The translations under genes and the position numbers were made by a program. DNA of 38,213 nt from Dehalococcoidia bacterium UBA2588 (GTDB lineage Bacteria; Chloroflexota; Dehalococcoidia; Lucifugimonadales; UBA3495): assembly GCA_002339805.1 (NCBI GenBank), contig DDKW01000010.1, positions 1 through 38,213 of the forward strand, in the 5' to 3' direction. The notes under the pieces were generated by a model. The model did not search any database, was not told the DNA's origin, and saw only the letters and a list, made by a program, of their open reading frames with translations. Of this stretch, positions 1 through 38,213 are shown piece by piece (positions within the stretch are counted from its first letter, which is position 1; every line of letters begins with the position of its first letter).

Positions 1-280
1 TAAGAATCCATTTCAAGGATTCATATATAAACGAAGGTTTTAGGTATAAGATCTGGAATATTATGAAGGCTGATAGGATTATAAGTACCTGAGTTTGATT
101 ATATGTCCATGAACTTAAAATGGTTACAATCCATACTGAGTAACCAAGTATTGCTGTGGTGAGAACCTTGGATATTATGTACCCTTTGTCAGGTAATCTA
201 AAAAAGACTTTGTAGCATATTGGGAACCCTGCTAGGCCAAGAATTTGTATTGATACTATCCATAATATTATTTCTAGCAC
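1..280 (-). CDS. DUF2298 (YYY family) membrane protein, N-terminal part, cut by window edge
   Basis: This is an open frame on the minus strand that starts at a GTG (278-280) and runs off the window at position 1, giving about 93 residues. An AAGG lies about 8 nt before the GTG, and the start is 15 bp after the ftsY stop, so the gene is probably co-transcribed with ftsY. The visible part holds two to three hydrophobic segments separated by a short loop reading FFRLPDKGY. The second half of the giant protein at 27906-32246 has the same layout (KFLPDRGYGLVK followed by IGYLLWIL), so I assign it to the DUF2298 family of polytopic membrane proteins. That family is common in Chloroflexota, and its function is unproven. 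It is often found near GT-C glycosyltransferases, so a role in cell-envelope glycan assembly is a guess. Unlike the other copy, this one begins directly with the DUF2298 part. Confidence 0.72.
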   Translation of the reverse strand, partial: MLEIILWIVSIQILGLAGFPICYKVFFRLPDKGYIISKVLTTAILGYSVWIVTILSSWTYNQTQVLIILSAFIIFQILYLKPSFIYESLKWIL

Positions 281-295
281 GTGTAAGCCTTAAAA

Positions 296-1228
296 TTAGA
301 TATCTAGAATAGCTTCTACGAAGTCTTCGGGGTCAAAATAAGCAATGTCCTGCTCAGTCTCTCCGGTCCCTATAAAAATAATAGGTATACCAAGCTCGGA
401 TGTTATGGGGAATACCACACCTCCTTTTGAAGTGCCGTCCAACTTAGTTAAAAATATTCCAGAAGTTTGAGTAGACTCTGTGAAGGCTTTTGCTTGTTCC
501 AGACCATTAAGACCAGTCGTTGCATCTAATACAAGAATGACTTCATGTGGAGCTTCTGAATCATGCTGGCTTAGTATGCGTTTGATTTTTGCTAATTCAT
601 CCATAAGGTTGCTTTTGTTATTCATCCTACCTGCTGTGTCAATTAGTAAGACATCAATTGATCTAGACACGGCGGCTTGATATGAATCATATACTACTGC
701 ACCAGGGTCTGATCCCTGAGGTTGCTTTACTATATCGACTTTAAGCTTCTCCGCCCAATATGTTAGCTGTTCAGAAGCAGCGGCTCTAAAAGTATCTCCG
801 GCACTCAGTAGAACAGTTTTACCTTGTTGAGTAAATAGAGATGCTAGTTTTGCTATACTCGTAGTTTTACCAACTCCGTTTATTCCTACTACAAGGATCA
901 CATAAGGTTTTGCTTCTCTTTTTGAATAGTTATCGTTAGGATCATAATTTAAGGTTTCTATGAGTATGTCTTTTAGAATAGTTATGGAAGTGTGAGAATC
1001 ACTTGTTGAGGCTTGAGACAATCTGTTTCTTACCTGGTCTATTATATTAATGGTCGTTTCATATCCCGCATCAGAACTTAATAATATTTCTTCTAGTAGC
1101 TCTAATTCTTCTTCAGACAAGCTTGGCTTGGTAAATAGATATGGTATCTTTGAAAACCAGCTTTGCTTGCTTTTGATAAGAGCTTTGGATGTTTGTTCTT
1201 TGTTTCCGTTATTTGATTTTTTAAACAT
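296..1228 (-). CDS. ftsY: Signal recognition particle receptor FtsY
   Basis: FtsY is the SRP-receptor GTPase. With the Ffh-4.5S RNA particle it docks ribosomes making membrane proteins at the translocon. The 310-residue protein has a short charged N-terminus, the helical N domain (about 30-100), and the NG GTPase. Visible motifs are the P-loop GINGVGKTT (115-123), DTFRAAA (145-151), DTAGR (197-201) and TKLDG (261-265), followed by SKGG and a C-terminal FIGTGE and DPEDFVEAIL. It lacks the long acidic A domain of enterobacterial FtsY, as in many other bacteria. It starts at an ATG 16 bp after the rnc stop. The rnc-ftsY pairing is common in bacteria and supports a shared transcript with the genes on both sides. 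Confidence 0.97.
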   Translation of the reverse strand: MFKKSNNGNKEQTSKALIKSKQSWFSKIPYLFTKPSLSEEELELLEEILLSSDAGYETTINIIDQVRNRLSQASTSDSHTSITILKDILIETLNYDPNDNYSKREAKPYVILVVGINGVGKTTSIAKLASLFTQQGKTVLLSAGDTFRAAASEQLTYWAEKLKVDIVKQPQGSDPGAVVYDSYQAAVSRSIDVLLIDTAGRMNNKSNLMDELAKIKRILSQHDSEAPHEVILVLDATTGLNGLEQAKAFTESTQTSGIFLTKLDGTSKGGVVFPITSELGIPIIFIGTGETEQDIAYFDPEDFVEAILDI

Positions 1229-1244
1229 GTTTAGTATTTCATCT

Positions 1245-1940
1245 TTACTCGGAATTTAGTTCTTGAAGGGCTAATGAAGCAACTTTAGCTTCTGCTTCAG
1301 ACTTTGATTTTCCTGTTGCTGAAGCGATTATGCGAGAATTGATTTCTACGGCTATCTCGAAAACAGGTTCGTGATCAGGTCCGGATTGTGAGATGAGTTT
1401 GTATTTAGGTAGTTGCTGATAAACTTTTTGCGTAAATTCCTGCAAGTCAGATTTTGGATCGTTACTGTAAAGTTTTTCTAATGAGATGCTTTCAAGTCTA
1501 GATTCAAATGCCTGCAGTATGAATTTTCTGGTCGTGTCAAACCCTTGATCGAGATATATAGCAGCTGTAATTGATTCAAAAATTGCTGCTACTACAGATC
1601 GTTTCTTTGTGCTATTACTTAACCCTTCCCCTTTCCCAGTTATAATATATTTTTCTATTCCTAATTCTCGAGCAACTTTGAAAAGCGATTCCCCTGATAC
1701 TAAATATGATCTCATTTTGGTTAAATCGCCTTCTAAGGTTTCAGGGAACTTGTTAAATAATTGTTCAGCTATTATTTGTCCCAGTATAGAATCTCCCAAA
1801 AACTCTAGTCGTTCATATGATTGAAGGTCAGGATTTGGTTGTTCATTTAGGAAAGACTTATGTGTTACTGCTTGTTCCAGCAAGGTTGCGTCAGTAAATT
1901 TGATATTTAAGGAGTTTTGCAGTTTGTGTAAATCTGTCAA
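1245..1940 (-). CDS. rnc: Ribonuclease III
   Basis: RNase III cleaves double-stranded RNA in rRNA and mRNA processing. The 231-residue protein has the signature ERLEFLGDS (43-51) in the RNase III domain and a C-terminal double-stranded RNA-binding domain (about 160-229) ending SEAEAKVASLALQEL. The frame opens with TTG at 1938-1940. No better ATG fits the normal N-terminus (LQNSLNIKF, LLEQAVTHKS), so TTG is taken as the start, although its ribosome site is weak. One oddity is in the second metal-binding motif. Where most relatives read A-D-x-x-E-A (D114 and E117 of the E. coli enzyme), this protein reads VAAIFES. The Glu is kept but the Asp is Ala. The neighbours are the DsbA-like gene 17 bp upstream and ftsY downstream. 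Confidence 0.95.
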   Translation of the reverse strand: MTDLHKLQNSLNIKFTDATLLEQAVTHKSFLNEQPNPDLQSYERLEFLGDSILGQIIAEQLFNKFPETLEGDLTKMRSYLVSGESLFKVARELGIEKYIITGKGEGLSNSTKKRSVVAAIFESITAAIYLDQGFDTTRKFILQAFESRLESISLEKLYSNDPKSDLQEFTQKVYQQLPKYKLISQSGPDHEPVFEIAVEINSRIIASATGKSKSEAEAKVASLALQELNSE

Positions 1941-1957
1941 TTTGGGCTACTTGTTAC

Positions 1958-2596
1958 CTATACCACACCTAGTGGCCAAGGTGGTTGAGGTCTTTTCATT
2001 TCACCAACGTAATTAAAAGTGCCCATCACTTCCATAAGAGAAGTAAACATTGAGGCACTTTCCTCCTCCGGAGGAATGAACATCTTTAGGAACGTGGATT
2101 GTCCAGATTCAAAATGAAAAGTGGGGACACCGAACGCACCTAGTTCTTCCGAAGCAAAGATGTGACTTTCTCCAATTTCTTGTATGGAATTTATGTCAGG
2201 TAGATCTTTTTTAAACTGCTCCATGTCAGCACCTGACTCTATCGCTGCAGATTCAATTACATCTATGTCGGTAAGGTCTAGTTTTTGTTCATGCCTCTTT
2301 TTTAAGAGGATCATCAAAAAACCTTCAAACAGGTCTGCGCCTTGTTTTTTAACAGCTAGCCCTGCTTGATGGGCTAGTAATGTATTGTCCCGGCCTTGTA
2401 GAACATCGGGGTGTTCCCAATATTTGAAATCATCTGGATTGTTTGCTTGAGCTAATGAAAAAGGCTTCCAGTTGATATTTATATTCCCATCTAAATTTTT
2501 GCGTACTTGCGTTAGCCATACAGCTACGTTGTATACAAATGGTCAACGAAAATCAAAATAAATGGAGAAGTTATAATCCTTTGAGCTTGTAGTCAT
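1958..2596 (-). CDS. DsbA/FrnE-like thioredoxin-fold protein, probable selenoprotein (in-frame TGA = Sec18)
   Basis: The frame begins at an ATG (2594-2596) preceded by a strong Shine-Dalgarno, GGAGGGG (2600-2606). It runs 212 codons with a single in-frame TGA at codon 18 (2543-2545), then stops at 1958. Residues 13-22 read YFDFR-TGA-PFVY. DsbA-like thioredoxin-fold proteins have the nucleophilic Cys here (FDF-x-C-P-x-x). The resolving Cys is absent (Val21), as in one-Cys members. The part after the TGA is well kept: NWKPFSLAQANNP (42-54), the cis-proline motif GVPTF (Pro158), and a C-terminal GEMKRPQPPWP. The hairpin listed separately follows the TGA. TGA is a normal stop in neighbours (nuoD, nuoJ, nuoM, the gene at 24842, gap), so a changed genetic code is unlikely. 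I infer a selenocysteine-dependent thiol-redox protein. Alternatives are a recent nonsense mutation or a Cys-codon sequencing error. The substrate is unknown. An automatic call would keep only 1958-2317. Confidence 0.8.
2498..2539 (-). promoter_or_regulatory. SECIS-like RNA hairpin just downstream of the in-frame TGA
   Basis: In the mRNA, numbering from the base after UGA, bases 4-45 fold as follows. UUUGU (4-8) pairs with GCAAA (41-45), with one U-G wobble. After an A/C mismatch, UAC (10-12) pairs with GUA (37-39). After an AA/CAA internal loop, CG (15-16) pairs with CG (32-33). After a bulged A (31), UAGC (17-20) pairs with GCUA (27-30). The apical loop is UGUAUG, with G at its second position, 22 nt from the UGA. 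Spacing, stem and loop G agree with the general bacterial SECIS description (a stem-loop right after UGA with a G among the first loop bases). The pairing was done by eye and no energy was computed. Confidence 0.6.
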
Positions 2597-2628
2597 GTTC
2601 CCCTCCGTATGAATAGTCTGCGAATATG

Positions 2629-2658
2629 ATTCTAACTTCATTCGAAATTCATTGTCAA
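2629..2658 (-). promoter_or_regulatory. Candidate sigma70-type promoter of the DsbA-like/rnc/ftsY unit
   Basis: On the minus strand a perfect -35, TTGACA (2653-2658), is followed after 18 nt by TAGAAT (2629-2634), a 5/6 match to the -10. Transcription would begin near 2622, leaving about 26 nt before the ATG at 2596, which includes the GGAGG. Its -35 overlaps the -35 of the opposite promoter. Confidence 0.5.
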
Positions 2659-2679
2659 AGAATTACTGTCAAATATAAA
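2652..2679 (+). promoter_or_regulatory. Candidate sigma70-type promoter of the tRNA nucleotidyltransferase gene
   Basis: TTGTCA (2652-2657, 5/6), a 16-nt spacer and TATAAA (2674-2679, 5/6) lie 35 bp ahead of the ATG at 2715. The -35 shares five bases with the divergent promoter on the other strand. Confidence 0.45.
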
Positions 2680-2714
2680 ATGTGACATAGTTAAATGAGA
2701 TATAAGATGAGATT

Positions 2715-3947
2715 ATGGAAATTAGAAGTACAGGTAACCCTATCCATTGGGTGAGAACGCAAATAGGCGACAAATATGCTGAGTTGCTCAGTGAAATTCA
2801 ACGCGCAGCAATAACTTTAGATTTAGAAGTTTTTGTAGTTGGAGGAACAGTTAGAGACTGGGTTTTGGGGAAAGAATTAAAAGATATTGACCTTTCTGTA
2901 ATAGGAGACGCCCTAGTATTAGTCGATGAAATTTCAAAAACTCTTGATATAACTATAGTCAAATATAAAAAATTCCATACAGCCACAATAAAAACTGCAG
3001 AGATAGAGATCGATGTGGTATCTGCTAGATCGGAAATTTATAATTACGGAGGGGCGCTTCCGGAAATAACATTAGGTAACCTGAACGATGATTTAAGACG
3101 TAGAGATTTTTCAATCAATGCTATGGCCATTTCAATGAATACGCCTTATGAATTTATGGATCCATTGAAAGGAATGACCGATTTAGACAAAGGAATAATA
3201 AGGATACTTCATGATCAAAGTTTTATTGATGATCCAACAAGACTTTTCAGAATGTTTAGATATGCAAGTAGATTCGATTTTGCCATCGAGTCCGAAACTT
3301 GTCGGACTGCGGAAACTGCAATTGCTGAGAATTGCCTAACAACTATAAGTAAAGAACGCTTGACTCATGAAATGGTACTGATCCTGAATGAACCTAATAC
3401 TGATTCTGCGGTTAAGTATTTGATTGAGTTTGATGTACTTGGAATTCCGGGTGTTTATAACCCGCTGATATTATTTTCTACAATGAAACAAGAGCTAAAA
3501 TGGGTTGCTTTGATGAGCATGTATGAAAAAAAATATTATGAAATGTTTTTTCAGAAATTTTCACTCGACAGGCAGAATGCAAATGCGATTAAAGAATTCA
3601 TCAATCTTTGTTCAATACTTGACGATAATGATGCTGACTTGCTTAATGAGATGGATATAGGTCGCATGTATTTGTTGCTAAAAGGAATTCCTAGGATAAC
3701 CTTGGACGCTTACGTAATGTGTAATATAAATACGGATTTGGTGAAGTTACTGCAACAATACATGATGTATACTGATCGAGTTAAACTTAATTTGAATGGG
3801 ATGGACTTGATAAATTTAGGAGTGGATAAGAATCAAATTTCTGAAGTGATAGATGTACTGATTATAAAAACCCTGAAAGGTGAAATTTCAAGTAAATCTG
3901 AAGAAGAATTAATTGTTGTTCAATATGTGAACGGATTAAATGATTAA
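2715..3947 (+). CDS. cca: CCA tRNA nucleotidyltransferase / poly(A) polymerase family protein
   Basis: Class II nucleotidyltransferase, which adds or repairs the 3' CCA of tRNA or, in some relatives, adds poly(A). In the 410-residue protein the N-terminal catalytic domain shows VGGTVRDWVLG (about 42-52) and the metal-binding DIDLSV just after it. It is followed by RRDFSINAMA and DPTRLFRMFRYASRF, which mark the fingers and the tRNA-binding neck. The helical C-terminus shows no HD phosphohydrolase motif. Sequence alone does not separate CCA-adding from poly(A) activity, so the symbol is tentative. The gene opens a plus-strand run and is followed without a gap by a small zinc-finger gene. Confidence 0.88.
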   Translation: MEIRSTGNPIHWVRTQIGDKYAELLSEIQRAAITLDLEVFVVGGTVRDWVLGKELKDIDLSVIGDALVLVDEISKTLDITIVKYKKFHTATIKTAEIEIDVVSARSEIYNYGGALPEITLGNLNDDLRRRDFSINAMAISMNTPYEFMDPLKGMTDLDKGIIRILHDQSFIDDPTRLFRMFRYASRFDFAIESETCRTAETAIAENCLTTISKERLTHEMVLILNEPNTDSAVKYLIEFDVLGIPGVYNPLILFSTMKQELKWVALMSMYEKKYYEMFFQKFSLDRQNANAIKEFINLCSILDDNDADLLNEMDIGRMYLLLKGIPRITLDAYVMCNINTDLVKLLQQYMMYTDRVKLNLNGMDLINLGVDKNQISEVIDVLIIKTLKGEISSKSEEELIVVQYVNGLND

Positions 3948-4163
3948 ATGAAAGAACAGACGCCAGATCTGAACTTATGTGCCATGTGTGACAAAGGTCT
4001 AGATGGCCAAAACGAAACTAATTGCCAAAGATGTGGTTGTTTTTTCCATTATTATTGGACGGATTCCCCAGATTATAGATCTTGTGGTGCATTAGCTAGC
4101 CACGATGATGCGTTAGCGATCGTGTTTTTGTGCATTGATTGCATAGCGCATTCAAGAAGTTAG
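3948..4163 (+). CDS. Small cysteine-rich zinc-finger protein, function unknown
   Basis: This 71-residue gene starts at an ATG directly abutting the preceding TAA, so it is probably translated by coupling. Metal-ligand pattern: C11-x2-C14, C26-x2-C29-x-C31, H34, C46, C62-x2-C65. Two outer CxxC knuckles with Cys/His pairs between them resemble cross-brace domains (RING/PHD-like), but H34 is not followed by the x2-C of a PHD finger, so I do not assign a family. There is no signal peptide. WTDSPDYRSC in the middle may form the loop. It lies between a tRNA nucleotidyltransferase and a dehydrogenase. I do not recognise it. The clean start, regular Cys spacing and tight fit between two genes argue that it is real. 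Confidence 0.72.
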   Translation: MKEQTPDLNLCAMCDKGLDGQNETNCQRCGCFFHYYWTDSPDYRSCGALASHDDALAIVFLCIDCIAHSRS

Positions 4164-4174
4164 TAAGGAGAATT

Positions 4175-5212
4175 ATGAAAGCTGTATATATAAACAAACA
4201 TGGAGGAATAGACGTTCTAGAGTATGGAGATGTGCCAGAGCCATCAGTAGGAGTAGGACAAGTAAAAGTCCAAGTAAAGGCAGCTTGTTTAAATAGATTA
4301 GATTTATACACCCGTGAAGGCGACAGAGGATTGCAACGGGATTTCCCTCCTAGTCTTATTCTTGGAGGAGATTGTTCTGGGGATGTAGTAGAAATAGGCG
4401 AAGGAGTGCTGGGATTATCAGTTGGTGATAGAGTAATAGTGTATCCCAAAATGACATGTGGGCAATGTGTTGATTGCCTGTCAGGAAAAGATGATTTGTG
4501 CTCAAGAGCACAGTTTCTGGGAACTGCTTCAAATGGTAGCTATGCGGACTATGTGGTTGTTGATAGTGGTAACGCACATATCATCGGAGACGACATTACT
4601 TATAATATGGCAGCTGCTGTACCAACAACTTTTTTGCCTTGTTGGAACATATTGGTACGCAGAGGTAAATTGAAATCCTGGGAAACTCTTTTGGTTTTAT
4701 CTGCATCTGCAGGAGTAGGCACAGCTGCAATACAATTGGCTAAGAATGTTATTGGTGCGACAGTGTTGACCACCACTAGCAGTGAGGAAAAAGCAAAGCA
4801 AGCCGCAGAAATAGGTGCAGATTTTGTAATTAATTACAAGGAAGAATCTATCAGGGACAGAATTAAAGAAATAACTGGTGGAGCAGGAGTAGATTTCGTA
4901 TTAGATCATGTGGGAGCAGACTTTTTCAAAGATGCTTTCTATTCGTTAAAATCTGGTGGCAGATATGGGATATGTGGCGCGACCACTGGTCTAAGAGCTG
5001 AATTGCATTTAGGTTTGTTATTTTCTAAGCAGATCGATGTTTTTGGTGCTTTTATGGGGTCTAAAAAAGATATGGTAGAAATTACACAAACATTGAATAA
5101 GGGATATATTAATCCTAGCATTCATCATGCATTTCCTCTTTCAGAAACATCAAATGCCCATAAAATGATGGAAGAAACCAATTTCTTTGGCAAAATTATT
5201 ATTAATCCGTAG
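4175..5212 (+). CDS. Zinc-binding medium-chain dehydrogenase / quinone oxidoreductase-like protein
   Basis: Medium-chain dehydrogenase/reductase of 345 residues. The open frame extends upstream, but the ATG at 4175 follows AAGGAG (4165-4170), so this is the start. A structural zinc site is visible: CGQC-x2-C-x7-C (about 92-106). The NAD(P)-binding Rossmann domain shows SASAGVGTAAIQLAK. The catalytic-zinc ligands of true alcohol dehydrogenases are missing: the first Cys position reads ACLNRLDLY and the usual GHE reads GGDCSG. This makes a zinc-independent NADPH:quinone or enoyl reductase activity more likely than alcohol oxidation. The substrate is not predictable. Its last 11 bp overlap the convergent glycosylase gene. 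Confidence 0.88.
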   Translation: MKAVYINKHGGIDVLEYGDVPEPSVGVGQVKVQVKAACLNRLDLYTREGDRGLQRDFPPSLILGGDCSGDVVEIGEGVLGLSVGDRVIVYPKMTCGQCVDCLSGKDDLCSRAQFLGTASNGSYADYVVVDSGNAHIIGDDITYNMAAAVPTTFLPCWNILVRRGKLKSWETLLVLSASAGVGTAAIQLAKNVIGATVLTTTSSEEKAKQAAEIGADFVINYKEESIRDRIKEITGGAGVDFVLDHVGADFFKDAFYSLKSGGRYGICGATTGLRAELHLGLLFSKQIDVFGAFMGSKKDMVEITQTLNKGYINPSIHHAFPLSETSNAHKMMEETNFFGKIIINP

Positions 5213-6053
5213 GTGGACTATCTAATAATCTTCTACCATGGAAAAGATATTGCTGGGAATAGCCTGCGTATTGCCCGAAATATTCATTAGCCCATTTCAG
5301 TAGATTCTGATTTGATGGAGGTGTCTGTTGCGGGAAATACCAATCTACTAAAGCTCGTTTGACCCAAACATCTATAGGGAATGCTTCTAATTTATCTAGT
5401 GAAAATACTAGTACGCAGTCGGCTATCTTAGGCCCTACCCCGCGCAATAACATCAATTGTTGTTTAGCATTGGAATATGTCTCTTCTAATAATTGATTTA
5501 GGTTAAGTTCACCTGTTTGAACTTTGATACCACAGCTTAAAACATATGGAGCTCTGAAACCTAATCCAAGTTTTCTTAGAGTTTTTTCATTACTGTTACT
5601 TATGTCTTCAGATGTAGGAAAGGTATATCGTGAGTCTGATCCCAGTGTTAGCTTTGATCCAAAATAGGTGGACATATTTTCCACCATAAGGGAAATTCTT
5701 TTCATGTTGGTAGTGGAGGAACAAATGAAAGTTACCAGACATTCCCAAGGATCTTGTCGTAATAATCGTAGGCCCCGGTATTTGGATGTCATGGTTCTTA
5801 CTCTTTCATCTTTATTGATATGCCTGTATATGTGTTCAAGGTCATCATCAATGCGCAGATAATTTAGTATAAGATCTTCAGAGTGTAGGCTTGAAGAAGA
5901 ATCTACTAGCAAGGTTTGCCCTTGTTGCTGCATATGTACTAGAAATCCCCCAATAACTCCGGAGTATTTATCGTTAAATTTTCTCCAACGATGAGCCTGC
6001 CCACTTTCTAGGGTTTCTTTCAAATTCAGAGGTTCTTTAAGATCAATGAGCAT
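5202..6053 (-). CDS. 8-oxoguanine DNA glycosylase/AP lyase, OGG1-type (HhH-GPD)
   Basis: Base-excision repair enzyme that removes 8-oxoguanine opposite C. The 283-residue protein has an N-terminal OGG-like beta domain (SGQAHRWRK at 17-25, as in OGG1 relatives). It then has the helix-hairpin-helix-GPD core with LLRGVGPKIADC (202-213), where Lys209 matches the catalytic lysine, and FPIDVWVKR, where Asp228 matches the catalytic Asp. This is closer to the eukaryote-like OGG1 type than to the short archaeal Ogg2 or AGOG. It overlaps the helicase gene upstream by 11 bp, so the two are probably co-transcribed. It also overlaps the convergent dehydrogenase by 11 bp, with no terminator visible between them. 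Confidence 0.9.
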   Translation of the reverse strand: MLIDLKEPLNLKETLESGQAHRWRKFNDKYSGVIGGFLVHMQQQGQTLLVDSSSSLHSEDLILNYLRIDDDLEHIYRHINKDERVRTMTSKYRGLRLLRQDPWECLVTFICSSTTNMKRISLMVENMSTYFGSKLTLGSDSRYTFPTSEDISNSNEKTLRKLGLGFRAPYVLSCGIKVQTGELNLNQLLEETYSNAKQQLMLLRGVGPKIADCVLVFSLDKLEAFPIDVWVKRALVDWYFPQQTPPSNQNLLKWANEYFGQYAGYSQQYLFHGRRLLDSPPTD

Positions 6054-8835
6054 CTTCTATCCAGTTTTTCACTCTTGCAGGAATATCGTCCAAATTGCAT
6101 GTCTGCATATTAAAATCTGGTAGAGATTGGAGGAATGTTTTACCGTAAGAACGCTCGGTTATACGATTATCCAATATGATTACTGCACCTGTATCTTCTT
6201 TACTTCTTATAAGCCTTCCGATACCTTGCCGAAATTTGAGTATTGCCTGTGGTACTGAATATTCTCGAAAGGCATTTTCATAATTACTGCTTCGTGCCTG
6301 AACTATAGGGTCAGTCGGTACTTGAAATGGTAATCTAGTGATCATCAGAAGTTTCAAGTTGTTGCGCTCGAAATCAACACCCTCCCAGAAGCTGTTAGTT
6401 CCTAAAATTACACTGCGAGGATTTTCATTGAATCTGCGGATGAGCTGCTGAGGACTGCCATCTACCCCTTGGGCTAAGACCTGGATTTTATTTTGTCCTA
6501 ATTCTGGTTTTATAAGATTAGAAACGTTACGTAATGCTGCATAGGATGTAAATAAAACAACAGTTTTTCCCTCTATAGCAATAGCTGATTTTATGACGGA
6601 ATCAGCTATTGCAGATATATAAGCATCATGGGCAGGTCCAGGAGCATCTTTGGGTAGTAAGAGAAGTCCAGATTCTTTATAGTTGTAAGGCGAACCTAAT
6701 TGAGATTCAACTGCTTCTTCAGGAATTCCAAGACGTGCTTTAATATGCGAGAACGAGTCATATGCAGTTAACGTGGCGCTTGTACATATAACACTGTCCT
6801 TTTCTAAAAACAGATTGGAATGCAAAAACTCTGCCACATCTATAGGTGCTGAATGGAGACGCACTTCTGTACGATTTCTGTCTGAAGAAACCCATTCTAC
6901 AGAATTTTCATCGGGAGGCCTTACGATTGAATTTATTTGTTGTTCTAAGGATTCAATTTGTTCTATATTTGTATTTAATTCAACTATAGTATGTGGTTTA
7001 TTGCTCAATGTCACATCAAGAGAATCTAAATTATTACATAGCGTTCGTATACATGAAGTATTTTCTTTAGTAGTGACTTGTAAATTCTCCCATAATTCAA
7101 ATATGGTATGCCAGGATGACGACGACCTGAAGTCATTATGTATAACCATTGGATTGTTGGATGCGTCGGAAGAACTGGTATTAAAAGTGTCATTTATAAC
7201 TTTCCACATCGTATTCCAGCCAGCACTCATGTGATCTATGGAGCGTTCCATAGAATGAATATTATTAAGAAGAATAGTCCTCACTGAGTCTCCATTATTG
7301 AGATTGTTGGTGTCTATTCTTATTCCATTGCATAGCTTTAATTGGTTGTCTAGCATGACTGGCAACTGGTTTGCAGATATATCAAATTGGAATTGCTTGG
7401 TTGCCTCGTCTTCTAGATTATGAGCTTCATCGATGATTAAAGTTTTGTAATGGGGAATTAATGTTCCTCCCATTTTTATGTCAGAAAGGAGAAGAGCATG
7501 GTTAATTATTAAAATATCAGCTTCTTCGGCATTGTCCCTGGCATTTTTCAAGTAGCAAGGTTCTTCTCCTCTGAGATTTGGGCACCATAAGTTTTCAGCA
7601 GAAGAGACACGGTTCCAAATTACTTGATCACGCGCACCTAGGTTAATTTCGGAACGATCGCCATTTTGTGTGTTATTCATCCATAAATGTATCTTACTTA
7701 GGAGCCTAGCCTCATCAGAAGAAATTTCAGTATGCTCTGACATGTAATTAAAGCGACTAATACATAAATAATTAGCTTTTCCTTTTAGCAGTGCGAACCT
7801 GATCCCATCTATCGGGATCGCCCCAATTTCTTCTAGTAAATTAACTAATGCGGGTAAGTCTTTTGATACCAACTGTTCTTGTAGGTTAATTGTATTAGTG
7901 GAAATTACAACTTTTTCTTGGTTTTGTAATGCATGCTTGATTGCGGGGACTAAATACGCCAAAGATTTTCCGACTCCAGTGCCTGCTTCTACAATTAGAT
8001 GTTCTTGGTTTTCTATAGCGGTATCAACGTGTTTCATCATTTCTATTTGCTCAGACCGGAATTCAAACTGTTCTGGGAGGTATTTTTCAAATGCACTTTG
8101 AGATTCAAACATTTTTTCAACAGAAACAACTGGCACGAAATCTTCAGATAGATATTTTCTGGTGTTTTCAGTTTTAGTTACCATTGCGGGAGTTTGGGGA
8201 AAGGAGCTATTCGCTTTTGATGATACGTTTGAGGATTGAAGGCATTGCTGGATGAGATACCCTAGATCCCAATCACTTTTTTCACTAAGTGAGATAATGT
8301 GTTTAAGAGACTTGTGATCGCACCTTCTGATGTGATTGAGTAATTTTATAAAAACTTCCTGAGTTGCCTTAGCATCTTCTAACGCCCTGTGGGGTGATTG
8401 ATTGTCAACTTCAAAATACTTTCCAAGATAACTGAGTGAATACTCTGGAAGATTAGGAAAAAATATTGTTGCTAATTCCCAGGTGTCAAATTTTTTTTGA
8501 ATAAAGTCAGCATTGTTATTAGATAAGAATCTGATATCAAATTGAATGTTTTGGCCTATTATTGGCAAATCACCAATAAACTTTTTTAAATCAGGAATAA
8601 CTTGCTCTATCGTTGGTTGAAATCTTACATCTGTGTCAGATATTCCTGTGAGATTTTGAATCAACTGTGGGATCGGGCGTTTAGGATCCACTAGGACCTG
8701 ATATTCTTCAATTACAGTATCGTAGGAGCATTTAACAGCTCCTATTTCTATAATTTTGTCGCTGTTTGCATGTAATCCGGTGGTTTCAAGGTCCAGTGAG
8801 ACATATTCTAAATTCATCGGAATGGTAGATACCAT
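6043..8835 (-). CDS. dinG: DinG-type helicase with N-terminal DnaQ-like 3'-5' exonuclease domain
   Basis: Superfamily 2 XPD/DinG-like helicase fused to a DEDD exonuclease, the layout called DinG in many Gram-positives and Chloroflexota. From the ATG at 8835 (AGG six bases upstream; a TTG at 8841 is possible) it has about 930 residues. The exonuclease (about 8-170) shows SLDLETTGLH, IGQNIQFDIRFL and HRALEDAKAT. The helicase shows Walker A EAGTGVGKS, the DEAH box IIDEAHNLEDEA and motif VI QGIGRLIRS. DinG and XPD normally hold a 4Fe-4S cluster with four Cys. Here only three fit (NYLC, then LWC and EPC). The segment that usually carries the missing one is about four residues shorter. A role in unwinding or repairing damaged DNA fits the adjoining glycosylase. 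It follows the PHP gene almost without a gap. Confidence 0.92.
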   Translation of the reverse strand: MVSTIPMNLEYVSLDLETTGLHANSDKIIEIGAVKCSYDTVIEEYQVLVDPKRPIPQLIQNLTGISDTDVRFQPTIEQVIPDLKKFIGDLPIIGQNIQFDIRFLSNNNADFIQKKFDTWELATIFFPNLPEYSLSYLGKYFEVDNQSPHRALEDAKATQEVFIKLLNHIRRCDHKSLKHIISLSEKSDWDLGYLIQQCLQSSNVSSKANSSFPQTPAMVTKTENTRKYLSEDFVPVVSVEKMFESQSAFEKYLPEQFEFRSEQIEMMKHVDTAIENQEHLIVEAGTGVGKSLAYLVPAIKHALQNQEKVVISTNTINLQEQLVSKDLPALVNLLEEIGAIPIDGIRFALLKGKANYLCISRFNYMSEHTEISSDEARLLSKIHLWMNNTQNGDRSEINLGARDQVIWNRVSSAENLWCPNLRGEEPCYLKNARDNAEEADILIINHALLLSDIKMGGTLIPHYKTLIIDEAHNLEDEATKQFQFDISANQLPVMLDNQLKLCNGIRIDTNNLNNGDSVRTILLNNIHSMERSIDHMSAGWNTMWKVINDTFNTSSSDASNNPMVIHNDFRSSSSWHTIFELWENLQVTTKENTSCIRTLCNNLDSLDVTLSNKPHTIVELNTNIEQIESLEQQINSIVRPPDENSVEWVSSDRNRTEVRLHSAPIDVAEFLHSNLFLEKDSVICTSATLTAYDSFSHIKARLGIPEEAVESQLGSPYNYKESGLLLLPKDAPGPAHDAYISAIADSVIKSAIAIEGKTVVLFTSYAALRNVSNLIKPELGQNKIQVLAQGVDGSPQQLIRRFNENPRSVILGTNSFWEGVDFERNNLKLLMITRLPFQVPTDPIVQARSSNYENAFREYSVPQAILKFRQGIGRLIRSKEDTGAVIILDNRITERSYGKTFLQSLPDFNMQTCNLDDIPARVKNWIEDAH

Positions 8836-8842
8836 AAACAAC

Positions 8843-9547
8843 CTATTTTTTACCTAGAGTAAAATGTTTAGGATGGCCCTGCCTGAGTCCTTCAACCGGC
8901 CAAAAAGCTCCTAGTCTAAGAGCTTTAAGGAATTCTTCTTCAGTACTTATGTCTGAGGCAAACTCTGTCGCAAAATTGCCTAAACCATGAGTGGAATGGG
9001 CATCACTTCCTCCTGAAACAGGCATTTTTAACATATCAGAAACTTCTAGCGCAAATTGGTTTTCTTTATCTGAAGTACCTCCATTACCAGCTTCTATAGC
9101 ATCCACTAAATTGAATACTCTGTGCGAAGAAGCTTTCTCGGCGGTATCTGGTATTTCATCTGTTGGAGACCTGTACAGGTATGGTCTGCCTCTCCCAGGT
9201 GGGCTAAATATTCCTCTAAAAGGATGGGCGGATATCAGGAAGCCTCCATGACTTCGGACCGATTTACTTAATGTGCTCGCATCATTATAACCCGACTCAT
9301 ATTTATCCATACCAAAAGCGAGCATATGCCCTAAGTTTGTATCAACTTCCATCCCTCTTATGAGTACCACGTTATGAGCTGCCGCAAATGCTTCAAATTC
9401 GTGTCTGTCCCAAGGACCGCTATGTTCTGTAATACATAGCCCTTTTAATCCGATTCTAGCTGCCTCTAGAATTAAATCTTCTGGAGTTAAATTACTATCA
9501 CTGCTGCCTTTGGTTGTGTGGATGTGTAGATCAAAATATTTTGCCAT
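8843..9547 (-). CDS. PHP-domain metal-dependent phosphoesterase-like protein
   Basis: PHP domain protein of 234 residues with the usual metal-binding motifs: DLHIHT (6-11), ITEHSG (E41, H42), ISAHPF (H108), EAGNG (152-156) and GGSDAH (D182, H184). Stand-alone PHP proteins include nucleotide or phosphate-ester hydrolases such as YciV/RnaAM. The substrate here is unknown. It starts at an ATG with AGAGG shortly upstream. It is the first gene of the PHP-DinG-OGG minus-strand unit, so an involvement in nucleic acid turnover is plausible but is inference from context only. Confidence 0.88.
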   Translation of the reverse strand: MAKYFDLHIHTTKGSSDSNLTPEDLILEAARIGLKGLCITEHSGPWDRHEFEAFAAAHNVVLIRGMEVDTNLGHMLAFGMDKYESGYNDASTLSKSVRSHGGFLISAHPFRGIFSPPGRGRPYLYRSPTDEIPDTAEKASSHRVFNLVDAIEAGNGGTSDKENQFALEVSDMLKMPVSGGSDAHSTHGLGNFATEFASDISTEEEFLKALRLGAFWPVEGLRQGHPKHFTLGKK

Positions 9548-9627
9548 TAATGCCTCTGGTTAATGATAAACAAAAACTTTTCCTTGTAAAAGTGTAATCT
9601 GTCTTTTGAAAATGCATGACATTACGG

Positions 9628-9656
9628 TTGATTGTGTAGGTGCTTGCCTATACAAT
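9628..9656 (+). promoter_or_regulatory. Candidate promoter of speDE
   Basis: TTGATT (9628-9633), a 17-nt spacer and TACAAT (9651-9656, 5/6) lie in the 155-bp divergent gap between the PHP gene and speD. Transcription would start near 9663, leaving a leader of about 40 nt before the TTG start. I see nothing else clear in this gap. Confidence 0.45.
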
Positions 9657-9702
9657 TCTACGTTGCATATTCGAGAAAAGTTTAGATTTTACGGGGTAAA
9701 AA

Positions 9703-10086
9703 TTGGATTTAGGGATACATGTAATAGGGGATTTAAGAGACTGTGATGCTACCTTAATCGATGATTTGGATTATGTTAAAAATTCTCTGTTCGCAGCAGC
9801 CGAATCATTATCTGTTACCTTAATAGCAGATTCGTTTCATAAATTTAGCCCCCAAGGTGTTACAGGAATTCTTTCTATTGCTGAATCACATATTTCTGTG
9901 CATACCTGGCCAGAAGTTTCATTTGCCGCGATAGACATTTTTACTTGTGGGACTAAATTCGATCCTATGCTAGCAGCTTATTTATTAAGTGAAAAATTTA
10001 GATCTCAAGATCCAGAATATACTGTGTTAAATCGAGGAACAGGGTTAACAGTTACTGAATCTCAATTTAGCAATCAAGAACTATGA
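9703..10086 (+). CDS. speD: S-adenosylmethionine decarboxylase proenzyme
   Basis: Makes decarboxylated AdoMet, the aminopropyl donor for polyamine synthesis. The 127-residue class 1b bacterial type self-cleaves between Glu61 and Ser62 in AESHISVHTWPE, and Ser62 becomes the pyruvoyl cofactor. His67 and Cys82 (FTCG) match the processing and catalytic residues. The HKFSPQGVTG motif (46-55) is family-typical. The start is a TTG at 9703 preceded by GGGG. The N-terminus MDLGIHVIGDLRDCD fits the family, so no other start is needed. It overlaps speE by 4 bp (ATGA). Confidence 0.95.
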   Translation: MDLGIHVIGDLRDCDATLIDDLDYVKNSLFAAAESLSVTLIADSFHKFSPQGVTGILSIAESHISVHTWPEVSFAAIDIFTCGTKFDPMLAAYLLSEKFRSQDPEYTVLNRGTGLTVTESQFSNQEL

Positions 10087-11006
10087 ATGAGAAATTGTCA
10101 TTGAACTATTCATCAAATTGGTACACAGAATATTTATCTCCACAGCAAACTGTCTCAATTAAAATTCGTGAAGTCTTGTTTTCCGGTAAAACTAAATATC
10201 AAACAGTGGATATAGTGGAATCAGAAACTTATGGCAGAAGCTTGATTCTGGATGGTAAAACACAGTCTACAGAAAAAGATGAATATATCTATCATGAGTC
10301 CTTAGTTAGTCCAGCCATGTTGTTCCACGATAATCCTGTATCAGTTTTTATTGCAGGAGGAGGAGAAGGAGCCACTCTTAGAGAAGTATTGAATCATAGA
10401 ACTGTGACTACAGTAAATATGGTGGATTTAGATGAAGAAATAGTAGAACTTAGTAAGTTGTATTTGCCCAAACACCATAAAGGCGCATTTGAAGACCCAC
10501 GTTTAGAATTACATCATACTGACGCTAGAGCCTATTTGCAGGATAATGAGCGTAAATACGACGTGATAATCTTAGACTTGGTGGATCCTTTGGAAGAAGG
10601 TACGGCTTATCAACTGTATACTAAGGAATTTTATGAAATTGTGAAAGGATCATTAAGAAAAAATGGGATAATGGTGACCCAATCTGGTTCCTCTGATATC
10701 ACTAATTTCACTGATTGTTATGTTCCAATCGTTCATACGATTGGAACAGTTTTCAATCATGTTAGTAATTATCAGGTCAACATATCTGGATTTGGGATGC
10801 CTTGGTCTTTTACAGTGGCTAGCCAATCTAAAATAGACACAACAGGACCAAGTGATCAAAAATGCGAAAGCCGGATTTATAATCAGCTTAAATTTTACGA
10901 TTATGAATCACATGTACATATGTTTAATGTGCCTAAGTATGTCAGAGATGAGCTTAAGGCAGAAACTAGGATAAACTCCGACGCCAACCCGATATTTATG
11001 ACGTGA
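10083..11006 (+). CDS. speE: Spermidine/thermospermine synthase family aminopropyltransferase
   Basis: Transfers the aminopropyl group from decarboxylated AdoMet to a polyamine acceptor. In the 307-residue protein the N-terminal strand domain ends LILDGKTQSTEKDEYIYHE. The Rossmann core shows AGGGEGATLREVL, the acidic NMVDLDEEIV, DARAYL and ILDLVDP. The DGKTQS-x-E-x-DEYIYHE form, GGGEG and the long C-terminal part recall the thermospermine synthase (ACL5-like) branch more than E. coli SpeE, so the product could be spermidine or thermospermine. It is translationally coupled to speD. It ends 7 bp from the convergent thioesterase gene. A perfect 12-bp inverted repeat lies inside the coding sequence (10721-10748). 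Confidence 0.92.
   Translation: MNEKLSLNYSSNWYTEYLSPQQTVSIKIREVLFSGKTKYQTVDIVESETYGRSLILDGKTQSTEKDEYIYHESLVSPAMLFHDNPVSVFIAGGGEGATLREVLNHRTVTTVNMVDLDEEIVELSKLYLPKHHKGAFEDPRLELHHTDARAYLQDNERKYDVIILDLVDPLEEGTAYQLYTKEFYEIVKGSLRKNGIMVTQSGSSDITNFTDCYVPIVHTIGTVFNHVSNYQVNISGFGMPWSFTVASQSKIDTTGPSDQKCESRIYNQLKFYDYESHVHMFNVPKYVRDELKAETRINSDANPIFMT
10721..10748. repeat. Perfect 12-bp inverted repeat inside speE
   Basis: TGTTCCAATCGT, four bases TCAT, then the exact complement ACGATTGGAACA. The RNA would form a 12-bp hairpin with a tetraloop, followed by GUUUUC. It lies in the codons for about residues 213-222. It could pause or attenuate transcription, or be chance. Confidence 0.7.
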
Positions 11007-11013
11007 AACCTGT

Positions 11014-11502
11014 TTAGATGTGCTTCTTTAAATCAGGCAAATGATCCTTAGAGAGCACTAGTCCATCGGTTTCGAATGTGTGAATGAGATGTCTTATGTC
11101 TGCAGGAATGTGTTTTTTGACTTGTTTATTTTGGTCGTAGCCGACATACACTGCATTTATCTTAGTGGTTAACTGATTAGATTCATTAAAAATATGTACT
11201 TCAAATTTCATACTAGTTGTCCCCATACTTGCCGTCTTAGCTTTCAGTATTAGTATGTCATCTATTTTCACAGGTAGTAAAAAACTAAGTTCAACGTTGA
11301 CTATGACGGTATCGAAAAAACCTGTTTGAGCCAAACTATAAATGCTGTATCCTAAATTGCGGAAGTATTCTGACTGAGCGATCTCCAGGTATTCTAAATA
11401 AGACCCGTTGAACGCAATCCCCTGTCTGTCACATTCAGACCATCTTACTCTGATGTTGGTTTGGAATTTGAAAGCTTCGTTTTTGGATATCAAATGTTTC
11501 AC
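11014..11502 (-). CDS. Hotdog-fold acyl-CoA thioesterase (YbgC/4-HBT-like)
   Basis: Small hotdog-fold thioesterase of 162 residues. The signature is RVRWSECDRQGIAFNGSYLEYLE, where 4-hydroxybenzoyl-CoA-thioesterase relatives have an Asp followed by xxG and a conserved aromatic/Asn stretch. Here the position of the usual catalytic Asp is D25 (ECDRQG). Such enzymes hydrolyse acyl-CoA thioesters in the cytoplasm. The substrate cannot be told. It starts with an ATG overlapping the trmD stop by 4 bp, so it is translated from the trmD transcript. No link to tRNA methylation is implied. Confidence 0.85.
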   Translation of the reverse strand: MKHLISKNEAFKFQTNIRVRWSECDRQGIAFNGSYLEYLEIAQSEYFRNLGYSIYSLAQTGFFDTVIVNVELSFLLPVKIDDILILKAKTASMGTTSMKFEVHIFNESNQLTTKINAVYVGYDQNKQVKKHIPADIRHLIHTFETDGLVLSKDHLPDLKKHI

Positions 11503-12245
11503 TCTTCCTGTAATTCATCAATTGTCCTTCGATCACGTTCATCCAGTTCTGCGGATTCCAGTAGATCTGGACGGTTAAAGAATGTTTTGATTATGGATTG
11601 GGTCCTTCTCCACTGTTCGATTTTTTTGTGATCTCCCTTAATTAGTACTTCCGGTACATTCATCCCCCGAAAAATGCGGGGCCTAGTGTATAGAGGGTGC
11701 TCTAATAGTCCGGAGGTTATGGAGTCTGACGATACATTTAAGGATGATCCGATAACTCCCGGCACGAATCTTGATATACAGTCAATTACTAACATTGCAG
11801 GGATTTCTCCACCTGTTGTAATAAAATCCCCTACACTTAGTTGATGGGTAACCACCAAGTCCATTACTCTCTCGTCCACTCCAGTGTAGTGCCCACATAT
11901 AATTATTATGTCTTCGTTGCTAGAAAATGAATGGGAAATTGTTTGATTGAATGTTTTACCCTGTGGAGTCATTAATATTACAGGTACGTCCTTAGGATTG
12001 GCACAGGTTTTCAAGATGTCATCAACAGCATTGCATATGGGTTCAGGCTTCATTACCATCCCGGATCCACCTCCAAATTGGTAATCATCTGTAATGGAGT
12101 GCTTGTCTTCTGTGTAGGCTCTAATATCTACTATTTTGATAGTTATGAGATTATTGTTTATAGCTCTATCAATCATACTAGAATTAATAAACCCGTCGAA
12201 TGTATCCGGGAATAGAGATAGGATATGAAAGTTAATGTTGGCCAT
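11499..12245 (-). CDS. trmD: tRNA (guanine-N1)-methyltransferase TrmD
   Basis: Methylates G37 of tRNAs for Leu, Pro and Arg, preventing frameshifts. In the 248-residue SPOUT protein the motifs are YQFGGGSGMVMKPEP, VILMTPQGKTFNQ, ICGHYTGVDERV, SVGDFITTGGE and the C-terminal LLEHPLYTRPRIFRG and WRRTQS. The usual GxYEGxDER reads GHYTGVDER, a mild change. It is found without its common partners rpsP, rimM and rplS. Instead it sits between an amidohydrolase 10 bp upstream and a thioesterase that overlaps it. Confidence 0.96.
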   Translation of the reverse strand: MANINFHILSLFPDTFDGFINSSMIDRAINNNLITIKIVDIRAYTEDKHSITDDYQFGGGSGMVMKPEPICNAVDDILKTCANPKDVPVILMTPQGKTFNQTISHSFSSNEDIIIICGHYTGVDERVMDLVVTHQLSVGDFITTGGEIPAMLVIDCISRFVPGVIGSSLNVSSDSITSGLLEHPLYTRPRIFRGMNVPEVLIKGDHKKIEQWRRTQSIIKTFFNRPDLLESAELDERDRRTIDELQEE

Positions 12246-12255
12246 TATAATTAAA

Positions 12256-13500
12256 TTAAATCATTCGCTTGCTTAACGGGATATTTTTACCGTCTTTTAT
12301 TACGTGTTTAAGATTGTTTCTGTCTCTTAGTAAAGATATGTCTTTCAATGGGTCACCTTCCAGGAAAACCAAATCTGCGGCCTTCCCTTCTTCTATTGAC
12401 CCAACACAATGGTCCATTTCCAGACATTCTGCTGCAGTGATAGTTCCTGCTTTAAGGGCTTCCATAGCAGTCATTCCGTTCAGTACTAGTAATTCAAGCT
12501 CATGGGCATTATCACCGTGTATGAAACCACCAGCGTCTGTACCCGCTACAATTTTAACATTGTGTTTCATTGCTAATTCAAAGCTTCTGCGATGTTGATC
12601 TATCAGTTGCTGTGCTCGAACTTGTACATGTGGGGCACTGTGAGATTTGTGATAATCATATACTGTGAATGTAGGTACCAAGAATATATTTTTATCAGCC
12701 ATGATTTTTACTAAGTCTGGATCTTCTTCCAGATGACACCCGTGCTCGATAGAATGGACTCCTTCTTCTATACAGACCCTCAATCCAGGACCACCTAACG
12801 CATGACACATAACTTTTTTGTTTAAACGAGCGCTTTCATCAATTATGAGTCTAACTTCGGAGCTTGAGAAAGAAGTATCTCTTGGCCCAAGTCCTTTTCT
12901 AGAGCTTGCTCCACCAGTAGTAGCTATTTTAATAACGTCAGCCCCACATCTTACTAATTCTCGTAATTTATGTAGAATTTCGTCTTCTCCATCAACTACT
13001 GCATTAGGCAACATAGGATTTGTTACAAGCGTATTGGTGTGACCAGAACCACTAACACGGTCTCCTATACCGCCAGTCTGTGACATAATGCTTATTGCTA
13101 GTACTAATCTAGGACCTTCAAACAGGCCTTCTTCTATCGCGAGCTTATAACCGACATCTAGCCCTCCAGCATCGCGAATTGTTGTATATCCCGATTGTAG
13201 TGTGTCCTCTAAAACTTTATAGGTCCTGATTGAGTTAGTAGAAGCTGGCTCATCTAAGTTCCATCGGCTCATCAATTCATAATTTTTAGAAGCCAAATGA
13301 TCATGACAATCAATTAACCCAGGAATTACAGTTAATCCAGATACATCGTAAACTTCGTCCATGTTCTGGATGTTGATAGTAGATGATTGGTCATTAGCAG
13401 CAATTTGGACTATCGAGGGACCTTCAGTAACAATTACTTGATCAGGTAGTACGGAATCAGTTTTGACATCGATTATATTTGCTCCAACAAAAGCCTTCAT
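12256..13500 (-). CDS. Amidohydrolase family protein (imidazolonepropionase/prolidase-like)
   Basis: Metal-dependent hydrolase of 414 residues. A small beta domain is made from both termini, and the barrel carries the metal ligands: CHDH (H66, H68), the lysine in DVIKIATTGG (K191), MCHA (H233), IEHG (H253) and GTDAG (D322). This is the pattern of the imidazolonepropionase-like/Xaa-Pro dipeptidase branch, which often has two metals bridged by a carboxylated Lys. The substrate is unknown. Members act on cyclic amides, N-acyl amino acids or dipeptides. No signal peptide is seen. It heads the amidohydrolase-trmD-thioesterase unit and is divergent from the CinA/NMNAT-like gene. Confidence 0.88.
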   Translation of the reverse strand: MKAFVGANIIDVKTDSVLPDQVIVTEGPSIVQIAANDQSSTINIQNMDEVYDVSGLTVIPGLIDCHDHLASKNYELMSRWNLDEPASTNSIRTYKVLEDTLQSGYTTIRDAGGLDVGYKLAIEEGLFEGPRLVLAISIMSQTGGIGDRVSGSGHTNTLVTNPMLPNAVVDGEDEILHKLRELVRCGADVIKIATTGGASSRKGLGPRDTSFSSSEVRLIIDESARLNKKVMCHALGGPGLRVCIEEGVHSIEHGCHLEEDPDLVKIMADKNIFLVPTFTVYDYHKSHSAPHVQVRAQQLIDQHRRSFELAMKHNVKIVAGTDAGGFIHGDNAHELELLVLNGMTAMEALKAGTITAAECLEMDHCVGSIEEGKAADLVFLEGDPLKDISLLRDRNNLKHVIKDGKNIPLSKRMI

Positions 13501-13582
13501 GAATCTCTCCCATATCTAATTTGACATTAGTATTCTAAAAGATGGTACCAATAGCGTATAACAGTATTATGGGTGAATTACA

Positions 13583-13609
13583 TTGTCAAACGAATTATTT
13601 TGCTACAAT
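13583..13609 (+). promoter_or_regulatory. Weak candidate promoter of the CinA/NMNAT-like gene
   Basis: TTGTCA (13583-13588, 5/6) and TACAAT (13604-13609, 5/6) are separated by only 15 nt, shorter than ideal. They lie in the 173-bp divergent gap 13501-13673. The -10 overlaps the inverted repeat listed next. Nothing convincing was found for the opposite strand. Confidence 0.3.
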
Positions 13610-13622
13610 AGGAGACCTATTG
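13606..13622. repeat. Perfect inverted repeat at the expected transcription start, possible operator
   Basis: CAATAGG-AGA-CCTATTG: 7-bp arms and a 3-bp centre, overlapping the proposed -10 and start point of the gene at 13674. Its position suits a repressor site. No known regulator motif is recognised. Confidence 0.45.
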
Positions 13623-13673
13623 GGCTAATACTTATAAAGAGAAAAATAATTATGACTGTTTTTAAAGGATAGT

Positions 13674-14816
13674 ATGGAACAATACATAGAGAATACCGTT
13701 CAAGATATACATGCATCTGACTTAGAGATGTGTATGGTAATAGCAGGTGCTGGTAACCAGGCGGTCGATTGGTTGTTAAATGTGCCAGGAGCATCGAATA
13801 CTATATTAGATGTCTCCATACCTTATTCGGAACATGCTATGGCTGATTTGTTAAGCTATTTACCCGAAAGTATAGTTTCCACCGAATCTGCATGTGCTAT
13901 GGCAGTCCGTAGCTTTGTTAGTGCTAATAAATATAGTGAAACCTCTAAAAATATTATAGGCGTGGGGTGCACTGCTACGATCGCTACAAACAGAGAAAAG
14001 AGAGGAGATCACAGAGTAGTAATAGGAGTTTGTACGCCGAATAAACTGTGTACTTTTACCCTGGTGCTCAATAAAGGCATGCGTGATCGAATAGAAGAAG
14101 ATTTCGTGGTAAGTAGTTTGCTACTGAATGTAGTTTCTATATATGCCGGTATTAATTTCAGTCTTGAAAAGGTTTTATTAGAACATGAGGCAGTAGACTA
14201 TCAAGAAATCACCCTAAATAAATGTTTGAATATGGTGGAGAGCGGCCATATTCCCTACGTGATTTTGGATTCTGCTTTAAGCACGGAATATACGTTACCT
14301 CATGAAGATTCCTGTGCAATATTCCCAGGTTCATTTAATCCTTTGCACGATGGTCACAAAGAAATGTCTTCAGTTTTGGAAGATAAATTTGGATTAGACA
14401 GTTTATATGAAACTTCAATTGTTAATGTGGATAAACCTCCTCTTGGATATGATGAAATTTTAGAGAGAGTATCTCAATTTAAAAATTCTGAAAAACTCGT
14501 AATAACTAATCAAGCAACTTTTGTGGGTAAAGCTGCTAAGTTAGGAGGGTATAGATTCTTGGTTGGCTGGGATACTGCCAAACGTATTTTAGATCCTAAG
14601 TATTACCTTGATGCGCAAGATATGTGCAAAAAATTAGCGCATATGCTAGCGAATGGGAATACATTTTATGTTGCAGGAAGACTACATCAAGGGAAATTCA
14701 ATGGAATTAATGATTTAATCATTCCCTCTGGCTTAGAGGGATTGTTTATAGGGATTTCAGAGAATTTATTCCGGTCTGATATATCTTCTACAGAAATAAG
14801 AGAAAATCGTCAATAG
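13674..14816 (+). CDS. CinA C-terminal-like domain fused to NMN adenylyltransferase-like nucleotidyltransferase
   Basis: Two-domain protein of 380 residues. Residues about 1-165 resemble the CinA C-terminal/PncC (NMN deamidase) fold: SIPYSEHAMADLL (48-60), STESACAMA (69-77) and the Gly- and Thr-rich GVGCTATIATNREKRGDHR. They lack the exact CinA active-site text, so this part is a remote match. Residues about 213-380 are a HIGH-superfamily nucleotidylyltransferase. FPGSFNPLHDGH (217-228) carries HxGH (H225, H228), and the C-terminal ISSTEIRE matches the ISSTxIR of nicotinate/nicotinamide mononucleotide adenylyltransferases. The pairing suggests NAD salvage or pyridine-nucleotide repair, which is inference. 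The start is an ATG with AAGGA 4 nt upstream. It stands alone between divergent trmD-side genes and the nuo operon. Confidence 0.75.
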   Translation: MEQYIENTVQDIHASDLEMCMVIAGAGNQAVDWLLNVPGASNTILDVSIPYSEHAMADLLSYLPESIVSTESACAMAVRSFVSANKYSETSKNIIGVGCTATIATNREKRGDHRVVIGVCTPNKLCTFTLVLNKGMRDRIEEDFVVSSLLLNVVSIYAGINFSLEKVLLEHEAVDYQEITLNKCLNMVESGHIPYVILDSALSTEYTLPHEDSCAIFPGSFNPLHDGHKEMSSVLEDKFGLDSLYETSIVNVDKPPLGYDEILERVSQFKNSEKLVITNQATFVGKAAKLGGYRFLVGWDTAKRILDPKYYLDAQDMCKKLAHMLANGNTFYVAGRLHQGKFNGINDLIIPSGLEGLFIGISENLFRSDISSTEIRENRQ

Positions 14817-14838
14817 ATAACAACGGGATACTTACTGA

Positions 14839-14868
14839 TTGACTGAAAATTCTATGAAATGGTATTCT
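14839..14868 (+). promoter_or_regulatory. Candidate promoter of the nuo operon
   Basis: TTGACT (14839-14844, 5/6), an 18-nt spacer and TATTCT (14863-14868, 4/6) lie in the 118-bp gap before nuoA. Transcription would start near 14875, giving a leader of about 60 nt. No terminator for the upstream gene is evident in the gap. Confidence 0.45.
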
Positions 14869-14934
14869 TTTTTCAGCTAAAATCACTAATGTAGCTTACG
14901 TGATAATTTTAAATTTAATAAGGAATATAAATAA

Positions 14935-15315
14935 TTGGAAACATTTGTTAATGATTGGATGGCGGTGACGTTATCTGTTTTGGTCGGTGCGGGAGCGATT
15001 TTAGGATTATTTATAGCCTCTTTCGTGTTTAGCGCCAAAAGGAAATCCAAGATTAAATTAACCACCTATGAGTGTGGGATCCCCAGTGAAGGATTCACGT
15101 GGGCAAATATTAACTTTCGATTTTACATATTTGGAATTTTATTTTTAATATTTGATGTGGAAGCAGTTTTCCTGTTTCCTTGGGCACTAATATTTGTTGA
15201 ACAAAACAATTTGGGTAATCCGCTTCCTTTTTACGCAATGATGATGTTCTTGTTGATATTATTGTTTGCGATTTTATATGGATGGAGAAAAGGAGTATTT
15301 GAGTGGCAGAAATAA
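14935..15315 (+). CDS. nuoA: Complex I subunit A
   Basis: Small membrane subunit of respiratory complex I, 126 residues with three transmembrane helices (about 10-32, 62-85, 95-115). The conserved loop [13 protein letters not shown] carries the family Glu-Cys-Gly, and [15 protein letters not shown] is the standard second-helix motif with its acidic pair. The start is a TTG at 14935 with AAGGAA (14920-14925) nine bases upstream. A later ATG would remove part of the first helix. It is first in an eleven-gene operon and overlaps nuoB by 13 bp. Confidence 0.95.
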
Positions 15316-15833
15316 ATCCCTCCCTAGGGAATTCTCCCGGTAAAAGCCGTTTTGACCAAGTATTAGGATCGAAAGTGCCAGGGGTGATTACCACCACTAA
15401 AGAGCAATTGTTTGGAATGGCTCGGAAATCATCTTTATGGACTCTTAGTTTTGGTTTAGCATGCTGCGCTATAGAAATGATGTCTACTTATATGTCCCAC
15501 TATGACTTGGACCGATTTGGTGTAGTCACATGGCCATCACCTAGACAATCCGATGTGATGATAGTAGCAGGGACTGTTGTAAAGAAAATGGAAGAGCCTA
15601 TCCGACTACTATATGAACAAATGCCTGACCCCAAATGGGTCATCGCTATGGGAAGTTGTGCTACTAATGGAGGGCCTTATTATAAATCCTACTCTGTGGT
15701 CATGGGAGTTGATCATATTATTCCGGTAGATATATATGTTCCCGGATGTCCCCCGAGGCCTGAGGCTTTGTTGTACGGGATAGTTAAATTACAAGAGAAA
15801 ATTATGAGGGATGCGAAAAACAATGGCAAATAA
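15303..15833 (+). CDS. nuoB: Complex I subunit B (cluster N2)
   Basis: Peripheral-arm subunit that carries the terminal 4Fe-4S cluster N2 next to the quinone site. In the 176-residue protein the N2 ligands are the tandem pair C54-C55 (LACCAIEM), C119 (GSCATNGG) and C149 ([10 protein letters not shown]), all present. The start is a GTG at 15303 inside the end of nuoA, with AAAGGAG upstream. It is followed by nuoC, whose start overlaps its 3' end. Confidence 0.97.
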
Positions 15834-16335
15834 ACCTGATGACGCTCTTGAAGAAGTTTCTCAAACGACTGAACTAAGTCCGGAACTTATTCAGTTTAAA
15901 ACACTATTAGAAAGTACATTCATCGATGTTGAGTTAGCCTTTGTAATGACTGATCAAATACCTTCTGTTGTTGTGCCTAAAGAATCATTGCACGACCTAT
16001 GTGTTTTTCTGAAAACAAACTCTGTTTATGATTCTAAGATGCTGTCATGTATGGCCGGTGTGGATTATGTGGATTATTGTCAAATTTTATACATTTTGTA
16101 TTCTGTGGAAAACAATTGCACAATTGGAATTAAATGCAACGTCGAGTATGACTGCAAAATTCAAACTGTATCCGATATATGGAAAGCCGCTGACTGGTAT
16201 GAACGAGAGATTCATGACTTGTATGGTATAGAATTTGAAGGTCATGAAGATATGTCACCTTTACTTTTGTATGATGGGTTTGAAGGACACCCTGGTAAGA
16301 GAGATTTCCCTTTCTATAATTACGAAGAATATTAA
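15811..16335 (+). CDS. nuoC: Complex I subunit C (30 kDa)
   Basis: Peripheral-arm subunit that supports the quinone-binding NuoB/NuoD pair. It has 174 residues. The family signature is near the C-terminus: [17 protein letters not shown], followed by [10 protein letters not shown]. It is separate from nuoD, not fused as in E. coli. The start is unsure. ATG 15811 has GAGGG touching it, while ATG 15823 (MANKPDD) has GAGGG 12 nt upstream. The first overlaps nuoB by 23 bp, the second by 11 bp. Confidence 0.94.
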
Positions 16336-16345
16336 TTGAATAGTT

Positions 16346-17464
16346 ATGATGCAAGATCAACAAGATAACCAGACCATTGACATGATGTTAAACATGGGGC
16401 CACAACATCCTTCCACTCATGGTGTATTCCGTATGGAGTTAAGGATTGATGGAGAGAAAATTATTGATGTTAAGCCTCATATCGGCTACCTGCATAGGGG
16501 ATCGGAAAAACTAAGTGAAGGTGAACAATACCACCAGATAATTACTTTGTTTGATCGCATGGATTACCTCGCTAATTTCAACAATGAACTTGTTTATTGT
16601 ATGGCTGTGGAAAGACTCTTAGATATGGAGCCTTCTAAACGTACTGAATATATTAGAGTCATATTGTGTGAACTGAATCGGATAGCAAGCCATTTACTAT
16701 ATGTGGGTACAATCGGATTGGACGCTGGAGCTATGACTCCTGCTTTGTTCTCATTTATTGGTCGAGATCGAATCCAAACTTTGTTTGAAAGTATATCTGG
16801 GGCTCGAATGATGCACAATTATTTTAAAATAGGTGGTCTGAAACAAGAAGTGCCAGATGATTTTGTAAGAATGGTCAAAGATATTATGCCGGTTATCAGA
16901 CGGGATATAGATCAAACAGAAAAACTGTTAACTTTTAACGAAATATTCTTAAGTAGGACTAAGGACATTGGGGTGATTACAGCTGAACAAGCTATAGATT
17001 ATGGCTTAACTGGACCTTGCTTGAGAGGTTCAGGAATTAATTATGACGTACGGAAATCTGAACCGTATTCGGTTTATCAAGACTTTGATTTTGATGTGCC
17101 AGTAGGATTAGATGGTGATTGCTGGGACAGGCATTGGGTAAGAGTCAAAGAAATGCATGAATCTTTAAGAATCATAGAGCAAGCTATAGACAAACTCCCC
17201 GATGGAGACGTGGCGTCTCCATTAGGCAGGCGGCTTATAAGGCCGTCGGAAGGAGAAGTTTACGTTAAAGCAGAAAATCCTCGTGGAGAAATTGGGGTCT
17301 ATTTGGTGAGTGATGGCACTGATAAGCCGTATAGACTGAAAGTTAGGCCACCTTCATTTTGTAATCTGTCAGCTATTCAACTATTGCTTCAAAATTCGTG
17401 GGTCGCAGATTCTGTGGTAATACTTGGCTCTCTGGATATAGTGCTCGGTGAGGTAGACAGATGA
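16346..17464 (+). CDS. nuoD: Complex I subunit D (49 kDa)
   Basis: Peripheral-arm subunit, related to the large subunit of NiFe hydrogenase, that forms the quinone pocket with NuoB. It has 372 residues. MGPQHPSTHGVFR and HIGYLHRGSEKL near the N-terminus include the conserved His of the quinone site. Later motifs are GLTGPCLRGSG and PRGEIGVYLVSDG, and the C-terminus GSLDIVLGEVDR is typical. The hydrogenase Ni-binding Cys are absent, as expected. It overlaps nuoH by 4 bp (ATGA). A 9-bp hairpin lies inside at 17202-17222. Confidence 0.97.
   Translation: MMQDQQDNQTIDMMLNMGPQHPSTHGVFRMELRIDGEKIIDVKPHIGYLHRGSEKLSEGEQYHQIITLFDRMDYLANFNNELVYCMAVERLLDMEPSKRTEYIRVILCELNRIASHLLYVGTIGLDAGAMTPALFSFIGRDRIQTLFESISGARMMHNYFKIGGLKQEVPDDFVRMVKDIMPVIRRDIDQTEKLLTFNEIFLSRTKDIGVITAEQAIDYGLTGPCLRGSGINYDVRKSEPYSVYQDFDFDVPVGLDGDCWDRHWVRVKEMHESLRIIEQAIDKLPDGDVASPLGRRLIRPSEGEVYVKAENPRGEIGVYLVSDGTDKPYRLKVRPPSFCNLSAIQLLLQNSWVADSVVILGSLDIVLGEVDR
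17202..17222. repeat. 9-bp inverted repeat inside nuoD
   Basis: ATGGAGACG-TGG-CGTCTCCAT is a perfect hairpin with a 3-nt loop within codons for PDGDVASPL. Probably incidental. Confidence 0.5.
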
Positions 17465-18582
17465 TAGCTAGTACAGGACCTTATTTTCAAGATGCAATTA
17501 GTACTTTAATTAGTTTATTAACATTATTTTCATTCTTAGCTGTGACTGTTTTGTCATTAGTTTGGCTGGAGAGAAAAGCTCTAGGTAGATTACAACTTCG
17601 TCTAGGACCAACTCGTACCGGACCATTCGGATTGCTCCAACCTATTGCTGATGCAGTCAAATTGGTTTTGAAAGAAGATATAGTTCCAAATGAGGCTGAG
17701 AAAGTAATTTTCTGGGTAGCTCCTATAATAGTGGTTATATCTGCATTTATGCTTTGGGTCACTATTCCTTTAACTCCAAGCATAGTTGTTCAAAACCTCG
17801 AAAACATGGGACTGTTTTATGTGGGAGCGGTGGGAGTCATAGGTATACTGGGGTTAGTATTAGCTGGCTGGGGATCAGCTAATAAATATGGAGTGATTGG
17901 AGGATTGAGAGCAGCAGCTCAATTAATAAGTTATGAGATCCCATTGATAATGGTATTTGTTTCCATAGCTATTGTCACACAGACATTTAATCTGGTGGAG
18001 ATAGTCAATCTACAATCACCAGTACCTTTCATCCTTGTGCTACCTTTAGGATTTGTCTTGTTTTTTGTTTCTGGTTTGGCAGAGGTAGGCAGGACTCCAT
18101 TCGATATTTACTTCGCAGAGTCAGAAATTGTTGGTGGTCCGTTCGTCGAATATAGTGGTGCACATTGGGCAGTATTCTTTTTATCTGAATATATAAACAC
18201 TTTTGCGATTGCTACTCTAACAGTTTTATTATTTTTGGGAGGATGGTCTGGGCCATTTTTACCGTCCATTGTGTGGCTTTTAATAAAAATATACGCAGTT
18301 ATATTATTGATATTCTGGATTAGAGGCACTTTGCCGAGACTAAGAATTGATCAGCTAATGGCATTTGCATGGAAAGTAATGGTGCCACTCTCATTCTATT
18401 TAGTTGTATGTTGTTCGATATATGTATTTTACGGTCTACCATGGTGGGCACTGACTGTTATGTCTATCTTTGGACTAGGCGTGGTAGGTGTTATTATTTA
18501 CCAATATATAACTGCTCCAGCTCGTAAAGTAGCTGAAGTGAGGGAACGATTACGTTTACTCCAGATGTCACAAGAGGAATGA
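17461..18582 (+). CDS. nuoH: Complex I subunit H
   Basis: Membrane subunit that links the quinone cavity to the proton channels. It has 373 residues and about eight or nine transmembrane helices. Conserved loops are ERKALGRLQLRLGPTRTGPFG, QPIADAVKLVLKED and the charged AEVGRTPFDIYFAESEIVGG. The last of these is the E-channel region, where most bacteria read AExNRxPFDLxEaEsEL, so the Asp/Glu residues are kept with a small variation. The C-terminus is a longer cytoplasmic tail. It starts at the ATG overlapping the nuoD stop. Confidence 0.97.
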   Translation: MIASTGPYFQDAISTLISLLTLFSFLAVTVLSLVWLERKALGRLQLRLGPTRTGPFGLLQPIADAVKLVLKEDIVPNEAEKVIFWVAPIIVVISAFMLWVTIPLTPSIVVQNLENMGLFYVGAVGVIGILGLVLAGWGSANKYGVIGGLRAAAQLISYEIPLIMVFVSIAIVTQTFNLVEIVNLQSPVPFILVLPLGFVLFFVSGLAEVGRTPFDIYFAESEIVGGPFVEYSGAHWAVFFLSEYINTFAIATLTVLLFLGGWSGPFLPSIVWLLIKIYAVILLIFWIRGTLPRLRIDQLMAFAWKVMVPLSFYLVVCCSIYVFYGLPWWALTVMSIFGLGVVGVIIYQYITAPARKVAEVRERLRLLQMSQEE

Positions 18583-18583
18583 G

Positions 18584-19060
18584 ATGTTAAGTACTGTAAA
18601 AGGAATGATTCAAACGTTGTCGTCTACTTGGCGAGGATTGCGGAAGCCTGTTACTAAACTCTACCCTGAAAATCCAACGGTATTACAAAATAGATTCATG
18701 GGCTTCCCTGGATTAACATGGGATAAGGATATTGATGAACCTTTCTGTACTGGATGTATGGTATGCATTAGGAATTGTCCTACTCAGTGCATGACTGCGA
18801 CAATGAAAGATAATCCGAAATTCGCTGATGAGAGCAGTAAACGCCGCAAAATTGTGGATGAATTTGAGATTAATTTAAACCGGTGTATTTTGTGCGGTAT
18901 ATGTGTTGATGTTTGTAATTTTGATGCGATTGTTATGACCCACGAACATGAGGAAAGTGGTTCGTACAGAGATGGCAGTAGAATGAAATTGGATGGATTA
19001 CTGGAGATTGGGGGTAAATACCAGACACAGTCTGGCTGGAAACCCGCTCCTAAGGATTAA
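18584..19060 (+). CDS. nuoI: Complex I subunit I (two 4Fe-4S clusters N6a/N6b)
   Basis: Ferredoxin-like subunit of 158 residues that carries electrons to cluster N2. Two binding motifs are seen: C55-x2-C58-x2-C61-x3-C65-P, and C101-x2-C104-x2-C107-x3-C111. The second motif is followed by Asn rather than the usual Pro, and all eight ligands are present. With no NuoEFG in the operon, electrons from a ferredoxin-, F420- or other donor module would enter here. That is inference. It starts one base after the nuoH stop. Confidence 0.95.
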   Translation: MLSTVKGMIQTLSSTWRGLRKPVTKLYPENPTVLQNRFMGFPGLTWDKDIDEPFCTGCMVCIRNCPTQCMTATMKDNPKFADESSKRRKIVDEFEINLNRCILCGICVDVCNFDAIVMTHEHEESGSYRDGSRMKLDGLLEIGGKYQTQSGWKPAPKD

Positions 19061-19070
19061 TGGATTTTAT

Positions 19071-19568
19071 ATGCATTTAATTTTATTCAGTATTATCTCA
19101 ACTGTGCTTCTTGTATGCGCAGTTGGTGTTGTAATATCTCGTAATATAGTGCATTCTGCTCTGTTTCTTTTATTCGCATTGATTAGTGTAGCTGGAATTT
19201 ACTTAGTGTTGTTGACTGAATTTTTAGCAATCGTGCAATTACTAATTTATGGTGGCGCGATTGTGATTGTAATACTATTTGCATTAATGCTTACGCGTAA
19301 TGAAGAATACCCTAGAATCCAAAACAATAAACTTTGGCCCATTGCGGGAGTGCTAGCTGTTTTGGTATGTATCACAATGTCAGTGAGTTATTTTCAATCA
19401 GGTGCAATCCAAAATGTACCTAATACTATTGCTCCTGCTGGAGTCAAAAGCTTAGGAAGTTCGTTGTTTACTACCTGGGCCATACCATTTGAACTAGCAT
19501 CTTTAGTGTTGCTTGTAGCCTTGATCGGAGCGATTGTGATTGCTAGGTCCGATAAGGATGGAAACTGA
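19071..19568 (+). CDS. nuoJ: Complex I subunit J
   Basis: Membrane subunit of 165 residues with five transmembrane helices. NIVHSALFLLFALISVAGIYLVLLTEFLAIVQLLIYGGAIVIVILF (about 28-75) is the family core, with the pi-bulge helix Tyr and Gly (IYGGA). The open frame reaches further upstream inside nuoI, but the ATG at 19071 begins the normal hydrophobic N-terminus. AAGGA at 19052-19056 is rather distant. It abuts nuoK. Confidence 0.95.
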   Translation: MHLILFSIISTVLLVCAVGVVISRNIVHSALFLLFALISVAGIYLVLLTEFLAIVQLLIYGGAIVIVILFALMLTRNEEYPRIQNNKLWPIAGVLAVLVCITMSVSYFQSGAIQNVPNTIAPAGVKSLGSSLFTTWAIPFELASLVLLVALIGAIVIARSDKDGN

Positions 19569-19889
19569 ATGCTGGAACTGATTCATTTTAATATATTAAG
19601 TGTTCTTTTATTTTCTGTTGGGTTGTACGGGGTATTAGCTAGAAAGAGTGCCATTTTGATAATAATGGCAATAGAATTGATGCTGAATGCAGTTAATATC
19701 AATTTTATAGCTGCTGCAGCATTCAATCATGGAAATGGCTTATTTACCAATTTTGATGGACACATTTTGACAATATTTATAATTACAATAGCTGCAGCTG
19801 AAGTTGGGCTAGCGTTGGCCCTTATACTACGCATATTTAGAAATAAAGCTACCGTTAATGTCGATTCGTTCGACATTATGAAGCTATAG
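19569..19889 (+). CDS. nuoK: Complex I subunit K
   Basis: Small Mrp-like membrane subunit of 106 residues with three transmembrane helices. The conserved Glu residues in MAIELMLNAVNI (about 33-44) and AAAEVGLALAL (about 75-85) are the proton-path carboxylates. The start codon directly follows the nuoJ TGA. Confidence 0.97.
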   Translation: MLELIHFNILSVLLFSVGLYGVLARKSAILIIMAIELMLNAVNINFIAAAAFNHGNGLFTNFDGHILTIFIITIAAAEVGLALALILRIFRNKATVNVDSFDIMKL

Positions 19890-19924
19890 TTTCGATTTTT
19901 TTAGGAGTTGATGGTTAATATAGC

Positions 19925-21841
19925 ATGCAATATTTCTGGTTAATCCCTGTAATCAGCTTTATAGCATTTATTATTACAAGTTTGATTGGGAATAAAATTC
20001 TCAAGCAAGCTTGGATATTCCCTATGCTAGCAATCGTGTTGGGGTTGGGCATTTATTGTTTCGGTCTTACAGAGTATTTGCAGTCTAGATTTGATTTGGA
20101 GCATTGTTTTAGAAGTTCTGTAACTGGAATGGTTGGTTGCAATTATAGTGTTGAATGGTTTACTGCAGGAGTTCGTGGTGCTGACTCAGTTAATTCATTT
20201 CTTGGTTTTACTGTAGATCCTCTAAGTTTATCTGTGGCCGGATTAGCGATATTTGTCGCTTTGATGGTTCAGATATACTCAATTGGATATATGAAGGATG
20301 ACCCCCGGTTTGCTTGGTATTATTCTGTGCAAGCTTTATTTATTTCATCCATGATTCTTTTAGCATTGTCCGATAATTTCTTACTTTTGTACGTTGCTTG
20401 GGAATTAGTAGGACTATGTTCGTATTTACTGATAGGATTTTGGTACGAAAAACCTGAGGCAAAAGAGGCAGCCAAGAAAGCATTTACAGTTACCCGGTTA
20501 GGAGATGTGGGTCTTTTAATTGGTATTCTGTTGATATGGATAGAAGTTGGTTCTTTCAATATGAGTGACTTATTTACTCAAGTTGGATCAGGGGAAATAG
20601 CTTCTTGGACAATATTTTCCATCAGTGGCCTGCTGTTTCTTGGTGCTATGGGTAAATCCGCTCAATTTCCTTTTCATGTTTGGTTGCCGGATGCAATGGA
20701 AGGACCAACTCCTGTGAGTGCGCTGATACACGCTGCTACTATGGTTGCTGCTGGAGTGTACTTGGTCGCTAGGGCGTACCCTCTCTTCGTTCAATCAGAA
20801 GCCATGATGATTATTGTTTCATGTGTTGGTTTGATCACTGCTATAGGGGCTGCCTTGATTTGCTGTGTGTCAGTAGACTTGAAAAGAGCATTGGCGTATT
20901 CCACAATCAGTCATTTGGGATTGATGATGCTAAGCTTAGGAGCATTCGGGTATACGGCTGCAATACTACATTTATTGGCTCACGGATTCAGCAAAGCATT
21001 GTTGTTCTTGGGTTCAGGAAACATAATGCACTCTATAGATGATTTGAACATTAATAGAATGGGCGGGCTGAAGTCTGTATTGCCTGCTACGACCATTCTA
21101 TTCTGTATTGGGGCTCTTTCATTAGCAGGTATTCCGTTACTGTCAGGGTTTTGGAGCAAAGATGAAGTTATCGTTTCTATCGTCCATAACAGGAACATTG
21201 TATTCGCGATTTCATCCATGGTTTTGGTGTTTTTGAGTGGGTTTTATATGATCAGGTTAATCATAGTACCATTCTTTGGTTCTCCCAATAGAGATTATAG
21301 CCATGCTCATAAACTTCCATTTGTGATGCTTGCACCTATGGGGGTTTTAGCAGTAGTGGTGGTGTTGTTTGGATGGATTGCTCTCTATATGCCAGGCGCG
21401 CCTGCTAGTTTTGGAACTTTCCTGTTTTATTCTCATCCTAAGAATTTTCATTTAGAGCCCGATATCGCGATCATAACTTTAGTCATTACGTTGTTATCGT
21501 TTGGATTCGGATATTTGATTTACGTGAAAAGGTTTTCTATTTTTCAAAATATGAGAATCAAGGCAAGACTGATTATTGAAATTGTAGAAAACAAATACTA
21601 TATAGATGAACTGTATCAAATATTAGTAGATAAGCTTGTTTTGCCCGCAGCTGGATTGGTAGCCTTATTCGATCGGATTCTAGTTAATGATGTTGGAATT
21701 AATGGTCCTGGATACGTTACTAGAACTGTCGGGTCAATAATCAGACACCACATAACCGGCAGAATTTATGTATATTTGGCACTTATGACTACTGGAATGA
21801 TAGTGTTAGGAATCATTTGGTTGGGGATAGTGATTCTCTAA
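19925..21841 (+). CDS. nuoL: Complex I subunit L (antiporter-like)
   Basis: Largest Mrp-type antiporter-like subunit of complex I, 638 residues. Motifs include FTVDPLSLSVAGLA, YVAWELVGLCSYLLIGFW, KSAQFPFHVWLPDAMEGPTPVSALIHAATMVAAGVYL and HLLAHGFSKALLFLGSG, with the Lys and Glu residues of the proton channel present. The C-terminal part (about 540-638) is the long amphipathic arm and its anchor. The ATG at 19925 has AGGAG about 17 nt upstream, further than usual. A 10-codon frame (19911-19943) begins nearer to that site but is not claimed as a gene. The last base of the stop is the first base of the nuoM ATG. Confidence 0.96.
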   Translation: MQYFWLIPVISFIAFIITSLIGNKILKQAWIFPMLAIVLGLGIYCFGLTEYLQSRFDLEHCFRSSVTGMVGCNYSVEWFTAGVRGADSVNSFLGFTVDPLSLSVAGLAIFVALMVQIYSIGYMKDDPRFAWYYSVQALFISSMILLALSDNFLLLYVAWELVGLCSYLLIGFWYEKPEAKEAAKKAFTVTRLGDVGLLIGILLIWIEVGSFNMSDLFTQVGSGEIASWTIFSISGLLFLGAMGKSAQFPFHVWLPDAMEGPTPVSALIHAATMVAAGVYLVARAYPLFVQSEAMMIIVSCVGLITAIGAALICCVSVDLKRALAYSTISHLGLMMLSLGAFGYTAAILHLLAHGFSKALLFLGSGNIMHSIDDLNINRMGGLKSVLPATTILFCIGALSLAGIPLLSGFWSKDEVIVSIVHNRNIVFAISSMVLVFLSGFYMIRLIIVPFFGSPNRDYSHAHKLPFVMLAPMGVLAVVVVLFGWIALYMPGAPASFGTFLFYSHPKNFHLEPDIAIITLVITLLSFGFGYLIYVKRFSIFQNMRIKARLIIEIVENKYYIDELYQILVDKLVLPAAGLVALFDRILVNDVGINGPGYVTRTVGSIIRHHITGRIYVYLALMTTGMIVLGIIWLGIVIL

Positions 21842-23355
21842 TGAACGAATTATATAACATAATGGCTTTCGTTCTTATAGCCCTGCCTTTGATGGCAGCT
21901 TTAGTATTCATGGTGCTACCTAATCTAACTTCTAAGAGTTATTGGCTCTTATCATCGATAATTTCTGTGATAACTTTTGGCATTTCTGTATTTCTTTTCA
22001 TGTCATATGACACGTTGACAGGAGGCACGCAATTTTCATTTACCGTTCCATGGTTAGATCAAGGTATTAATATATCCTTTGGCTTAGGGCTAACTGGGAT
22101 AAGTGCATCCATGGTTTTATTGAATGGAATAGTCCTCCTGGGAGCTTGCCTAATATCAGGTGATATTGAAAAAAGAGGACGGGACTTTTATGTGTTACTA
22201 CTGACGCTTGGGGGAGGAGTATTTGGTGTATTCTTATCTTCCGATTTATTTTTCTTTTTCCTCTTCTATGAATTAGCAGTTTTACCTATGTATTTACTGA
22301 TTGCGGTTTGGGGAAGCTCTACGGATTTTGGATCTTTTACCAGAAGCAAAGAATATGGTGCTATGAAACTCATGATGGTATTAGTTGCTGCTAGTGTTTT
22401 AATTTGGGTGGGGATCATAGCAATTTTCGTTGAGACATATTTGCACGGTACTCCGACTTTTGCATTTGAAGAATTGAGGAGATTGTCTGAAAATGGTCTA
22501 TTCAGTGTAGAGTTCCAGAACTGGGTATTCTTATGCTTCATGATTGGTTTTGGTGTATTGTCAGGTTTATGGCCTTTTCATACCTGGTCTCCAGATGGCC
22601 ATGTTGCAGCGCCAACAGGTGTCAGCATGCTGCATGCAGGCGTATTGATGAAGCTAGGTGCGTTTGGAATTATTCAAATTGGTATAGTGATATTGCCATT
22701 AGGTGCTCAAACCTGGATGCCATTATTGATGGTTCTTGGAATAGTTAATGTCATTTATGGAGCAGTATCTGCAATGTCTCAAACAGACTTGAAATATATC
22801 ATCGGATATTCTAGCGTAAGTCATATGGGGTATGTATTAATTGGCGCTGCGACTCTTAATTCAATTGGTATTTCCGGCGCAGTTCTCCAGATGTTCTCTC
22901 ATGGTATTATGACGGCCCTCATGTTCGTATTGGTAGGAGCTATTTATCATAGGGCCCATACCAGAGACATCTATGTCTTAAACGGTCTTATCAAGACTAT
23001 GCCTCATATCTGCGTATTGTTTATAATAGCCGGATTTGCTTCACTCGGATTACCTGGATTAAGTGGATTCATAGCTGAATTTCTAATCTTCCTGGGTGTG
23101 ATTAAAATTTCGTTCTGGATTGCAGCACTAGCCGTATTAGGAGCAGCTCTGACAGCTGTGTACATATTGAGATTAATAGCTCGAACGATTGTTGGGCCTG
23201 TGGATAGCAGCTTATCTGATCTTCCTGATGCAAATATCTATGAAAAAATAGTTTCCGTAGCGCTAGCTTCAGTGCTAGTCGCAGTGGGTGTATGGCCGGC
23301 CCTATTATTAGATTCTATTAATGTAGGCGTGGCCACTATAATGAGTGCATTATGA
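21841..23355 (+). CDS. nuoM: Complex I subunit M (antiporter-like)
   Basis: Second antiporter-like membrane subunit, 504 residues from the ATG at 21841, which shares its first base with the nuoL TAA. The upstream extension of the frame lies inside nuoL. Family motifs are LFYELAVLPMYLLIAVWG (with the channel Glu), GLWPFHTWSPDGHVAAPTGVSMLHAGVLMKLGAFG and HGIMTALMFVLVGAIYHR. It overlaps nuoN by 4 bp. Confidence 0.96.
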   Translation: MNELYNIMAFVLIALPLMAALVFMVLPNLTSKSYWLLSSIISVITFGISVFLFMSYDTLTGGTQFSFTVPWLDQGINISFGLGLTGISASMVLLNGIVLLGACLISGDIEKRGRDFYVLLLTLGGGVFGVFLSSDLFFFFLFYELAVLPMYLLIAVWGSSTDFGSFTRSKEYGAMKLMMVLVAASVLIWVGIIAIFVETYLHGTPTFAFEELRRLSENGLFSVEFQNWVFLCFMIGFGVLSGLWPFHTWSPDGHVAAPTGVSMLHAGVLMKLGAFGIIQIGIVILPLGAQTWMPLLMVLGIVNVIYGAVSAMSQTDLKYIIGYSSVSHMGYVLIGAATLNSIGISGAVLQMFSHGIMTALMFVLVGAIYHRAHTRDIYVLNGLIKTMPHICVLFIIAGFASLGLPGLSGFIAEFLIFLGVIKISFWIAALAVLGAALTAVYILRLIARTIVGPVDSSLSDLPDANIYEKIVSVALASVLVAVGVWPALLLDSINVGVATIMSAL

Positions 23356-24824
23356 TACCTGAATCAAGTAACTTATTACTGTTAATGCCAGAATTTGTTT
23401 TGGCTGGACTAGCTCTGGTTGTGTTTGCATCTGATTTGATTATCCCAGAAGGAAAGAAAGAATGGGTTGGAAGACTTGCCGTAATGGGATTGATAGGTCT
23501 TCTATGCGTAACAATATTCTCTGTTATGGGAGTTAACGAGTATGTGTACAATGATTTCTTATTAGTTGACCACTATTCTTTTGTGTTTAAGATCATTTTT
23601 ATTACTGTTGGGATATTAACCATATTAATATCAGAGGAATTTGTTAAAGAAAACCTGACCTCTCAAGGCGAATATTATGGGTTACTGTTGTTAGCAATTC
23701 TAGGCATGAACATGCTGATTCAAAGTCAGGAATTTCTGACTGCATATATTTCATTGGAATTATTAAGTTTTTGTCTATATGTATTGGTAGGTTACTCAAA
23801 ATTCAACCCGAAATCTAACGAAGCAGCTATTAAATATATAATCTTTGGTACATTTTCTTCCGCCATATTCTTATACGGTTTAAGTATGGTTTATTCCATT
23901 GTTGGTAGTACGCAATATAGTGATATATCTGGAACCTTAGCTGCTTCTAACGCAATGGATCCAGTAGCAATTTTGGGTATAGCTCTAATCATGATAGGCA
24001 TTGGATTCAAAATTGGTATAGTACCGTTTCACGCCTGGATTCCAGATGTATACGAAGGAGCTCCTACACCTGTTACAGCTTACTTGGCTATTGGAGCCAA
24101 AATAGCAGCCTTCGCGTTTTTGGCTAGGGTTGTTATTGGAGTTATGCTTCCAGCAGAAGAGCTGTGGGAGAATTGGCAAATGATTCTTGCTATTTCAGCC
24201 GTAGCGACTATGTTAGTAGGCAATGGGATTGCTATTGTGCAAACAAAAGTAAAAAGAATGCTCGCTTATTCTTCTATCGGTCATAGCGGAGTTTTATTAT
24301 CAGCTGTTGTAGTCATGGGCTCGACTAATGGTATTGTCATAGAGAGTTTAGGATATTATTTAATAGGGTATGCCGTTACCAGCTTCGCCGTTTTTAGTGC
24401 AATAACTGCGGTGACCTATAGGAATGGTGTTGAATTGATCAAAGATTTCGCAGGGCTCTCTGATCAAAAACCACTGTTGGCGGCTTCAATAGCAATCGGA
24501 CTGTTTTCATTGGCTGGGTTGCCTTTGTTCGTAGGATTCACTATTAAGTTTTACCTGTTTTCGTCAATAGCCATTGGAGGGTATCTATGGTTGGCAGGTA
24601 TAGCTGTTTTCGCTAGTTTGATATCACTTTATTATTACTTGATAATGATTAAAAGTATGTATGTGGATACTGCTTCAAGTGAAGTAATACATAATAATAT
24701 TATCGTCAAATGGCCGATGAAAACCGTGATTTTAGTATCAATTATAGCTACCATTGTTTTAGGAATTTACCCAGAACCCTTAGTAAATCAGATTAATGAG
24801 ATCAGCAATCTGTTCACCCCATAA
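23352..24824 (+). CDS. nuoN: Complex I subunit N (antiporter-like)
   Basis: Third antiporter-like membrane subunit, 490 residues and about 14 transmembrane helices. Visible motifs are FLTAYISLELLSFCLYVLVGY, KIGIVPFHAWIPDVYEGAPTPVTAYLAIGAKIAAF and KRMLAYSSIGHSG. It ends the nuo block. A further co-directional gene begins only 17 bp later, so the transcript probably continues. Confidence 0.96.
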   Translation: MIPESSNLLLLMPEFVLAGLALVVFASDLIIPEGKKEWVGRLAVMGLIGLLCVTIFSVMGVNEYVYNDFLLVDHYSFVFKIIFITVGILTILISEEFVKENLTSQGEYYGLLLLAILGMNMLIQSQEFLTAYISLELLSFCLYVLVGYSKFNPKSNEAAIKYIIFGTFSSAIFLYGLSMVYSIVGSTQYSDISGTLAASNAMDPVAILGIALIMIGIGFKIGIVPFHAWIPDVYEGAPTPVTAYLAIGAKIAAFAFLARVVIGVMLPAEELWENWQMILAISAVATMLVGNGIAIVQTKVKRMLAYSSIGHSGVLLSAVVVMGSTNGIVIESLGYYLIGYAVTSFAVFSAITAVTYRNGVELIKDFAGLSDQKPLLAASIAIGLFSLAGLPLFVGFTIKFYLFSSIAIGGYLWLAGIAVFASLISLYYYLIMIKSMYVDTASSEVIHNNIIVKWPMKTVILVSIIATIVLGIYPEPLVNQINEISNLFTP

Positions 24825-24841
24825 ATTTAGAGGATGGAAAA

Positions 24842-25366
24842 ATGATTGTATCCATAATAGGCAGCAGTACTGCTTTACCACATCATATTGTTATGGCGAG
24901 AGAACTAGGCATTGAACTAGCGAAAAATATCAATGTGGATTATGTAGTTTGCGGAGGTATGGGTGGTATTATGGAAGCGATCTGTGAGGGAGTCCAGATT
25001 GGAATAAGAGAAGGGTTTGCATGCCAAACTATTGGTATATTACCAGGCAATGATAAGTCCGCCGGAAACCAATACATTGATATCTCAATCGTTACAGGTA
25101 TGGGATTTGCTAGGAATATAGTCGTAGCACTTACTGGAGATGTAGTGATTGCTGTAGGAGGGGCGTATGGAACTTTGTCAGAATTAGGGCATGCATTGTC
25201 CGAAGGGCGCCCGACTATTTCTTTGGATTCTTGGGATTTAACAACTACAGGCGAAGGCGAAGTTGTTTCTGAAAAATCCATGTTTACACGAGTTAGTAGC
25301 GTTGCAGATACTATCACTGCATTAAATGATGTAGTCAATAAATTGAATCATAAGGATGACATATGA
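24842..25366 (+). CDS. LOG-like Rossmann-fold protein, TIGR00725 type
   Basis: Protein of 174 residues with the lysine-decarboxylase-like/LOG Rossmann fold. Motifs are VVCGGMGGIMEAICEG (about 35-50), ILPGNDKSAGNQYIDISIVTGMGFARN and GGAYGTLSELGHAL (106-119), the last being the GGxGTxxE phosphate-binding site. True LOG enzymes release cytokinin-like bases from nucleotides. The bacterial TIGR00725 branch has no firm role, though nucleotide binding is expected. The start is an ATG with GAGGA upstream. It overlaps enolase by 4 bp, so the two are coupled. Confidence 0.85.
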   Translation: MIVSIIGSSTALPHHIVMARELGIELAKNINVDYVVCGGMGGIMEAICEGVQIGIREGFACQTIGILPGNDKSAGNQYIDISIVTGMGFARNIVVALTGDVVIAVGGAYGTLSELGHALSEGRPTISLDSWDLTTTGEGEVVSEKSMFTRVSSVADTITALNDVVNKLNHKDDI

Positions 25367-26661
25367 CTGCCGTCAAATCTATAACAGCTTTAGAGATACT
25401 GGATTCCAGAGGGAATCCCACAGTGGGATGTACTGTTATATTAAACGATGGTTCTGAAGGAACTGCGTACGTGCCTTCTGGCGCTAGCACTGGTCAACAC
25501 GAAGCTTATGAATTAAGGGATGATGACCGTACTAGATACTTAGGGAAAGGAGTAAAAACTGCAGTGTCTAACGTTAACGAAATAATAAATACATCGTTGA
25601 CGCAGAGTCAATATGATAGCTTTTGGGAGTTTGATAAAGCTCTTATTGGATTGGATCATACAGCAAATAAGAGCTCTATTGGGTCAAATGCGATTTTGTC
25701 AGTATCACTAGCAGCTGCCAAGGCCTTTGCTAAATCTAATGGTAATATGCCTCTTTGGAATTATCTGGCACAAGATAATAACAAGCCTCCAGAATTACCA
25801 GTGCCGATGCTTAATATATTGAATGGCGGGAGACATGCATCAAATTCTACAGATATTCAAGAATTTATGATAATACCTGCAGGGTTTGATTCATTTAATG
25901 AATCGTTGAGGGCAGGAGTTGAAATTTATCATACTCTCAAATCGATTCTAGGGTCTTTGGGACATAATTTGAACGTGGGAGATGAAGGAGGATTTGCTCC
26001 AGAATTGAATTCGAATGAAGAAGCTCTTGATCTAATCATGCAAGCTATAGAGCGTTCAGGATACGAGGCTGGGACACAAATAATGCTCGCCTTGGACGTA
26101 GCTGCATCAGAATTATATAACGAAGATACAGATTCCTATTTATTGGAAAGAGAAGGAATTACTGTAAATTCACATGATCTAATTAGCATATATCAAGGTT
26201 GGCTAAATAAATTTCCGATTATTAGCATAGAAGACGGATTAAATGAAGATGATTGGGATGGATGGATAGAATTGAACCATAGATTAGGAAGTCACATCCA
26301 GTTGGTCGGTGATGATTTATTAGTTACAAATATCGAGAGAGTTCACACCGCAAATGATTTAGGAGCATGCAACTCAATTTTATTGAAACCTAATCAGATA
26401 GGATCGATGTCGGAGACTTTACGAGCATTGAGATTAGCGAAAGCAAACGATTGGACTACAGTAATGAGCCATAGATCAGGCGAGACGGAAGATAACACTA
26501 TTGCAGATTTGGCGGTTGGTTGGGCTGCAGGCCAGATAAAAACAGGAGCGCCAGCTAGATCTGATAGGGTAGCAAAATATAACCGACTACTTCAAATAGA
26601 GAATCAATTGGGGAATAATGCAGTTTTTACTGGCAAAAAGGTGTTTTCGAATTTTGTCTAA
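25363..26661 (+). CDS. eno: Enolase
   Basis: Glycolytic enzyme converting 2-phosphoglycerate to phosphoenolpyruvate. It has 432 residues. SITALEILDSRGNPTVG at the N-terminus and the loop PSGASTGQHEA are standard. The metal ligands appear in LALDVAASE, ISIEDGL and VGDDLLVTN. The catalytic Lys is in LLKPNQIGS, and SHRSGETED is the C-terminal signature. The gene is complete. It is coupled to the upstream gene and followed 12 bp later by a SEC-C mini-protein, then GAPDH. Confidence 0.98.
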   Translation: MTAVKSITALEILDSRGNPTVGCTVILNDGSEGTAYVPSGASTGQHEAYELRDDDRTRYLGKGVKTAVSNVNEIINTSLTQSQYDSFWEFDKALIGLDHTANKSSIGSNAILSVSLAAAKAFAKSNGNMPLWNYLAQDNNKPPELPVPMLNILNGGRHASNSTDIQEFMIIPAGFDSFNESLRAGVEIYHTLKSILGSLGHNLNVGDEGGFAPELNSNEEALDLIMQAIERSGYEAGTQIMLALDVAASELYNEDTDSYLLEREGITVNSHDLISIYQGWLNKFPIISIEDGLNEDDWDGWIELNHRLGSHIQLVGDDLLVTNIERVHTANDLGACNSILLKPNQIGSMSETLRALRLAKANDWTTVMSHRSGETEDNTIADLAVGWAAGQIKTGAPARSDRVAKYNRLLQIENQLGNNAVFTGKKVFSNFV

Positions 26662-26673
26662 TAGAGTAAAACT

Positions 26674-26832
26674 ATGGTGAGAGCAAATTGGTATTCTGAT
26701 CATCCTGCTGCATGTACATGTACAGAATGTGGGGAGAAAAAGAAGATACAAAATCTTGATCGTAAAATTGGACGTAATGAGAAATGTCCCTGCGGAAGTG
26801 ATAAGAAATATAAGAGATGTCACGGTAAGTAG
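26674..26832 (+). CDS. SEC-C motif mini-protein (zinc-binding)
   Basis: A 52-residue gene between eno and gap. The C-terminus reads [17 protein letters not shown], the SEC-C zinc motif (C-x-C-x8-C-H) found at the end of SecA and in many small proteins. A second Cys cluster, CTCTEC, lies at residues 14-19. SEC-C motifs bind zinc and often contact SecB, ribosomes or other partners. The role here is unknown. The gene starts at an ATG 12 bp after the enolase stop and ends about 50 bp before the gap start. The clear motif and its position in the operon make it a credible gene. Confidence 0.75.
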
Positions 26833-26885
26833 ATTTTGGTAAAATTTTGGTGATTAGATAATGAATAGAATTGGAGGCAGCGATA

Positions 26886-27902
26886 GTGACTACTAAGATA
26901 GGGATTAACGGGTTTGGCAGAATCGGTAGATTAGTAACTAGGGCATGGTTGGAAGATTATAAAGATCTAGATGTGGAAATTTGTGCCGTTAATGGTTTAA
27001 GTGATGTCGCTACTTATGCTCACCTTTTCAAACACGATACCACCTATGGTAATTACTCCGGGGATGTCCAAACTGCCGGTAATGATTTGATCATTGATGG
27101 TCACAGTGTGAGAGTCTTTAGTGAACGTGAACCAGCAAACATACCCTGGTCTGAATTAGGAATAGACATCGTTATTGAGTCCACCGGCAAATTTACTGAT
27201 TCTTCAAAAGCTGTCGCTCATATAGAAAGTGGAGCACAAAAAGTGTTGGTATCAGCCCCTGCGAAAGGTGCGGATGCGACAATAGTATTGGGCATTAATG
27301 AAAATATTTATGATAGTAAATCTCACCAGATAGTGTCTAACGCTTCTTGCACTACGAATTGTTTTGCACCAATGGTTAAAGTGTTGCAGGATGCTTTTGG
27401 AATCGAGCACGGACTAATGTCAACAATACATTCATTTACTAATGATCAGTCGGTATTAGATAGAGGACATAAGGATTTACGTAGAGCACGGACAGCATCC
27501 ATGAATATTATACCTACTACTACTGGCGCTGCGAGATCGGTGGGTGTTGTGATCCCCGAATTGGAAGGAAAGCTACATGGGATAGCCTACAGGGTTCCCA
27601 CAAATACATGCTCAGCTACTGATTTTACTGCTAACTTGTCAGTCTCAGTCACTGTGGAAGAGGTAAATGAGGCTTTCAAAAAAGCTTCAGAAACAAACTT
27701 AAAAGGTATATTGGAATATAGTGAGGAACCATTGGTGAGTTCAGACTTTAGAGGGAATTCTCACAGTTGCATATTTGATTCTTTGTCTACCATTGTGATG
27801 CAAGATAATATGGTGAAAATACTAGGATGGTATGACAATGAATGGGGTTACTCTTGTAGAACTATTGAGTTGTGCTCATTGATGGGTAAATCTTTGGACT
27901 GA
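26886..27902 (+). CDS. gap: Glyceraldehyde-3-phosphate dehydrogenase
   Basis: Phosphorylating GAPDH of glycolysis/gluconeogenesis, 338 residues. The start is a GTG at 26886 with GGAGG eight bases upstream. An upstream TTG (26871) is in frame but unsupported. The Rossmann motif is INGFGRIGR (7-15), the catalytic Cys155 lies in NASCTTNC, and His182 in TIHSFTND. The coenzyme-specific Asp after the second strand (VNDL in NAD enzymes) is Gly37 here (AVNGLSD), and the LP/xP pair before HKDLRRAR is Arg193-Gly194. Both changes suggest NADP or dual use, by analogy with B. stearothermophilus GAPDH mutants. It lies in a run with enolase and precedes the giant glycosyltransferase fusion by 3 bp. Confidence 0.95.
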   Translation: MTTKIGINGFGRIGRLVTRAWLEDYKDLDVEICAVNGLSDVATYAHLFKHDTTYGNYSGDVQTAGNDLIIDGHSVRVFSEREPANIPWSELGIDIVIESTGKFTDSSKAVAHIESGAQKVLVSAPAKGADATIVLGINENIYDSKSHQIVSNASCTTNCFAPMVKVLQDAFGIEHGLMSTIHSFTNDQSVLDRGHKDLRRARTASMNIIPTTTGAARSVGVVIPELEGKLHGIAYRVPTNTCSATDFTANLSVSVTVEEVNEAFKKASETNLKGILEYSEEPLVSSDFRGNSHSCIFDSLSTIVMQDNMVKILGWYDNEWGYSCRTIELCSLMGKSLD

Positions 27903-27905
27903 TAA

Positions 27906-30900
27906 GTGACTCATACGATTGGCTTGTTGAGACACGCCTGTACGCAACTAATGCAAAAAAAATATGGTGTTCCTCTAGTCCTTGTAGGACTTTTGATCGT
28001 TGCCGCGAGCCTTAGGATTAATGGGTTTGATTGGGATAATGGATTAGGATTCCACCCTGATGAAAGATCTATTTACATGAGGTCCTATTGTATGTTCTTA
28101 GATCTTATGGGAGGATCCCTTCCTCAGTACTGTGGGATACCGCCTATAGGACCTGAATTAAGCATTGGGCAATATTTTGACCCAGACATAAGTCCGCTTA
28201 ATCCCCACTGGTTCCCTTTAGGAACGATTCTGATTTATATATTAGTGCTGAGCCAATTTTTTATACCTGTTGTAGATGTAATGGATCTAAGGTATGTAGG
28301 TAGAACTCTTACGATTGCTGCAGAGCTATTCAGCATCTTAATATATTATAGACTGTCTTACAAAATGTTTGGGTTTAAAGCAGCATTAATCAGTGCAACT
28401 CTCATAGCGTTTTCTGTATCACATATTCAACATTCTCTTTTTTATCGGCCGGAACCGTTCATGGTGCTTTTTAGTGGTATTGTCCTTCTTGCTTGTTGGA
28501 ACAGATGGGTAGCATCAGCATGGAAAACTTCAGTATTGATTGGATTAGCATTAGGATTATCTGTAGCATTCAAAGTTAGTGGTGTCTTGTTAGTCATACC
28601 GGTGGTTGTACTTTTTGTAGGTATGTGGGGACGTGATAACAATTTCTTATTAAACCAGAAATTATTAAAGTATATTCTAGAAGGTATAGGAATAGGCTTA
28701 ATTGCGACAATTACATTCATAACAGTTTCTCCGTTCACTATATTAGATTTCGAGCAATTTTATTCAGACATTACAATCCAATCAATGATGGCTGGCTCTG
28801 CAGGAATGTTTCCATTCACGACACAATATTTTGGTACTCCTTCTATTTTATATAACACCAGACAACTCTTTTATTGGGGACTTGGGATCCCCCTAGGAAT
28901 TTCGAGCCTCATTTTAATTGGCAGAGGTATATGGAACTTGTATGTGGGTAGGAATATCAGTTTTCAGTATATATTTCTATTAAGTTGGGTGCTTCCGTTT
29001 TTCTTTTTCATAGATTCTTATGAGGTAAGATTCTTGCGATATTTATATCCAATCATCCCGATATTGTTTGTTCTTAATGGCAAGTTTATTTCAGAAATAC
29101 CAAGTGTATTCAGGCATTATTTTCACAGCCGAATGAATAAAACTTTAGATACGGGTGGTAGGTTAGGATTCTTGATAGTTGGGATTATCTTGATTTCTCA
29201 TTCGGTTTATGGCGTAGGGTTCGCTCAAATATATAATTCGGATCATACTGCGATTCAAGCAAGTAAATGGATTCAAGAATCTATCCCTATAAATACTAAT
29301 TTAATAATTGAAAGTCATTGGGATGAACAAATCCCTGCACTTCACAATTACAACACTTGGTTATTTCCAGCTTACGAAGAAGATACGATTGATAAAACAT
29401 ATACACTAGCGACCTATCTTGAATCCTCAGAATACATAATGTTTTATAGTAATAGACCATATGTTGGCATTACAGCTGACCAGAGTCGTTATCCGTATGC
29501 TTCTGCTTATTATCGCGCTTTATTTGAACAAGATTTAGGATATGAATTAGAGAAAGTATTTCAAGAATACCCCTCAGTAGCAGGGTTTCATGTGAAAGAT
29601 ACAAGTCACATCAAAACAGGACTAAATGTCCCTGACAAGTTACGTTCATATTATGACGCTAAAGCCGGGATCAGTGTAGGCTATGCTGATGAGAATGTGG
29701 TTAATTATGATCATCCGTTGGTACTGATATTTAAAAACAAAGAACATAAATCAGTAGACGAAATCATAAATACTATATTGACGTATGAATCTACTAGCCT
29801 CTATCCATATGAGACACTTCTTCTTGAATCCGAAAACAAAGTGGTTGTAAATTCTAATATTGATAATTCGGAGTTCTCTGATTTTAACGGAATACTTAGA
29901 TGGATAGTTATTTTGGGATTGATGTCTGTCCTAGGGACTCCTGTAATATTGATTGCATGTAAATTCTTGCCGGATCGAGGATACGGTTTAGTGAAGATCT
30001 TCGGCTTGTTTTTCATTGGGTATTTACTTTGGATATTAGTCTCTATTGGGCTCTTATCCAATACTGCTCTGGGTTGTTGGGTCGTGATTATATTATTCGC
30101 CTTATTTAATATCACATTAATGTGTAAATATTTTTCTGAAATTAAAGGCTATTTAGTTGAAAACTGGAAATATGTATGCAGTGTTGAAATAGTATTCATG
30201 TTAAGTTTTTTGGGTTTTCTGATATTGAGGATGAGTAACCCTGATTTGTGGCATCCTTATCGAGGTGGTGAAAAACCTATGGAATTAGCATATTTTAATG
30301 CGGTTCTTAGATCTGTTTCATTCCCTCCTTATGATCCATGGCTGTCTGGGTCGGTAATGAACTATTATTATTGGGGATATGTTCCATTGTCTATTTTGAC
30401 AAAACTTACTAATTTACCCACTACGATCGCTTTCAACTTGAGTGTAGTAACTCTGTTTTCTGTTACATGCACTCTTCTTTTTTCTTTGGGAGCTAATTTG
30501 TATTTAGGCTTGACTAAAATACAAATTGGAAATTCAAATACCAGGCTTATAAAGATTGCGGGATGTGGATTGCTTGCTGTTATAGCTGTAACCATTTTTG
30601 GTAATACCGACGGTGCTGTACAAATTTGGGAAATGATTGCTAATAGGGTCCCAATTGATACTTGGTTTTATGTTTTCGACTACTGGAGAAGTAGCAGAAT
30701 AATTCCAATGTTGCCACAAATTCCGAATACTGCAGCTGTATTCTGGATAACTGAAGGATCGGGATCGAGCCAACAATTTTCACCTCATATTACAGAATTC
30801 CCTTTCTTTACATTTTTGTTCGCAGATTTACATGCGCATATGATATCTATTCCATTTTCACTAATGACACTTATATTTGGAGTGAACGTCTATTTGTCTC

Positions 30901-32246
30901 GATGCAGTGGAAAACGAGTTTTCCTAGCGTTACTCCTGTTTGCACTTGCTTGTGGTAGTTTGTTTGCTATTAATGCATGGGATTATCCTACTTATTGTGG
31001 GTTAGGATTCATGCTCTTGATTGGGAGACTCCTTATTCGAAAAGTTACTAAGTCTACATTGAGAGAAACAGGGGTGCTAGTAGCTATGTATATGTTAATT
31101 GGCTATGTTGCCTTTTGGTTGTTTCATTTGGAATTTAACTCCGCTGAAGCATCTTTAGTTACCTCGTTGTGGTCCACTCCTGTGATGGATTACATGCAGA
31201 TTAAATTATTTCCAGTTTTGGCAATAAGTAGTTTGTTAAGTGTATGCGTTATAAAAGATTGGGGAGTTGTGCGTCAGCTTGGTCAGTTAAAGATTAATTA
31301 TTATCTGCTAATTATATTTTCGGTGTGTACAGTAGTAGCTATATACTTAAGTTTAATTGGATGGAGTTTAGCAGGAATATTGATAATGGCATTAGCGGGT
31401 TTGTGCTACTGTGCGAGATCATTGACGTCTGATGCTAAGGTTGATATCAACCAAGAGTGGTTGATGCTTCCAATTATTTTAATGGCTTATTCTTTATTGA
31501 TGGACTTGGGAGTTGAATTTATCAGATATGATGATGACATCGGTAGAATGAATACTCTATTCAAGTTCTATTTACAGTCTTGGATAATATCCGGGGTAGC
31601 TTCTGTTGGGATAATACTCATATTGGTAAAAGTAACCGTTAGATTAAACACTTTTATTATTAGACCACTCCTAATATCTCTACTGGCTATACCCGTATTA
31701 TTATTTATGATTTATCCAGTATTTTCTATATATCCGAGAGTACATGATAGATTTGTAAATACAGAAATGACGCTTGATGGATTCAAATATGCTGAAACAG
31801 CAATGCATGTTGAACGAGATCAAGTATTTGGTCTGAATTCAGACAAGGAAATGATTGATTGGTTAAACCGTTCTATTTCCGGTGTTCCTATTGTGCTTGA
31901 GGGTCACGGAGATCAGTATAGATGGAATGGCCGCGTATCTTCATATACTGGATTCCCTACGGTATTAGGATGGCCCTGGCATCAAACTCAGCAAAAACCT
32001 TATCTGCATGCCGAAATATTAAATAGGGCTAGGGATGTAGATAAGATCTATCAAAGTGATAGCTTGGAGACACAAGTTAAGTTGATAAAGAAATACAAGA
32101 TCGATTTGATCGTATGGGGAGAACTTGAGTCTATTTATTACAACAAAGAATCGTTACGTTATTTAGAAAAACTGGAAGACTCCGGCTTTATAAGCAATAT
32201 TTATTCTCTAGAAAGGAATAGGATTTACCAAGTTAAAGATTACTAA
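27906..32246 (+). CDS. Giant GT-C glycosyltransferase-DUF2298 fusion membrane protein
   Basis: A protein of 1446 residues with over 20 hydrophobic segments. The first half (about 1-560) looks like an ArnT/PMT-type GT-C transferase that uses lipid-linked sugars. It has an early loop with FHPDER (49-54), whose Asp is the probable catalytic residue, then many helices and a soluble C-terminal region (about 420-640). The second half, from about residue 659, is DUF2298: LPDRGYGLVK, HPYRGGEKPMELAYFN, DPWLSGSVMNYYYWGY, FADLHAHM and a C-terminal GLNSDKEMIDWL. The GTG start has no clear ribosome site. ATG 27951 (MQKKYGVPL) is an alternative. A role in envelope glycan or glycoprotein assembly is inferred. 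It ends overlapping the convergent pheA by 4 bp. Confidence 0.85.
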   Translation: MTHTIGLLRHACTQLMQKKYGVPLVLVGLLIVAASLRINGFDWDNGLGFHPDERSIYMRSYCMFLDLMGGSLPQYCGIPPIGPELSIGQYFDPDISPLNPHWFPLGTILIYILVLSQFFIPVVDVMDLRYVGRTLTIAAELFSILIYYRLSYKMFGFKAALISATLIAFSVSHIQHSLFYRPEPFMVLFSGIVLLACWNRWVASAWKTSVLIGLALGLSVAFKVSGVLLVIPVVVLFVGMWGRDNNFLLNQKLLKYILEGIGIGLIATITFITVSPFTILDFEQFYSDITIQSMMAGSAGMFPFTTQYFGTPSILYNTRQLFYWGLGIPLGISSLILIGRGIWNLYVGRNISFQYIFLLSWVLPFFFFIDSYEVRFLRYLYPIIPILFVLNGKFISEIPSVFRHYFHSRMNKTLDTGGRLGFLIVGIILISHSVYGVGFAQIYNSDHTAIQASKWIQESIPINTNLIIESHWDEQIPALHNYNTWLFPAYEEDTIDKTYTLATYLESSEYIMFYSNRPYVGITADQSRYPYASAYYRALFEQDLGYELEKVFQEYPSVAGFHVKDTSHIKTGLNVPDKLRSYYDAKAGISVGYADENVVNYDHPLVLIFKNKEHKSVDEIINTILTYESTSLYPYETLLLESENKVVVNSNIDNSEFSDFNGILRWIVILGLMSVLGTPVILIACKFLPDRGYGLVKIFGLFFIGYLLWILVSIGLLSNTALGCWVVIILFALFNITLMCKYFSEIKGYLVENWKYVCSVEIVFMLSFLGFLILRMSNPDLWHPYRGGEKPMELAYFNAVLRSVSFPPYDPWLSGSVMNYYYWGYVPLSILTKLTNLPTTIAFNLSVVTLFSVTCTLLFSLGANLYLGLTKIQIGNSNTRLIKIAGCGLLAVIAVTIFGNTDGAVQIWEMIANRVPIDTWFYVFDYWRSSRIIPMLPQIPNTAAVFWITEGSGSSQQFSPHITEFPFFTFLFADLHAHMISIPFSLMTLIFGVNVYLSRCSGKRVFLALLLFALACGSLFAINAWDYPTYCGLGFMLLIGRLLIRKVTKSTLRETGVLVAMYMLIGYVAFWLFHLEFNSAEASLVTSLWSTPVMDYMQIKLFPVLAISSLLSVCVIKDWGVVRQLGQLKINYYLLIIFSVCTVVAIYLSLIGWSLAGILIMALAGLCYCARSLTSDAKVDINQEWLMLPIILMAYSLLMDLGVEFIRYDDDIGRMNTLFKFYLQSWIISGVASVGIILILVKVTVRLNTFIIRPLLISLLAIPVLLFMIYPVFSIYPRVHDRFVNTEMTLDGFKYAETAMHVERDQVFGLNSDKEMIDWLNRSISGVPIVLEGHGDQYRWNGRVSSYTGFPTVLGWPWHQTQQKPYLHAEILNRARDVDKIYQSDSLETQVKLIKKYKIDLIVWGELESIYYNKESLRYLEKLEDSGFISNIYSLERNRIYQVKDY

Positions 32247-33076
32247 CTCGCCTCATGTTTTGGATAGGAACCGAAAATCGTAAGTTTGGACACCAGAGGT
32301 TCTATTTTAGCAAAACAAGTTTTTAGTACTTGATCTTCTCTGTGTCCTAAGCAGTCTATCAAAAAATGATAACGGCCTAGAATTTCCTTGGTAGGTCTTG
32401 ACTCTATTTTAGTCAAATTGATCGATTCTGCCGCAAATACGCCTAGCACTTCGTATAAACTTCCTGGTTTATCTTCTTTGAATGATATGCAAATGGAAGT
32501 TTTATCGTTCCCTGTAAATTTGTGATCTGAATGAGATAGTATTATAAATCTCGTTTCGTTGTTGTCTTGGTCTTGTATTTTGGAATCTCTGATGACACCG
32601 TTATAAATATCTGCAGTTCGTTGTGGACCAATTGCTGCGCTATTTCGGGTGTCATTTAGCATTGTGGTAACTGCTGTAGCATTGCTTAACGAGGCTATTT
32701 GCTCTGCTTCAGGGAAATGTGTTTGTAAGTAGTTCTTGCATTGCCCTAATGATTGCGGGTGTGAGTATACATATTCTATTTCTTTAATAGAAGTAGATGG
32801 TTTTGTGATTAAGTAATGGTTTATGGGTAAAATAACTTCGCCTTCAATAGATAGTGTAGGATTGTTTATGAGTAAATCTTGGGAGTAAGTTACAGGACCT
32901 TCTAGGCTATTTTCGATTGGGATTATCCCAATCGATTGTTTGTTTTCAATGACTGCCTGTCCTACTCTGAGAATAGTAGGTTCGGAAATTCTGTTTAAGG
33001 AAGAGTCGTATAAGATTGCTGCCTCTTCCGTAAATGTTCCTTCAGGTCCTAAATACACAAAATTTTTACTCATCAC
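32243..33076 (-). CDS. pheA: Prephenate dehydratase
   Basis: Phenylalanine biosynthesis: prephenate to phenylpyruvate. The protein has 277 residues with no chorismate mutase domain. The catalytic domain shows YLGPEGTFTEEAA near the start, IGIIPIENSLEGPV, and NETRFIIL carrying the TRF motif. The C-terminal ACT domain (about 197-270) has KPGSLYEVLGVFA and ESRPTK, the sites for feedback inhibition by phenylalanine. It overlaps the preceding RCK-type gene by 4 bp, an odd operon partner. A perfect 11-bp inverted repeat lies in the IIPIEN coding region. Confidence 0.95.
   Translation of the reverse strand: MMSKNFVYLGPEGTFTEEAAILYDSSLNRISEPTILRVGQAVIENKQSIGIIPIENSLEGPVTYSQDLLINNPTLSIEGEVILPINHYLITKPSTSIKEIEYVYSHPQSLGQCKNYLQTHFPEAEQIASLSNATAVTTMLNDTRNSAAIGPQRTADIYNGVIRDSKIQDQDNNETRFIILSHSDHKFTGNDKTSICISFKEDKPGSLYEVLGVFAAESINLTKIESRPTKEILGRYHFLIDCLGHREDQVLKTCFAKIEPLVSKLTIFGSYPKHEAS
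32913..32935. repeat. Perfect 11-bp inverted repeat inside pheA
   Basis: TCGATTGGGAT-T-ATCCCAATCGA, 11-bp arms around one base, in the codons for SIGIIPIEN. It shares CGATTGG with the hairpin inside speE. Confidence 0.6.
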
Positions 33077-33741
33077 ACCCCTGTGAATATGTTATAAATC
33101 ATAAGCTCGTTGTTAGGAGACCCTGCGACTATTACTTGGTCCCCACTTTGTAATACTAAGTTGTTAGAAGGCCTAAGATGAGCACCATTTCTTACTACCA
33201 GGCAAACTAGACAATTATCGGGCATTTCCAGTCCAGATAAGGGAGTGTTATCCGTGATTATTTTACTATCTGCCGGGATCGTTATTGATAGAAGATTAGA
33301 GTTGCTCTGCTCAATCGGCAATATATGTTTAATACCAGTATCTGATATAGAGTTCTCCAATTCTCTCAACATAAAATAATCTTTGTCTATGACAGTATCA
33401 ATTCCGCTAACATTGAATAAAATTTTAAGACTTAAGTCATTTACAATTGCTACAGTCTTTTGGACATTATATATTTCACGAGCCGCTTGGCATACTAAAA
33501 GGTTAGCTCCGTCTACATCTGTCAGAGCAAAAACGACGTCGGCTGGTCTTTGGATTCCTGCTTTTTCTAATTGGTCTCTTTGAGTTGCATCTCCGTGTAT
33601 GATCATACTCCCAAATTTGTCCCATAAATATTCGGTTTTCCGGTAATCTTTTTCTAGAATACATAGTTCGTGTCCCGAGCTAATTAGAGATTCAGCTAGC
33701 AAGTGACTGACTGTGTTATATCCCACGATGATAGCAAACAT
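33073..33741 (-). CDS. TrkA-like RCK protein (N and C domains) with altered nucleotide loop
   Basis: Regulator of K+ transport with an RCK N-terminal Rossmann domain (about 1-125) and a TrkA-C domain (about 145-222), 222 residues. The GxGxxG of NAD- or ATP-binding RCK proteins reads VGYNTVSH, so the nucleotide loop is altered. HGDATQRDQLEKAGI is still the typical TrkA second motif. It starts at an ATG eight bp after the small RCK-like gene, in the run below trkH. With the other two RCK-like genes it may form a hetero-oligomeric gating ring, which is inference. Confidence 0.85.
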   Translation of the reverse strand: MFAIIVGYNTVSHLLAESLISSGHELCILEKDYRKTEYLWDKFGSMIIHGDATQRDQLEKAGIQRPADVVFALTDVDGANLLVCQAAREIYNVQKTVAIVNDLSLKILFNVSGIDTVIDKDYFMLRELENSISDTGIKHILPIEQSNSNLLSITIPADSKIITDNTPLSGLEMPDNCLVCLVVRNGAHLRPSNNLVLQSGDQVIVAGSPNNELMIYNIFTGV

Positions 33742-33749
33742 AGTTATTA

Positions 33750-34181
33750 TTAAAACATCCTAGTTTGATTAGTATCTACCGGAATCGGAAACATAGAAGC
33801 TAGAGTGTTGGCTAGTAGATTCTCGACATTGATCACGTTGAAGGTTGATGAGTTATACAAGTCAAAACTCATACTATTATCACTAAGACATATGGCTTTA
33901 GGCACGTTGTGCACTAGTTGGAGATTCTTACTTACTATCAGATTTTTAAGGTAATTGTTGGAAACAGCAACACAAACATCAAAATGATCCAGTTCTGGGA
34001 CATGATAAATATTTTGCTCAGGAAGTGCCAAATCCAGAATACCTGTTACATTTGGGAAGTGCCCTAGGTAATCTAAAATTGACTGATCTTCAGTAACTAA
34101 TACAATATTATTATCTCTATTGAGTACGCTTCTCAGGGTACTCTCTACTACATGGTCATTGCCATATAAATATATGTTCAT
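33750..34181 (-). CDS. Degenerate TrkA-N (RCK)-like protein
   Basis: Protein of 143 residues that follows the TrkA-N pattern only loosely. It begins IYLYGNDHVVEST, where relatives have I-I-G-x-G-x-x-G. TEDQSIL and LDHFDVCVAVSNN occupy the usual second-strand and ADAVVxAT-like places. No TrkA-C domain is present. Overlaps of 4 bp with the stress protein upstream and tight spacing downstream place it firmly in the operon. It may be a divergent, non-nucleotide-binding ring partner, or a decaying gene. Confidence 0.65.
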   Translation of the reverse strand: MNIYLYGNDHVVESTLRSVLNRDNNIVLVTEDQSILDYLGHFPNVTGILDLALPEQNIYHVPELDHFDVCVAVSNNYLKNLIVSKNLQLVHNVPKAICLSDNSMSFDLYNSSTFNVINVENLLANTLASMFPIPVDTNQTRMF

Positions 34182-34618
34182 GAGGATATTTTACCATCCA
34201 AAGGTTTATTGCTACTCCATATCAAAGTGTTGCACTTGGAATGAGTCATTATGTAGCTGGCAGTTTTACCAAATGCATGATTCAGTTCATTTGTCTTATT
34301 AGGAATTAACATTATAGTATCTGCGCCTATACTGTTAGATCCTGCAACCAGCGTAGGTCCTATGGCTCTACCTTGTAATATCAATGTTTGTATTTTTACT
34401 TTTTCTTCGTTTGCTATAGCTTCAATGATACTTAGAACTTTTTCCGCAATATTAACTCTAGGAATTTCAGCGTTTAGAGGTTCGGAATAAGGGATCACAT
34501 TAACATATGTGGCTACGATCACGGATTTTGTACGTTTAGCTGTTTTGCAAATCCATCTGAAGGCATTTTGATTCTGCTCGTTTTCATCAACGGCCACTAA
34601 AATTTTTTCTGATATCAT
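34178..34618 (-). CDS. Universal stress protein (UspA-like)
   Basis: UspA-fold protein of 146 residues. KILVAVDENEQNQNAFRWICK at the N-terminus is the family strand-helix start, and GKTASYIMTHSKCNTLIWS is the C-terminal helix-strand. The ATP-binding G-x2-G-x9-G-S/T is incomplete (GKTAS), so ATP binding is doubtful. Usp domains often control K+ and other ion transporters, which suits its place between two RCK genes. It starts 9 bp after the KtrA-like stop. Confidence 0.8.
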   Translation of the reverse strand: MISEKILVAVDENEQNQNAFRWICKTAKRTKSVIVATYVNVIPYSEPLNAEIPRVNIAEKVLSIIEAIANEEKVKIQTLILQGRAIGPTLVAGSNSIGADTIMLIPNKTNELNHAFGKTASYIMTHSKCNTLIWSSNKPLDGKISS

Positions 34619-34627
34619 TTCATGCCC

Positions 34628-35308
34628 TTATTCAGGATCAATTAATGATCCTTCACTCAGTTTCTCTACTTGCTCTGTCCTGCCTGTCACTACGAGAAGG
34701 TCACCTATCTTAATTTCTTCGTCTTTAGAAGGGTTTAATATATAGTTTCTTCCTCTTCTCATAGCAAGGACTGAGACCCCGTTTCTAAGATGTTTACCCC
34801 CAAACCCAGCCTCTTCTATGGTCATATTATACATTTCTTTAGGCGGGCGAATTTTACTAATTCCTGCATTGGGAGCAATTTCCATATAGTCCAATATATT
34901 GTCATTAAAATCGACATGAGCTACACGTCTAGCACTTTCCATTTCAGGATATACAATTTTATCGGCCCCGATTTTATCAAGTGTGTCTCCATGTATGTTA
35001 CTACCAGCTCTGGCTATTATATGAGGCACATTCATGCTTTTTAACGTGACTGTTATCAATATGCTAGCCTGCATATTATCAGATCCTAATGCTACAGCAG
35101 CAACATCAAATTCAGGGACTCCCAATTCTCTAAGTGTAGCTTCATTAGTTGCATCGGCTCTTACTGCATAGGTGACATCCCCTAGCATATCTTGAATACG
35201 TTCATCGTTTGTATCTATAGCTAATACGTCGTGACCGGCTTGATAAAATTCTCTAGCCATGGTAGATCCGAATCTACCCAACCCTATAACGCATACTTGT
35301 TTTTTCAT
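34628..35308 (-). CDS. KtrA/TrkA-type K+ channel regulatory subunit
   Basis: Complete RCK protein of 226 residues. The N domain has the dinucleotide loop VIGLGRFGS (8-16) and the acidic AIDTNDERI after the second strand. RADATNEATLRELGV and a C-terminal TrkA-C domain (about 140-220) follow. It would form the gating ring under the TrkH/KtrB pore encoded 62 bp upstream. Among the three RCK-like genes here this is the only one with an intact nucleotide motif. ATG start with GGGG shortly upstream. Confidence 0.92.
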   Translation of the reverse strand: MKKQVCVIGLGRFGSTMAREFYQAGHDVLAIDTNDERIQDMLGDVTYAVRADATNEATLRELGVPEFDVAAVALGSDNMQASILITVTLKSMNVPHIIARAGSNIHGDTLDKIGADKIVYPEMESARRVAHVDFNDNILDYMEIAPNAGISKIRPPKEMYNMTIEEAGFGGKHLRNGVSVLAMRRGRNYILNPSKDEEIKIGDLLVVTGRTEQVEKLSEGSLIDPE

Positions 35309-35338
35309 AACATCCCCAATCTTATGGTTTGGCTACCA

Positions 35339-35352
35339 ATTCAACGTTGAAT
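35339..35352. repeat. 14-bp perfect palindrome between the trkH and ktrA-like genes
   Basis: ATTCAACGTTGAAT sits in the 62-bp gap, about 30 bp upstream of the ktrA-like start. A second inverted repeat (AACACTT/AAGTGTT, 35360-35383) flanks the trkH stop. They could be a regulator site and a weak processing hairpin. There is no T-tract typical of a terminator. Confidence 0.4.
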
Positions 35353-35370
35353 ATTGTACAACACTTACAA

Positions 35371-36819
35371 TTAACCAAGTGTTACCCGTTCTCTAACATA
35401 TCTGTAGGAAGTACTTTCCGTTACCAAAGAAAATGCTAAATATAATGGTACAAGCCTGCCTAATATCATGGTCAAGGAAAATAACGTGGTGGTCAGCGTA
35501 TTCAGTTCAGGCACAATCCCTGTGGAAGACCCGGTAGTAGCGTAAGCAGAGAATACGTCAAACATTACATTTATAAATGATAATTCGGGGTGAAGAAATG
35601 TTAATGTAGGCGCTATTATTAACACTATGACCAGAGATAAAATAGTTACCGTTAGAGCTCTCATTACTTGAAAATGTGCTATTTCACGCCCAAACATTTC
35701 TGCTTGTGAACGTCCTCGTAATGAAGAAATCACGGCTGCAGCAAGCACTGCTATGGTAGTTGTTTTTATTCCCCCTGCAACGGAGCCAGGGGATCCTCCG
35801 ATTAGCATTAATATTGAATATAGGATTTTTGTGAAATCAGTGGATTCTTTAAAATTCACTGTGGTGAACCCTGCTGTTCTTCCACTGATAGTATGAAAAA
35901 CCGAAGAAAATATTTGATCAATTATAGGTAATGCACCAATCGTGCCATCGTTTCGGTATTCGAGTCCCATAAATACTATTGCTCCCAATCCCCAAAGAGC
36001 GAGATTGGCCATGATTATCATTTTGGTATTTAAAGTTAGCCTGTTAAAGTGGCGGTGCCTAAAAATATCGACCAAGGATGCCCAGCCAAAGCTACCTAAA
36101 ATTATTAAAATCGCCACAATTATCATCAAGCCATAGCTTTTGGTCAGAATTGAGGCTCCCTCGGCATTGATTGTAAACCCTGCATTATTGAATGCGGAAA
36201 CGGATAGGAATATAGACTCCCACAATTGTTGCGAAGTGTTTTCTGACTGGATGCTTGTAGTAAATACCCATATAAGCAGAAACCCAACTATATAAAATAT
36301 CATTACCACCGTTATTATATTAAGGGCTAATCGTTTAAGACCTTGCATTCTATCGAATCCCATGTCTCTCATCAGTAATCTTTGAGGCAGGGTAGATTTT
36401 TGACCGATGATGATTAATATAAAGGTTGCGGCAGTCATAAATCCTAGTCCGCCAATAGTCATCATCGCGAATATTACTACTTGTCCGAACATTGACCAGT
36501 ATTCAGCGGTGGAGACCGCAGTATGGCCAGTTACTGTTGCAGCTGATGTCGCTGTGAGTATGGCTATACGGAATGGGGTGAAGTTATTATCTGAGCAGTT
36601 TGTTATTCCAGCATTACAGTTGTTAGAGATAGGAAGTAGTAATAATACGGTGCCAATTACGATGAATCCTAGGAACCCTATTAGAATATATATATGCGAA
36701 CCTTCCCATATAGAAGTACGTCGCATATCACTAGCGCTCACCATCGTGGGGCCACTTTCTGTGATTCTAGGCTGAGTAACTATTTGTTCTTCATGTGAAT
36801 TGAGAGGTGAATTATTCAA
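35371..36819 (-). CDS. TrkH/KtrB-type K+ uptake membrane subunit
   Basis: Pore subunit of a Trk/Ktr potassium uptake system, 482 residues. The four selectivity-filter loops are TVTGHT (95-100), NNAGF (211-215), GRTAGF (313-318) and TTGSST (428-433), each with its filter Gly. GGSPGSVAGGIKTTT (341-355) is the usual gating-loop region. The TTG at 36819 is used as start, but internal ATGs at residues 26 and 32 are also possible because the first 40 residues are a hydrophilic tail. It heads a minus-strand unit with the RCK and Usp genes and is divergent from leuS. Confidence 0.92.
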   Translation of the reverse strand: MNNSPLNSHEEQIVTQPRITESGPTMVSASDMRRTSIWEGSHIYILIGFLGFIVIGTVLLLLPISNNCNAGITNCSDNNFTPFRIAILTATSAATVTGHTAVSTAEYWSMFGQVVIFAMMTIGGLGFMTAATFILIIIGQKSTLPQRLLMRDMGFDRMQGLKRLALNIITVVMIFYIVGFLLIWVFTTSIQSENTSQQLWESIFLSVSAFNNAGFTINAEGASILTKSYGLMIIVAILIILGSFGWASLVDIFRHRHFNRLTLNTKMIIMANLALWGLGAIVFMGLEYRNDGTIGALPIIDQIFSSVFHTISGRTAGFTTVNFKESTDFTKILYSILMLIGGSPGSVAGGIKTTTIAVLAAAVISSLRGRSQAEMFGREIAHFQVMRALTVTILSLVIVLIIAPTLTFLHPELSFINVMFDVFSAYATTGSSTGIVPELNTLTTTLFSLTMILGRLVPLYLAFSLVTESTSYRYVRERVTLG

Positions 36820-36866
36820 AAACTGATATCCAAAATGTTGATTTGCCTAGGTTTTTACCATATACA

Positions 36867-36895
36867 ATTATACCAGTAGGCTATGAGCGTGTAAC
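36867..36895 (-). promoter_or_regulatory. Candidate promoter of the trkH operon
   Basis: Minus strand: GTTACA (36890-36895, 4/6), a 17-nt spacer and a perfect TATAAT (36867-36872). Transcription would begin near 36860, about 40 nt before the TTG start. Confidence 0.5.
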
Positions 36896-36905
36896 GATTA
36901 CAGGG

Positions 36906-36932
36906 TGGACTAGTTTTCTTAATCTCTATAAT
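36906..36932 (+). promoter_or_regulatory. Candidate promoter of leuS
   Basis: A perfect TATAAT (36927-36932) lies 36 bp before the ATG. TGGACT (36906-36911) is a weak -35 with only a 15-nt spacer. The leader would be about 30 nt, too short for a T-box or peptide attenuator. AAGGTG at 36958-36963 is the ribosome site. Confidence 0.4.
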
Positions 36933-36968
36933 ATATATTCCGGAAACTTGGATATTTAAGGTGTATTG

Positions 36969-38213
36969 ATGTCAAGCAGTCACAATCAAGTGTCATTAAG
37001 GTATGACCCAATCATTATAGATAGCAAATGGCAATCCAGATGGGCAAAAGAACGTATATATGAAGTTAACAACGCTTCTGATAAGCCTAACTGGTATGAA
37101 ATGACCATGTATCCGTACCCTTCCGGTGACTTACATATTGGGCACTGGTATGCTTTTTCGCCAGCTGACTGTCATGCTCGCTTCCGTAGAATGCAGGGCT
37201 ACAATGTATTACACCCTATAGGTTTTGATGCTTTTGGATTGCCTGCTGAAAATGCTGCTATAAACAGAGGGATTCATCCCGAAACCTGGACTATGCAAAA
37301 TATTTCTACCATGAGGGACCAATTAAAATCTTTGGGTGCGGTTTATGACTGGAATCGAGAAGTAATTTGCTGTGACCCTGAATATTATGAATGGAATCAA
37401 TGGCTTTTCTTGAAGTTTTTTGAACGAGGATTAGCTTATAAACAAAAGGCTCCTGTAGTTTGGTGTCCGTCATGCAACACTGTCCTTGCGAACGAACAGG
37501 TTGTAAATGGAAATTGTGAACGGTGCGATACAGTTATTACTCGCAAAGATCTAGAACAATGGTTTTTAAGAATTACAGACTATGCGGATGAGTTATTGAA
37601 TTTTGATGGATTGATTGAATGGCCTGAAAAAATTTTAACTATGCAACGGAATTGGATTGGAAAAAGCGACGGAGTAGAGATTAAATTTGATTTATCTAAT
37701 CCAGAAAATACGAACTTATTAAACACCGAAATAACCACGTTCACAACTAGGATTGACACAATTTTTGGTGTTACTTTCATGGCAATAGCTCCCGAACACG
37801 AATTAATAGAATCTTTAACGACTGATAATAATCGGAGTGCAGTAACAAGCTATTTGGATCAAGCTCGCCAAGTATCCGAAATCGATCGTTTGTCTACAGA
37901 AAAAGTAAAAACAGGTCAGTTTTTAGGTTCTTATGCTGTTAATAGGCTTAATGGCGCACATGTTCCGATTTATGTGGCTGATTATGTTTTGCCTAATTAT
38001 GGAACAGGTGCAGTGATGGGGGTGCCGGCTCACGATGAAAGAGACTTTGTGTTTGCATCGAACTATGATCTAGATATTGTACAGGTTGTATCCTCAGGAG
38101 GTACCAACTTAACAGAATTAAAAGAAGCTTTCGTTGAAGATGGTGTATTGATTAATTCAGGCGAATATTCTGGGCTTAAGAATAGAGAAGCTATAAAAGT
38201 CTTGGGTGCTGAA
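36969..38213 (+). CDS. leuS: Leucyl-tRNA synthetase, N-terminal part, cut by window edge
   Basis: Class I synthetase that charges tRNA-Leu. 415 codons are visible from the ATG at 36969 to the window end without a stop. The N-terminal domain has YPYPSGDLHIGHW with HIGH at 56-59 and FDAFGLPAENAA. A zinc knuckle of the form CPSC...CERC follows. The next part is the CP1 editing domain, with TTRIDTIFGVTFMA and the conserved GTGAVMGVPAHDERD, whose Asp positions Leu for hydrolysis. Bacterial LeuS is about 800-850 residues, so about half is present. The KMSKS motif lies outside. Confidence 0.97.
   Translation, partial: MSSSHNQVSLRYDPIIIDSKWQSRWAKERIYEVNNASDKPNWYEMTMYPYPSGDLHIGHWYAFSPADCHARFRRMQGYNVLHPIGFDAFGLPAENAAINRGIHPETWTMQNISTMRDQLKSLGAVYDWNREVICCDPEYYEWNQWLFLKFFERGLAYKQKAPVVWCPSCNTVLANEQVVNGNCERCDTVITRKDLEQWFLRITDYADELLNFDGLIEWPEKILTMQRNWIGKSDGVEIKFDLSNPENTNLLNTEITTFTTRIDTIFGVTFMAIAPEHELIESLTTDNNRSAVTSYLDQARQVSEIDRLSTEKVKTGQFLGSYAVNRLNGAHVPIYVADYVLPNYGTGAVMGVPAHDERDFVFASNYDLDIVQVVSSGGTNLTELKEAFVEDGVLINSGEYSGLKNREAIKVLGAE

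Follow-up and report, generated by a model that had tools for sequence, protein, structure and literature searches.

A DsbA-like gene with one in-frame TGA, upstream of rnc

Near one end of the window (the whole 38,213-nt stretch of DNA analysed, from Dehalococcoidia bacterium UBA2588), a row of minus-strand genes faces a divergent plus-strand gene. The features discussed below are:

296..1228, minus strand: SRP-type GTPase gene, next in the row after rnc and probably ftsY (PF00448, PF02881)
1245..1940, minus strand: RNase III gene rnc, 17 nt downstream of the DsbA-like gene (PF14622, PF00636, PF00035)
1958..2596, minus strand: predicted single-selenocysteine (Sec) DsbA-like gene, 212 aa with Sec as residue 18, ending in TAG (a single TGA interrupts the frame; PF01323; AlphaFold2 model)
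2510..2528, minus strand: bSECIS-like hairpin of seven pairs with one bulged A and apical loop GUAU (RNA fold; same position in relatives)
2543..2545, minus strand: UGA codon 18, with Sec as its predicted reading (TGA or Cys in homologous loci; Sec machinery in the genome)
2600..2606, minus strand: Shine-Dalgarno-like GGAGGGG (direct reading)
2715..3947, plus strand: CCA-adding/poly(A)-polymerase-type gene, divergent and upstream (PF01743, PF12627)

The DsbA-like gene reads from 2596 to 1958, 212 codons followed by a TAG stop. A first-pass annotation of this DNA had given the correct coordinates without a strand; the strand is minus, as many stops interrupt the plus-strand reading of the same interval. 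Every element it described (an ATG preceded by GGAGGGG, 212 codons, TGA at codon 18, the GVPTF motif and an RPQPPWP tail) lies in the minus-strand frame, whose sole in-frame TGA is codon 18, at 2545-2543 in the context FDFR-U-PFVY. An Rfam scan of the window gave nothing above gathering scores, and a phage search gave no match.

The arrangement recurs in relatives. An RNase III motif is next on the same strand in 57 of the 71 loci that carry the TGA, and in 53 of these 57 the most upstream possible rnc start lies -59 to +22 nt from the end of the Sec gene. By BLAST clusters, 28 of 82 loci have an SRP-type GTPase gene downstream and 36 of 82 a divergent CCA-adding-type gene upstream; as most flanks are only about 1.5 kb long, all these neighbour counts are lower bounds. 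We infer that the Sec gene is co-expressed with rnc.

The same loci also differ in how their genes end. When Sec-form genes in L022-L106 were compared with their rnc neighbours, only 2 of the 69 with a stop in the contig ended in TGA, versus 19 of 57 rnc genes (Fisher 4e-6); among Cys-form genes the figure was 5 of 10. Stop codons switched at least 18 times among the Sec rows of the tree described below, and the kinship-corrected comparison was small.

A DsbA fold without cysteine

With Cys read at position 18, the window protein matches PF01323 (DSBA) at 2.3e-16, scoring 60.6 bits against a cut-off of 25.6, and DsbA-type PDB entries match it as well. Its AlphaFold2 model (mean pLDDT 94) has a strand at residues 7-14 followed by a helix at 19-34, which places residue 18 at the active-site turn, where by the DsbA rule it presumably faces the cis-Pro loop GVPT. 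The protein contains no Cys at all, and the CxxC or UxxC active site of classical DsbA is absent: the window protein has UPFV, and 64 of the 70 Sec forms have Val three positions after the Sec. The Sec-only site lacking a resolving Cys that the first-pass annotation had proposed therefore holds for this protein, which is probably cytosolic. Identity among 36 aligned members drops to 33%, with D15, P19, P158, K171, E199, K201, P203 and P205 invariant.

No NCBIfam family matches the window protein at E 0.001, and 5 of the 36 aligned members touch NF041057, an Rcas_1661-type (seleno)lipoprotein model (best 6.8e-07). The window protein likewise has no match at E 0.001 to PF22234, the family of mycothiol-dependent reductases like Rv2466c, whose motif is CPWC; among four relatives scanned against this model (curated score 27), P0086 reached 32.8 bits and the other three fell below 27.

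Codon 18 is TGA or Cys throughout the family

The protein was found in 47 of 59 genomes searched, the window's own included, and the best match had one in-frame TGA in 46 of them and none in G042, where the codon at the site is TGT. Each case was confirmed at the codon itself, so the same TGA does recur in independent genomes, as the first-pass annotation had anticipated. All 47 matching genomes and two named contigs made up a first set of 49 loci (48 TGA, one TGT). With L021, identical in its gene to L027, dropped from all counts, TGA stands in 47 of 48 distinct loci of this close set and TGT in one. Widening the search to the class gave matches in 36 of 294 genomes at E 1e-20, and the 34 matches not already in hand comprised 24 TGA and 10 TGC. 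In all, 82 distinct homologous loci read at codon 18 have TGA (71) or Cys (11) and no other codon, and thus none lacks both, the pattern that the earlier annotation had named as contrary to its reading. Left out of these site counts are L023-L025, whose identity is no higher than 31%, and three weak secondary matches (E above 1e-4).

Beyond the class, a search of the phylum gave matches in 25 genomes out of 301 at E 1e-30. At eleven of its loci, all outside the 82-locus count, the codon was read directly: ten specify Cys, and L124 combines TGA with a clean hairpin. Since the automatic in-frame-stop flag proved misleading, only loci read at the codon itself were counted. L126 and L130 were flagged as having one TGA, yet their site codons specify Cys; a UAG-encoded Sec in G116, suggested by a flagged TAG, was rejected, as the site codon there is TGC and the tRNA-Sec anticodon is tca.

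Database entries for the family, 287 proteins in all, were also inspected. Among the 120 matches listed, 13 have Cys at the site, with 51-55% identity over 93-97% of the protein, and two, P0002 and P0004, are written with Trp there. Among 14 database proteins shown, P0018, P0026, P0042 and P0086 (194 aa) start at VYN or MYN, directly after the site, and 20 of 48 loci have a GTG codon at that point. The annotation habits of writing Trp at the UGA and of starting late hide the family. A named match at 83% is a contig of Chloroflexi bacterium isolate SP188, and the database relatives listed include SAR202, Dehalococcoidia and Tara labels; such labels suggest the lineage and habitat of the gene family.

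On a tree of 92 rows (69 Sec, 23 Cys) built with the site masked, 9 changes between Sec and Cys are required, with at least 7 of them forced by well-supported branches. The tree leaves out L021, L042, L079 and L106; long branches meet in places, and single placements are unsure.

Several loci show further features of their own. A sister group of DsbA-like proteins includes UPWC forms with TGA (L083, L084, L105, L106) as well as CPWC forms (L081, L082), and genomes G063 and G086 hold one member each of the core family and of this sister group. In L091 and L093 a short frame, of ThiS/MoaD type by eye, runs in frame into the start of the Sec gene. Long upstream in-frame stretches in L102 and L103 were considered as fusions, given the crotonase label of a published table entry discussed below, and rejected, as by eye they resemble a non-coding frame.

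Selenocysteine machinery in the same genomes

The assembly that contains the window, 1.3 Mb in size and 77% complete, encodes a tRNA-Sec scoring 64.4 bits with anticodon tca (UCA), together with selB (319 bits), selA (536 bits) and selD (281 bits), each above its family cut-off. The complete set of selA, selB, selC (tRNA-Sec) and selD that the first-pass annotation had asked for in this genome is thus in place.

The selD gene of this genome (L019, G000:C14:2437-3687), which a run of N splits, itself has an in-frame UGA near its N-terminus, in SHCAGUAAK. SelD often carries Sec at that place, and this SelD is probably a second selenoprotein.

Among 63 genomes with the TGA form that were searched together, 55 have a tRNA-Sec, including every one of the 37 with completeness of 90% or more and contamination of 5% or less; the 8 in which none was detected are all below 90% complete. 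A tRNA-Sec was also found in G000, G088 and G146, and three genomes with the TGA form (G085, G095 and the genome of L022) lay outside this search. Seven of the 11 Cys-form genomes were in the set searched, with tRNA-Sec in four (G042, G257, G116, G161) and none in three (G072, G108, G133). As 10 of 12 order relatives without the Sec gene also have a tRNA-Sec, its presence permits Sec at this locus and is not specific to it.

A hairpin at a fixed distance from the UGA

The predicted hairpin in the window begins 14 nt after the UGA, and its GUAU loop starts 21 nt after it. The bSECIS rule in section 5 of a 2026 review asks for a small loop 16-37 nt after the UGA with a G in the first two loop letters, and for a folding energy at or below -7.5 kcal/mol (PMC13188914, as given in the accessible part of the review). 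The window hairpin agrees with the rule for loop spacing and loop G; its folding energy is -11.7 kcal/mol over 62 nt and -5.5 for the 35 nt that enclose it. The position is fixed throughout the family, with the stem at nt +17 to +35 and the loop from +24 (U of UGA = 0), and 22 of 66 family loops begin with AU and so have no G in the first two letters, which is looser than the published model.

Because this region also codes for protein, synonymous recoding served as the control: each sequence was recoded 500 times with synonymous codons and scored by the same rule, with the best-scoring of four registers taken each time. Of 47 rows (46 TGA and one Cys form; L042, a near-copy of L040, was left out), 44 form at least 6 of the 7 pairs, whereas recoded sets average 15.5 such rows and never exceed 24. 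The family hairpin therefore goes beyond what the protein sequence forces. The rows are related and so are not independent tests; row by row, recodings were beaten at p <=0.05 by 9 of 47 in pair number and by 21 of 47 in fold energy. The stem in the window itself is unremarkable, forming 6 of the 7 pairs counted (p 0.31 against recodings, z -0.68).

Covariation was scored in two stem registers, which were chosen from the TGA forms. In each of them 6 of the 7 pairs have changed on both sides, and none of the 500 shuffles reached the observed covariation score; the count of extra pair types is unremarkable, being equalled or surpassed by 136 shuffles in one register and 27 in the other. Alignment A2 leaves out L042, L056-L058, L060 and the Cys form L069. 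RNAalifold retains only 3 pairs, the two registers being mixed. Within the core family, at least 6 pairs form in 58 of 66 TGA forms versus 1 of 8 Cys forms (Fisher 2.6e-5, with L042, L080 and the UPWC/CPWC sister group L081-L084, L105 and L106 left out), and the kinship-corrected contrast between hairpin and Sec/Cys state was not significant (6 independent pairs, median p 1).

How the UGA is read

We considered three ways in which codon 18 might not encode Sec. If UGA were a true stop, a shorter protein could start just after it, as the 4 of 14 database entries beginning at VYN or MYN and the frequent GTG at that point would have it; this is very unlikely, because the codons before the TGA are conserved, with D15 invariant, and form strand 1 of the fold, so that a restarted product would be without strand 1 and without the nucleophile. 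A reassignment of UGA to Trp in the lineage (code 4) would account for the W that P0002 and P0004 carry, just as a code-4 gene caller would write it, and we give it scarcely any credence: the alternative codons at the site are Cys and never TGG, a tRNA-Sec with anticodon tca is present, and TGA terminates 10 of 25 window ORFs checked (hand-picked from the 45 listed in the window), among them 16346-17464, 18993-19568, 21817-23355, 24842-25366 and 26871-27902, confirming the earlier annotation's view of TGA as a plain stop. A sequencing error or pseudogene, which one TGA in an otherwise open frame can look like, is dismissed because 71 of the 82 distinct loci, which come from separate assemblies, keep the same TGA, and because eight residues stay invariant while identity falls so far.

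Decoding of UGA codon 18 as Sec, the central proposal of the first-pass annotation, is by contrast backed by a site that holds only TGA or Cys and by the presence of selA, selB, selC and selD, and none of that annotation's refuting tests that were run contradicted it. We put its probability at about 0.95. The tRNA-Sec(UCA) and SelB would decode the codon, guided by the SECIS hairpin just downstream within the coding sequence.

Relation to described proteins

The nearest solved relative is DR2335 of Deinococcus radiodurans (PDB 7dk9, 7dka), a single-Cys DsbA-like protein with Cys where the window protein has Sec (PMC8945050, in the accessible part of that report). FrnE (drFrnE), by comparison, is described in the available excerpt as having a CxxC site with a CP(W/F)C motif, whereas the window protein has UPFV and no resolving residue. 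Of the first-pass label "DsbA/FrnE-like", the DsbA part stands on PF01323 and the fold; the FrnE part is only rough, as single-Cys DR2335 fits better than the CxxC protein.

DsbA-like selenoproteins as such are established; in the accessible text of a 2016 survey they are in the top 20, with 45 proteins in 41 organisms (PMC5029168). Those with UxxC (DsbA 1 and 2; form 1), as their table entries give them, are of PF01323 type and place Sec at the same N-terminal active-site position but keep the resolving Cys, in contrast to the Val at +3 here. Two further table rows come closer. Table 2 of the GOS survey (2008, PMC2398784) has a "DsbA 3" group under pfam01323 with motif UxxV, comprising 5 selenoproteins from 3 samples and 72 Cys homologues; the entry shares Pfam family and motif with the window protein and derives from aquatic samples, and on the motif it may be the same family. 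The table of the 2026 review lists a "DsbA-like protein form 2" (PF01323, motif DxxUP, MDP6049977.1) that is labelled crotonase/enoyl-CoA hydratase family (PMC13188914); the DFRUP of the window protein fits DxxUP, a likeness in motif and Pfam family.

The first-pass annotation did not recall this Chloroflexota family as a described selenoprotein. That impression is right insofar as we found no paper on this Sec gene in SAR202, Chloroflexota or Dehalococcoidia in the open-licence literature, and needs qualifying by the "DsbA 3, UxxV" row of 2008. Sec use is already known in Chloroflexota, for example in formate dehydrogenases (PMC4959059, in its accessible part). What appears to be new is the lineage, the deep conservation and the place beside rnc.

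Proposed chemistry and significance

The product would be a DsbA-fold enzyme with Sec at the start of its first active-site helix and no resolving Cys. Since the window protein is free of Cys, resolution of its selenium intermediate must fall to an external partner. Glutathione synthase (TIGR01380) was found in 0 of 24 genomes, BshC of the bacillithiol pathway in 0 of 24, and MshC of the mycothiol pathway above its cut-off in 0 of 40; weaker MshC matches in 39 genomes are probably cysteinyl-tRNA synthetases. Given these absences, our guess for the reductant is thioredoxin or a small thiol yet to be identified. The scheme that we put forward, at roughly even odds, begins with attack of the selenolate on a disulfide or mixed disulfide; the outside thiol would then reduce the Se-S intermediate.

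Two other uses of the selenol, each clearly less probable than this scheme, accept Sec at position 18. The enzyme could mainly reduce peroxide or another oxidant, with thioredoxin re-reducing it; a lone selenol without a resolving Cys, as in the window protein, suits peroxidase chemistry, as in glutathione peroxidases, but peroxidases are to our knowledge not a recognised class among DsbA folds. With similarly low probability, the protein could work like kappa-class GST or HCCA isomerase, with an electrophile or a thiol adduct as the target of its selenol.

A broader and more tentative picture, which we consider possible and rather doubtful as a whole, is of a marine Chloroflexota lineage in which nearly every member has this Cys-free DsbA enzyme, with its single selenol, as a housekeeping protein. 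It would be co-expressed with RNase III, in cells where the glutathione, bacillithiol and mycothiol markers tested were not found, and a thiol system still to be discovered would resolve its intermediate. The family can readily escape notice, since its database entries have Trp in place of the UGA or begin after it, and the window protein is picked up by no NCBIfam model. For a selenoprotein group that we have found in print only as table rows, at least in the parts of those sources that are accessible, the present analysis supplies a lineage, full genes and a neighbourhood. More generally, Sec in a DsbA design without a resolving Cys, combined with repeated switches between Sec and Cys, makes this family a natural set for asking what benefit Sec brings.
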